Shown: positions 1-64,000 of the stretch, one piece after another
How positions within the stretch are numbered: the stretch's first letter is position 1
Layout of the letters: the number at the start of each line of letters is the position of its first letter
Source: Lophium mytilinum
Taxonomy: Eukaryota; Ascomycota; Dothideomycetes; Mytilinidiales; Mytilinidiaceae
Assembly: GCA_010093605.1 (NCBI GenBank)
Contig: MU004190.1
Location: 1,054,001-1,118,000, forward strand
Reading direction: 5' to 3'
DNA length: 64,000 nt
The notes under the pieces: model-generated
Databases searched by the model: none
What the model was told of the DNA's origin: nothing
The model's input: only the letters and a program-made list of their open reading frames with translations
Position numbers and translations under genes: made by a program

Positions 1-1350
1 CGAAGACCCTCCTCAAGCGCCGCTACCTTTCTCGCCACGAAGAACCCTACTCTCGAGGTCAGCCTACCATGGGATGAGAAGCTATACGAGGAGTTGAAGA
101 CGGAAAATGAGAAGGAACTGGAGGCCATCCAGAAGGAGGAGGACGAGGCGGCAGAGAAGGCTGGTGAAACGGAGGTGCAGACAGCTCGAGGAAAGCGGGC
201 AGAATGCTATACACGCATCGGAGACAAGGTATGAAGGTCACTTTGGATTTCTATCTGACTAGACGCTGATCGTGTCTCCCTAGGAGAAAGCCATTGCAGC
301 ATACGAAGCTGTGTTCGAAAAGACCGGCATTCTAGGCACGAAGATCGACATCGTGCTCGCCATAATACGTATCGGGCTTTTCTTCGGGGACAAGATACTT
401 GTCAAGAAGACGGTAGAACGCGCAGGGACACTAGTGGAGAGCGGTGGTGACTGGGATCGTCGAAATCGCCTCAAGGCATACCAAGGGCTACACCTCCTCA
501 CCGTTCGATCGCACGCCCAAGCCGCACCGCTTCTGCTCGACAGTCTATCTACCTTCACTAGCTACGAGCTTTGCAACTACTCCGCTCTTGTCATTTACGC
601 TGTCCTTGCTGGTTCCGTGTCATTGAAGCGAGTCGACTTCAAGTCGAAGGTTGTGGATGCACCGGAGATCAAGGCAATTTTGGGTGATGGGGATGAAAAG
701 TCATCTGCGCTATCTGGGAAGACGTCTGCAGGTGCAGGCGCTGGCGACGAGGAGATGCAGGACGGGCCTGCTTCTTCTGCAACCCCGCACGCAGCTGTCA
801 ATCTGACTACCATCGGTCAGTCGCAGGCAGAGCAACAAGATGCTGAGGCGCCTGTTGATTTCACGGGGCTTGCCACGTTGGTTGGTAGTCTCTACAACGG
901 AAACTACAAAGACTTCTTCGGCGCTCTGGCATCAGTCGAGGATGCGTTTCTCAGCCAAGACCGATATCTGTACGAGCATAAGAGTTGGTTCGTGCGTGAG
1001 ATGCGACTAAGAGGCTATCAACAGCTTCTCCAGAGCTACAGAGTGGTTGGCCTGACCAGCATGGCCAATGACTTCGGAGTGACCATTGATTTTCTGGACA
1101 GGTATGTTTTCGACCTATACCTTTCCTATTCCTTCCGCCCGCTAATGCAGCAACTAGGGACCTTGCCAAGTTCATTGCCGCAGACAGGATACCATGCACC
1201 ATCGATCGTGTCAAGGGTATCATCGAAACCAACAGACCAGACGACAAGAACAAGCAATACTCAGACGTGGTCAAGCAGGGCGATCAGCTCATCACGAAGC
1301 TTCAGAAGTACGGACAGGCGGTCCGATTACGGGGAAGTGAGAGGGGATAG
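1..1350 (+). CDS. RPN7: 26S proteasome regulatory subunit Rpn7 (5' partial)
   Basis: This is the PCI-domain subunit of the proteasome lid that helps assemble the 19S particle. The 5' end lies outside the window. Visible exons are 1..228, 284..1101 and 1158..1350, with introns 229..283 and 1102..1157 (GTATGA/GTATGT donors, TAG acceptors). The protein reads WDEKLYEELKTENEKEL, then TRIGDK-EKAIAAYE, then GTKIDIVLAIIRIGLFFGDK, which is the TPR-like Rpn7 core. The PCI region follows and its last segment, after the second intron, is DRDLAKFIAADRIPCTID. The stop is TAG at 1348-1350. An acidic, alanine-rich insert around residues 200-225 of the visible part (between IKAILGDGDEKSS and VDFTGLATLVGSLYNG) is less conserved. 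The identification comes from these family-specific stretches and is firm. The first bases, before about position 37, may belong to an earlier exon or an intron boundary. Confidence 0.93.
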
Positions 1351-2158
1351 GCGGGCAATTGGCTACAATAGTAGAGCATGCAGCACAGAGCATACAAGCG
1401 AGCTTGTAAAATGTAGACATAGACCAGCAATGCATCCACGCACTAAGACTCTGATTCGGCAGTGAGGCTCCTCACGGCGCAATGTCGAGATACTTCTAAT
1501 CTGTGTAGTTTGATTAACAGCAAGGTACCACTTTTATACTGTACATGACTCCGTATAAGGTCGGATGTCTCCGCTGTCTAGGTGGGGATTTATACACCAT
1601 CTCACCGTTTGCTTACCGCAACTTTAATCTGAGGTAGGTGCGCAAATCGGACACCGCCATTCTCCTTGTGAGATACATCCATCTCACCAACCCTCCGTTC
1701 CTCCATCATCATGTCCTGATCCCCATACGATCACTCCACCATCATTTTGCGGAGAAGCAGCAGGGTGGGGAGATGGCGCCAGGCGATAAGATAGTCGCGT
1801 CCATGCGCTCATCAACGAGAGCGATGGAGTCATACAAACAAACGGGCCGCCGCCACTTCAATATCAATGCATCACCGAAGCCAGTCTTGACTCTCCACGT
1901 GGGAGTACGAGGTAAATAATATATTCAGCGAATTCCCCCGTCTCTCCCCGAAAACCCCCATCCCACCCTAGAGAAAAGCATTGCGGGGCACGCGTTCCGT
2001 CCGCGCGGGAAAAAAAATATTGCCTCAATTCCAGCGCAGAGAAAAAGCAACCCTTGGGAGAGATATACTAAAAGCTGGGGTTTGCTCTAGATTCGACCGC
2101 CAGACCTGTCCTCCTACCTCTTCTTATCTCGTCTGGACTGAGAACGCAGTCCCGCAAT
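1351..2158. other. intergenic region, RPN7 to ALT1
   Basis: The first half holds the RPN7 3' end and the second half the promoter of the aminotransferase gene. It contains a C-rich stretch at about 1936-1970. An open frame at 1638-1919 shows no family signature and no coding bias. I see no RNA gene. Confidence 0.6.
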
Positions 2159-3732
2159 ATGTCCGCCACCGCCACCGTTCGCGCTCTCTCGTATGAGAAT
2201 ATCAATCCCCATGTCAAGACCGCGAAGTATGCCGTCCGCGGCGAACTGGCCGTGAGATCGGAGGAATACCGAGCCAAGCTGGCCAAGGGTGAGGGGAAGG
2301 ATTTGCCCTTTGACACTGTCATTGCAGCAAACATCGGAAACCCGCAGCAATTGGACCAGAAGCCCATCACCTTCTTCCGACAGGTCGCCAGTATCATGGA
2401 GAACCCGGAACTTCTCGAGAAGGAGGAAGTGCTAACAAAGGGTCTGGGATACAAGCCGGACGTGGTTGCGAGGGCTAAGAAGCTGCTTGCGGCGGTCAAG
2501 AGTGTGGGGGCATACAGCCAGAGCCATGGCGCTCCGGCCATCCGAGAGAGTGTTGCTAAGTTCATTGAGCGTACGTCTGCGAAGTTAGGTTGGAGAGTTA
2601 CAATGCTTACATCTTAATCTAGGACGAGACGGATACCCAGCCGAAGCTGAACATGTCTACCTCAGTGCCGGTGCTTCTTCAGGCGTCAACACCCTCCTCC
2701 ATATCATGTGCTCTAAGCCCGAGAGCGGTATCCTCGTTCCAATTCCCCAGTACCCTCTATACACTGCTACACTAGCCGTCCTCGATGCGCGTGTGGTCCC
2801 ATACTACCTCGACGAGAGCCAGGCATGGGGCACCAATCTCGGCGAGATCAAGAGTGCGTACGATAAGGCCATTGCCGAAGGAACCGACGTGAAGGCCATT
2901 GTCATCATCAACCCAGGCAATCCCACAGGCGCCAGTCTCCCTGCCGAGGATATCAAGTCGGTTTTGGAGTTTGCCGCCGAGAAGAAGCTTGTCGTCATGG
3001 CAGACGAGGTCTACCAAACCAACGTCTTCCAGGGCGAGTTCATCTCTTTCAAGAAGGCTCTCCGTGATCTCCAAAAGGAGGTCCCCAAGAAGTTCGACAA
3101 CATCGAGCTCGCGTCGCTACACAGCGTGTCGAAGGGCATGGTCGGCGAGTGTGGACACCGTGGCGGCTACTTCGAGCTCATCGGCTTCGACGAGAAGGTC
3201 GCGGCTGAGATTTACAAGTTTATCAGTATTCAGCTGTGCCCGCCCGTCATGGGCCAGTGCATCGTCGAAATGATGGTAAACCCGCCGAAGGAGGGCGAGC
3301 CAAGCTACGAGCTGTATAAGCAGGAATACGACGGTATCTTTGATGGCCTGAAGAAAAGGGCGTATGCGCTCTACGAGGCTTTTAAGCAGATGGAGGGTGT
3401 CAGCTGCAATACTCCTGCTGTAAGTTGATACTTGACTGGTCTATTCGATTTACTCGGACTAACGAGGTCTCAAGGGCTCCATGTATCTCTTTCCCACCAT
3501 CACCATACCCGAGAAAGCCATTGCCCAGGCCAAAAAAGAAGGCCGCGAACCCGACGACTTTTACTGCTTCCGTCTACTCGACGCTACAGGCGTCTGTGTC
3601 GTCGCAGGCTCCGGCTTCGGCCAGAAAGAGGGTACGCTGCATTTCAGGACGACGTTCCTGGCCCCCGGCACAGACTGGGTGGGTAGGATCGTGAAGTTCC
3701 ACAAGGAGTTCATGGATGAGTTCAGGGACTAG
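2159..3732 (+). CDS. ALT1: Alanine aminotransferase (glutamate-pyruvate transaminase)
   Basis: This PLP enzyme (EC 2.6.1.2) interconverts alanine plus 2-oxoglutarate with pyruvate plus glutamate. Exons are 2159..2570, 2623..3419 and 3475..3732, with GT-AG introns of 52 and 55 bp. The N terminus carries the family signature NIGNPQQLDQKPITFFRQV. The PLP fold follows with SAGASSGV, IINPGNPTGASL and MADEVYQTNVF. The Schiff-base lysine sits in SVSKGMVGECGHRGGY. The last exon holds the C-terminal substrate-binding stretch GFGQKEGTLHFRTT with its conserved arginine. Length is about 488 residues, normal for the family. The N terminus is short and not clearly a mitochondrial presequence, so a cytosolic form is likely. 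The start codon is the first ATG in frame after a pyrimidine-rich leader. Confidence 0.95.
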
Positions 3733-4745
3733 AGGCCTCGAATTCTGACGTGGCTTAGATGATTCTATGATTCATGAAATGTTGCATTGCGGACGGGATG
3801 GCTCTAGCGGCGAAAGGGAACCGCGATATATAGAGACTAGAACGAAATGAAATCTCGACTCTCGATGGAGCGATTGATATCATGATAAGCGTTCACCTCG
3901 GAAGTGATTGAGTTCGGCATGGGTGCTCGGAAGGGGCAGGATACGCTCCGGGTATCACGTGAACATCGCCGCGATTATACAACGATTCTCTGCCAACGTC
4001 TACGACTACTTGCTTACTACTTCTACGTCTTTTCTTAATGCTATGGTAATTAGTCGGATACAGTTAAAGGCGCGAGTCCTCCAGTCGTCCTACCTAATTA
4101 GATGAGTCTGTGAGACGCGTTGACGCTAACCATTCCCAGGAGGTCAAGATTCATCGCAGAACGCAGGAACAACTCAAATCCAACTTCACTCCTCTCTTCG
4201 CCATCCCTGACCATCTTTTTTGGGAATCATGAATCTCGAATTTAGCATTCAGACCTTGAAGTCTTCGCCCTGGAAGTAGGCTCAACGATCTTGTAAGACC
4301 GGTGGGAATTACTTTCTGACGTGCAGAACGGATCTTCGACGTCAGCCGCACATTGGCACTCCAATAACGCCCCTCACAGGGCCGTTAGGTCGCTCACTAA
4401 CTTTTCCTCTACTGATGAACTCTCCAATAACAGATAAGGAACAATGCTGAACTATCTTTTGGAGTTTTTGCGGGCCAATCCTTATCGAAAATAGCTAACG
4501 GCTGACTTTTAGGGCTTACAATGACTTGGTTGATGAAAGTCCCATGCTTGGGAGCGAGCTAGTGCTAAATATGATGGGGGCCAAAAGGTATACTTTTAGA
4601 AGGAGTCCTTGAAGTCCCTCTACCCCACTCCACAAGCTCTTTTCCAATCTACAACCCATCGAGGCTAGTAGGTTGTCTTTTATTGTGATAAAATAAACCT
4701 CTTATTCCAACTTCTCTTCAGTATCGCATCGGCATTTCGTCGATC
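3733..4745. other. intergenic region, no gene seen
   Basis: About 1 kb between ALT1 and the GMC oxidoreductase. Short open frames on both strands lack any recognisable motif. The last 70 bases before 4746 are AT-rich and are the likely core promoter of the GMC gene. A short match to a conserved 5S rRNA loop near 3905-3930 was examined and rejected. Confidence 0.55.
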
Positions 4746-6398
4746 ATGTCCAAAGAAACAACATTTGATTTCGTTGTTGTCGGAGGGGGAACAGCTGGTG
4801 TTGTGGTAGCCTCCCGCCTCAGCCAAAAGTTCAGCGTTGCCCTCGTCGAAGCAGGCCCAAACGATATACTCAACCCACACATTACAGACCCTAAAAGCTT
4901 CCTGATGCTCATAGGAGATGGTATTCTCATGGACTACTCAAGTGTTCCTCAAAGCCACTGCGACAACCGAAATATGACCCAATTTGCGGGTCGCGCCGTC
5001 TCTGGATCTAGCGCGGCCAACATGGGGGTTTGGACAAGAGCGTCAAAGACCGACTATGAGGTGATAGCGGAAAAAGCAGGCCATCGGAGGTTCACGTTTG
5101 AAGGGTTGTTGCCTTATTTTAAACGTACGGAGCATTTCTGGGATACTGCGGCGGATCCCAAATATCATGGCTTCGACGGGCCAATCCACACAACCGCTGG
5201 CCGGAAATATCCAATGCGTAACATATTGCAACAGTCTTTCTCCGCTAGGGGAGTCGAGACGAATCCGGAGCCTTCCGATGGCGACCCGACAGGCCTCTCA
5301 GCTGTCTGCCAGAACTTTCGAATAACATCGAGCTCTGACTCGACAAGACAGCATAGCGCACGGGTATACGACCTCTCTCGAGTGCACGTGCTAGCTTCCA
5401 CTTTCGTTAGAAAAGTGATGTTTCAAGAGGGTAGGGCAACAGGTGTCGAACTTCTCGACGGCAACCAACTGCTCGCTCGCCGTGAAGTCATCATCAGCTG
5501 TGGCGCCTACAAGACACCTCAATTGTTAATGTTATCAGGAATCGGTCCATTATTAGAGCTATCTAAACATTTCATTCCCCAAGTCGTAGACTCTCCTGAA
5601 GTCGGCCGCAACCTCTTTGACCACAACTCCCTTGTCCAATACTACCAACTCCGCCGCCCGGAGAAAGGCTTCGCCCTCCCTTTCACAGGCACTGCAAAGC
5701 CCGAGTACGGACAAGGCGCGCCATCAGACTTCATCGCCTTCCAAGCTCTCCCAACCCCAGACCTCAAAGCCGCCCTCGCAGCAGACGACCCCACTATTGA
5801 CGATCTCCACCCACATCTCCGTCCGAAGCGCTGCCACCACATCTCAATGGTCTTCTACAACCCCCTAATTGCCCCACCTGACTACAGTTCTCACCTCGGA
5901 GGCCCCTTAGATGGCACTCACATCGCCCTCATATCCCTCCTACTCCTCCCCACCTCCCGCGGCAGCATAACCCTCCCCTCTACCGACCCAACAGCACACC
6001 CTATCATAGACCCAAACTACCTCTCCACTTCCGCGGACCGCTACTCCCTCCGCACCGCCGTGCGCCGCAACTTGCAGCTCGCAGAGACCGAGCCGCTCGC
6101 CAGCGAACTTGTAGCAGAGACGCCGCCAGATGGATTCCCGGCGCTAACGTCCCGCTCCAGCGACGAGGAAATTGATGCTAGGATTAGCAAGTTTTGTGGA
6201 ACTATTTACCACGCCCAGGGCACGGCGGCGTTGGGGACGGTATTAGACGCTGAATTTAGGGTTAAGGGAGTGAAGGGGCTGAGGGTTTGTGATGCGAGTG
6301 TACTGCCGGAGGCTGTAGGGGCGATGCCGCAGGCGACGATTTATGCGCTGGCGGAGTTGGCAGCGGAGCTCATTGGAACTGAGAATGGGGATGAGTGA
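4746..6398 (+). CDS. GMC-family FAD oxidoreductase
   Basis: Intronless 550-residue glucose-methanol-choline oxidoreductase. The FAD-binding Rossmann motif is at the N terminus (VVVGGGTAGVVVASRLSQ, residues 10-27), followed by an FAD-ribose glutamate region (VALVEAGPNDIL). The second GMC signature is GRAVSGSSAANMGVWTRAS, near residues 83-101. The C-terminal domain has YHAQGTAALG with the first catalytic histidine, then GLRVCDASVLPEAVG. The second catalytic position, normally His or Asn, reads Met (GAMPQATIYALAE). There is no signal peptide, so an intracellular enzyme is likely. The substrate cannot be told: candidates are alcohols, aldehydes or a pathway intermediate. The first ATG follows an AT-rich promoter. 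Confidence 0.9.
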   Translation: MSKETTFDFVVVGGGTAGVVVASRLSQKFSVALVEAGPNDILNPHITDPKSFLMLIGDGILMDYSSVPQSHCDNRNMTQFAGRAVSGSSAANMGVWTRASKTDYEVIAEKAGHRRFTFEGLLPYFKRTEHFWDTAADPKYHGFDGPIHTTAGRKYPMRNILQQSFSARGVETNPEPSDGDPTGLSAVCQNFRITSSSDSTRQHSARVYDLSRVHVLASTFVRKVMFQEGRATGVELLDGNQLLARREVIISCGAYKTPQLLMLSGIGPLLELSKHFIPQVVDSPEVGRNLFDHNSLVQYYQLRRPEKGFALPFTGTAKPEYGQGAPSDFIAFQALPTPDLKAALAADDPTIDDLHPHLRPKRCHHISMVFYNPLIAPPDYSSHLGGPLDGTHIALISLLLLPTSRGSITLPSTDPTAHPIIDPNYLSTSADRYSLRTAVRRNLQLAETEPLASELVAETPPDGFPALTSRSSDEEIDARISKFCGTIYHAQGTAALGTVLDAEFRVKGVKGLRVCDASVLPEAVGAMPQATIYALAELAAELIGTENGDE

Positions 6399-7118
6399 GG
6401 ATCGAGAGAGCCCAGCACGGTCGACTCTAGATCGAATATTAGCTAGTGGAAATGTGAGTGGTGGAGATGAGCTGGCGATGATGTTCAGCGCTTCTGTGTG
6501 CTAATGCTTCGCGCAGTACGAGAACGATGAAAGGTACTACTGAGGGTTGGATTGGTGGTGATTCCCATCGGGTCCCCTAGTCCTCAGCGGCCTCCTCCCT
6601 ATGTACCCAGAAACCACGGAGTCGGGTTCAATATAGGCGAAACAAGAATTAATAAAAAATACAAAGTGCCTTGGGCGTGGTTCGAACCCCGTACTCTCCT
6701 AACAGCACAATGAGCGTATAGGAGGTGAGACCGAGTTTACAAGTGCAGCTGGAGTTGCTCCCGTGCATCCCGCGCGATATCTTGGGTAAGGATGAGGGGA
6801 GGCTCAGTGCAAGTGTAGAGCTGTGACTGATTCTGCTCGGCTGTAAGAGAGTAGGGAGTGGAAGTGCCTCTAGGTGCTTTGATTGGTGGACCGGCGAAAT
6901 AAAAGGGTATTTGTGGTATGGTCAGCATTCATTGTGATCGGGGGCGATGGGTATGGGTGAATGAATATGTTAGCGGTTCTGTATGGAGGGTGGATGGGGA
7001 CTGGGAATGGAGGTAAGTGAGATTGAAGTGCCTAGTATACCATTCCCGTTACCTTGGTTAAGCGTGTATTCGTGGCCTTGATTTCTTTCGCTTTCATTTC
7101 ACCAGTCCGATCTTCAAG

Positions 7119-7285
7119 GCTCTCTTCTTCTCCGCTCTCTTCTTCTCCGCTCTCNNNNNNNNNNNNNNNNNNNNNNNNNNNNNNNNNNNNNNNNNNNNNN
7201 NNNNNNNNNNNNNNNNNNNNNNNNNNNNNNNNNNNNNNNNNNNNNNNNNGCTCTCTTCTTCTCCGCTCTCTTCTTCTCCGCTCTC
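7119..7285. repeat. 15-bp minisatellite interrupted by an assembly gap
   Basis: Unit GCTCTCTTCTTCTCC, with two full units plus a partial unit on each side of the N run. The two flanks are not in register for the given gap size (the 101-base offset is not a multiple of 15), so the gap length is probably an estimate. On the minus strand the repeat is a purine tract rich in GAGAA. Confidence 0.9.
7155..7249. other. assembly gap (95 N)
   Basis: A run of 95 undefined bases inside the minisatellite. The true copy number of the repeat is unknown. Confidence 0.99.
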
Positions 7286-7910
7286 ACCTCCTGACTCCAT
7301 TTTCACCGATTTTCAAACCCTACGATAAGCTTCCTCTGCCTGTTACTTCCTACATCTTGATGACGTGCACTTCATATGTTCCTTCTTGTGTCAACATGGG
7401 CCACTGTCAGGGAGTAGCGGTGGGGGCAGGCACGTGTATACAGCCTCACCTTTCTCCAAACCTCTTCTCTCCTACATCATCATTCATACAATACATCATG
7501 TACATGGCCTACAGCTTGTTCCGTGACAGCACTTCTGACTCTGAAGAGCGAGCAATGTGGCTACCGATGTCGTGCAGCGACAAACGGGTTGTATAACGAG
7601 ACATTTAATAGGTGATAGCTAGAATGGAAGACTGTGTATAGCTGTCCTACCGGCTACATTCGGTGACTTGAACTGACACATCTACAGGCACGTGGCCACG
7701 ATTTCGTTTTGCCAGATGTTCGTTGAAGCGGCCGGGACAGCGCAGAGAGTAGGAAACTATGAAGTTACGAGTGAGCAAGTGGCGAAGCAAAGGATGTTTT
7801 TTAAGCAGAGAATAGTAAGTTAGTCTTTAGTCTTAAAGCATAGATTACTCTCAAACCCTCAGCACTCCACAAAAGAGTTAAATACTAGTATCTAACCAAA
7901 TACTACAGCA

Positions 7911-8645
7911 ATGTCGTTTTCGGAAGATCCGCCCTCTGGAACACCCTTTCGCCTTGAACATCACATTATCGACGTACTAGTAAAGATCGATGGACATCCC
8001 GTCATGGAGCTCTCCGCAACGACAGTAACACATGGCTGTGAACACTGCGGTCAGATATGGGGCGGCAATATCGGCGATGGCTACGAAGGAGGAATGGCGT
8101 CGCTACATTTCGGAAGTCCTCCTGGGCACGTCGAATATCCCGACAGCCAGGCTCCAAAGTTTCTAGGCTTGTTCGTCGAATCAGAAGTCAACCAAGGTCT
8201 CCGAATGACGTTTGAGAAGCGAGAGGTCACCTGCAAGAGATGCGGAGAAGCTCTAGAGCGTAACGCTCCACATTCTAATCTCGGAGCTATAACGATACAA
8301 ACGAAAAATATCGGCTCCGCAATGAATCCGACAGCGCAGCCACCGCGTCGCCGGAGAAATGTGAGAGATTCACCACCGCCTTGCGAGAGGAACTGCTTGA
8401 TCACAGCGCGGAAAGACCTTGAGGAGATGGAGATTGAGGTGAATAAGCATATAAAGAATGTCAAATACTACGAGGCAAAGCTTGAGGGGATGCCGGCCAG
8501 CCAGCGAGGTCCAGAATCGGCGGTGTGGTTCTACCTTATCAAGGCGCGCGACGATTCGAGGAAGTGGCTTGAAGATAATGAGGGAGTTGTGAGAGAGTTA
8601 AATGGGAGGCTGACTGCTTTACGGCATGGGGAATTCGACGAGTAG
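7911..8645 (+). CDS. Cysteine-rich CxxC-x3-W protein, function unknown (244 aa)
   Basis: Intronless and not assigned to a known family. Residues 20-52 form a hydrophobic hairpin followed by HGCEHCGQIWGG (C43, C46), and a second pair follows in VTCKRCGEALE (C108, C111). Together these could make one zinc ribbon. A basic linker (PPRRRRNVRDSPPP) separates this from a C-terminal half rich in E, K and D (about 165-235) that looks helical and coiled. The first cysteine pair with a trailing tryptophan resembles units in the two minus-strand genes at 10838-11566 and 12248-13390. No signal peptide or membrane segment is seen. Zinc binding is inferred from cysteine spacing only. Confidence 0.75.
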   Translation: MSFSEDPPSGTPFRLEHHIIDVLVKIDGHPVMELSATTVTHGCEHCGQIWGGNIGDGYEGGMASLHFGSPPGHVEYPDSQAPKFLGLFVESEVNQGLRMTFEKREVTCKRCGEALERNAPHSNLGAITIQTKNIGSAMNPTAQPPRRRRNVRDSPPPCERNCLITARKDLEEMEIEVNKHIKNVKYYEAKLEGMPASQRGPESAVWFYLIKARDDSRKWLEDNEGVVRELNGRLTALRHGEFDE

Positions 8646-9194
8646 CAGCCTGAGACTACTAAATTATGCAGCGGACGGAGAAATCTATAATTGCCTGAGA
8701 AACGTGATGAGCGGGAAATCTAGGCTTCCAAAGTTCGGTACAAGGAGCACTGAATCCATAGTTGACTCGGAAGGCCTAGGCTACCCGTTGAGCACCTAGG
8801 AGCCCCATACCCCTTGGGGCGGTTATATAGCCACAGCTGCGCCCACAGATAGTCCACTATGCAAACAATCGCCAATCCCGCATACTACCATGTCACGTGA
8901 CCATTCTTAATAAATTCCGAAGTTTGCGAAGCCGAAACCTCAAAGTTGTTCTCCTCGAAAGCTGTCAAGTGATCCTAGGTGATTAATAAGCTTATTTCGA
9001 ATTCGTATTAGCCGTCTATCAGAAAACTGGGCATGTATTCTGAGCATTGGCTGTCACGCGCGGTCTCCACCATCTCCCCATCAATACCCGCCACCGGTAT
9101 CTTGAGAGCTACACGGACCCAGATCTCAATTCCACAACCTTAGATTAGGAGTCTTGGGAGGAGCATACAGGGACTTTTGCGGAAACCCTGAAAG
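8646..9194. other. intergenic region, no gene seen
   Basis: Contains the terminator of the upstream gene and the promoter of the F-box-like gene. I see no RNA gene and no open frame with family features. Confidence 0.55.
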
Positions 9195-10232
9195 ATGGCA
9201 TCCCTCCTGACCCTACCTCCCGAGCTGCGGCAGGCAATCATCTCGAACTCTCTATCAATCGAATATAAAAAGACGAAAGACCAAAGGTTTCACATCTCGA
9301 CTCCGTTCCATGCCGTGTGCAAGCTTCTGGAGGAGGACATCAAAAAGAGCATCCCAAGTTGGCTACCCGAACCAGCCACTGGCTGCCTTGCCCCAATTCG
9401 GAAAATTGGAGATATGTATTGCGTCGAAGACATCAACAATCACTTCGTCAATATCGCAAAATCATCGAATCGCACTTGGACCGGTATACAGGAGCTCAAT
9501 GTTCAACTTGTGAGGGACGAAGGTCTCGAAGGCTTTATAGAACATGGTTTATCGGGACAGCATGGCTGGCCTTACGCGTTCTATATACTATCGTATATGA
9601 TCCATAACGGCATACGCAACGTCATTCGCGGCCCACTCGTTCTTCCTGAAAGCGTTGAAGTCATCAAAGTCGATCTCACGATACCCCCGAAAGCTTGGGC
9701 ACTGCTGAACATACTTGGCCAGCCGCACTTGGACGTGCCGATGCAAATGTTCACAACGCCAAGACCGGGGCAAGAATCTATGTCCGGGCAGAGCTTATTC
9801 TGGCGGACGCTTTTCAAAAAAGTTCATGAATTAGTTAATCATATTCGTTATGCTCCTAAAAGAGCGCGAAACCTGTCAGTTGAGATCGTGGGAACAGCAC
9901 CAGAAAGTCAACTTGAAGTAATAGCTCAGGAACCAGACTGGAGCCTCATTTGGAAGCTCCCTCAAACCTCGCAAGTGCGCGGGCCTCCCATGCCTGTCGA
10001 CTTTTCCAAATTTGTGAAGAATGTTCGAGCCAAAAAAGCTGAAATGGTCCTCGAAGAGGAGAGGAAGCGAATCCTCGAGGCAGACGAAAGAGCGATGAGA
10101 GCAAAGAGACAGAAACAGGAGCTGGCAAAGAACATGGGCGAGAAGGCAAGGCGGCGGAAGGAAGAGACTAAGAAGAGGAGGAAGGAGTGGGCCCAGAACA
10201 TGGCGGAGATTCGGAAGAAGAAAAGGGAATAG
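9195..10232 (+). CDS. F-box-like protein with basic coiled-coil tail, function unknown (345 aa)
   Basis: Intronless. The N terminus, MASLLTLPPELRQAIISNSL, matches the LPPELR-type opening of fungal F-box-like proteins that bind Skp1, although the rest of the F-box is poorly conserved. The middle (about 100-260) has no recognised family. The last 85 residues alternate K, R, E, A and M (for example RKRILEADERAMRAKRQKQE) and would form a long charged helix, ending in a lysine-rich stretch that could act as a nuclear localisation signal. A role in substrate recruitment to an SCF ligase is possible, but it rests on a short N-terminal motif. It lies among lineage-specific genes. Confidence 0.7.
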   Translation: MASLLTLPPELRQAIISNSLSIEYKKTKDQRFHISTPFHAVCKLLEEDIKKSIPSWLPEPATGCLAPIRKIGDMYCVEDINNHFVNIAKSSNRTWTGIQELNVQLVRDEGLEGFIEHGLSGQHGWPYAFYILSYMIHNGIRNVIRGPLVLPESVEVIKVDLTIPPKAWALLNILGQPHLDVPMQMFTTPRPGQESMSGQSLFWRTLFKKVHELVNHIRYAPKRARNLSVEIVGTAPESQLEVIAQEPDWSLIWKLPQTSQVRGPPMPVDFSKFVKNVRAKKAEMVLEEERKRILEADERAMRAKRQKQELAKNMGEKARRRKEETKKRRKEWAQNMAEIRKKKRE

Positions 10233-10837
10233 TGAGAGCAAGAGAACAAGAGGTATGGATAGCTTGTCTGACACTACTTGAGACATATCGATTTATTTCC
10301 GAAAAGACTAAAGCACGAACTCTGAGCTGCAACCGCATACGCATTTGCGTTAATCCACTCCGGTTCTCAGACGCAGCAGACACAGGTGTACAGCGGGATC
10401 ACAAGTATGAACATGGACTTACCACTACTCAGGCTTCAATCTTGTTCGCTCCACATCACTGGCAGGACTGGCCAAACTAGCAAATGTTCGATGAGCTAAG
10501 AGACACGTTTTCTGTACTAGACTGATTCCGACGGTGTATTCAGATCTCCAGAATCCCATGGGCTGACCCCAACCAGTTATGACACATGTGCCTAGAATTT
10601 CGCCAAACACTCCTCGTAAGACTTCTCTAGGAGTGCATATATTTTTTAGTGCTTTAGTGACGTTCTTTGAAGTGTACACAACTCATTGAAAGCGGATTAT
10701 ATCGGTAGTCAAAGGTGAGTCATCACACATAATATTCAAGATCCCTGAATTGCTCTCTATTGCTGTCGCTAGATTGCGAAAGGAAGAGTGATGTGCCACC
10801 TACATAGCCAGCCTAGTAGATTTCACCAAGCCTCCTG
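10233..10837. other. intergenic region, no gene seen
   Basis: Lies between the 3' ends of two convergent genes. Short open frames carry no motif. Confidence 0.5.
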
Positions 10838-11566
10838 TCAGAGTTTCTCCACATTCCCCTCCAGTACCTCCTTTGAAATCTCCTCTGTAACTCTCAGAGG
10901 TCGCTGGATCACCCACTCTACCCCTTCAAGAGTCAGCATCTCCTGCTTCCACTCCTCCACTTTCAACTTCTCCAACTTCTCCAACATCTCCTTCATGTCC
11001 AGAACCTCTAGCTCGTTTGAATCAGGGAGCTCCCCCTCCCGGCGCTGTCCCTTATACACCACCTTCCAAAACTTGTTCACCTTTTTCTTCCATCCCTTCT
11101 CCATCTCCACCTCTGGATCCTCGACATCCACCGTCTTCACACGAACCAGAATCGCCTTCTTCCCACCCGGCAACTCGAACACGAAGTTCGGCTGATACTC
11201 CGGGGGCACGTGCGTCTTCACCCACTCGAACTCCTCATCGCCCATCATCAGCGGGCGATCCGCATCCCAGAGATCCTTGCCACAGTGGATGCAGGACTGA
11301 TAGCAAGGGCGGAAGTCGCTGATGACCATGCCGTCGAAGAGTGGCAGCGTGTAGGGCTCGCCCGTAGCGACGAAGGTAGGGTCAAGCCAGACCTTGTCGC
11401 AGTGGCGGCAGTGGCGCGACAGGCGGCCGAAGCCGTCGACGCGGGAGCGGATGAAACAGGGGACGATGCAGGTGCTGCGGGGGCAGGGCCAGGAGAGGTA
11501 GGAGTCGCCGCCTGCGAAGACGAGTGGAGAGGACTGGCGGGCAGGTTTGGGGGTTTCGGTGGACAT
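10838..11566 (-). CDS. Cysteine-rich CxxC-x3-W protein, function unknown (242 aa)
   Basis: Intronless minus-strand gene. It carries two similar cysteine units: HCRHCDKVWLD (C53, C56) and SCIHCGKDLWD (C92, C95). Extra cysteines precede the first unit (CPRSTCIVPC, 28-37), so two zinc sites are possible. The C-terminal half is charged and helical (EMLEKLEKLKVEEWKQEM). The block PCFIRSRVDGFGRLSRHC followed by CDKVWLD lines up with VCYLFATISTRCISCHKTWV of the neighbour at 12248-13390, which argues for common ancestry. No known family was recognised; zinc binding is an inference. Confidence 0.75.
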   Translation of the reverse strand: MSTETPKPARQSSPLVFAGGDSYLSWPCPRSTCIVPCFIRSRVDGFGRLSRHCRHCDKVWLDPTFVATGEPYTLPLFDGMVISDFRPCYQSCIHCGKDLWDADRPLMMGDEEFEWVKTHVPPEYQPNFVFELPGGKKAILVRVKTVDVEDPEVEMEKGWKKKVNKFWKVVYKGQRREGELPDSNELEVLDMKEMLEKLEKLKVEEWKQEMLTLEGVEWVIQRPLRVTEEISKEVLEGNVEKL

Positions 11567-12247
11567 GGAGGGTGTTCTTGAGTTTTGGTGGGTATTTTTA
11601 GGTGTTTGAATTCTTGATATTTGATTATTGGATTTATATCGTAAGTAAGTTGTTTAAAATTTGAAAGGTAAAAGTCTCCGTTGACTATCTTTTATATGTG
11701 GGAATATTCGCGGGTAAGTGAAAGAGTTGCTTGCTGGAGTACACGCTGGCGATGCGAGCTGGCTGAATACGTGAACGGCGCAGAAATTCCACAAGCCCTT
11801 CACTCCCGGGTCAGCAGTGTATGTACACCTAACTACTTCGCCTTGAAGTGCTGAGGCACTCCTGCCAGTGGTGTCACGAGGGGAATATAGAAGCGTGCGG
11901 GAGCCGGATTCGTGGCGCTGGGTGGAGGTTGCTAGGAGCTTACGCTTCGTGTTTGGAAGTTCGTCAACATCTCCCTTAAGCGTATGCTCTAGGTCTATGA
12001 AGCTGTCTTGGTTCCGCGGGCCCCCAGGTACTGATCCGGTACTTCGGTCTACCAGACACCGTGTAGTATTAATGGCATCACCAGAAGGCACGTAAGGCTT
12101 GTCTACCGTGTCTGATAGAAGAGCATATGAGATATTTTGATGGCTTCTTCATCCTCCTGCACGCTTTTGAGTCTCCGAGGCCTGATTTGCTCAATAAAAC
12201 GAGGGCTATACTTGAGTTCCAAGGGAGACCCCCAAGGTAGTCCACTT
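11567..12247. other. intergenic region, no gene seen
   Basis: Upstream of the 10838-11566 gene and downstream of 12248-13390. A 145-codon minus-strand open frame at 11654-12091 has no domain, low complexity or codon pattern that would support a gene. Confidence 0.5.
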
Positions 12248-13390
12248 TCATTTGATATCTGCACCAATTCTGCTAAATTTTAGTACATAGCTTTCCCCAG
12301 CGGCTTCCCAAAAGTTAGCTTGGTCATAATCAGCACGCTTTGAAAATGTTGAATCACCTGGCACCTTTTCGGTCCTCGTAGAGTTCTTCCTATGGAAGAC
12401 TCTGCTCACTAAGCTTCTCTGGCCCCCGCCTTTCACAGCGTCCTGATTCTCGGTCTTGGCTGGCGGCTTAAGAGCAGTTCGTAGCTTGAGCGGTGCCATG
12501 GCCCCCGCCGGCAACGATTGAGCAGCCAACGTGTCCAGAAGCAGCAACGCATACGGCCTCTTCTCCTCGCCCGCTGGAAGATCTGTCCACCGCTCCTTAC
12601 AGTGCCCACAGACGATACTGACATCACAGAAGCGATAGCAGATCTTGTCCACAATGACCGGAACACACCACGCCTTTCGGATAGTTGTCCACCTCTGACC
12701 GCCCGGCTTGTCGATTGACCAAGGAACTTTACCGCAGCAGCATCGCTTGTCGATTTTTCGGAAGTAGGTGATGTATCCATTTTCCACTACGGCTTCGATG
12801 GTCGACTTCTGGGGAATGATTGACGAGAAGACGTCGGCATTCTGAGCCTCGGTGATATAGGGACTGAAGATTGGAGGGTCTTCTATGTTCCATTCAGATC
12901 GTGGCTCTCCTATTTTGATGACCAAAGGCTCTGGTAGATTCCATTCGGCTGCTCGGGTTGGGTACTTGGAGAGGGAGTAGGAGCTGTGGAGGACTATATG
13001 ATAGTCGCCACCAGCTTCTTCACTGCCGTCGACCCAGGTTTTGTGGCAGCTGATACATCTCGTAGATATGGTGGCGAAAAGATAGCAGACATTGCCGTCT
13101 TTAACGGGAAAGTAGTCATAATCGTATGGGCGCAACTCCATGTTGTGGTCGTTGTTTAGAAGTCTGGCCGGCTCATGCCAGCAGCTGCGGCACACATTCT
13201 CGACCACCTGGAAGCAGAGCATCTCAGACCCGTTGTGAGCTAGCTCGACTATCTTGCGGTCGCCATTACACCTGCCTCGATCGTCTGCGTCCGCTAGACC
13301 TATTGGATGCCGTCGGAGAAGGGAAGCGGTTTCTTGAAGTCGTCGGGGGCTCGGATATTGGTAAGGGCGAGGCATGTTTTCAGGATCCAC
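12248..13390 (-). CDS. Cysteine-rich protein with internally repeated CxxC-x3-W units (380 aa)
   Basis: Intronless minus-strand gene of unknown function. Two clearly related blocks occur: residues 101-122 (VCYLFATISTRCISCHKTWV plus DG) and 250-271 (ICYRFCDVSIVCGHCKERWT plus DL). Each is preceded by a second cysteine block, LCFQVVENVCRSCW (59-71) and YFRKIDKRCCCGKVPW (209-224). This suggests an internal duplication of a roughly 150-residue module with two cysteine pairs each. The C-terminal about 100 residues are basic and probably disordered. The nearest relatives in the window are the genes at 7911-8645 and 10838-11566. The start is the first in-frame ATG; an alternative is Met6. Confidence 0.75.
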   Translation of the reverse strand: MDPENMPRPYQYPSPRRLQETASLLRRHPIGLADADDRGRCNGDRKIVELAHNGSEMLCFQVVENVCRSCWHEPARLLNNDHNMELRPYDYDYFPVKDGNVCYLFATISTRCISCHKTWVDGSEEAGGDYHIVLHSSYSLSKYPTRAAEWNLPEPLVIKIGEPRSEWNIEDPPIFSPYITEAQNADVFSSIIPQKSTIEAVVENGYITYFRKIDKRCCCGKVPWSIDKPGGQRWTTIRKAWCVPVIVDKICYRFCDVSIVCGHCKERWTDLPAGEEKRPYALLLLDTLAAQSLPAGAMAPLKLRTALKPPAKTENQDAVKGGGQRSLVSRVFHRKNSTRTEKVPGDSTFSKRADYDQANFWEAAGESYVLKFSRIGADIK

Positions 13391-14107
13391 AGATGTGTCT
13401 CAGAAAGATGAGGCTCTGGGTTGATATAAGGCTGGATGAACCTGGTGGATATATTTTCTGGTGGTGGATTTAAGGAGTGAGAGTGAGCCTTGGGGGGTAA
13501 GCGAGTGGTAAGTTACTGCTTTAGGTGTACGCTCTACCACTGCCTTGTGAGCACTACCACAAAGTCGGTGAAATATGCCACGAACTCGGTGAAGTTGGCT
13601 TGCTGGCTGACCATTCAGAAGGAGTCTATGCGCGTTTCAGCTTCACTCATTGGCTACCATGTGACTTTGAAATCCACGTCACTTTTGTGCACGAGACACC
13701 ATGCAACCCTTGGTAATTCCCTCTCTCACTGGCCCCCATCCTGCAATATATCAACGTCGTACTGTATGGTTTTGAAAGGTGGCGAGTTGAATAATGTGTT
13801 GATTGGCAGGTAAGCATATAGTAGGCTGACGCCAGTCCTGCAAGGCTGATGACGCTAGATCATGACCGCTTTTTAGCTGATCCACGTAGGCTGAGGCTCA
13901 AATCAAGAAAATGATTGGTACCCATAAGGAATAAACGTACAGATACAATGACTCCGTACTGCTAAGTGTAGGTAAGCAAATAGCCGCAAGAGCAGCAGCT
14001 GAAGAGCACGTGACCTGGCGCTTCCATCATCGTTTTGTCCTGTATATTTACTACCCATCTACCTTGCAAGTATTAAAAACGAGTTCGTCTTACTGCTCCA
14101 TTTAACG
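13391..14107. other. intergenic region, no gene seen
   Basis: Between two minus-strand genes. An open frame at 13490-13813 has no motif and is probably not coding. Confidence 0.5.
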
Positions 14108-14797
14108 TTATAGATCAACATCAAAATCTTCGACTAGCAGAACTTCATCAACATCCTCTACCTGGGTCCAGCCCTCTTCATCAGAGTCCTTCGATTCTCG
14201 GCCAACCTGGATGTGCACATCCTCAGAATCCTCATATAAAGTTCGAGTGAAGGTCCATAGTACTTTCGCTAATTCACTCTGAACACTTTTCCCGTCGCGG
14301 GAATGACTTCCTAGTGTCGCTTTGTCCTTGAGAGCCGCCTCCTGGAACCTTTCGATCCACTCATTGTCCATGATTATGGCGATACCGTTCTCTTTTATCG
14401 CAATCTTGGTCTCTAGTTGCTTGGCTGAAAATGATAGCCTGATAGCGCCTTCCGGGCATCCGGCCGCAGGTAGGGGAGTTGCATCGACACCAACGGACGT
14501 CGAATATTGAGGAATCGGTGTCAACATGACTTTTGAAGTCGAAGCAAACTCCAGAGGTGGCGTTAAAGTGATATCTGTTGTCAGAGCGTCTTGTCCGAAG
14601 CCGTCACTCTCGAAGCCTTCTTCCTTGAAGTGGGCTAGGAAAATGGAGTATAAAGTTGAGGAGTCCATGTTCTTGGTGGGGAGAGGGCTCGCCTTGGTTG
14701 CTTGATCGGAAGGTTTTATGGAATCAGAAAGTGCGCTCATAGGCACGATAGGAAACGTTGACAGCCGGTCATGTGCGCGTTGGCACCCTCGTGGCAT
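14108..14797 (-). CDS. Hypothetical protein (up to 229 aa)
   Basis: Single-exon minus-strand open frame with no recognised family. The centre reads ATPLPAAGCPEGAIRLSFSA and KENGIAIIMDNEWIERFQEA, which looks like ordinary folded protein. The last 40 residues are strongly acidic (EDSEDVHIQVGRESKDSDEE and EDVDEVLLVEDFDVDL). The start is uncertain: Met20 (MSALSD) and Met44 (MDSSTLYS) are plausible alternatives to the first ATG. The gene is divergent from the small gene at 14963 with about 165 bp between the starts. Confidence 0.55.
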   Translation of the reverse strand: MPRGCQRAHDRLSTFPIVPMSALSDSIKPSDQATKASPLPTKNMDSSTLYSIFLAHFKEEGFESDGFGQDALTTDITLTPPLEFASTSKVMLTPIPQYSTSVGVDATPLPAAGCPEGAIRLSFSAKQLETKIAIKENGIAIIMDNEWIERFQEAALKDKATLGSHSRDGKSVQSELAKVLWTFTRTLYEDSEDVHIQVGRESKDSDEEGWTQVEDVDEVLLVEDFDVDL

Positions 14798-14962
14798 TTC
14801 TCCTACGTAGCAAGCAGTCGTTTTCGCCTCGTGGAGATACCTTCACTTTCTTACACCTCGTTGAGCCCTTACCAACATCCTCGACATACCATATCCCAAC
14901 TCTTACAGCTTTGTGAAGATAAAGTAAACACTTAAAGGGTTCCAACATCGATAAACGACAAA

Positions 14963-15361
14963 ATGCCCTTCCCTTTCAGCTCACTCTTCCCTCAAAAGAA
15001 GAGATACTATCACCCCGACTTCGGCTACGTCGAACCAAGAGACTTCCACAGACTCTCGCATCGGGCAGACTTCCACCCCACTGGCTACTACGGCTCGGCA
15101 GGCGTGTTTCAAGGTAATGAGTTCCACGCACAGGAGCATCAAGCGCGTGAAATGCAACGAGAGCAAGAGCAAGAATACCAGCGGCAGGAGCATGAAATGC
15201 AGCGGCAACAAGCACGCGAATATCGCCGAAAGATGGCACGCGAGCAGCGTGAGATGGGTGGCGCTCACCGTGAGCGCAATATGGGTAGGCGAGACATGCA
15301 GGAAGGTGGGTATGGCCGGCCAAGAGGTCGTAGAAACCGTCGGGCTCCGGAATATGACTAG
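14963..15361 (+). CDS. Small Gln/Arg/Glu-rich hypothetical protein (132 aa)
   Basis: Residues 1-55 are rich in Y, F, H and P (KKRYYHPDFGYVEPRDF). Residues 55-100 repeat Q, E, R and H (EQEQEYQRQEHEMQRQQARE), giving a charged helix. The tail is an RG/RR stretch (GRPRGRRNRRAPEYD). The composition could suit nucleic-acid binding, but no domain is recognised. It may be a real short gene because the ATG follows a pyrimidine-rich leader. It shares its composition with the open frame at 15566. Confidence 0.5.
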   Translation: MPFPFSSLFPQKKRYYHPDFGYVEPRDFHRLSHRADFHPTGYYGSAGVFQGNEFHAQEHQAREMQREQEQEYQRQEHEMQRQQAREYRRKMAREQREMGGAHRERNMGRRDMQEGGYGRPRGRRNRRAPEYD

Positions 15362-15565
15362 GAATGCCCGAATTATAGTTTTAGAGGCCCTGATGAGTGG
15401 TAACGGGGTGATGAGAACCCGGAAGTAGATAGTGAAAGTGAAACAAATAGCTTGACAGTGTTGGGCTGACTATCGTTGGATAGCAAGCAACCAAATCTGA
15501 AGCATCCAAAACTGAATGTGATGCCCTGACCTTCTCAAATATGCTATAGCCGAAGGAATGTCAGC

Positions 15566-16180
15566 ATGTCTTTTCCAAATTCCTACTCCGACCCTTGTCA
15601 TTATCACCGCCCCTCAGACCATCATCGCCATCATCCTCAGGAAGACCACCGAGAAACGGTGTACAGCAGCTACAAACTTGTTCCTCAGAGGCAGATTCGC
15701 TGCGACAGAGATCCTGGAGGAGTGTACTACTCCAGATACGATCCCTTCCGTGAGGGGCACCCGAGACTGAAGCACTTCAACATGAGCCCGCGGGAACACA
15801 GAAGGATCGATCGGACCCATTTCATGGTTCCCGACCAGCGCAGACCTCACGACTATACCTCGGCGCAGGATCCCCGAGACTTCGCCACTTACCAACACGG
15901 CTATGCAATTAGCAATGGTGATGGCGTGAGCAACACGAAAGCTGTATCTCGGTACGATCGCCACGTTGAAGATGTCGGATACGGTTTGTCCTCGGGTCTT
16001 TGCTGTGCGGAGCAGTATTCTGAACATACAAACTTCCAGATGCATGGCCAAGAGTTTGACGTATACTCTTATCGACACAAGCCCCGCGGTGACGGCATCG
16101 AACGCGTAGACCATATTGTTGATCTATGCAAAGCCGACTTGAGTAGATTAGGCGGGTTTCCAGTCATAATCAGCTTGTAA
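15566..16180 (+). CDS. His/Tyr/Arg-rich hypothetical protein (204 aa)
   Basis: Single-exon open frame with no known domain. It opens with a histidine-rich stretch (HYHRPSDHHRHHPQEDHRE) and continues with many Y, R, D and H residues (GVYYSRYDPFREGHPRLKHF). The composition resembles the 14963-15361 protein, so an old duplication is possible. The track is open for 200 codons on this strand; an antisense frame of 166 codons also exists, which weakens the call. Confidence 0.4.
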   Translation: MSFPNSYSDPCHYHRPSDHHRHHPQEDHRETVYSSYKLVPQRQIRCDRDPGGVYYSRYDPFREGHPRLKHFNMSPREHRRIDRTHFMVPDQRRPHDYTSAQDPRDFATYQHGYAISNGDGVSNTKAVSRYDRHVEDVGYGLSSGLCCAEQYSEHTNFQMHGQEFDVYSYRHKPRGDGIERVDHIVDLCKADLSRLGGFPVIISL

Positions 16181-16520
16181 GGCCTCATACGCTATCAAAG
16201 AATATGTTTTGTGTAGAGATATCATCGTACCTAGAGTTTCGAAAAGCCTAACAGCGAAGAATGCATGTACTTAAGCTCCTTTTTTAGAGTATGAATGCCA
16301 CTGTCAGGTATACCCCGGCTCGAACATCTCCGATTCGTCAAAAGGTAGCGCAATTTCCGTTGTGCGGACTTCTGGCCACTTTCAATTGGCAAGTTTCCAT
16401 ATTCCGTCTACTCCGCGGTCTGTAATGACACATACGCAACAGAAACATGCCAGTGCTCGCAATTTAATGGCTAGTTGTAGATGGATTGGTTTCTGTATTT
16501 GTACCCTACTTGATAGCTGC
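16181..16520. other. intergenic region, no gene seen
   Basis: Lies between two convergent genes. Nothing recognisable. Confidence 0.5.
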
Positions 16521-17373
16521 TTACGCTTCCGGTGGATCGTAGGTCTTCGGCTTCGTATCCTTAATCGCTGGGTTGACTTTGAATGGCTCCAAGATGCCTA
16601 ACCAATCTAAAAGAGCCACAGTAGCAGCAGTGCACGGTATAGCGAGGAAACCGATCAGAATCAGTGTTGGCAGATCTGGTGTAGGTTTACTAGATTTCTC
16701 TTCTCGCGGTAAATGAGAATCTAATTGTTTCATGCTCCGAGCGCTGAAGTCCCGAAGACTCTCCCCTGGTTTAGGAGGATCTTTCAGCAGTTCTTCCCAA
16801 ATGGTTTTAGTGAACCCTTTGTTCGTCTTTTGCGCTGTCTGCTTGACACTGTCGTCTTCGCGGTCAAAATCCAAAGCTACCACTTCGCTCCATGCCTCCA
16901 CCTGGGCCGGACTCAGTATCGGGACCTTCAAGCGGCTGTTGGCACTGATCGCTCGTAATACTGTGTGCCGTGCTCGGAAAAGGGCAAAGCCAGGCTGCTG
17001 GCCCCCAGGGTTATCCATGATCTCCTTGATCCGGCCGAGGTCCGCTAAATCAGCCAGATTGGTGAGTTCATCGTGGGATACCGCGCCGGAGATGGTGTTT
17101 TCCGGCCCTTGGAGTCGTTTTAGGATTTCGAGTTCAACCTGACGACTGGCGCGTGAAATGGAGGGTTGGTCCGCAGCTAGTCTAAAAAGGAAGGGACACG
17201 GTTAGACAATCATTGAGAGTTATAGGCCCTTCGCGACGGTACAAAATTAGGACAGCTTACCTTTGGGAGGTAAATCCTCGATTGAGGGACCAAGGGAAGG
17301 CTCGAATTGTTGATGCTGTGGGAGCGGATCGCGTCGCGAAGACTCTCGGTGCAGTTCTCGAAAAGGCAGCCAT
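16521..17373 (-). CDS. Predicted mitochondrial single-pass membrane protein (257 aa)
   Basis: Two exons on the minus strand, 17261..17373 and 16521..17181. The intron 17182..17260 has a GTAAGC donor, a CTAAC branch site and a TTTTTAG acceptor. The N-terminal 38 residues (MAAFSRTAPRVFATRSAPTA, then IRAFPWSLNRGF) are rich in R, A, S and T without acidic residues, typical of a mitochondrial presequence. The middle is soluble (VELEILKRLQGPENTISGAV; LKVPILSPAQVEAW). One hydrophobic segment spans residues 208-232 (LPTLILIGFLAIPCTAATVA, then LLDWL), followed by a short proline- and lysine-rich tail. I do not recognise the family; a role at the inner membrane is inferred from targeting and topology. 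It is divergent from the OSM1-like gene, with 461 bp between starts. Confidence 0.8.
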
Positions 17374-17834
17374 CAGTACAGGAGGATATTCAACGGTACA
17401 GCAAGCTATAGAACAAGCTGTCAGAGGGGTCGCAGCTACATCGGAGTTGTGCCGAACGAGGTGGTGTTAATTAGCAAAGAAGCGAACGGGTTGTACTACA
17501 GGTTGACGTCTATCTGATGTCGCTCTGCGTAGATATCAGCACGCTAAAACCTCCAGCCTCCAAGATCTCACGACTCAATCATCCCCTGGACCACATGCAT
17601 AGGTAGACAGTTCCGAAAGGTCAAAGCAGTCCTATTGATGTATTTCACATAACATGGAGTACCCAGCCAGCAATGCTATTGTCCCGGAACTCGGCCACAC
17701 TGACTTCCATACCACTGACGACACCGCCTGACCATCACCTGATAATTCCACAGCCCCCATGAATCTCTACACATGCCTTCCGAGTCTTCCTGTTCCCTTA
17801 AACTCTTATACATGGCCGCTCTGCACTGCTCACC
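17374..17834. other. divergent promoter region
   Basis: Separates the starts of the mitochondrial protein gene (minus) and the fumarate reductase gene (plus). No specific operator was identified. Confidence 0.5.
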
Positions 17835-19352
17835 ATGAGTAGGACCCGCGCGCTTACTCTCATAGTTCTCTCCCTTCTCGGCATCTTTGCGGCATACCAC
17901 TATAACCGCTCCACCATGGCTACCACCCCCAAACTCATCCCAACCAGCGCACTCGCTAAGAACGGGGCAATAGTCGTCGGTTCAGGCCTCGCTGGCCTCT
18001 CAGCCGCCTCCCAACTAATTGCAGCGAATATCCCCGTCCGTCTGCTTGAGCGGAACGCAAAGCCAGGCGGTAACTCCATCAAAGCCTCATCCGGCATCAA
18101 TGGCGCCCCTACTCCCTTCCAGCCTGGTCCTCCAGACACAGAATTCTACGCCGACACCGTTAAATCAACGGGCCACGCCATGAGCACAGCCCGCGAGCAC
18201 CGCGAAAAGCTAATTGGCACACTCACCAACTCTTCCGCCTCAGCAGTCACGTGGCTCACAACTACCCACGGCATCGACCTCAGCAAAGTCGCTCAATTGG
18301 GTGGCCACTCCCGCGCTCGAACACACAGGGGAGCGGGCGGGACACCCCCGGGATTCGCCATCGTTTCGACTCTCCTCAAAAGCCTGAAAGCAAGCCCACT
18401 TTTTGAGCTCAAGACTTCCTGCACCGTAAACCGCCTCTTGCTTTCCGGCGCCTCCATCACAGGCGTCGAGTACACCTGCAGCTCGCCCGAAGCTGAAAGC
18501 ACCACCTCAGAGCTCCATGGACCTGTCATAGTAACCACAGGAGGTTTCGCAGGCGACGACACCGGCCTCCTAGCCACCCACCGCCCTGACCTCGCAAACT
18601 TCCCATCAACCAACGATCCCGCGCCGGGGTCTACGCATCTCCTAACCTCCGTCGGTGCGCAGCTGCTCGACATGTCCAGCGTCCAGGTCCACCCGACCGG
18701 CTTCGTGGATCCCGCGACCCCGCTCTCCCCGCTGAAGTTCCTCGCCGCAGAAGTGTTGCGTGGGGAGGGCGGGATTCTACTCCACGACGGGGAGCGCTTT
18801 TTCAACGAATTGGACACGCGTGAGAAAGTCACGGCTGCAATTTTGAAGAACGATCCGGTTGAGGAGAAGCCGAAGCAGTGGGATGTGCTATTAGTGTTAG
18901 ATGAGGGGGTTTATGAGGCTGCGAAGTCGCATATTGATTTCTACATCTTCAAGGGGCTGGTGCGGAAGACGACAATTGGGGACCTGGGGGATAAAGCATT
19001 GGCTACGATCAGCGAGTACGCGGATGTGGTTGCCGGCAAGCACGAAGACAAGCTTGGCCGGACTGCTTTCGCGGATTGGGAGCTGTTGGAGCCGAAGGCG
19101 GACTCGATAGTGTACGTAGGGAGAGTGACGCCGGTGGTGCATTTCACGATGGGCGGCGTGGTTATTAGCGAGAAGGCTGAGGTGCTAGACGCGCAAGGAG
19201 TGCCCATTGAGGGCGTCTGGGCCGCTGGAGAGGTAACTGGAGGCGTGCATGGAGGGAACAGGCTAGGTGGGTCGAGCTTGTTAGAATGTGTGGTCTTTGG
19301 GAGGAATGCAGGAGAGAGGGTGGTAGAGTATATCAAGAATGAAGGAAAGTAA
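17835..19352 (+). CDS. OSM1: Soluble fumarate reductase, OSM1/FRD1 type
   Basis: Flavoprotein that reduces fumarate to succinate and reoxidises FADH2/NADH under low oxygen; in yeast it works in mitochondria or the ER to support oxidative protein folding. Intronless, 505 residues. Residues 5-21 (RALTLIVLSLLGIFAAY) form a signal or anchor helix. The FAD motif is GAIVVGSGLAGLSAASQLI (44-62), then LLERNAKPGGNS. Active-site regions of the succinate dehydrogenase/fumarate reductase flavoprotein family are visible: VHPTGFVDP, LRGEGGILLHDGERFFNELD, HFTMGGV, and the C-terminal GGVHGGNRLGGSSLLECVVF. A second ATG at 17916 (MATTPKLIP) could give a cytosolic form without the helix. Convergent with the NRPS-like gene. 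Confidence 0.9.
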   Translation: MSRTRALTLIVLSLLGIFAAYHYNRSTMATTPKLIPTSALAKNGAIVVGSGLAGLSAASQLIAANIPVRLLERNAKPGGNSIKASSGINGAPTPFQPGPPDTEFYADTVKSTGHAMSTAREHREKLIGTLTNSSASAVTWLTTTHGIDLSKVAQLGGHSRARTHRGAGGTPPGFAIVSTLLKSLKASPLFELKTSCTVNRLLLSGASITGVEYTCSSPEAESTTSELHGPVIVTTGGFAGDDTGLLATHRPDLANFPSTNDPAPGSTHLLTSVGAQLLDMSSVQVHPTGFVDPATPLSPLKFLAAEVLRGEGGILLHDGERFFNELDTREKVTAAILKNDPVEEKPKQWDVLLVLDEGVYEAAKSHIDFYIFKGLVRKTTIGDLGDKALATISEYADVVAGKHEDKLGRTAFADWELLEPKADSIVYVGRVTPVVHFTMGGVVISEKAEVLDAQGVPIEGVWAAGEVTGGVHGGNRLGGSSLLECVVFGRNAGERVVEYIKNEGK

Positions 19353-19707
19353 GGTTCATTTAATAGTCTGAATGTGAGAAATAAACTCCACTTCCTTTTC
19401 GAAGTCGCCATGACGCCAGGCGATAACAGGTTTAGCGTGTTACTAGAGTGTGTTAAGGGTAGTTCGTGCATCACGTACTCCCGTTTCCAATCCTTTCTCA
19501 TCTTCAACCCCGAAGGATCGTGAGAGAAGAGCGTATATCGAGAAATGGAGAGCATGTGATGGGAGAAAGAGGATAGCATGAAATACGGCAATATCGTGCC
19601 CTTGTTTAAGTGTTGCGAAAATGTATATACTAGTGAGAACGTTTCGTGATTCAACGCATAATAAGTGAGGTGGAAAGAAAATACTTCGTGCCCTCACCAA
19701 GATCCTT
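19353..19707. other. convergent intergenic region
   Basis: Holds the 3' ends of the fumarate reductase and NRPS-like genes. Nothing else seen. Confidence 0.5.
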
Positions 19708-22700
19708 CTAGAGCTTCCACCCCCATAACCAAGCCTCCAAAAGATCGACCGTGATTGGCTCAAAGTCAACTCTAGAGGCCGCCGCCGCTCTTTTTCTATC
19801 CGCCGGGGACCAGTGATACCCCATACCGTCCCCAAACACCCTATACGCCTCCAAGAACCCTAGCGCCCCCGTCTCCATTACATCCATATCCCCCTCTTTC
19901 CCTCTCCTCTCCAACTCTCCCACCCACTCCGACAAGCTCACCGTCCTCAAATTCATCCTAAACCTCTCCCTCAACGTCCTGACCACAATATCCCAGGGCT
20001 TAGGCCTCGGATGCACAAGGTTGAACACCCGCGGTTCCTGATCCTGTCCCCCATCTTTAGTATCTACGACCTCCCTCACCATTTCCGCGAGCTGGTCTAC
20101 CGGCGCCCAATCAGCCATGACAACGCGCTCAGGAACAATTCCCATAACCCTAGACGCCCGAATCAGCGAACGCAGCCACTCCTGCTCCGCCCACAGCCCC
20201 TTCCTCAGATCAGCCGGCCCACCCATCTGGCCAATGCGGAGAATATCAACAGGCACTGCTGACCGCTGGCACGCGATCTCGAGCATGCGTTCACAGACCC
20301 ATTTGCCTTCGGAGTAGCCCCGTCTTAGCGCTGACCCCGGGTTATCAATCGGTGACTCCATATATAGGGCGTCATCAGGTTTGACATGCATCTCGTTTCT
20401 GGCCGCGCAAGCAGAGGAGATGAAGACAATGCGGGGCCGGCGAATACTAGTGACGGACCAGTCGATGACGTGACGAAGGCCACAGATGAAGGGCGTTTCG
20501 AAAGCCTCGAGCGGGCTGGCAAAGTCCGGCTTCCAGGCGTTGTAAAGTATGACGTCGACATCATCTATTAGAATTTTGCAGAGGTTGTGGTCGAGTGAGA
20601 GGTTTGGGAGGCTGATATCGATGGGTAAGTAAGCTGCTTTGAAAGCAGCGGGGTGTGAAGCGGCAACGGGCGGAGGAGAAGCGGGATAGGTATCCATGCA
20701 GTATATTTTTGACACCCAGGGAGACTCTAGAAGGGAGAGAAGGAGATGGGATCCGAAATAGCCTTCATAGCCAATCAGAGCGATATGCTTTGGGAAGAGG
20801 AGGGGGGGCTGGGGTATTGCGGCCCTGGCGATTAGCCCTGATGTATGTTTTTTGACCATTGCTTGCATGCTGATGAAGCGGACGTCATTGTTGTCTTGAC
20901 TAGGAACGCCTTTCAGAGTGAGGAACTTGTAGACAGCAGTCGTTATTCCCTGAACTGTTGAATTTAGGTAAATCATTCGTGGTGATATCCACGAGACATC
21001 AGCGGTCGGTAAGACTATTTGTAGACCAAATCTGAGCCTTGCGACGATCTCACCAATTTGGAGATAATCAAGGCCGTGAGAGAGGAGATCCTTGCGAGAG
21101 CCTGCTTCTGTTGATGCCAGGAAGCACTGAGAAAGGATGTCATGGACGAACCGTGCAACATCTTCCATCTTGAATGTTTTTTCGGTCGAAGGCGTCAAAG
21201 GAAATCCAACATCCGGATTTGCAACCCTGTCCTGAGAGTACAAATGGTCGAGTTCCAACTCATAGAGTTGCTCCGTCAGCTTTCTGACGATAGTGCCCTT
21301 GGAAGCTCTGGCGAAGGGCTTCTCCGGGTTTGCTACTAGTATTCTGGATCGAAGTATCTTTCCTTGCACTGGGGCAAGCCGATTGGCCTCTTTTACGAGT
21401 GGCCACACAAGATCCAGGATTCGCTCCCGTGCTACGTCCACGTTCAATGCTAGCTCAACCATCAGCGCCGGCTGAGGTCTACCTTGGCCGACAACAAGGG
21501 CACCGGTTAGGAGCGAAATATTTTGAAGGGCCATCTCTATGGGAACAGCGTTGAGAGTATGGGCGCCGGAAAGAACTATGATGTCATCCTTACGGCCATA
21601 GTATCGCCAGAGGTTCGGCTTGGTCGGATGGGGACTGAACAGGTCCCTGGTGTGATACCGGGTAGTACCAGGCAGACTGTGGTATAAGCCGATGAAGTCC
21701 TTGGTTTTTTTATCCACACTAACTACAAGCTCAAATGTCTGCTCTTGATCACCTGTCTTCTCCATTTGAACATTCATGTATGGATTCCATTCCACCCAAC
21801 TCCAGTCCTCTGGTCCCGGAGCAAGGTGAGGCAGGCAAAGTATTTCAGTAGATCCATAGAAATTGATTATGTCGGTCACTTGGCGGATCCGTTCTGCTAT
21901 GCCTAACGACAATGGTCCTCCGGTAAAGACGAGATGAGCCAATCCTCGGAATACATCTAGTCCGCCTGGCTCGAGGAATAAATTTTCGATAGTCGCGGGT
22001 GGAAGATAGAGTACTCGGATGTTCTGGTGGCTTCGTATTTCTTTTATAAGGTAGACACTTGGAGGCATAAGGGGTGGGCCTAAAACTGGAAACGCCGATG
22101 AAAAAAGCGGGCCAACTTCGATAGAGTCAGCAGAATATTCATTCATCGGACTCGCAAAGGTCAGCTTACCCACTAAAGCTATGAATCCAGCAAGCTACCC
22201 CTTCGTAAGCATAAGACCTACCAGTCCACATTACAAGCTTACATGATAGTGAGGGAGTACGCTATAGAAGCGACCCCAAGTGTTCCACGACGAAAAGTCC
22301 TGGTTCTCTCTTCCCGGAGTGCTTGGGAGATTTCGCTGATTATCAAGGACTGCAAATGAGCCATGTGTCAGAAAAATAGGCTTAGGGTGACCTGTTACGT
22401 ATCAGCGTTGCCGATATCATCCATCATTTCAACTACCTGTCGATCCCGATGAATGCATTATTGCCACTTCTCTCCGACTATGCGTATCGAAACGCTCGTT
22501 ATACTGATACAGTTTGGGAGTACTGTACAGCATCTCCCTGAATGCCGGAATCTCATCGCCGATTAGAGAGGGCTGGATAGCATGTAGTTGCCGAACCAAA
22601 GGACTGACTTCTTCCGCGTAAAGAAGTTGGTAGCAGTAGGTCTGCTGAAGCAACGAGATGTTTGTTGCAGAGAGGTTTCTGATGGATAGGAACAAGACCT

Positions 22701-23044
22701 AGAGCGGTCAGTGCATACTTCAAGCGAGGTGAAAGTATGATCACCTTGTATCCACACTTCACGGCAGCTAAAAACATGATGGCGCCTCGCAAATCGGGAA
22801 TGCCTAAATAACCTAACGTCTCGTACGTAAGGCTCACCCCCTTTTTGTATGTAATCCAGTGAGCCATATAGTCAACGCAACGGGCCATATCAGCACAGGT
22901 AATGTCCATGAAGCCGTCCGAGAGGTCCGGCGAACGTGGGATGGCAGCAAAAAGTCGGCCGGGGTCGGAACGGGAGTACTCGTCGAGCGCTTGTGGTAAA
23001 GTTCGTTTCCCATAGTCAACTTCCGCCGTCGGCGCCGATGTCAT
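19708..23044 (-). CDS. NRPS-like reductase (adenylation - carrier - reductase), carrier serine replaced
   Basis: Enzymes of this class activate a carboxylic acid as adenylate, load it on a carrier and release it as an aldehyde or alcohol. Minus-strand exons are 22745..23044, 22437..22698, 22243..22391 and 19708..22194, giving 1065 residues. Adenylation motifs: IMHSSGSTGHPKPIFLTHGS, FYGSTE, YHTRDLF, YYGRKDDIIVLSG and ASKGTIVRKL. The carrier region near residue 614 reads SHGLDYLQIGE, where relatives have D-S-L; the serine that takes phosphopantetheine is tyrosine (codon 21064..21066). The reductase domain starts with IALIGYEGYFGSHLLLSLLE (NADP fold) and has the SDR pair Y-x3-K in GYSEGKWVCE. 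Intron boundaries restore the family order CGYKVLFLSIRNLS and LPHYHLAGF. The substrate is unknown. The neighbouring regulator at 23985 is divergent, and the fumarate reductase lies downstream. Confidence 0.9.
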
Positions 23045-23984
23045 GACTGAAATGGGATGCTAGGAAGAAGCATTAAGATAGAAAAAGAAGGCATGAGACA
23101 GCGGCATCGCACGGTTTATAGGCTGACAGGATCTTTTAATGCCGAAATACTGGAGATGTTCGTATGTGGCTGTTCGTCTTCCATGTCGCGATAACCGAAC
23201 ATCCAGTATATTTTTATCACTGGACCAATCAATGGAGAAACACTGGAGGAGCGGCGTGCGGAAAACGTCCTGCAGGAACAATAATCAGGACCAAGCATTT
23301 TCCTCTTTCGGCAAAGGCGCATCCTGTCAAACAGGGGACAAAATAGGTCTACATAAATAGCGCGGACGAGGATGAAACAATTTGAGTGCCTATACGCCGC
23401 GAGCTATGTGATAGGCATACAACTGCAGGGAACTGGCATCCTTCTTGCCCGAAAGTGTATGTTGTATAAGCTTTAGGTCCCCGTCAATGAGTTTGCCACC
23501 CTTGGAGTGTTTCGGGAATAAAAAGGAGCGTATGCGTTTAGCTTATCGGATCTCTTTTCTATGGAGAATTACGACCGCGACCGAAATATAGGTCCAACAT
23601 GAGTGGTGTAACATGCGATGCGCTTGCCTCGGTGGTAACGTGCATACTTAGCCTTAAAAAACCGCCCCGCCTAAGCTTCGGCCGACACGCATCGACGCAA
23701 AGTAAGCGCATAGAAAGATGGCTGTATGGATCATCGAGCTCGAACTGCTATGGGACAAAGAGTTTCTATGATGAGTGGGCTATGTGAAGGACTGTCCGCA
23801 ATGGAGTGGTAGTTGTTAAGAGACGGGAGGCAGAATATCAGGGGTTTAACCGGATATAGCAATAGCGGCTTGGCCTCATCTTCCGCTAGGTATAACTCCT
23901 GGCTGCTTTGTAATGCTAGTAAGACTGCTATTCCCATCGCAAAATGGACACGCAAAGCCCTGATCAGTCACATATTCCATTAGT
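23045..23984. other. divergent promoter region, NRPS-like gene and regulator
   Basis: About 0.9 kb between the start of the NRPS-like gene and the first possible ATG of the regulator. Searched for the missing Zn2Cys6 exon: cysteine pairs here do not fit the C-x2-C-x6-C spacing. Confidence 0.5.
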
Positions 23985-25912
23985 ATGGAGAGCAAGAAAG
24001 GCGGGAGACCTTATCGTGTCCGCTTCCGCAATTCTACGTGCCCGAGTGGAGCCGTGACAGGCGCCGACTATAAGAAGTATGACTTCTTCTTCGATCCGCA
24101 CCAAGTCTGGCTCAAGACTCGAAGAACCCGTAAGCATCTTTCATTGCAGCCTTTGTGACAGCGTCTAAAGTGCGCGACTTAGTCACATTTCACGATCAGT
24201 CAAGGTCTATCTACTACGACGCGAATAATGCAGAGGAAGAGTCGGAATTCGACGTGGTCCCTGATAGGACAGAACCTGGTGCGCCTCCACCTCAAACGCA
24301 GCTCGAGCATGGTCCCAACTTCCAGGATCCCGTGTGCCGTAGGAACGAGCCCACGCGAGCCAGCCAGCAGCAGCCCCCCGCCCAGAACACCCCTACCCTG
24401 AGCACCATCACTGCTAGTACCCTTACAGGGGAAGCAGACATCAATTGTAACTCAAGCCATGATTCGTGTATGCATGTCGAAGAAAGCTCTGATGGGTTCG
24501 ACTGTGGTGTGCCATTCAGCAGATTTCCCGACTCATGCAAGTTTAACAACATGAAAGAGGCGTCCTTGTTTCGACACTACATAGAGGATCTCGCGCGTTG
24601 GGTAAGTGATTCCGGCTCTACACTAAGAACTGGTTCAAGGTTACTTTGGGGACGCTTAGTATCAAGCATAAACTAACTGACTTCAAGTTCGATGTTTGCA
24701 ACCCTCATCGACCCTTTGCATATGCTGTCCCCAGACTAGCAGCTTCGAGTCCACTACTACGGAAAGCCATTCTTGCTCACTCGGCACATCACATCAGCCG
24801 GACCACAGGATCCGATCCATCACTCCCCTTCCAGTATCTAGAGGAGTGCCTTGCGTTGCTAATCCCGGAATTAAAGAATGAGCAAGTCATGGGCGTGGAA
24901 AACAGCGCCCTCATCGCCACCATCTTTCTACGCTCATTTGGCGAATTCGAAGGTAATTCTATATGAAAAACGACTCCGATCATTTTTTAGCAGAGACTAA
25001 CTGAACTGGCATAGACATTGCTTCAGGCGAATTTCACATTTCCGGGACTTCTCTTTTCATCCAGTCTGGTGGTGGGTGCGAGTCACTTCGCCGCTCGAAC
25101 AAGCTGCGGAATGCGGCCTACTGGATTCATCTGCGCCAGGAAGTCGGCTACAGTGTCGTCGAGCAGCGAAACATCCGTGCTAACCTCAACATCTGTCCGT
25201 TTGACGCGTCGGCTGATGCCAGCAGTGACGCCGGTTGGTGCAATCGAGTAGTCTGGATTTGCGTTCAAGTCCTCCGGTGGGCATTTGGTGACAACAGTAC
25301 TGTCGAACGGCACAATGAGCTCACCGACATGATCGAAGACTGGGAGAACCGTCGGCCTCAGACTTTCGAGGCGATGATGGATCTCCGTGGGCCATTTGAT
25401 TCCGACGTATGGGACAAGGAGGTGTGGTTTACGAATGACGAGCATAGTAAGACCCCTTTCCCACGATTCCAGTATTCCGACTGAATAGCGCGAAATACAG
25501 TCGACGCTCTGCAGTACCTCCTGATTGCAAAGCTCATTCTATCGCTGCACAACCCGCATCTACCTAGGCTAGGCCTGCGCGCTCAAACAGCGTATTCGAA
25601 CTCGAAAGCCATGAACCAATTCTACGTCCGAACCATGTGCGTAGCCGCCAAATGTAGCAGCTTCGTCCCGGCAAAATTCATGGCCTGTAACGTACTCTTC
25701 GCCAGTAAGTCTAGTCTAGATCTATACTTGAGCTCAAATATCCCTTAGTTACGAATGCTGTACTGACTCGTACAGCTGGCGGCTGCTTCCACCTGAAGGC
25801 CGACCAAGAGAACGTCGTCGACTTTCTCCGCAGCTGCGAGCGCGACCATGGCTATGCAACCAAAGCCCACGTCGAGGCGCTCGAAAATATATGGGCTGCG
25901 AACTATCAATGA
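23985..25912 (+). CDS. Fungal_trans_2-type (PF11951-like) regulator, 5' end unresolved, zinc cluster not seen
   Basis: The C-terminal regulatory domain is clear, in exons ending at 24601, then 24688..24952, 25015..25446, 25501..25704 and 25776..25912. All introns have GT-AG borders and keep the frame. Telling stretches are EASLFRHYIEDLARWFDVCN, SPLLRKAILAHSAHHISR, LIPELKNEQ, ATIFLRSFGEFEDIASGEFH and QYLLIAKLILSLHNPHLPRL, as in ARG81/acriflavine-type regulators. The 5' part is open from about 24155 (VRDLVTFHDQSRSIYYD) but lacks an early ATG. An upstream ATG at 23985 (MESKKGGRPYRVRFR) could join by a 32-bp intron at 24129..24160, which is shorter than usual. No C-x2-C-x6-C zinc cluster is visible in any frame. 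It is divergent from the NRPS-like gene and could be its regulator, or a decayed one. Confidence 0.7.
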
Positions 25913-26803
25913 GATTATCCCAAAAACCACCGAAAACAGCCGTCAGAAGAGTCCCAGTGGTCGAATCGAGAGCGACAGGTCAACACACGAAAACATACCA
26001 ATATAACTTATGTCAAGCGACAACAGGCGTCGCTATATAAAGGACTCACCTTTCCATTGGGCTCAGTTGCGTTCGAAAGCATCACTCTCCGAAGCGGCTT
26101 TCGGAGTACCGAGCTCGATAGTATCATTCGGGCCCCCGCATTATAGAGAGAGCGGGCTTCACATATGCCGACATCCACCCCTCGTGTTGGACCTCAGAAT
26201 GGGTAGCTAGGCACCACGAGCCCTTTACCGCTACCTACAGATCGCCCCTCCTCATCATGCTCTCTGGAACACCGAAACTCCCATCGAGGGCCCCCAGGGC
26301 CCTTCTACACCCCTTCCAAATCCCCTCCAAATCCCGTCTGATATACGGCTTCCGGTCTCAGCCACCTATTTGAGCCTTCGAATCGGACTCGCAGCAAAAG
26401 GCTCGCAACAGACCAAAGATTTGACCCGAAGCAGCTTAAGAGACTCTATGTTCAACACTTTGGCCGGTGCCAAGAATTACCAAATCGGGAGTGAGAAGCG
26501 GGGAGGACGGGGTTCCCCCCACGATGGCAAATCCGCTTCATCCCAAAGGCAACAGCATCACCACACGAGCAACCACTTGCATCCGCACCCAAAACATTAT
26601 AGCAAATAGAAATCGATCTTCATGATTTTATACATAACCCGAAGCACCTGACTCCCATCCCCGTGCCCCCCCGCTCTCCGCTCCAAAAGCCACCTCATCA
26701 CTTTCACAGGCAGGCCACTTCCACCACCTAAAAATCATGAATAACTCTAACCAATGCATTTCAATTCACACGCAAACACAGGTCTTAACTCGGAAGCCGC
26801 CGC
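25913..26803. other. convergent intergenic region
   Basis: Contains the 3' end of the regulator and the KAR2 3' UTR. C-rich low-complexity stretches lie around 26280-26330 and 26640-26690. I see no gene. Confidence 0.5.
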
Positions 26804-29134
26804 TTATAGCTCATCGTGCCCCGCATCCTCATCGCCATCGTAATCCGGCATGCCTCCCGCGCCGCCGCCATACAGCTTCGAGGTAATTGGGTAGGCGACG
26901 CTGCTGAGCTTCTCCTTCTGCTCGTCAAAGTCCTCGGCGTTGGCCGTGGCGGCGTTTTCTTCGAGCCAGTCTTGGGTTTCCTTGACGGCTTCGAGGAGCT
27001 GTGATATCGAATTAGTGTTTCTTTCTTTAATTTGTTTCTTTCTTTGATTGGCAGGGAAGGGATCAACATACATCGTTCTTGTCCTCCTCGTCGATCTTGC
27101 CACCAAGGCCCTCCTCGTCGTTGACCTGGTTCTTGAGGCTGTAGGCGTAGTTCTCGAGGCCGTTCCTGGACTCGATGCGCTCGCGGGTTGCCTTATCTTC
27201 TTCGGCGTACTTCTCGGCTTCCTCGACCATGCGCTCAATTTCCTCGGCTGAGAGGCGGCCCTTGTCGTTCGTGATGGCGATGGAGTCACCCTTGCCTGTG
27301 CCCTTGTCGACGGCGCTGACCTTGAGGACACCGTTGGCGTCGAGCTCGAATGTCACTTCGACTTGAGGAACACCACGGGGTGCAGGACTGTGGATGTATT
27401 AGTTTGAAGAATGGGTGGTAGAATATGCAAAGGCGACTTACGGAATGCCTGTGAGCTCAAATTTGCCCAACATGTTGTTGTCCTTGGTCATAGAACGCTC
27501 GCCCTCGTAGACTTGGATCAAGACCACGGGTTGGTTGTCCGCAGCGGTGGAGAAGATCTGGCTCTTCTTGGTCGGGATGGTAGTGCCGCGCTTGATCAGG
27601 TGGGTCATGACACCGCCGGTAGTCTCGATACCAAGAGTGAGCGGGTTGACATCCATGAGAACGACCTGCTTTGTGGGTATTAGCATAACTCAAAATCAAT
27701 AATGAGCAGAGTAGACACGTACATTAGCCTTGGTATCACCGGACAAGACACCACCCTGGACGGCCGCACCATAGGCAACGGCTTCATCGGGGTTGACATC
27801 CTTGCGCGCTTTCTTGCCGAAGAACTCTTCGAGCATAGCCTGGACTTTGGGGATACGGGTAGAACCACCGACAAGAACAATGTCGTCAATGTCGCTCTTC
27901 TTCATCTTCGCGTCCTTGAGAACCTGTTCGACAGGCTTAAGGGTCTTCTTGAAAAGATCGTTGTTAAGCTCTTCGAACTTAGCGCGGGTAAGGGTCTCAG
28001 AAAAGTCCTCGCCGGCGTGGAAGGACTCGATTTCGATCTTAGCGGTCTTCTGGGAAGAGAGAGTTCGCTTCGCCTTCTCGACCTCACGCTTCAGCTTGCC
28101 CATAGTCTTGGCGTCCTTGGTGATATCGACGCTCTTCTCCTTGTTGTACTTCTTGGCGAAGTACGTGATAACACGCTGATCGAAATCTTCACCACCGAGA
28201 TGGGTGTCACCAGCGGTAGCCTGGACCTCGAAGACACCGTTGTCGATGGTAAGGATGGAAACATCGAAAGTTCCTCCTCCAAGATCGTAGACGATGACTT
28301 GGCGCTCGTCCTTGTCAGTCTTGTCCAGACCATAGGCGAGAGCGGCGGCGGTAGGTTCGTTGACGACACGGAGGACGTTCAGGCCGGCAATTGTGCCAGC
28401 GTCCTTGGTAGCCGCTCGCTGAGCGTCGTTGAAGTAGGCCGGGACAGTGACAACGGCGTTAGTGACGGTCTCGCCGAGATAGTTCTCAGCAACCTCCTTC
28501 ATCTTGCCTAGAACCATAGCGCTGATCTCCTCGGGGGTGAATGTGGTCTCCTTGCCGTGGACATCGACCTTGACGCGGGGTTGACCGCCCTTGTTGACAA
28601 CGGAGAAGGGGAAGTGCTTCATATCGGCCTGGACATCCTTCTCGGAGAACTTGCGCCCGATCAATCGTTTCTGCAGAGCTGTTAGTATTGTCATTGCGAG
28701 AGAGCTTTAGAGGGGAACTCACAATATCAAAGATAGTCCGGTGGGGGTTGCTAGCGTATTGATTCTTTGCGGCGTCACCGACCAGACGTTCTTCATCTGT
28801 GAAAGCGACCCAAGACGGTGTTATCCGGTTACCTGGCCTCATTGTTAGTCTGGGTTCTTGAAATGTGTCCTTTCAAAGTAGAGTAGAGCATACCCTGATC
28901 GTTGACCATAATTTCCACCTTTCCGTTCTTCATCACACCCACACATGAGTAAGTGGTTCCCAAATCGATACCAATGACAGGTCCCTGGACCGCGTTGTTC
29001 TCTTTGATCGGTTCCTGATCATCTGCCCGTGCCGTCGAGGCGAGCATCAAGCCCGCAACGAGAACGATAACAAGGTAGAAGGCAACCGACCACGCCGAAC
29101 GCGACGAGTTGCCGCTTCTTGACCGCCTCGCCAT
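26804..29134 (-). CDS. KAR2: ER Hsp70 chaperone BiP/Kar2
   Basis: Lumenal Hsp70 that drives post-translational import through Sec61 and folds ER proteins. Minus-strand exons: 28894..29134, 28723..28832, 27723..28670, 27442..27665, 27072..27387 and 26804..26998; 677 residues. The signal segment is [20 protein letters not shown] (residues 16-35), followed by the ATPase opening [20 protein letters not shown]. Further Hsp70 signatures are [14 protein letters not shown] and [20 protein letters not shown]. The substrate domain begins [20 protein letters not shown]. The protein ends GHDEL, giving the HDEL retrieval signal. MARRSRSG at 29134 is the preferred start because a hydrophobic signal follows; an in-frame ATG at 29200 would add a 22-residue extension. 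All introns are GT-AG, 52-73 bp. Confidence 0.97.
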
Positions 29135-31286
29135 TATGGATGTGTGTGAGAGGACTGAGGGAAAGGGCGGTAGGAGCAGTCTCTCTCGAGGAGACAGCAA
29201 AGAGAAGTGAAAGGACGAAGCCTTAAGGTTGTGTCGCCTCGGTGCACCTCTTATGCAGGAGGACGAGCAAAAGTAGAGAGAAAAGCCTCGGGTGGTGGAG
29301 AGGATTGGATGTTGAAGAGGTTGTGGGGGAAAGAGAGAACGGTGTGGGAGATGTTGCTTTAAAAGTAGCCACAGCTAAAGTTTTGGCCAGAAATCGCTTT
29401 GGAGTTCTGCCTTGTGTATTGCTTCACCGCCTGCTGTAAGGGGGAAGGCGTGGCCGTCATCCGCCACTATTTGCGACTTGCAAGCTGTCCTTTACAGGGC
29501 CCGTGGAGCGTTCCCCCTCAGCCTCACCAGTAACGATCCTGAATGTGCTACTAATTACAACTTAATCTGAGATGTCTAACAGTATCTGAAAGAACACGTG
29601 TAAGTTTGTTCGTGCTAGAATATTCTCTGATCCGAACACCATGTATCTGTACTACTTCACGTGATACGTCCCTCCTTCCTTACTATCATGCGCTATCTTG
29701 GGAGCATTCTTTGATATACCCGAATTTCTCCTTTGGAAGATCTCATTCTCAGGCACACTTCCATAGAACTCCAGATCATAGACCAACTATCTCAAAATAA
29801 CACCAACACCACCCCGCCACATTTCAGATTAGAATAGAAACTTTAAGCGCTGGTCCCTGCACCCAGCCTCCCGTGCCCCTGCCAAGCGTCTCACTCTCTC
29901 CATTCCCTCCATGTGTCCTTTTCTCAGCCCTGCACGCCTAGAAACTATCTACCCTTTTGGTTGAGACATATTAAGGCCCACCTTAATCGAACGTCGGAGA
30001 AAGAATGACTCTTCGATAGTGTCTTGCAACGTTTCCTCATGCTCGGCTGTTTGGGGCCGATAGAATCCTCTAGAAGTGGGATGGATCTGCGGTATCATTC
30101 TCGGAGCGGGAGATCTCTATGACCTAAGATTGTGTCACGGGTCGCACGCCTACGATGCTCAGTGACAGTATATAAAACTAGCTTGGGATTTATAGAGCAA
30201 TTCTCATACAAGATGCGGATCTTAGGAGCTGAAAGTTTCATACAGCTAATCCAAAAAGACGTGAACTGCAGCGGCAAGGAAAACTATAGGAAAGTGATAG
30301 AAGTATCATGTCGGTATTCGCTTCCGACTTCGTACGCTGGTCAAAAGAGTCGACCCCTCTTCCTTTGATGACGGGGTGGTCCAAGTCCCGCCATCCCTCG
30401 TCCTCTAAGTTGACCCCACCGAATAATACATAGTATTTGCAAAGAACCTGCACTTCTTACATTATGACTAGAGCACGTGTACAGAAAATCGAGTGTGCTT
30501 GAGCTCTTGCATGATACATGTAGCAGCGGGGACAACGGCAGAACCGGATTCTGAGAACCTTCCGGTCACCGTACATCAGAGAGGTCAGGTCACGCTTCAC
30601 GCAAGGCAGATCGTAGGGATGTTCTGCGTAGGTTGAAGAATGGAGAGCTGACGAGAGGAGAGCTGCGCCTAGTGACTGCATTAGTATTGGGACGCTCAGG
30701 AAGGTATGTATACGTGAAGAGTCTACTTACAGAGTTAGGTAGACAATACCATCAGGCCGAACGGTGAGATCCAATAGGTGTTGTAACGATTGTCGATGTT
30801 ACACTGTGGCAGCCCTCCAAGTTGGCTGGATCGGATGATTGTCCGCAGTTGCACTGCCCAAGGTAGCACCAATTTGAGTCCATGGAACAAAAGGAAGGGA
30901 AACCATAGATAAAGTGCAAAGGTGCTCATACTCAACCCCACACCCTAGAACCGGAAACTCTGCGAAAGGGTAGCTTTAGCAAGGAACATCCGACTGAACG
31001 TATTTAGATGTTTGGGAACGTATTGTGGACACGTATGAGAAATCTCCCTTATCACCGATGCCAGATCTCCAACGCTAAGTGCCCAAACGTATATCGCATG
31101 AGAATCTGATTCTAGGATTTTTTAGTGATCATTTCCGGAATGTACATAAGTGAGTAATCTCAGCTTGGAGACACTCAACTTTCGTACGACGGCTCTTTTT
31201 GTAGTTTGTAGCAGGGAGTGGATGGATGAATGGTTGGGTCCGCTCTGAATAGTTCTGAGTCAAACGCTGAGAGCTTTTGGCATATC
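29135..31286. other. long intergenic region upstream of KAR2
   Basis: About 2.1 kb. The part next to KAR2 is its promoter, which in fungi usually carries unfolded-protein-response elements; I did not find one I would mark. Several short open frames at 29.6-30.9 kb have no motif. Nothing else recognised. Confidence 0.5.
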
Positions 31287-32426
31287 TCAAAGCACGGTCG
31301 GGGAACGACTACTAGGGAAGCTCGAAGGATGCTTAGCTCGCATGTGGCGTTTAAGATTGTCATTGCGTCTGAAAGGAGCTGATTGGCAGTTCGCAAAAGG
31401 GCAGTTGAAGGTCTCTTGCGCGCTCTGCTCCCCGTGGCGGCTCTTCTCGTGCCGTACAAGATCTGCCCTTAGACCAAAAGGCTTCTGTTGGCAACCTGGG
31501 ATGGTGCAACGATATCTTTTATTGTGGATGCGGTGGAAGTGTTTTCTATAGCCAATGTTAGAATTGGTTCTAAAACTTTAAGATACGCTTCCTAGGTCGG
31601 CCAACGCGAGGCTCACTGGGATGCTTACCTCAGTAGGCATGGCTTCTCGAAGGCCATTCCACATTCAGAGCAACGTGAAGGCGAGACGAGTGGACATGTT
31701 CGTTGCGAGGGCGAAGCTGAAGGAGCACTGGTGGGAGGGCGGTCTTGTCGAGGGGATGCTAAAAGCTCAGCATCTAGGTTATAGCAGGTACTGGACTCGG
31801 CTGAAGGAGATGTCGACACAAACTCGGAAATGGATGAGGTAGTTGCGGCGGGAGGGGGAGTTGAGCTGCTACACGAAGAGATATCGTCTTGAACTGGCGA
31901 GTATTCTGGTCCAGTGGAAGGAGAGGACGCACAGTCCGGAAAATGGAGCCATTTGGCCCAAATGGTGGGGTTTAATTCGAACTCGACCTCAAAAGGGTCG
32001 ACATATTCGGGGAGTAGAGTACCAGAGTCAGAATTTAAATGATGGTCCTGATGGTCGCTCTGAATTGGTGGTGCGCGAAGACGTTATGTCTTCGCGCAAA
32101 GGCGCAGTTGGGGTAGATATAGAAGAGCTAGAGTCGTAGGCTGATCGAAACGGACGAAGTCCCCCTTCACCACTCGCCGTGAAGGCGTGGCTCGGGGAAT
32201 GTGACGCGAAGGCTCCGCTGCCTAGGAAGGAAGTTTCAACGATGATGGAACTTGAGATGGTGAGATTGAAGTTGAGTCGGAGATTCCGAGGCTTAAATGG
32301 AACGTGAAAGACGGAGGCATGCCGTGGGGGCGAGAACCGTGGCAGCGAATCAAACTGTCTTCCTGCAGGCGAGGGTGGTTGAGAAACGCCACAGCTGGGA
32401 GTATGCCTCATCGTGCGTGGCGGCAT
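31287..32426 (-). CDS. C2H2 zinc-finger protein, 5' reading frame unresolved
   Basis: Three C2H2 fingers are encoded on the minus strand: RCSECGMAFEKPCLLR joined to KHFHRIH, then YRCTIPGCQQKPFGLRADLV with RHEKSRH, then FNCPFANCQSAPFRRNDNLK with RHMRAKH. Exons 31629..about 32090 and 31287..31545 are joined across the intron 31546..31628 (GTAAGC, CTATAG), which splits the first finger between Leu-Arg and Lys. A serine/proline-rich region (DDISSCSSSTPPPAATTSSI) precedes the fingers. Its frame stays open upstream only to a TAA near 32081. The plausible N terminus (MPPRTMRHTPSCGV, ATG at 32426) is in another frame down to 32028. Either an intron with a weak donor or a one-base shift connects the two. 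Likely a nuclear transcription factor. Confidence 0.7.
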
Positions 32427-32898
32427 GCCTCTCAGGCGTCATTTCGCCTTCTCTCTTCAAACATCAAGCCTTTTTGGGGGTTTTGTGTGCATCACTACAT
32501 CGATATGCAGCTTCAATGATATACGAACGGATCCTACCTAAGTATCTATCATTGTCTTGACTTGTACGAGGAGAGGGCAATCGTGAGGAGTCTCCAGCTA
32601 CGAAGCACGCGGGGCACCAAAAAGGTGGCCTTTTATTCTGCCTTCTGTACGTCTGTCTGCCCTGATAGATCTCTAGGCCATTTGCCTGCCTGAAGTTGGA
32701 CAGTAAACTATGCGGAAGCACATGGTTCAACATAACTAAAATGAAAAGTAGCTGATCACTGGCACTCGTGAAAAGAGCAGAAGCTGTAGGCATGCAAGTG
32801 TGAGATAAAAAGTCTAATTGGGCATTGGAATCATCTATGTGTCGTCAGAAGGAGTTCAATATGTACGCACAAAACACCACCCGCTCGCTCAACACGCC
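32427..32898. other. intergenic region, no gene seen
   Basis: Holds the promoter of the zinc-finger gene and the 3' end of MET10. No further gene. Confidence 0.45.
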
Positions 32899-35800
32899 CT
32901 AATACACCTCCAACACGTATCGCTGCGCCTCCTTCAGCGTCTCAATCTCACGCCTACTATCCACCTTCTTGCCGCCCTTCCCGTGCTGAGACGCATGCTG
33001 CACCTCGATCGCCTCCTGCAGCACCTCTGTGACATCAGGCACCGGCCACGTCGGACCGCAAAGGTAGAAGCTACCCTCGTTCTTGAGATAGGCAGTGCGG
33101 ATATCGCCGAGAGTTTGTCGCATACGGTCCTGGATGTAGATCTTCTGCGGCTGGTCTCTGCTGAAGGCACGTCCCAGGAGAGTGATGATGCCGGCGTCTT
33201 GATACGCCTCCCATTCCTCACCGTAGAGGTACTCCTCGCGCTGGTGACGAGAGCCCATGTACAGTAGGAGCTCGCCGATTTCGTGGCCTTGCTGCTTCTG
33301 GTAGGCGCGTTCCTGGACGAAGGCACGGAAGGGCGCCAGACCCGTACCGAGACCGGCCATGATGATTGGTGCGGTAGTCTTGGGAGGTAGTTTCATGACG
33401 GAAGGCTTGACGGAAACGGTGACGGGCGAACCCACGGCCAGACCATTGAGGTAGCGAGTAGCCTGGCCAAAGCGATCACGGCCCTTGGGGTCGACCCAGT
33501 TGACAGTGACAATGAGAAGCGAGACCGAGGTCGGAGTGACATTTTGAGACGAAGCGATAGAGTATTCACGTCGTTTCATAGGAGTGACAATGCGCACAAT
33601 ATCGTGGAAGGCCGGGTGTGCTGATGTGAATTCGAGCAGGATGTCAGCGTAGGTGACAGTGTCGACCTCCGCGCGGCGCTTGAATTCGCCAGCACCTTCA
33701 GGGCCACCGAGAGTAAGAAGGGTTTTTCGCTCGGTTTCATCATCCGCAAATTCCGATAGCGCTTCGTAGAAGCGCTTTGGGGGCTTGCCGAAAATATCGA
33801 TGTTCTGGATGAGCGATTGATACACAGTGCGATTCTCCAGGACATTCGGGTCTTCGCGGGAGGGAACCTCGACAATCTCATCCGCGTTGAGGCCGTACCA
33901 CTTGATGAACTCCTCAACCTCGGCCTTGTCGTTTTCAGCGTGAATGCCGAGGGCTTCGCCGATCGCGTATTTGAGTCCAGATGTGCCAAGGTCGAATTCA
34001 ATGTGGAAGATGTTTCGATCATATGACTCTGGGGTGAGGCGGCGGTGCTCCTTCACAGTTGCAACAGCAGTCTTGATTCCCAGGTCTGGTCGGAGAGCCG
34101 GGGTGGTGCCGAATGCTTCTTTGAAAGCGAGGCCCTTGGCAACAATTTGCCACGATTTGAGGAGGCTGGGTGGCTCAGGCTCGATGCGGTCGAAAGAAGC
34201 GAAACTGTTGACATTGATATCTGCGGGTATATCAAGGCTTTCGACCTCTGACTCAATGGTGGCCCAGGTCTCTGGCACCTCGATCTCCCGAAGGCATGTC
34301 TGGAGATCACCAACAAGAGCGTTGATGATTTCAAAACCGCCATTCAAAGTGGCCAATTTCTCTACATCCGCGGAGAAAGTGTTCTCCCGGGCCACCTTCA
34401 AGAAAGCTAGCTGGGCGAGATAATTCTCAAGACTTGGATCCGCAGACACAGACTCTGATAGCGTGGGATCGAATACGAAAAGCTCGACGTCTCTCGAGAA
34501 AAGACCTTTTCGTAGCGTGGGGGAGAGCCTCTTCTCAACATCCTCATCTTTGAGTCCAGCGAGTTTGACAATGATAGAGCTATCCGTTTTGACACTAGCC
34601 AAGACATCAAATTCTTTCAACAAGGTCTCATCGCCTACGAAGCTTACGTCAGCCTGTTCAACTGAGTATGAAGCTTCGATCGCATAGCTCGAGTTCCGCA
34701 GGTCTGTCCGAACAGTGCCGCCGCGGACTAGGTTGTCGTGACCCGTGCGAATCAAAACGTTCGTAGACGAGTCCAACGAGAAGAGTTTCCCCACTACAAC
34801 CGGCGCGTTGACCGCAGGAGATTCGTCCAAGTGCCAGAAGCTATACTGACGCACGGTTGAGCTGTCAACGATGTCAACATATGAGGGAAGCTGGTCAGCC
34901 TCTTCCACGGGGAGATAAGTGGCCCGGAAAGCATCCAGAATGCCGCTCGGGGTCCACACCTCCTCCCTGGAGTACTTGATTTCGCTGACTCGAGTCGTTG
35001 CGTCTAGATCAGAGAACTGCACAGCGGCCAGAACATCAGAGTATAGTCGGGAGTGTTGTGCTCTGTCCAAAGTACTGGACGCATCCTCGACCTGGCCAAG
35101 AACAGAGATGTACTTTGTGGATTTGGGGAGAGCTGCCAAGAAGGCCTCCTCAACAAAAGGCCGGTACACACGGACGTTGATAGCGCCAACCTTGCAACCC
35201 TGCCTGACCAGAGCTGCAGCTACTTGAGCAGCTAGCGAGGCTTCGACAGTGCCGAACACTACCAATACTGTATCCGGAGTCTCATGGCCGTAGTATTCGA
35301 AGAGCTCGTAATCGGTACCAAACTCGTCGTTGAACGCCTTGAGTAGACGTACTGCTTGGCCTTCGTGATCGGAGTGTTTCTTCTCCGGGCCAGATGTAGC
35401 CTCGACAATGGCTTTATAATTGTTGTAAAGGCCGACTTGGTCCAAAACATCGACGACTCTTGTAGTCTCCCTTCCAACACTGATCCCATCGTAGGTGTGG
35501 ATTGTTGGAATGATAGTCGACAGCAAAGTGGCGAACAGAGCCATATGCTGGATTTCAAAGGCCGAAGTGCTCGCGACAAGACCCAATCCTAGATCATCCG
35601 CCAGGGCCAACGAAGAGACATAGTCGGTGATGAGCCCAGTAGCAGAGCTACCAGAATAATCCGCAGCCGAGATATGTGCAACCAATGGGTTTGCGACTGA
35701 GTATAGCAGCGATAGCTGATCGAGGGCAGGTCGGAGGTGGTTCAGCGTGAAGGGAGAGGCAATCACAGCCTGAGGAATGTGGCGCTTCTTCAAGTCGAAG

Positions 35801-36150
35801 TCATTGGAGAACATGTATCCCAGAGCAATTGAGCCGGCGCCGGTGCGAGTCTCCATGTATGACACGCCCGTTGCATAGCCGAATGCATTCTTCTCCTTCT
35901 GCGCCTGCCAGTGTTTCACAGCGATGTCCAGGTCAAAAGTCTCTGGAGAGTACGAGAAGATCTTGTCGGAGAGGATATAGGCGACTTGTTGCACGAGGGT
36001 CTGAGCAGTCACGTAGGTGGGGCCACTGATTGAGGACAACGAGATGTCCTGGCCAAAAGGGAGCCCTGAAGACTTCTGGGTGAAAGCCTTCGCCTTGGTG
36101 TCCTCGGGGATGGCTCCAGGGCCCGCGGATTCTGATTGTTGGAGATGCAT
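32899..36150 (-). CDS. MET10: Sulfite reductase [NADPH] flavoprotein (alpha) subunit
   Basis: FAD/NADPH subunit that passes electrons to the sirohaem subunit for reduction of sulfite to sulfide in cysteine and methionine synthesis. Single exon, 1083 residues from the ATG at 36150 (MHLQQSESAG); the frame is open to another ATG at 36234. The N-terminal half is the pyruvate-ferredoxin-oxidoreductase-like region of fungal Met10 (SGPTYVTAQTLVQQVAYILS; FGYATGVSYMETRTGAGSIA). The C-terminal reductase has the FAD motif RREYSIASS (about residue 860), the NADPH/FAD loop MAGLGTGLAPFRAFVQER (about 930), MGSRHQREEYLYGEEW and CGPTWPVPDVTEVL (about 1030), ending VLEVY. There is no flavodoxin-like FMN domain between the halves, as expected for Met10. 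The start choice is uncertain by 28 codons. Confidence 0.93.
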   Translation of the reverse strand: MHLQQSESAGPGAIPEDTKAKAFTQKSSGLPFGQDISLSSISGPTYVTAQTLVQQVAYILSDKIFSYSPETFDLDIAVKHWQAQKEKNAFGYATGVSYMETRTGAGSIALGYMFSNDFDLKKRHIPQAVIASPFTLNHLRPALDQLSLLYSVANPLVAHISAADYSGSSATGLITDYVSSLALADDLGLGLVASTSAFEIQHMALFATLLSTIIPTIHTYDGISVGRETTRVVDVLDQVGLYNNYKAIVEATSGPEKKHSDHEGQAVRLLKAFNDEFGTDYELFEYYGHETPDTVLVVFGTVEASLAAQVAAALVRQGCKVGAINVRVYRPFVEEAFLAALPKSTKYISVLGQVEDASSTLDRAQHSRLYSDVLAAVQFSDLDATTRVSEIKYSREEVWTPSGILDAFRATYLPVEEADQLPSYVDIVDSSTVRQYSFWHLDESPAVNAPVVVGKLFSLDSSTNVLIRTGHDNLVRGGTVRTDLRNSSYAIEASYSVEQADVSFVGDETLLKEFDVLASVKTDSSIIVKLAGLKDEDVEKRLSPTLRKGLFSRDVELFVFDPTLSESVSADPSLENYLAQLAFLKVARENTFSADVEKLATLNGGFEIINALVGDLQTCLREIEVPETWATIESEVESLDIPADINVNSFASFDRIEPEPPSLLKSWQIVAKGLAFKEAFGTTPALRPDLGIKTAVATVKEHRRLTPESYDRNIFHIEFDLGTSGLKYAIGEALGIHAENDKAEVEEFIKWYGLNADEIVEVPSREDPNVLENRTVYQSLIQNIDIFGKPPKRFYEALSEFADDETERKTLLTLGGPEGAGEFKRRAEVDTVTYADILLEFTSAHPAFHDIVRIVTPMKRREYSIASSQNVTPTSVSLLIVTVNWVDPKGRDRFGQATRYLNGLAVGSPVTVSVKPSVMKLPPKTTAPIIMAGLGTGLAPFRAFVQERAYQKQQGHEIGELLLYMGSRHQREEYLYGEEWEAYQDAGIITLLGRAFSRDQPQKIYIQDRMRQTLGDIRTAYLKNEGSFYLCGPTWPVPDVTEVLQEAIEVQHASQHGKGGKKVDSRREIETLKEAQRYVLEVY

Positions 36151-36882
36151 GATAAATGGCGGGGACGCGCTCTTCAATAAGAAGTAGAGACGCGTAAAGT
36201 GTTCTGCTCCGGAAGACCACGGCGAGAGAGTCAATGACGACTCTTCTGTGGGAGGGTCTGGAGGGAGAGAGGTGGTGTTGAGGGCTGAGAGGGAAATTCT
36301 GGAGGCGAAGGGCGAGGTCGGCGCAGAAGGCGGGACCGTGAAGCCGAGGAGAAGTTAGGCCGGTCCATTTGGGCGACTTGGGGCATTTGCGCGGCGGCAA
36401 TTGGCTGTCCCATGGTTCTTTCACTAAATTTCAAAGCGCGCTACGAAAATACAGTCTCCCCCCCTGTACGGACTGGACACGACCGTGCGTAGAACAGGGG
36501 ATTTTACATACAAAAACCCTTGTTTTGCGCACGGTCGTGTCCAGTCCGTACAGGGGGGGAGACTGTATGTCGTCTTGGTCGAGCACGCCATCGATCTGCT
36601 GCAGGGACCACAGCCACTGCAAACGGTGCAAACGTCGGCCCCGCGGGATCATTCAGCCGAGGTCATGTGACCTTGAGCTGCGGCGATCTGTTCGGAGGTG
36701 AGCTCGTCCCAATAAGCTCCCCCCTCTCAGTACAACACCGTGTTCACAGCAAGCGCTTTAGGCCGTGACTCGAAAGCCCTACATTTGGGCTCTTCGTATG
36801 CCAGGCTTCCTTGTTAAATCTTTATTTACCTGAAGCTCTCCCCTTTTATACTTCAATACAGACTCGATCAAATACCGCCATC
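36151..36882. promoter_or_regulatory. divergent promoter region of MET10 and SEC61
   Basis: Separates two divergent housekeeping genes and contains the foldback hairpin at 36449-36568. Short open frames here are by-products of the inverted repeat. A TTTTATA stretch at about 36843 lies 40 bp upstream of the SEC61 ATG. Confidence 0.55.
36449..36568. repeat. 52-bp near-perfect inverted repeat (foldback hairpin)
   Basis: Left arm 36449..36500, right arm 36517..36568, spacer of 16 AT-rich bases. The arms are the reverse complement of each other at 49 of 52 positions. The outer part, including ACAGTCTCC, seven C and CTGTACGGACTGG, matches without error; the three differences lie near the loop. No flanking duplication is obvious. 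It could be a small foldback element or the template of a hairpin RNA. Confidence 0.93.
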
Positions 36883-39082
<2,200 letters not shown>

Positions 39083-40772
39083 GACATAGGCCTTTTTGAA
39101 GAATCAAGATCGTGGGTCTGCGAATTTTGGGGATTATTTGCTGCATAGCATGGTCATTCGGGTGTTTCGAAAAGTAGGTTTGGAAAAACTTTCATATCAT
39201 GTGCAATCCTCAGTATTAATCTTGAGGAGACGTCGAGAAAAGCAAACATTATCGTACTAGTTCCAGTACACGTGTTATCGCGAGATGTATTTGAAGAGGA
39301 TACATGAACAGACCGCAGCGATGAATCAAAACCAAAAGCAAAACAACATACAAGTACCATTGACAGCCTCTCATGTATCAAGCGCCTCTAAGAACGGGGA
39401 AAGCTGCAAGAACCAGGAAACACCATGGCCCGCGCTTGTGGAAAGGCGACGTGATCGCAGGTACTGGTATATGTTCCTTTCTGTATTAGACTTCTCACCA
39501 AGTTGCATTCCCAGCCAGCCTCACTTGCATACGTGGATATGCTCACCTACGACGTGCACGAGCATTCCCGTATTGCGGTCAGACGAGATTAAAGTTGGTT
39601 TCAAGTATGCGCGGCCTTGATATGAGTTGATGGGCTTGTCGCCTTAGCAGCGTTGGTGGAGACCTTTGCAGGTTCTGGAACATCCAGTCCGCGTCTTCCA
39701 TGTCATTTGACAGTACTACCTAGGCCATAAGTCCAGACACACGGACCTAGTACCGCTCAGCTTCAACCTTGCTTCTTTAACGCCACTGCGAGGGGTGGCC
39801 TGGCCAGTCTGTAGCCAGTGAGCCAGAAAGCAGTCTGATTCACACTGCCTGGAACTTACCATTGAACCTCCCGTCAACCTCCCCGCCCCACTCGAGGTCC
39901 CTTCGCAAACCAATCCCCAGATCCCTGCGTCCCGGCCAGCCAACAAAGAGGAGGAAGTGGACGTCAAGCCCATCATTCAGGTATCTGTGTTCTCAAGGCA
40001 GGAGGAAGAGGACCTTCTCAGTCTCTAAATCAAGAAAGCTGAAGCCGAGGCGCTCGTCACCGCTCTACGGTTGAAGGTGGCTGAAGCGCAAGAGGCGACG
40101 AAACTGTAAGTTTTTGTTAAAACTGAATGGGAACAGGATACTGACTTCTGTTCTAGCGGAGGGATGGCAGAGCATTCCTAGATTCTTGAGTGGTCGACAC
40201 AACTGAGAAGGGGGCCCCAGCTAGGTAGCAGCTAGTGATTCAGGGATTTGTCAGACTTACACTGCCTGGAATTTGGCATTGCGCCCAGGATTATGAGACC
40301 TCATGTATTAGCCCCAGGAAGTGGCAAGGGAGTGTGCACAGATGTACCTCTAGCTTGTCGGTGGATATACCAAAACCTCATAGGAATGGCCACATTGGAT
40401 AGCAATGAGAAGTAGTAAACCCATTTCGACAATGAAGACTCATGAAGGCTGTTCCCAGTAGTAGTACGCTATCATTGATATTACAATACTTTTTATTGTA
40501 TATTATACACCTACATTTATTCAGCAGCTTACAACGATCGCTTGACGACGCCATATCCCTTTTTTTAAAAAAATGTTTCAATCAATCAAGGTAATACACC
40601 AAGTTTCTCAGCTCATCGACGGTAAAAATGAACTCCTTTCTTATATCTCACTAGGTGCCGACACCTACCTCCATGGGGTAACTGAAGACCTAGTCGCAAG
40701 AACCTAGACGGAAATGGTATTCAGTTGCATCAAAATCTACAAGATGTTAACTCTATTTTGGTATTTGGAGAA
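39083..40772. other. gene-poor region with a coding relic
   Basis: About 1.7 kb without an intact gene. A decayed open frame lies at 39850-40190 and is listed separately. A short phrase, CACTGCCTGGAA, occurs at 39843 and again at 40260, followed by related sequence. AT-rich DNA fills 40400-40600. Confidence 0.5.
39850..40190 (+). pseudogene. Coding relic of unknown origin with an in-frame stop
   Basis: One frame from about 39853 reads TIEPPVNLPAPLEVPSQTNP, then ASRPANKEEEVDVKPIIQ, then QEEEDLLSL, a TAA, and continues KKAEAEALVTALRLKVAEAQ up to a GTAAG donor at about 40107. A TTCTAG acceptor follows at about 40157. The proline-rich and coiled-coil character and the splice site suggest a former exon. 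Nothing identifies the family, and chance openness is possible. Confidence 0.3.
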
Positions 40773-42035
40773 TCAGAACCAAACCTTCTCAATATATCTT
40801 ACGCCAACAAGAATACCATCCACGTCTTCAAACTCAGATTCGTCCCCGAAGTCCGCGTTGTCTGGATCCAGGCACGTCAGGCACGTCTCGACAACACTGG
40901 CGTACTTTGATCCCATGCGCCTCGGGAGCGCGCGTCGTGCGAGCGCTCGAAAGTGCTCCTTGACCAGAGAGGGATCGTGAAGCTCACGGCTTCCAAGCGA
41001 TAGCTCGAGCGCCGACGAGGGGCGAAGAGTCCGAGAACTCGACTTTCCAGGCGCATAGTCGACGAAAGACTCCCAAAGTCCAAGTTCCAGTAAGCAGACT
41101 CCCAAGCTGTAGATGTCATGCTGCATCACGTAGTCCTCCATCGGAGTCTCGCCTTGTCGGCACGGATGCCTGTATATATTTCGTTCCCAGGCAGTGTCAC
41201 CTGCGCGAGCGGTGACGCCTTCTGCAGCACGAACGTGCTCGAAGCCTACGAGATACGCGTGTCCCACCGACCCGTCTTTAGGTTTCAGCATGAGGATGTT
41301 GTCTGGGCGGACGTTCTTATGCACGAAGCCGAAGGTGTGGATGTAGCCGACCGATTTAGCTAGCTGGCTGGCGATTACGAACCGATCAGAGAGCGAATGG
41401 TCAAGATCTCTCTCTACTAGTAAACTACGAAGGCTTTTAGGGTTCGAATACCCGTCAGGCATCCTGAAGGCGAAGGTGAACGCGGAAGGGTGCTATGAAG
41501 GTGGCTCAAAGTGCTTAATGACCCCCTTGCAGCTTAGAAGCCCGAAGGTAAATGGGTCCGCGTGGGACAGTTTTCTGGCAAGTTCTCGTACATTCTTGGT
41601 AAAGGCTGTAATGCTAACGTTGTTTGGACAGTGTATCGATTTCAGGACTAGCTCTCTGCCTCCGTTTGATCTTTGTGCTGCCCGTGCTGGGCTTGAAGGG
41701 ATGTCCACAGGGGTAAGGTCCAAGATGCCCTCTTCTGGCAGCCATATAGAAGGCACATTCTGTAGCTTGGGATTCAACGCAAGCTTGAGCGAGTGGGTGG
41801 TTGATATGGCTTTCTGGCCGGGGCTTCTGCTGTGTCGGACTAGTTCCTCGTCCATTTGAGGTATAGCGGCCTTTATAATCAGGTACCAGGACGGGTCGAA
41901 GATTCCCTGCCAGGTTTCGAGATCATCGATAGCCTTGTTCAACCTCTCCTCTGAACGTGCGTACTTCCCCCTCTTTACTCGTGACGTCTGTTGGGTCTGA
42001 TCTGAGCCGTCGCCCTCCATCATAGACTTTAGCAT
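40773..42035 (-). pseudogene. HET-associated protein-kinase-like gene, interrupted by one TAG and truncated
   Basis: Two adjoining frames are in the same register. The upstream part (41493..42035) reads FDPSWYLIIKAAIPQMDEEL, then VRELARKLSHADPFTFGLLS and CKGVIKHFEPPS, followed by TAG at 41493..41495. The downstream part continues HPSAFTFAFRMPDGYSNPK, then RSLL and SDRFVIASQLAKSVGYIHTF, and DIYSLGVCLLELGLWESFVD. This is the kinase-like family often found with prion-inhibition (HeLo) domains in filamentous ascomycetes. The usual HRD is HKN (FVHKNVRPDNIL) and the DFG position reads VGF, so it is a pseudokinase even if read through. The N-terminal HeLo region typical of the family is missing. A single C-to-T change (CAG to TAG) would explain the stop. 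Confidence 0.75.
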
Positions 42036-42435
42036 TGTATTCGTAACATTTAGTTGTCAGAGGGAGCCTGGCTGTTGAACTACCAGTTAGTCAAGAGGTA
42101 GTGTAATATGTACTGCTTGAACCTCAATATCGGCAGTACTAGGCTACAAAGTATGGGCACTTGAAGTTATATTTACTTTGCTCGGACTTTGCTCACTCGA
42201 CACCATTGTTAGGGGTGCTCTGCCTGTTGAACAGCCAGATCGCCAAAAGATAGTCTAATCTGTAGTGCTTGGACCTCGACATCGCCGCTGATCTTGGAAT
42301 TCATGTGGGGGCACCCCAAGCAGTGGTGAACCAATGTGCCCAGACTTGTGGCCTGTCACTGTACTAGCCCGCAGGTTACGTTAGAAAGTCCGTATAGTAA
42401 GCTTGTATCAGTGTTTTCGTCCGCTTCTATCAGTG
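42036..42435. other. intergenic region with a diverged duplication
   Basis: Separates the broken kinase-like gene from the Zn2Cys6 regulator; holds the repeat pair listed next. No gene. Confidence 0.5.
42071..42290. repeat. diverged direct repeat, two copies of about 67 bp
   Basis: Copies at about 42071-42137 and 42223-42290 begin with CTGTTGAAC and share GTGCTTG/CTGCTTG, ACCTC and ATCG segments in the same order. By eye about three quarters of positions agree, and many differences are C/T or A/G. Confidence 0.6.
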
Positions 42436-44664
42436 TTATAAAGGACGCGAGTCAAGAGCCGAGAACAGATTATCCCAGCTGAGAGAATCAGGATTCGGCT
42501 CGCCCTGTATTGCGGCTTGCCAAAAATCTTCGAAGGAAGTGTCGAGAGTAAAGCCTGGCTCTTGCGCGTCCATGTCCTGACCCACACGAGGGGCTTGCAA
42601 TTGGCCATGCTCATCAGAGTTGCTGAAAGCGCCGAATACGCTATCTTGAGCAAAGCCAGCAACACTGTCCGGCTCCAGCGTGGTCGGGTCAGCAAGGAGT
42701 ACCTCATGCTTCCTCAAAACCTCGGTCAAACTCCCCAGAAACCTCTCCAGCAGCGGCGATACATTTCCCGCATCCTCAAACATCTGTAAAGTCTTCTTAA
42801 CCTCCGCCTTTATCTCCGCCTCGTCTGCCGCATCTCGATTGAAGCACAAATCCATCACCATAACTACCAGCGCAAGATGCGTAAAGTGGACTGCCATTCC
42901 CATGAGTTCCGGCACCGTGGATGGTACGTCGTGGCAACGGAGATCTGCGTAAGCCTGAAGGACTACACGTGCGGATTCCAGGCATACGTGTCTTGAATAG
43001 GCGTAACGAGGATCGGTAGACTGCCGAAGGAGGAATCTTTGGTGGAGTTTGCAGCGCCTGCTGTGAGCTTCTATTGTAATGCAGTACCGTGAAATAGGGA
43101 TTGCTGGGTACATGGCCTCGAGGGCCTTACTTTCCCTACGACTTTTGGCGTCGAGTTTGAAGAAGAAGGGGAGGCTTGAGTTGAAGTCTTGCAGCTTTCG
43201 GTCCAGGGCGATGATTTTCTCGTACGGCAGCTGCAGCAGCTTGCTTGTCTCTAGCGGTACTGTATCGGCCATTTCGCGGCACAGATGGGCGAGGCGAACT
43301 CTTTCGAGGAAGAAGGTCATACCAGTCGGCTGAGGCGCGATTGTCAACTCAATTTCCTTGAAGAAGATGAGATCGTCGTCGTTGCAGTCTTTAGGAAGCT
43401 TGACGTTCACATGATTTGGATGGATGAAGTACATGCCTTCTTGAGGACCAGAAATGGTTGCGAAGAGCCTGACAGAGAGTAAGCGAGGAAGGAGGTTGGG
43501 GCAAAGAAGCACCGCGCGCACCAGTCTGTAGATGCTATGTGCCAAAAAACCCTTCGTTTGACTTCGCGATCAACTAGGGTACGAGGGTTCGTCTCGTTCT
43601 CAGTTGCGGATGACTCGTTATTGGCGTCCAGTTGGTGTAAACGAAGCTCTCTAGCGATTGATAGCGCAGCTGTCGACAGAAGACGACCTCTTGCAGAGAA
43701 ACCATCTAGGTGATAGGTGACCAACGATATTAGTACATAAGCTTGGACGTCTTCCAGAATGCCTGAGGTATTTCGGCGTGAGTAATCTAGCACATCCAGT
43801 GCGCCTCTACTCAACGCCTTGGATAGGTGGATAGCGTCTTGTTGAGTGATCGCGACTTCAGAATGCGCAAAGGGCTGATAGAAATACGCAGCGAGGGCGA
43901 AAAGAGATAGCAATAGAGCAGCTTGACCGGGTAAGACAGGCTCATTTTGAGTGATCTGTAGGTAGACAGTCCTTACAAGGGAGCGGAGTGTTGGGATGTG
44001 TAGTATCCTGCACAAATGGTCGACATTGGACTCGTAGCTCTGAAAGAGTAGAGTTGCTATTCTGTAAGTTGGGAATATGGCAATGGTGTCGTTCGGTGGC
44101 CCAATGTTGGAACTTCGAGCGGAATGTTGTAGATCGGCTTGTGTGGCGTGAAGTTCGTACGCGCCACTTATTTTAAGAACTAGGCTATTTGACAACGGAG
44201 GGAGCTATTCATTATTGAAAAAATGAGTATAGGAAGTGAAGCTCAAAGTGTGATGAAATAAAATCACATACGAGCGAATCCTCTCTTGTCCCGACATTCT
44301 CAAGCCATCGTGAATCTTGGTCTCGCTTTTGGTCGATGTTGGGTAAGACGATACTTCTGGGAGGGCGGTAAAGCGGCTGTTGTCTTGCAACCCTACTGTC
44401 ATCTAATGGATTTGTTGAATGAGTATCGGTGGGCCCTGTCTGATTTAAGACGATAGACTCTAGTCGATCAATGCGAGCCCGTAGTTCCGCGCTACTTTGG
44501 ACTGTAGACGTTGTGATTGTCGGTCCTTGTGGCGGAACCAGGAAGTTGCAGGTTATGCCGCGAGCAGCGCAATTGGAGCATGGCTGAGCCCGATTGCACT
44601 TCAATTTTTTCGATCGACATGATTGGCATGAAACTGGATCTGGACGGACTCTGTTCCTCTGCAT
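42436..44664 (-). CDS. Zn2Cys6 transcription factor with fungal-specific regulatory domain
   Basis: Nuclear DNA-binding regulator of 702 residues in three minus-strand exons: 44272..44664, 43522..44204 and 42436..43468. The binuclear zinc cluster is at residues 13-39 with spacing C-x2-C-x6-C-x5-C-x2-C-x6-C (SCQSCRSKKLKCNRAQPC and SNCAARGITC). A short leucine-containing linker follows (RARIDRLESIVLNQTG). The middle domain is the fungal-specific region (PF04082 type): LVLKISGAYELHATQADLQ, LLLSLFALAAYFYQPFAH, RRVFWHIASTDWLFATISG, then PQEGMYFIHPNHVNVKLPKD. The C terminus is acidic and hydrophobic (TLDTSFEDFWQAAI, SLSWDNLFSALDSRPL), fitting an activation region. Splice sites were chosen because they restore STDW-LFATISGP. 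The target genes are unknown. Confidence 0.92.
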
Positions 44665-45201
44665 GCCTCAAGGATAAGCGACGTGATAGGAATAAAGATT
44701 ACTCAAAGAAGAGGGAGGAAGTACGGTCCATGGAAGTAGGCGGTAGATAGGTACTTTAGATCTGAGTATTACTAAAACTCGAACCAATTTCCCCCAAACG
44801 CCAGGTTTGTCAGCAATGCCCCGGCACGCCCTGGTGAGAAACAATCGGACGCTTTTTCGCGCCAAGGCCTCGCGGGTAATGGCTAGGCAGCTTTGGAACC
44901 GCGGAGCCTTTTCGGTATAGAGTAATTTAGATATACTATATAGAAAGGATTAACAGTAGGGTAATAGAGTAGACTTAAAGATTAATAGGTACATAATATC
45001 ATAATCCTAGAGCATCGATTGGAGAGCATAGAGAAATTGGTATTGGGATAGAATGCGGTATTGAGGAATTGAAGAAATGCACGAACAGTCGGAGTTTGTG
45101 GGTGTGGGAGAAGGTCTTTTAGTAAACATACTTATCCATATCCCCTCAAAGACGTCGCGTACTTCATATCTGTACGTTGCTTCGATCTCCCCGCTTCAAA
45201 A
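44665..45201. other. AT-rich intergenic region, no gene seen
   Basis: The segment 44915-45010 is strongly AT-rich (for example TAGATATACTATATAG) and unlike its surroundings, perhaps an old mutated repeat. No gene. Confidence 0.5.
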
Positions 45202-46181
45202 TCAAGGGCTCTTATACACATACCCAAATTCCTTCTGTGCACTTTTCAGCGCCTCCCTCAATGGTCCCTCTCTCTCCTCCCATCCCTTCGGGTCCGCCTC
45301 CTTCATCTCTTGCATCTTCGCCTGTCCAAACCGGAACGGCTCTCCACTAGGCACGCACATACCCTTCTTCACAGCCGACCTCTTCCAAACACGTTCCCAC
45401 CAAGCATAGACATTCGGGAACTTACTTAAATGTACACCACCGACCTCTGTTACATCGGCAAACGGCCAGACCGCTATGTCAGCAATGCTGTACCGACCGC
45501 GACCAGCACCAGCGATGTAATCGCGGTCTGCAAGACGGGCATCAAGGACGCCATAATTCCGCTCCACTTCGCCTACGAAGCGCTGGATGTGAAATGGGTG
45601 GCGCTCTGGATGGAAACGGTAGCTGAAGTTTGCTTGTGCTTGCATGGGACCTAACATGTCATCAGCCATCATCATCGGCAGTAACAATAGCAATTCTACC
45701 CTCGCATGTTTAAGTCTTACGGGTAAAAGATGAATGAACCATACCTAAACCAGCGTGCAGCCAAGCAACCCACTGCTCACACGTACACGCTTCGAAGGCA
45801 TCCTCAAAGCTGAATTTGTAATCCGGGTCATAGTGTCGCGTAAGGTAGTTGAGGATTGCTGCGCCCTCGAAGACAGCGTAGCCGCCTTTATCGTGGTCGA
45901 CGATGGTGGGGATGCGACCATTTGGACTGAGTTTAGTGTACCAGGCCTGTTTTTGAACGTTCTCGTAGATGTCAATGGTTTGAGTCGTGTATTCAATGCC
46001 ATATGCTTCTTTCAGTTCTTCGAGGAGGATGGCGACTTTGAAGCCTTGTGTGGAGATTGTAAGTACATGCTAGAGGGGTTGAGAAATGGTTGAATAGTAA
46101 AATACCATTGGGTGTGCCAAAGGTGAGGAGCTCGATGCCCTTGTTGGCGATGAGGCCTGTCGGCGTGGAGAATTGTGCCAT
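45202..46181 (-). CDS. Glutathione S-transferase, Ure2-like
   Basis: Cytosolic GST of 274 residues in three minus-strand exons: 46106..46181, 45745..46044 and 45202..45650 (introns 61 and 94 bp). The thioredoxin-like domain opens IELLTFGTPNGFKVAILLEE and contains YTKLSPNGRIPTIVDHD (cis-proline loop) and YAVFEGAAILNYLTRHYDPD (glutathione-binding acidic residue and serine/alanine position). The helical domain has EQWVAWLHAGLGPMQAQANF and YSIADIAVWPFADV. The pattern fits the Ure2/YfcG-type class that acts on peroxides and electrophiles. It is divergent from the MDR reductase, with about 700 bp between starts; the ATG follows a normal leader. Confidence 0.93.
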
Positions 46182-46878
46182 TATGCTAGTGCGGGTTGAC
46201 TTCGAATAGCGGAGGTGATAGCCTAGGTAAAAGTGTCGCCCTCCAGCGCCGGCGAAATGGCCGGAAAGTATACAGATATCAGCTGTTGGGGGATAGCTTA
46301 AGGTTGTAAAAGCAGAAGGTTCAAGTATTCTATTAAGTATGTTAGAAGAAGATACGGGTGCGCTTCGCTTACTTGAATACACCTTCTGATACTAATTTGC
46401 ATAGAGGGAAGTAGCTTCCTATAGTTATTTTGAGTAATATATGCGGTGATGGTGGTATGGGAGGCTGTCGGGGGCCCACGGAGGTCCGCGGAGGCTTGGC
46501 GAGCTAATATGGCAACCCATCGAACGAAACAAGAGCAAACAAAACTCGGCGAGAAACGAAACCCTGCGGCTGCTGATAGCAGTCGCCGGTCTAACGTGGT
46601 TAGATTACCTGTCACCCCGCACCAGGCTGTGGTTGGACAACTCAGCGGACTCAACTCATGCCTGACCGAAACAACTGCGTGATTGCAACCTGATCCGGGT
46701 TGGGATGAATCCTGTGAGTACCTGAAAGCGGACGTCCGCGGAATGAAAGCATCGCTGATGAGGTTGGATAGAGGGAGGACTTGATAAAAAGCCGTTAAAA
46801 CATCGTTGGTAGAAACTATACTTTTCTATTCGAAGACAATCGAAGCGTCCAGGCTCCTGCATACCTGAAACCATCGCC
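46182..46878. promoter_or_regulatory. divergent promoter region of GST and MDR reductase
   Basis: About 0.7 kb between two start codons on opposite strands. Open frames inside it lack motifs. No stress element was marked. Confidence 0.5.
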
Positions 46879-48049
46879 ATGCCCAAACAAGTCATTGTCC
46901 ACAGTTCTCTTGACATCGTCGATTTTACCGACACCCCAATTCCTACTCCGAAGGAAAAGGAAGTCGTTATCAAGGTTGTTGTGTCCGGCACAAACCCAAA
47001 GGACTGGAAGTATCCGCTATGGTATGTCGTTTTCGTGCGTCAGTCTGGACCATAATGTTTACATCCTGCATAGGAAGAACTGGCCCCACAATAGCGGTGA
47101 TGACATTGCTGGCATTGTCCATTCCGTTGGCAAGGACGTCTATGAATTCACACCGGGCGACCGCGTAGCAGCTCTGCATGCATTCCAACAAGAGAACGGC
47201 AGTTTTGCAGAATACGCCACGGCGCCAGACTGGACGACCTTCCACGTTCCACTAAACCTATCTTTTGAAGAAGCTGGCACGATTCCTCTTTCGGCTATCA
47301 CCGCTGCAGTTGCGTTGTATGTCGATATGAGACTTCCACCGCCTTGGAATCCGAGGAAGCCTTCCGAGGAGAGGACGCCAATTCTCATTTATGGCGTTAC
47401 GTCCGCAGTCGGTGCATTCGCAGCGAAATACGCCCAGCTCTCCGGTCTTGGTCCCATCATTGGAGTTGCTGGCCGCGCTAGCGATTTCGCGAAGACCTTG
47501 GTTGACCACGTGGTTGACTACCGCAATGGCGAAGACGCGCTTGTCGCGGCTGTTGAAGAGTTTCTTGCAAAGAAAGGTCTGGGCAGCAAGGTTCCTAATG
47601 TTTTTGACGCAATAAGCGAGGATGGGTCATTCGAAGCAACTCTGCGATTTATCGATCCGAGTGGCACTGTCAGCACCGTACTGCCTCCCAGGCTGTTCGC
47701 TAAGGATAAGAAGAACTTTAGATGGCCGCCTGGCATTAAAGCCTTTAATAGCGCTGCTCCTTTTGTTCATACAACCCTTCAGGACTTTGGGCATATCTGG
47801 TCGCGTTACCTGGGCCGGCTATTGGAAACCGGAGGGTTGAAGGCGCATCCCTTTGAGGTTATACCAGGTGGATTGAATGGTGTATTGATTGGATTGAGGA
47901 ACCTAAGGGATGGAAAGGCCAGTGCCGTCAAGTACGTTTACAGGATCGCGGACACGAAGGAGACTCCAGTTGGCAAACAACCCTTGGGGGACCCACACCA
48001 CCATAATACTCACCCACTAAGAAATTTCCCTTTCCCTCCGGAAGATTAG
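46879..48049 (+). CDS. MDR-family reductase (quinone oxidoreductase / enoyl reductase type)
   Basis: Medium-chain dehydrogenase/reductase, 372 residues, exons 46879..47021 and 47074..48049. The N-terminal GroES-like fold has VVVSGTNPKDWKYPLWKNWP and GDDIAGIVHSVGKDVYEFTP followed by GDRVAAL. The cofactor domain shows PILIYGVTSAVGAFAAKYAQ and GVAGRASDFAKTLVDHVVDY, so NADPH use is likely. The cysteine and histidine ligands of the catalytic zinc are absent, so it is not a zinc alcohol dehydrogenase. Relatives are quinone reductases and stand-alone enoyl reductases of secondary metabolism. The usual end near YRIADT is followed here by a proline- and histidine-rich extension (TPVGKQPLGDPHHHNTHPLR), suggesting stop loss. 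Confidence 0.9.
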
Positions 48050-48346
48050 AACTTATTGAATAGTCTGGGCCTTGAAAGACCAGACTCCAAGCCAGGCAAT
48101 GATCGAATGCGTGACAGATTAGCTGATTCAGTAGAAAATGACAACGAATACTCATGAAGGTTGTTCCAAATACCTGATATACTACAATGGGCGAGTTGCA
48201 TCTACTCTAGCCCTGCCAAAACGCCAAAAGTGATACACAAACCAAACGACTTCGCTCCCTTAGAAATAGCCCATGAAAGGCCACATGCTGATCTACCGGC
48301 AGGTCCCCACGATCGCATACCTTACGTTCCTGAAGATAGTCTCAAT

Positions 48347-51300
48347 CTACACCGCCCCGAACCCCTTCGAGTTCTCCAACGCCAACCTCAGCTTCGTCTC
48401 CAGCTTTTCCCTCGTCTCGTACTCCGGCAGATTCAACCGCCCAAAGCACGTGCTACTCGTCGGCAGCTTATCCGTCGGCGCGTTACTCCTCACCACCGAA
48501 AACTGCATCTTCGCCGCGCCACCCACCGGGACTCTATCGCTCGCCGTAACAAATTCCAGTAGCCTTCTCTTATCATCGAGGTCAAACGTCTCGACCAGAT
48601 CCCAGAAAGCGAGGACGGTGGGGTGCGACGCCGTGTATCCTTCGTCGTATTTCGTAGCGCGCCGCAGCGCTGCAATGTCGATGTCATGGTGGCCTTCTAC
48701 GAGGAATTTGAGCGCGTCCTCGTTGAAGAGGTTGACGGCTTTCCAGTCGAGGCAGGTGTAGAAGCCCTTGGCGAAGGCGTTGAAGCGGGTGCGGATGCTG
48801 CGGTCTGTGAGGTAGTAGATGTAGTCGTCGACGTACTGTTCGCGGTTGGCGTTGGTGACGAGTTCAGCTTCGTTTTGGCCGTCGGGGAGTAGTCCGTCGA
48901 GCTCGTCCATGGCTGTGGTTGCAGAGTCATCTGGAGAACGAGGCAGGTCTTTATTGCATAACCCTACCGCAGAGTCGTCTTGCCACGGGCCGTCATGGGA
49001 GAAGGAGGCTGGGAAGGGTTTGGTGGTGAAATTTTCGTTGTGGTCATCTTTCGAACGGGGCCTACGGTCAGACTCAGACGCTCCCATATTAACGTCGATC
49101 CGGTTTCCGTTGGCCTCAAAGCTGAAGGAGTAGGTCCGAGAAAACACGTCGCCAACGTCACCGTCGGACCAAGAAAGCAGCTGATCGAACCCCCTAGCCA
49201 GCTCAGGCCACCCATCTCGGATATGACAGATGGATGTGACAGGTTTGTCGAGTAGGCGGCTGTAGAAAACTGTTGGGAATGTGACTGGAAGAGTGATTCC
49301 GTTGTAAATCGCCAATGAAAAGATGAGTCCAATGAGCTCGTAGCGATACAAAGGTTCCAGAGAGCCTGGCTGGAACCACGTCATTCGAGTCATCGGATCA
49401 ACGGTGAACATCCCTGGTGTATTTAGCCAAAGGTTCACTTTTCAAGCAGATCAGACTAAACAAACCTTTGCCGGGATCGAAGACCTCGACTAAGATGACT
49501 TGGAAAAACTCAAGGGAAACACCGCCTTGATCTAGTCCCTGTTCACCTTCGTGGTGTCCTAGTTTGACCTTCAAAGGTTTCCTAAAATTCCTCTTCTCTA
49601 AGCCCCATAGCTGATCGAATGTATCCTTCAATGGATCCGCTCTGCTAACGTCTAGGGCCAGATACCGCGAGAAAAGAACATGGAGTTTGTTCTCCATTGT
49701 ATACCAGAATTTCTCGTCATAGAACGAATGCAGTTGTCGCCGAAGGTGTTGCGTTCGCTCGGCTCGCTCGAACTCTTTGTACATGGATCTGTAATTGATC
49801 GTGCGGAAGAACGACACTACCCTCTGAGGATGAAACAAAAACGGGTATGATAGAAGGTGGAGGGTGTTAGGATTAGCTGAACGCTTCAACCATTCCGTTG
49901 GTGCATTGGCTTGATCCATGCGCTCGTGGAGATATTGGATTTGAAACATAGGGCTGTATAGATTTAAAGAATCGCGATGCTCGTCTACAATGGTTAGAAC
50001 GAGAATGAATTGGAAAAAGGGTAGACCTACAAAAATCACCCATGATTTCTATGGCACCTCCGACGGAGCTCCACCGGTGAACCTCGGATTTGCAGTCCCA
50101 TTGCTTGATGATGATAGTTCTTAGCCATTCGAAGAAGACAGAAGTTACGGTCCAACCGGGATCACGATCTGTATCCAGGTTCAAGCGGCTTTTACTCGCT
50201 TGCTGTTCTACAATCGCAAGATGTTGGACAACGACGTCCATCAATCCGAAAGTAGACTGCTTGGAATTTTGTTGCTCGCCTGCTTGGCGGGTCATCGTTA
50301 TCATAATCTCCGAGAAGCACCGGCGGGCAGCAATTCCCCGGACCAGTCGGTCTGCCAGCCTCAATGCAGGTTCGTATTCCAGGCCGTCGATGATGCCGAG
50401 CCATGGGTGCTTGAATTGATATTCCGTGTGGTTATGCACTTCGTGGGGAGCCCTTGGAAGGATGATACCCCAAGACCTTAGTTTTCTAACTTCTGCCCAG
50501 GTATGTGGCCAACCAACAGGAACTAAAGAAGTTAGAGCGTGGATGCAGATCATGACGATATGTGCTGCATCGCTATCGCTGAGGTAGGCTTTGTTCATTT
50601 CTAAGCTTGGGTAGACGAACAGATCGGCGAACCCGTCTACTTTGGGGGCCTTATACGCTGCTCGAAATCGTGGGAGTTTCTGGGCTACGATCTCTGGAGG
50701 AGGATTGAACAATGCCTCGGTAGCAATCCATAAGCTGTCAAATATAAGTGATCCATTACGCTGGTTCCAGGAGCGAAAAGCATGGCTTAGGCGACCAGGA
50801 TTGAGGTAAGGTAAAGGTGATTGCGCTCCTTCTTTCCAGTCTTCGTCACGGAAAGATCGCAGTAATGTGGCAGCGTCACTTAAGCTGTAGTAAAGAGACC
50901 GATTGACAAAGGGCATACTAGGTCGCAGTCTCGTTCTTTTGTCGTAATCGACGACGAATGAGAAGGCCGATGCTTCCCCATCGTCGCTCCGGCAATCACG
51001 AGTGTGGCTAGAAAGTTCGTCCATGACAGCGCACGTGAGGTGTGAAAAGACTGGGACTGCCACTCTGTCTCGTTTGCGGCGGTCAGAGGTTCGCTCCGCA
51101 CTTTGGTCTCGCTCTAAGCGTTGGTGGTCTGGAATCACTGCAGTGGCGGCTCTCGAGATATTCTTCGTCTCCCCACCCTTGATAGAAATGCCATTTGAGA
51201 GTTTGGTCGTGCCCATTGCACTGGACTTGGCAAAGTCGTTTCCACTGGCTCCGTCAAGGTTTGGATGAGTGGACGTCCTGGCCTGGCCGTTCGAATAGGG

Positions 51301-52443
51301 GGGTATACGCTGGGTTATCTTCCGGATTATTTGCCCATCGGGGTGGTACTCAGTCGTTATGCGGGAAATGGAGCGCCGGCGATATTCCCTTGAAGGATGA
51401 CGGCTGAGTATCGGTGAAGTGTGCGAGCCGGCCTTGGTCGGCCCGCTGTCGTGGCTGTTGACACCGTTGGCCATGTGATCTTTGAAAGATGAATGTGACT
51501 CAATCGAAAAGCTGCTCTTGAGGAGCGATGAATCAATGTGGTCCATCACGCTGTCCGAGTTGTCGGCTTTTGCTCCGTTATTAGCCGGTGACGTGTGATT
51601 TTTATGAACCAATGGAGAGTCCTCACGAGACCTTAACAACCAGAGAGAAGACTCAAGGGGGTTTGGTATATGTTTGGAAAACGAGCAAATCACAGCAACC
51701 GTGTCGTACAAGTTTTGTCCTAATGATTTGTTGTCTTTTTTTGCCTGATGTTGGCGACTGACTTTTTGCCAATACGTATCTGCCGGGCGCTCAGGTAATT
51801 CAGAAGGCTTCGAAGATGGGACATCAAGACCCCCGTCGGCGGGAGGAATAGCCAAATCAATTTGAAGCATGGTACGCTCATGGGAGCATGAACGACCATT
51901 CCCAAGTACTGTGCTCCCACCAGGTATATCCGCCCAATCTCTTGTGACAGTACTAGTCCGCTCGTGATTGATTTCAAAGGTCGACGGCAAGACCTTAAGC
52001 TTATTGGGACAAAGTCCAGCATGCGGTTTGTCCTGACTAGCGAGATAGTGAGCAAGCGCTCGAGCCGTCACCTGTGTAGGCATTCTAAAGGGCTTGCTGG
52101 TGTCTCGTTTTCTACAGGTAAGACAGGTAGGAGTGGTGCAAAAGGGCTCGTCACATCCATACTGAATCTGGGAGATGTAGCTGGAGGCGGATTAGCTAGA
52201 GTTACAAGACATTTTATACATCAATACAAACCGTCTGACCAGTTCCTGAAATCCCTGCTCGCGAATAGCATGCGCGGAGTCCAACAGCCTGCTTGGCTTT
52301 TCGACCGAAACAATACGGCTGGCCAATGCTTCTGAAAGAAGAGGACGTGTTCTATGGCTAACCCCTATGCCTAGGGATGCAGCACTCATTGGAGGAATGT
52401 CATGGTTCGAAGGGTTTCGAGCCCCTCTCGAATTGGACGTCAT
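48347..52443 (-). CDS. HUL4: HECT-type E3 ubiquitin ligase, Hul4/UBE3A-like, with N-terminal AZUL-like zinc finger
   Basis: Transfers ubiquitin through a thioester cysteine. Minus-strand exons: 52228..52443, 50031..52167, 49466..49984 and 48347..49413; 1312 residues. The first intron joins FQELVRRF to IQYGCDEPFCTTPTCLTCRK, then ARALAHYLASQDKPHAGLCP, which fits the AZUL finger of UBE3A relatives. A long serine-rich, probably disordered region follows (residues about 130-430). The HECT fold contains QGLDQGGVSLEFFQVILVEV, DPGKGMFTVDPMTRMTWFQ, RYELIGLIFSLAIYNGITLP, YIYYLTDRSIRTRFNAFAKG and the catalytic loop LPTSSTCFGRLNLPEY, where Cys is the acceptor. The gene is divergent from REI1. The HUL4 name rests on overall architecture and is less sure than the HECT call. 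Confidence 0.92.
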
Positions 52444-53084
52444 ATCATAGATGCTGAGTATTCGTGCTCGGATAACTGCCGGTTTGATGGGCGAAGTGAC
52501 TGAGGTTGATGCTGGAGAGGCAGTCGAGTCGCGGTTGAGGGCGAAGAGTGATCAGGCGGAATGATGGGGCTCTGGAGACACATGGTAGGAAGCTTCATTC
52601 ACTGGCATCGGCTTCCACGTAGGCTGGGGAAGCAGGCGCCAGGGGACGTGTAACGTGGTGTAGTGGGACGGGGTGAATGGGAGCGAGAGAGAGGCTGACA
52701 ATTGGGATACGCGATTCGTGGTCTTGGTAGAATAAGGCTGGAAGCGCAAGGCTGAAGGACGTCACTGGAGGCCCATCCACAATCCCGCACACGCCCAATT
52801 TCTGCTCATCCTCTATCGCCACTCTGTGACTCGGAGTTTGCCCCTCGCTCGTGCTCTGTCATGCTCGTTGATTTCGCAGCATCGTGCCTGTAGAATATTA
52901 TATCTCGAGCTGTGCAGCCAGTGCCTTTCCGACGCTCCGAAAGGCCTTTTTGCCCCTCCTCGTCACTGGTAGCGACAGTCCCTCATCCCACTACGGCCCT
53001 GCATTTTCACCACATTCTTCACCACTCCCCCTGCCCTCCGCCACTATAAACCTACAGCGCTGCTCATTACACCCCAACGACACC
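52444..53084. promoter_or_regulatory. divergent promoter region of the HECT ligase and REI1
   Basis: About 0.64 kb between opposite start codons; open frames at 52.5-52.9 kb have no motif. Confidence 0.5.
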
Positions 53085-54890
53085 ATGTTGGCCTCTCCGA
53101 AGCCGCTGACGGCGAGCCAGCCGGCCCAGCAGAGCCGCGAATCCACCCATCCCTTCACATGCAACACCTGCCAGGTCGCATTCAGGTCGAGTGAGCTGCA
53201 GAGGGCTCATATGCAGGCCGACTGGCAGTATGCTTTACACTCCTCTCTGTACGCCGTGTCTGGGCTCCAACTAACACACGCCTCAGTCGGTACAATCTCA
53301 AGCGCAGAGTCGCGAACCTTCCCCCACTCTCCGCAGAGATATTCGCCGAGAAAGTGCTGGCCAACAAGGCTTCTGCAGCCGCGACCGCAGCCAAAGCAGT
53401 CTTCGAGAAGCCGTGCTCCATCTGCCAGAAGTCGTACTTCAGCGAGAACGCCTACGCCAACCACCTCAACAGCCAGAAGCACAAAGCGAATGTTGCGAGG
53501 GGACACAAATCTGGATCCGTGGGACGGGATGACGAGACGGCCTCAGTGATGAGCTCCGCATTCTCTCTGGGCGAACCTACCGTAGACGAGACAGTCGACG
53601 AGGAGGTGGAAGAGGAATTCACGAAGGTTGTGGACAAGATCAAGAACACCACTCTAGACGAAAAGGAACCCGTTACTCGTCGGCCAACACGCCCACGCCA
53701 CTCTGCTGAGGGCGACCGACCAGAGCACCCCTTGTCTCGGAAGAGCACCGAAGATTCGGCCATGGAAGAAGACGACGCGATGTCGACAGCCTCTGCCAAC
53801 AAGGTCAAGACGGACCCCCTCGTTAACTGCTTGTTCTGCAACTATCGTTCCCCGAACTTCTCACTGAACATCGAACATATGGGCCGCATCCATGGCATGT
53901 TCATCCCTGAAAAGGACTATCTCACGGACAGCGAAGGCCTGATCAAGTACCTCCACATGAAAATCAACGACTTCCACGAGTGCCTTTACTGCGGCAAGGC
54001 CGTCCACACCGCTGTAGGAATCCAGACTCACATGCGAGACCGCGGCCACTGCATGATCGCTTTCGAAGACGAACCCGAGCTCATCGAAATCGGCCAATTC
54101 TACGACTTCCGGAGCACCTACTCGGACGAAGAGGACTTCGAAGACTCCGACTCGACCACCAGCGGCGGCGGCATCAAGCTCGGCGCAGCCCGCACCACCA
54201 AGACAACCCACAACGGCGACGAGAAGATGGGCGGGGTCGAAGACGAGGGCTGGGAAACCGATAGCACCCTTTCTGACGTGCCCACCGACGAAATTACCTC
54301 CGTCCCTATTGATGACCACTCCCACCGCTACGCCTCCCTCAACAAGTCTCGCCACCACTCCCACAGCGACCCGCGACCCCACCGTGCCAGTGATGGCTGG
54401 CATTCTCATGCTCATCCGACTCCGCACGCGGTCTACCACGACGAGTTCGAGCTGCACCTCCCCTCTGGACGCACCGCCGGCCATAGATCACTCAACCGCT
54501 ACTACCGCCAGAATCTGCGCAATCACCCCAGCGCCTCAGAACGCATGGAGCAGTATCAGCGCCGCATTGAGGCCGGATCTGACGGCGAAGAAGACGAAGA
54601 TGGCGATACAGCCATGGACGGGCAGCGTCGCGGTCGCGGTCGGCAAGGCGGCGAGCTCATTACGCGTGCTAACGGCGGATTGGGCATGATCGGCGTGAGC
54701 GATGCGACCAAGAAGGCTGTCCAGGTGACGGAGAAGCGGGAGAGGCGGAGGGAGCAGCGGGCGCGGAACAAGTACCAGGCTGGCAACGAGAAGCAGCATA
54801 ACTTCCAGAAACATTTCAGGGTAAGTCTTCGACTCTTTAGAATGAGGTGGAACTGTGCTAACTGGGATTTAGGATCCCCTCCTGCAATGA
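53085..54890 (+). CDS. REI1: Cytoplasmic pre-60S ribosome biogenesis factor Rei1 (C2H2 zinc fingers)
   Basis: Acts in late cytoplasmic 60S maturation, with Arx1 release and exit-tunnel checking. Exons 53085..53227, 53287..54820 and 54873..54890; 564 residues. Fingers: FTCNTCQVAFRSSELQRAHM joined across intron 1 to HRYNLKRR; CSICQKSYFSENAYANHLNS followed by QKH; CLFCNYRSPNFSLNIEHMGR; CLYCGKAVHTAVGIQTHMRD. After the second finger an acidic linker carries many S, E and T, then FIPEKDYLTDSEGLIKYLH and the conserved YDFRSTYSDEED. The C-terminal tail is basic (KRERRREQRARNKYQAG). The third exon is tiny and supplies the family ending HFRDPLLQ; without that splice the frame would run on to 54958 with unrelated sequence. 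Confidence 0.95.
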
Positions 54891-55423
54891 TCACCTCACT
54901 GCTCTCGACGAGGCTTGGCGAGGTGCTTTTCTCTTGCTGTCCTTTCTTTCTTTTCTGACGGTGGCTGCTGCGTAGGCGGCTTTTGGGGAGAGATACATCA
55001 CGACTGTCGATAAGGTTGCATGATGGCGTTTGCATTTTTAGACTGGAATGGACCTCATGTTTCATGCATGAAGTACGGATGGATGGACGGAATGATTAGC
55101 TGGCACTTCCTTTAGATTGGAAGCTTTCCGAGGATGCTGTTTTGGTAGTAGCTCCTTGTAGACCAGCCACTTCGGTAGACTAAAAAAGAACTTGATTTTG
55201 GCAGCACCATATTTGCGCGTATGTGCGTTTCGAAACGTCCGAGAGTGACATGTATTGAACTCCGTAATATGTTTGCCTCTATGCAACCGTGATGGCATGA
55301 TGCCTGAATAAGAGAATCTGCCCCAACCAATGCATGGCCCAGCGACGCAAGAAATGTGGTTTGCATCTTCTCCCCTAACAAGAAACCCCCATGTTCATCT
55401 CGACATATGCACGTGACCGTTTC
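54891..55423. other. convergent intergenic region
   Basis: Lies between the 3' ends of REI1 and RIC8. Nothing recognised. Confidence 0.5.
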
Positions 55424-57174
55424 TCATTCATCAGCATCATCGTCCAACTCCTCGAATCGCCCTTCCTGCACTGCCCTCGCAACCGGATTCTCCACATTCA
55501 TAACGCCCGTAGCTTTGAGCCTATCACACTATCAGCGCCGACCACAATCGCGAAAGAAAGAATGATCCAACATACCGTTCAAAAAGCACAAACAAGCGCT
55601 CCGCCTCCCTCTCCTTCTCCTCGCGCGTCATCGGCGGCCCCTGATCCACCTCCTCCGCATCCAACCGCTGCCCAGTAATCGGATTCACCGGCACCCCTTC
55701 TCCCTCCTTCCCCCCTTCCCCATCTGCATACGCGTCCATCGCGCTCTCCGGCATCGCGATGTTATGGCTCATCAAAAACCCGGACGCGAAGCCGTAACCG
55801 ACGTTATGCACGAACTTCGCGGCGTCCTTCCCGGACAGCTCGAACAGCATGCTGCTGACATTCCCGCGCATGGTGGGCGTCATGGCGGAGGTGGAGAGGC
55901 GCAGCAGGCGCGCGGAGAGGGTATCGCTCTTCCCCAACGGCCGGCTGCGCTCGTCGTCGGTGGGGAGGAGCAACCACTGCATGTACGTCTTCACGGAGTC
56001 CGGGGCGATTTCGTAGACGCGGCGGATGAGGGTAAGGACGGGGGAGACGGCGGTGTCGAGCTCGGCCTCCGGGTAGACGGAGATGGCCTGGTCGAGGATG
56101 TTGATGAGGTGCTCGGCGTTGCATTTGGCGTCGAACTTGGGGAAGACGGGGCAGTGGGAGAAGGATTTGGGGGATTTATCGGTTGATTCGAGGTCGAGGT
56201 TTATGAGGGCGTTGATGAGGTAGTTTACGGGTTGTTCGAGGGGGGGCGAGGGGATCTTGTGGCGCACGAGGATTTTGAAAATGTGCGGGATGGATTTTGT
56301 GAACATGGGTTGCAGATCAGGGTAGTGGTGGGTTATGTTGAACATGAGTTTGAGGGTTTCGGAGAGGGCCATGGTGTTCATGGACATGGGGTTGTCGTAG
56401 GAGAGGCGCCGGGAGGACTTGGAGTATCGCTTTGCATGCCGCGCGATGGCGGCGTTGATGCTATCGGCGAGTTGATGCGACCTTACGAGGGAGTCGAAAT
56501 CGAGGTCGGAATTGTAAGTTAGGAGAAAGAGGATTCGGGATATGAGGAACTCGTCGTCTGTGTTGTCGTTCTAGAAGGGAATTAGCTATGCTTCCCCGAT
56601 ATATAGCTCTACAACTAGCCTTCGCTTTCTCAGCAGCCTTGTCTCCGAAGCCCAGGTCGACGAGTATTTGCCTGGTCTTGGGTTGTAGTAATAACGCATT
56701 TGCAAGGCACCGGAGTGCTTCTCGCGATGTCGCGGAGTTTGAGTTTTCGAAGCCATAGCGTGCCAGTATCTCAATTCCCTAGAATGACCAATATTCAGTT
56801 TTGCCCCTACTACAACAACCGTCCTTGCACATACGTTCCGCGTAAATATAGGGTCGGCGTTCTCAGCAGCGCGTCCGTGGACTTTGAGTTCTTCTAGCAA
56901 TGTGTTCCGCTCTATGGATATGCGTAAGCTCAGTTGAGCGCATGCTTGACCGCGCGAGTCGGGTCTCCGCGTCTAGGAAACGTATTGGCCTTACGTTGAG
57001 GGAGTAGGTTAGTCTGTTCGAGGTCGGTCTTCAATTTCGCGAAGATTGAAGTGACTTGTTCTAGCTTCGCTATACGATGTTAGCGCTGCTATAGCTCGGA
57101 GAAGTGTTGCTTCAAGATAATGTACCTTTGCCACTATAGGGCATCATGGTGGAACTGTCAGTCGCTGGCGCCAT
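55424..57174 (-). CDS. RIC8: Ric8/synembryn, G-alpha chaperone and guanine nucleotide exchange factor
   Basis: Cytoplasmic armadillo-type protein that folds and activates heterotrimeric G-alpha subunits in filamentous fungi. Minus-strand exons: 57126..57174, 56995..57069, 56835..56911, 56620..56778, 55576..56570 and 55424..55520; 483 residues. Family stretches: LLPQQRNTLLEELKVHGRAA, ADPIFTRNGIEILARYGFEN, SREALRCLANALLLQPKTRQ, NDNTDDEFLISRILFLLTYN, RGNVSSMLFELSGKDAAKFV, and NPITGQRLDAEE with PMTREEKEREAERLFVLFER. The end is LKATGVMNVENPVARAVQEG followed by an acidic tail. The intron 56571..56619 uses a GC donor (AAG|GCTAGT). Two start choices exist: MAPATD at 57174 or the MM pair ten codons on. 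Confidence 0.93.
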
Positions 57175-58095
57175 ATTTACATGGACGTGTAGGAGGTGGT
57201 TGGTAGTGAGATGCTGTTGAAACAGCTGGAGACGCGAAACGGCGAGGCTTGATGTCCTCAAGCGGGCGCCCCGCACCTTTGTTGAAGCATGCATCGAGGC
57301 CATCGCAGCAGACGGTGACCGACAAGGGCTCCGAGGCCATGTGCATTGTGGGAATCATCATCAGGACACCCGGCGCCTTAATTCAGGCGTGCGGGCAGCG
57401 ACTCGTGACGGGGGTGCATGTGTTGGAGATGCCTGTAGTCCGATATCAACCACCACCTGGAGATGCGCGTGATGCGATGCCTGGAGATACTTGTGATTCG
57501 TTGATGACAGCCTTGCTTGTATGCATGGTCTATGTAAGTAGTGGTGACGCTGAAGATGACAGTGAATGGATAGCTGGCGACAAGAGGCTCCTGCAATATA
57601 ATGAATAGTATTGTTATAGCTAAGAGTTAGAAGCACAGATGTTGAAAAGGATAGCCAGGCTGTATCCTCAAGAATTATCTGCAAGGTACCCCGCGGTTCG
57701 TGCATATAATTGTAACTAAAGGAGTGCTAAGGGGGTAATGGGGGCATATGCAGTGCAGAAGCAAACCTGGGAAAGAACAGCCCAACGACTCCCTAAAGAA
57801 CTAATATAACTTAGACATAAACAGAGTGAATGCAAAGACTCATGCTACATTCACCGCTCCCTGAAGAACGAATCTGGTTCCTCAGTGCAGGCGTTTCCCC
57901 AGATTCCGCTTAGCGCATTTCACGAGCGCGACCCGCGACGCGCGACTCCATTTCCACTAAAGCGGAGCCCTGCCAGCCTTCCACTTTCATCTCGTCGTTC
58001 CGCTCCCGCTATACCCACCCGTCCTGTGCAATGCTCGTCGTGTCTCTTATATCCAAATTGTGGTTCTTTGATTCTTTGTTTCTGCTCGCATAGCC
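57175..58095. promoter_or_regulatory. divergent promoter region of RIC8 and RIF1
   Basis: About 0.9 kb between opposite start codons. An open frame at 57249-57608 on the plus strand has no motif and overlaps the likely RIC8 leader, so it was left out. Confidence 0.5.
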
Positions 58096-61000
58096 ATGGT
58101 GTTCTCCTTTGCCCATCACCCACCGACTCCCCCGAGAGACAAAAGGCTCAACCAGGACATTGACGACATCCTGGACGCCTTCGACACACCGTTCACAATT
58201 GAGGACGACGAGAAGCCCACGCGATCGAAACCGATCAAGTCAAAGCCGGTCCAACGCAAACTCTTTGTCGACACCCCGCCTGAGCAATCCCCTTCGTCTT
58301 CCGCGGACAGCGATCCTTCTCGAGTCGCGGCAAGACGGAAACAGGTCATCTTCAACGACGTGCTACCACCACCTCACCAATGGAGTTCTCCTCAAAACCC
58401 TCTGAGACCTCTGCCCCAAACACGAGTTAACGCGCCCTTGAAATCAATCCTCAAACCCTACGATCCAACTATCACCTTCCGCCGATCAATCAACCTCAAC
58501 TCCACCGAATTTGAACCAATATCTGCCCATACATTTGACTCTTTCGCGGAGATGCTCGAGTCAGTAGTGAAGCAGCTAGCCCAGGACCTTCGGGCCCCAC
58601 GACTGGACGCATACAGCACCCTCTCGAATACCTTGAAGGCCCTGGAGGATAAACCAGATGAGAAGTCTCTAGAAAACAAGATGGGATTGCTGTCCCAATT
58701 CATTCAGAGAGACATGGTGGCTGTGACAGCTACAGGAGCTCCTGATACAAACTTGAGCAACCAGGCGATCAAGCTCCTCATGGCCTTGGTCCGGATACCT
58801 GCCGCTGTGGCCGCCATGGCGGACGACTTTTGCTCTTTCACCATAGACCGTGCCATCCAAGTCGCGGAAGACCCAGAATGCTCAAAATCCTCAATTAACC
58901 ACCACCTCGGCCTTCTGACCCTACAAAACTTCAGCACAAGATCGATGACCTCCACCCGGGCCGAGAGAATCCTAGCCGTTCTAGAAAACATCACGGAACG
59001 GGTCAGTGGATACGGTGTCCAGGCCTATAGACTACGGGTTTATCGGAAACTCGTCCGACAAGCTCCAGAGGTCATGGCGGCCAGGACACTGTATTGGTTT
59101 AAAGTGGTCGTGAAATCTATGCTGAGCGGTCAAAATGATGTCCGGACCAGCGCCCTCGAGGTTGCAAAACTAGCCGGTATTGAATTCGTCGACAGGCGTC
59201 AGGTGTCTAAAGCAGTCACCGACTACTTGAATACCACACAGGCGGATGGAGCCTCTATCAAAGTGGAGTATTTGATCGGACGATTCACAGACATGCTCAG
59301 CAAGAAGTCCGAAGCACACCTTGTTCCAGAGATCTGGGGTGCAATCACCCTTTTCCTTCGACCCGCTCTTGAGGGAAACACCTGGTCACAGCTGAACATC
59401 TGGCTGAAAGTCTTGAATGAAATCATTACGAGCTGTACCGACTACCAAGTCAATTATCAAACGACACTCGCGTTTGGCTATCTGGTCTTCGTAACTAACC
59501 TAGATGGAAATACCCGAAACAGTCTCTCCAAAATGCTAGCCGCCATTCCTCTCTTGCAGCTAGATCGAAAGGGGAGATCCTCGAACGGAAAACAGTCGAA
59601 GGAAGTGTCTATTGCTGGCTCCTGGACCCTTCTGTATTATTCTCTCCGTCCTTCAGCGTCTGCGCAAGAACTCACAAGATACTGGAAAGAATTTTTACAT
59701 GGTGCTTGGATTGAGCTTGTACTCGTACCCAGATATGCCGATCTCGCGTGTCGAATGCTTTCCTACCTTTTTGGATATGGACCAGCGAAAATTTGGAACG
59801 GCCGTAGAGTTGAGAGAAGCCGTCTCATTACAGTCGAAGAACTTCCTCGGCTAGATCCAAAATGGATACGGGCGAACATGTCACTCGTACTGGACTTTGT
59901 GGAAGCATGCTTGTGCAGAGCCACTTACTCAAAGAACTCAATTCTGGAGGAGAACAGCCTAATGAGAATGTGGTCTTGCTTGATGGACTCTTTGGCTGAG
60001 GCTGGCAGCAAAGAGGTCAAGGCATCTATGGAGCTTAAAGATGCCATCGCACGCGTCGTTAATATGTATCGCCGGCTCTGGGCCAAACATACTTCGACCC
60101 CAGCGATGAAATCCGAAGAGGAGGAAGACTGGGTCAGCCTATTCCGCTTCCTTTTCGAAACCTCCATGGAAAAACTCGGAGCCGTTCACTTTGCCGACAA
60201 ATTCCTGACACGAAACAATAACGAAGACCTCGAAGCCGCGCCTACTCCATCCCATCGATCCCGAATCCAAGGAGCCTACCAATCACCTCTCCTTCACATG
60301 GTCGACTTGCTAGCAAATCAATCGGAAGGCAAGCTATCAGACACCCATCGTCTTGATCTAGTCAAATGGGTCATTGAGCCATGCTTGGCCTCGAAAAACA
60401 CCCGATCGCTGAAGCTTGAGCTCCTTATGGAGTGCGCTGATCTTGTCAGAGAATCCAAAGAAACGTGTATGGCCGCTAATATCTGGCAAACTGTCGCCAA
60501 GTACGCAAAAACCACACTTGAGGATTACCCATTGGACACAGCCGAAAAGCAATCCAGGCATCTTGGGGAGGAGTACGAAGTCGTCATTAAGATATTGACC
60601 CAAGGTTTGAGGTATTCCACGCCTCAGGCAAGTTCGGTCGCGAAAGACCTGCTCGTTTGCCTTTCTGAAAAGATCAGAGCCGAGGCGGGCACTGGTGCGA
60701 TTGTCCTCGCTCTTGTCGAGCGTCTTTCTGAAGATATTTCTGGACAAGCCAAAGGCGAGCGCATCAACAACAGCCTCGTCTACGGTGCTACACTCCTCAG
60801 ACAGCTGCCGGAATCCATCAACCGACGAGCAGTAGAAGATGGGCGAAAATCTCTTTGGGGCGCTTCTCCGATGCCTCCTAGGACTTTTGACTTCGATCCA
60901 TATAAAAGATTCTACAAGACCATCGTCGTGCTACTCTCTTCGGCCTACGGTAATCTAGATCTACTCGATGTCTTGACCTTCAAAGAATTCGTTTCGGCCT

Positions 61001-63921
61001 TCTCTGCATCGATTCAAAAGTGTCCAATCGCTTTGCTAGGCTTTTATCTCCGCAGAATTCAAGCCGGCGTCATTATTTGGGTACAAGATGCTGGGCGGAA
61101 GTTACAGACGAAGAACACCCGCATGACAGATATTTATCGATCGGTATGTTTCGCTACCTCATGTTTGACCTTGCCTCTGACTAACCATTTTCAGATTGTC
61201 TCAATGTGGCAAACAATCAACGAAGCTCTCAAGAAGCTTCCTAAGAAGGACTCTTCGACACTTAGCGCTCTTAGTCCGCTGGTTGCCTCTGGGTTTCTCA
61301 GTCGTCGCAGGGAACTGACCAATGACTCCGTTGGGACGTGGAACAGCACTTTTGGGAACGAAGAGACGTTGGAATATCCTGCAGAGGTCAAACGAGCCTT
61401 GAGCCGCTTGACTCCCATGATAGATCTTCAACTTCCTGGATTCCCTCATGATGAGGATCAAGTAGGTACTTCAGCTTACTTTCCGAAGCATTACTAACCA
61501 GATCTACAGGACTCCGTCGCTTCCTTCTACGATTCAGAAGTCGAACAGAGCCAATCCGAAGTTGAGAAGAGCACCGATATCGTGCGAGAGACATCACCGA
61601 CACTCCGTACCATCACTACTACCGCCCCGCTTAAGTCACCTGCGTCCGCATCTATTTCAAGGGGTAGAACCCCTCTAGGTCAACTCCCACGGGCCCGTCT
61701 TCGACATGACGACTCTCAAATTTTCTTCGAAGAGATTACATCGGAACCGAGCGATTCAATAGTACAACAGTCTCAAGTTCTGACGGACCGACAATTGGAG
61801 GTATGGGAAAAGCAGCGTGCTACTGCCGCCATGTTCCCAGACATTCAGTCAAGCCCAGTCGCGGAGTTGCCGCGTTCCTCAACAGGGGTAACACGATTAA
61901 ACCTCACATCGGATCTACCCAATGTTGACTCGGATGACGCATTGCATACGCCTATGAAGGGTCGCAAGTCCCTTGGCCCCATGGATTATTACGTTGGATC
62001 TTCCCCAACGCCGAGGAACCGCTCTAGGACCAAACAGATCATGAGTGACACCAGTGTGGCAACTCCTAATGCAGTAAGGACGGTTCAAGTCACAGTGCCC
62101 TCTGAAGATGATCCTCCTTCGTCACCGCCAGGCATGGAAACGACACAAGAGAGCCTCGGTTCTTATATTCCAGAAACGGCGTCAGATGCTGCGGGTATGG
62201 TTGAGGACAGTTTCGAATATCGCCAAGTGGAGAAGGATGTCGCCCACGATCTTACTGATGAAATCGAAGTACATGAACCCACTGAGATTGACTCAAGCGT
62301 TTTTATCGGTCCTCTTCGGCGGGCTGGCTCTGTCGAGGAAGATATCCAAGTCAACAATGAGGCGGCCGATCTTACCCCCGAAGAAGACGAGGATCTCCCA
62401 AGTCCCAACCCTGAATCCCAGTTGGCTGCTCAAATCACCACAGACATGGAAGCCTTGAACAAGCGGTCCATCGAAGTCACCTCAGTGGAATCGTCCAGGG
62501 ATCTGCAGCAAATAGCCAAGGCCGATGATGCAGCTTCTACTATTTTACGCGAAGGGAAGGCGGACGCCAAGAAGCAACTTGAGAAGAGTCAATCAGGAAA
62601 TCCAGATGACTCCTCTCCTTTGCCCGATCCGGCCTACATAGCGGTGGAATCATCCCCTGATCGAGGTACACCGGCTCCGCAAGACAATCAAAGCACAACT
62701 TCTGAGGACATGAGCCGCGTCGGAGACTCATTCACCGCGGCTGACAGCAGCTTTCACACGGCAGTTGACATGCCTCGCAAGACTTCCGTCACCAACGTAC
62801 GAAGATCGTTTAGAAATACCCCATCCAGCCCCACACAGTCGTCGCCTAGGTCTACGCGAAACACCTTATTGAGCTCACAGGCGACGGCTAAAGCCTCTCG
62901 CAAGCGAAAGGAATCCCCGATGGTTGCTCTTGCTACGAAACGAGCGCGGAAGCAATCAACAACTAGACAGACACCCGTTCCTAGTATTCGCCGCACTCCA
63001 TCATTCGTGAACTCTGCGGGCGACGAAGAGATTCTAGACTGTATCGTAGTCGACATGAACTCGCCTCTCACGCGCGGATCAGCATCAATACCTGCAGAAC
63101 AGCAACCACGCGTTGTTGTCACGCCAGCCTCTTCTCCAGCGCCTACTGCCAAAATAGAGGGTAGCGCAACTACCAACAAAATGATGCCGCCGCCCCCCTC
63201 ATCAGCACCTGTCAAACGGAAACCAGGTCGCCCAAGGAAGGTCGTTACAGAAAGCCAATCCGCGGAAAAGCCGACTCGCTCCACCAAGCGCAGCGTCCGC
63301 CTCTCTGCGCCAGAGCTAGGTAGATCAGTATCTGACCGTACGCACGACCTAGTCAATGAGACACCAGCGCCAAAGAGGGTAAAGCGAACAGCAAGCCAGG
63401 ACATCAGTCGCGCGACGTCCCTCGCCCCTTCGGAAACCAGCTCGCATGCCAGTATTACCAGGATACTCGACCACGTAGCCATTGCTCCTACACCGCAGGC
63501 GCTGAGGGATGAAGCCGTCCACCCTCCAAGCTCGCCGATCCGGGCGCAGCACGACGAGTCGAGTCCGACGAACCGGGAAGCTGCGCAAAAGTCTGTACGA
63601 AGGCCATCCGCCGTACCCGAGACAACAACCAACGCACAAGCGTCGCCTCAAATTTCATGCTTCCCCTCTAGGATTTCCACGCCGCTCAAGCGTACTGCGG
63701 ATGCCATGGCGGCAGATGCCCCTGCTACACCATCCCAGGCCCAAACACCGCTCGGAAGGATCATGGCTACGCCGAGTAGCATATTGGCGAAGCTGAAGAA
63801 GATAATGGCTGATTGCAGTCAGATGGTGCTGGGCAGCCAGGAGGAGAGGGAGTTTGATGACGTGCTTTTCAATATTCGGACGAAGGTGCATGATGCTGGA
63901 AGGAGGGGGAGGGATACTTGA
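58096..63921 (+). CDS. RIF1: Telomere and replication-timing protein Rif1
   Basis: Chromatin protein that limits telomere elongation and recruits PP1 to delay origin firing. Exons 58096..61143, 61195..61461 and 61510..63921; 1908 residues. The N terminus carries two PP1-docking motifs: an RVxF-type KQVIF (residues 82-86, RRKQVIFND) and SILK (117-120, LKSILKPYDP). The HEAT-repeat Rif1 N-terminal domain follows (FAEMLESVVKQLAQDLRAPR, VSGYGVQAYRLRVYRKLVRQ, NTWSQLNIWLKVLNEIITSC). The C-terminal third is disordered, rich in S, P and T. It includes many SP/TP sites and an AT-hook, KRKPGRPRK (near 63216). The first intron is 51 bp, a multiple of three without a stop, but has clear GTATGT, CTAAC and TTTTCAG signals, so I treat it as spliced. 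Confidence 0.93.
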
Positions 63922-64000
63922 GGAGCAGATCTCCAGGGCGGACCTGCTTTGAGAGAAGGACGAACGTGGGAATGTACATGCCGGCGTTTTGATTGGGTTT

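Follow-up and report, generated by a model that had tools for sequence, protein, structure and literature searches.

The window analysed here is a stretch of 64,000 nucleotides of the Lophium mytilinum genome (G000:C10:1054001-1118000; genome of 43.2 Mb in 24 contigs). Its minus strand carries a gene with adenylation (A), carrier (T) and reductase (R) domains, an A-T-R gene. The continuous open frame comprises 828 codons (22194..19711, minus strand), and upstream of it the A domain is distributed over two frames with stops between them. When four GT-AG introns of 46, 45, 48 and 54 nt, whose boundaries were placed by inspection of the reading frames, were spliced out, we obtained a model of 1047 codons in five exons with no internal stop. 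A preliminary description of this DNA gave 1065 residues without a stop; the gene is indeed stop-free, but the length has to be replaced by the 828 codons of the frame and the 1047 of the spliced model.

In the genome, we found the AMP-binding_C_3 family at five loci, namely the window gene and those on contigs C2, C13, C15 and C17, by which the paralogues are designated below. Exon 1 (22745..23044; all exons and introns are on the minus strand) begins with ATG at 23044..23042 and encodes the N-terminal part of the A domain, as judged from the frame and from homology to C2, C13, C15 and C17. Intron 1 (22699..22744; 46 nt; donor GTGATC, branch-like ACTGAC, acceptor TAG) follows 'GYK', where all four paralogues also have an intron. 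Exon 2 (22437..22698) ends with the ATP-loop motif HSSGSTG, and intron 2 (22392..22436; 45 nt; donor GTAGTT, branch-like GCTGAT, acceptor CAG) lies inside the ATP loop at a position common to C15 and C2. Exon 3 (22243..22391) extends from HPKP of the ATP loop to PHYH, which holds the equivalent of His237 in NcCAR of N. crassa, and intron 3 (22195..22242; 48 nt; donor GTAAGC, branch-like GCTTAC, acceptor TAG) follows 'YH' as it does in C15, C17 and C2. Exon 4 has 25 nt (22170..22194). Intron 4 (22116..22169; 54 nt; donor GTAAGC, branch-like GCTGAC, acceptor AAG) had no counterpart among the paralogues. Exon 5 (19711..22115) encodes the rest of the A domain, the carrier region and the reductase domain, and is followed by the stop TAG at 19710..19708.

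Thus, three of the four introns occupy positions shared with paralogues, all four are of the GT-AG type, and in each a branch-like sequence precedes the acceptor by 10-12 nt. The donors of introns 1 and 2 lack G at +5 (2/4), compared with 1/9 paralogue introns (C15 intron 2). We discarded the possibility that the N-terminal third (22195..22553) has a broken frame, because the four GT-AG introns, three of them at paralogue positions, restore one frame. A 40-nt alternative for intron 1 was also dropped on inspection; it would leave about 5 nt between donor and branch site, and it would not sit at the paralogue position.

Of the genes around it that could be named, the nearest are one resembling flavocytochrome c / fumarate reductase (17802..19352, plus strand) and one for hsp70 (27696..28706, minus strand). 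Antisense to the hsp70 gene there is an open frame of 275 amino acids (27684-28508, plus strand), which is probably a by-product of hsp70 codon usage. Further away, a frame of 1151 amino acids (32902-36354, minus strand) has POR-like and FAD/NAD-binding reductase domains and perhaps encodes a sulfite reductase flavoprotein subunit.

Carrier region and Tyr596

The carrier region (20920..21168, minus strand) contains the motif SHGLDYLQIGE, in which the phosphopantetheine-serine position is occupied by Tyr596 (codon TAT, 21064..21066), exactly as it had been described. The codon is one base from a Ser codon, again in agreement with that description. In the alignment, Tyr596 falls opposite the Ser of the C15 motif GMDSLQ, and this column is Ser in 29/29 PF00550 carriers elsewhere in the genome, a set collected as PF00550 HMM matches at E<=1e-3, which in itself favours Ser.

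The carrier region of the window protein had no PF00550 or other Pfam match at E<=1 and is absent from the set of 29. Scored with an HMM of these carriers, it reached 9.1 bits, compared with 23.3 to 65.4 bits for the 29 carriers when each was left out, and thus ranked last of 30; masking the Tyr raised the score to 10.1 bits. A 100-residue T region scored 8.7, whereas the best of 200 of its own shuffles scored 3.2. Because it lies above its own shuffles and below the 29 carriers, the region looks like a strongly diverged carrier homologue.

The T-R part was modelled with AlphaFold from 4 sequences, with a poor result (mean pLDDT 52.1). This model placed helices at segment residues 6-20, 40-57, 68-73 and 77-89, so that the second long helix opened with the Tyr (segment residue 40), in a stretch that is helical and carrier-like. 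The pLDDT was 61-77 in 7 of the first 9 ten-residue blocks, 46 in the block of the Tyr and below 50 in its segment. The predicted helix start at the Tyr would agree, weakly, with the expected place of the phosphopantetheine serine.

Residues of the adenylation and reductase domains

We compared 29 positions, a list of our own choice, by motif matching; 21 were kept and eight were lost. Thus, the earlier statement that all other catalytic motifs are kept did not hold, as the losses include the hinge Glu, the Thr of TGxxGxxG and the presumed NADPH-binding Arg. Another of the eight is Asn885, which is likewise absent in C15. The functional weight of several of these positions is known from characterized enzymes. 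In NcCAR, substitution of Ala for His237, Glu433, Ser595, Tyr844 or Lys848 abolishes activity, the first two Gly of the Rossmann motif are important and R718 is the probable NADPH-binding basic residue (PMC5826065). Further, the activity of AtCAR T690A is drastically reduced (cited in PMC5826065). The window protein has the domain order of NcCAR and AtCAR with nearly the same motif spacing, and shares their adenylation and YxxxK motifs (PMC5826065, PMC9605436), but unlike them it lacks the phosphopantetheine Ser, the Glu of GEK, the Thr of TGxxGxxG and the NADPH Arg. When matched by motif, the numbering of NcCAR and the window protein differs by no more than two residues at each of the five essential sites (His237 to 237, Ser595 to 596, Tyr844 to 846 and Lys848 to 850, besides the Glu discussed below). 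Three of these five residues are kept (the His of PxxH, Tyr and Lys); the other two, the carrier Ser and the hinge Glu, are missing.

The residues for adenylation are retained: the SSGSTG-x-PK loop, the His of PxxH, GSTE, the Asp and Arg of Dx14-17R and the Lys of SKGT. The A domain thus has the CAR features (ATP loop, PxxH, GSTE, Dx14-17R) and scored 97.9 bits with PF23562, and the spliced A domain as query gave 0 PDB matches at 1e-5. The GEK hinge motif reads AHT, in the context VLSGAHTLN; His431 (codon CAT, 21559..21561, minus strand) stands where fungal CARs have an essential Glu (Glu433 of NcCAR). The residue matching the hinge Glu varies among NRPS A domains, and thiolation may therefore survive its loss. 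The corresponding position lacks Glu in C13 (GAN) and C17 (GGK) and is ambiguous in C2; since C2 reads TGEVK, which can be aligned either way, a clean link between absence of the carrier Ser and absence of the GEK Glu was weakened and is not proposed.

These results bear on whether a carrier protein acts in trans, loaded by the A domain and unloaded by the R domain. The genome has at least 29 carrier domains that might serve, and transfer of substrates in trans is possible for bacterial A domains that stand alone (PMC2823734). However, none of the 29 is on contig C10 and the protein retains a carrier-like region of its own. The explanation is further weakened because the hinge Glu is lost, variable though this position is, and we regard it as very unlikely. 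Pfam scans of 20 window ORFs revealed no PKS or NRPS domain; with no carrier on C10 either, no assembly-line cluster was seen.

The reductase domain is an extended SDR (19711..20790, minus strand; Pfam NAD_binding_4, 1e-18). The nearest solved chain by sequence is 8aep_A, deposited as 'Acetyl-CoA synthetase-like protein', which matched query residues 442-827 (E 1.2e-39). The nucleotide-binding loop reads IGYEGYFG (20752..20775, minus strand); its three Gly are kept and the Thr of TGxxGxxG is replaced by Ile693, whereas 8aep_A keeps TGTTG. CLNR, which is present in C15 and 8AEP, reads CMDT in the window protein, so that Asp720-Thr721 (20689..20694, minus strand) stand in place of Asn-Arg, the Arg being the presumed NADPH contact. 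Thus, the NADPH-site feature of CARs (TGxxGxxG and an Arg after beta-2) is absent. An Asp at the end of beta-2, as found here, is typical of NAD(H)-type SDRs, and the SDR domain is now probably NADH-type. The catalytic pair Tyr846-x3-Lys850 (20302..20316, minus strand) is kept and, with Ser813, completes the Ser-Tyr-Lys triad. The domain scored 63.7 bits with NAD_binding_4, compared with 112.5 for C15, and 102.7 with the NCBIfam thioester-reductase model, under the cut-off of 213.35.

In sum, the pattern of losses is one in which adenylation is kept, the thioester step is lost, the NADPH site is altered and the hydride-transfer triad is kept. The suggestion that covalent-carrier chemistry has been lost was therefore borne out more widely than it had been put forward, since the hinge Glu and residues of the NADPH site are gone as well. 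A base-call error at the TAT codon would need to affect a single base, as the Tyr and Ser codons differ here by one base, but it would not explain the loss of Glu, Thr and Arg, nor a carrier score that is weak even with the Tyr masked; we consider it highly improbable. Judged from the sequence, the Ser-to-Tyr substitution is real and not isolated. The same pattern of kept adenylation residues and Ser-Tyr-Lys, with both thiolation residues lost, is what would be seen in an active enzyme that bypasses the thioester and directly reduces the diffusible acyl-adenylate it has made. However, the NADPH site is altered too, and we know of no SDR that reduces acyl-AMP. A literature search for such a reaction gave a single match, a paper on an immobilised bacterial CAR. 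We consider direct reduction by such an enzyme quite unlikely.

Relatives in the genome and constraint on the gene

The C15 paralogue (G000:C15:1565333-1567579) is a full A-T-R gene whose product is 31% identical to the window protein and which shares intron positions 1-3 with the window gene. In contrast to the window protein, it keeps NGEK, GMDSLQ and CLNR; unlike in the window gene, the A domain is interrupted by an in-frame TAA and, in our model, intron 1 has a non-AG acceptor at the boundary that preserves the frame. It looks like a decaying gene. Apart from the window gene, this broken copy with intact key motifs is the sole full-length A-T-R of this type that we found, so that the A-T-R family may be dying in this genome. 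Identity between the two proteins was 25/74 (33.8%) in the T region, 33.6% in the A half and 30.2% in R. The T region is therefore not clearly more relaxed than its neighbours, and erosion of the T domain alone was not kept as an explanation, despite the last place of this region in the HMM ranking.

The window protein is co-linear with C2 at its N end and with C15 and 8AEP at its C end. C2, C13 and C17 resemble the window gene in the AMP-binding_C_3 A domain, and C13 and C17 also in the lack of Glu; they differ from it in that neither an R domain (NAD_binding_4) nor a PF00550 carrier was found in them, and nothing in their fetched flanks resembled the T or R domain of the window protein. A motif scan of these A-only loci gave three chance-like matches (two in C17, one in C13), none of them among the PF00550 matches. 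On this comparison, carrier-less members do occur in the AMP-binding_C_3 family. The A-only copy on C13 and a carrier domain at C13:447574 are some 9.5 kb apart. Elsewhere in the genome, a frame of 1171 amino acids on C6 (G000:C6:73000-80000) combines a carrier, a thioester reductase and a second SDR, like the ATRR type. Together with the short introns and the many carriers of NRPS/PKS type, this frame points to a filamentous fungus. Pattern searches gave no match to the window protein in a viral contig collection and 59 matches, 0 of them confirmed, in a prokaryotic one. No orthologue was thus found in these collections, neither of which is informative on rarity.

To assess constraint, A-domain columns invariant in the four relatives were counted with each gene left out in turn. 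Retention was 55/77 for the window gene, 55/73 for C2, 55/70 for C17, 55/65 for C13 and 55/63 for C15; the window gene thus has the lowest value of the five, though near that of C2. Of 9423 possible single-base changes in the 1047-codon model, 383 create a stop, and the chance of no stop at neutral divergence d is exp(-127.7 d), that is, 0.078 at d = 0.02 and 0.0017 at d = 0.05. Under neutral decay, the joint chance of no stop and at least six changes in the 29 listed codons was at most 3.4e-4 for the four core losses. It was at most 3.9e-5 for the four core losses on a hand-set panel of 18 codons and at most 1.2e-7 for all eight losses. The model is a simple one, which treats substitutions only, leaves indels outside and uses a position list that we chose. 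These values argue against a single inactivating hit with neutral drift for the rest, which fits the data poorly. Nor is the proposal that function was only just lost, through a single new Ser-to-Tyr substitution with the rest of the enzyme intact, supported, since other essential positions have changed too. The joint chances may be compatible with an older, still-selected non-canonical protein or with recent death after a change of function.

The gene might be near death, with constraint long relaxed and the enzyme catalytically dead, before any stop or frameshift has arisen. The eight losses among 29 positions, the weak donors of introns 1 and 2, the broken full-length paralogue C15, a carrier score under those of all 29 carriers and the lowest A-domain retention would all be expected of such a gene. 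However, neither the stop nor the frameshift that marks a pseudogene is present, with 0 stops in 1047 codons despite the 383 changes that would make one and the low no-stop chances at both divergences. Further, the Glu and Arg losses each took at least two substitutions. We regard near death as a real possibility, though a somewhat doubtful one.

A possible carrier-independent derivative

We tentatively favour, as a reading that may be right, that the gene derives from fungal A-T-R CARs and has given up the covalent-carrier step while the protein is still under constraint. The window protein would best be read as a carrier-independent derivative that diverged long ago and is not a canonical carboxylate reductase any more. 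This reading is based on the 1047 stop-free codons, the shared introns, the branch-like sites and the co-linear N and C ends; on losses lying in the thiolation and NADPH sites with the adenylation and SDR catalytic residues kept; and on the neutral-decay joint chance, the retention of 55/77 A-domain columns and the carrier-less relatives. The lowest A retention, the donors of introns 1 and 2 without G at +5 and the broken C15 speak against it, as do a T similarity to C15 no lower than that of A or R, the low R scores (63.7 and 102.7) and the variability of the hinge-Glu position among NRPS A domains. Since several defining features of CARs failed, we do not file the protein as a working CAR, and on these residues it is not expected to function as a canonical one.

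The fungal CARs have been grouped as 84 proteins in seven clades (PMC9605436). The consulted portion of that paper mentions no member without the Ser, and the consulted portion of PMC10373296 holds nothing bearing on Ser-less fungal CAR members. Among the matches listed in searches for Ser-less carriers, A-T-R proteins, adenylate reduction and cofactor preference, titles and abstract openings contained no description of a fungal A-T-R with a Ser-to-Tyr change. Fungal proteins of the NPS12 type combine an A domain with a ferric-reductase-like domain, and single A domains also exist (PMC2823734).

In the carrier-independent reading, the ancestor would be a fungal A-T-R carboxylate reductase, in which the thioester step was disabled by the loss of both the hinge Glu of GEK and the phosphopantetheine Ser. 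The A domain would still form an acyl-adenylate, which would leave the enzyme or be consumed with no thioester step; the SDR domain, probably NADH-type, would act on a free or non-covalently bound substrate or serve as a scaffold. Without the pantetheine arm the usual acyl route would be closed. In the simplest cases, acyl-AMP would be released to a free nucleophile, or the SDR domain would carry out an independent reaction of the NADH type; the boldest case would be direct reduction of acyl-AMP. A CAR fold wholly free of the covalent arm, in which the A domain makes acyl-AMP, the NADH-type SDR in the same chain reduces acyl-AMP or another non-covalent substrate and the dead carrier is a structural linker, is in our view unlikely.

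Carboxylate reductases are biocatalysts in use and are taken to need the phosphopantetheine arm. A natural member that keeps the adenylation and hydride-transfer residues and has lost both thiolation residues would provide a test of whether enzymes of this kind can do without the arm. If instead the gene is dying, it illustrates that genome mining by the A-T-R domain outline will assign inactive enzymes to the CARs.
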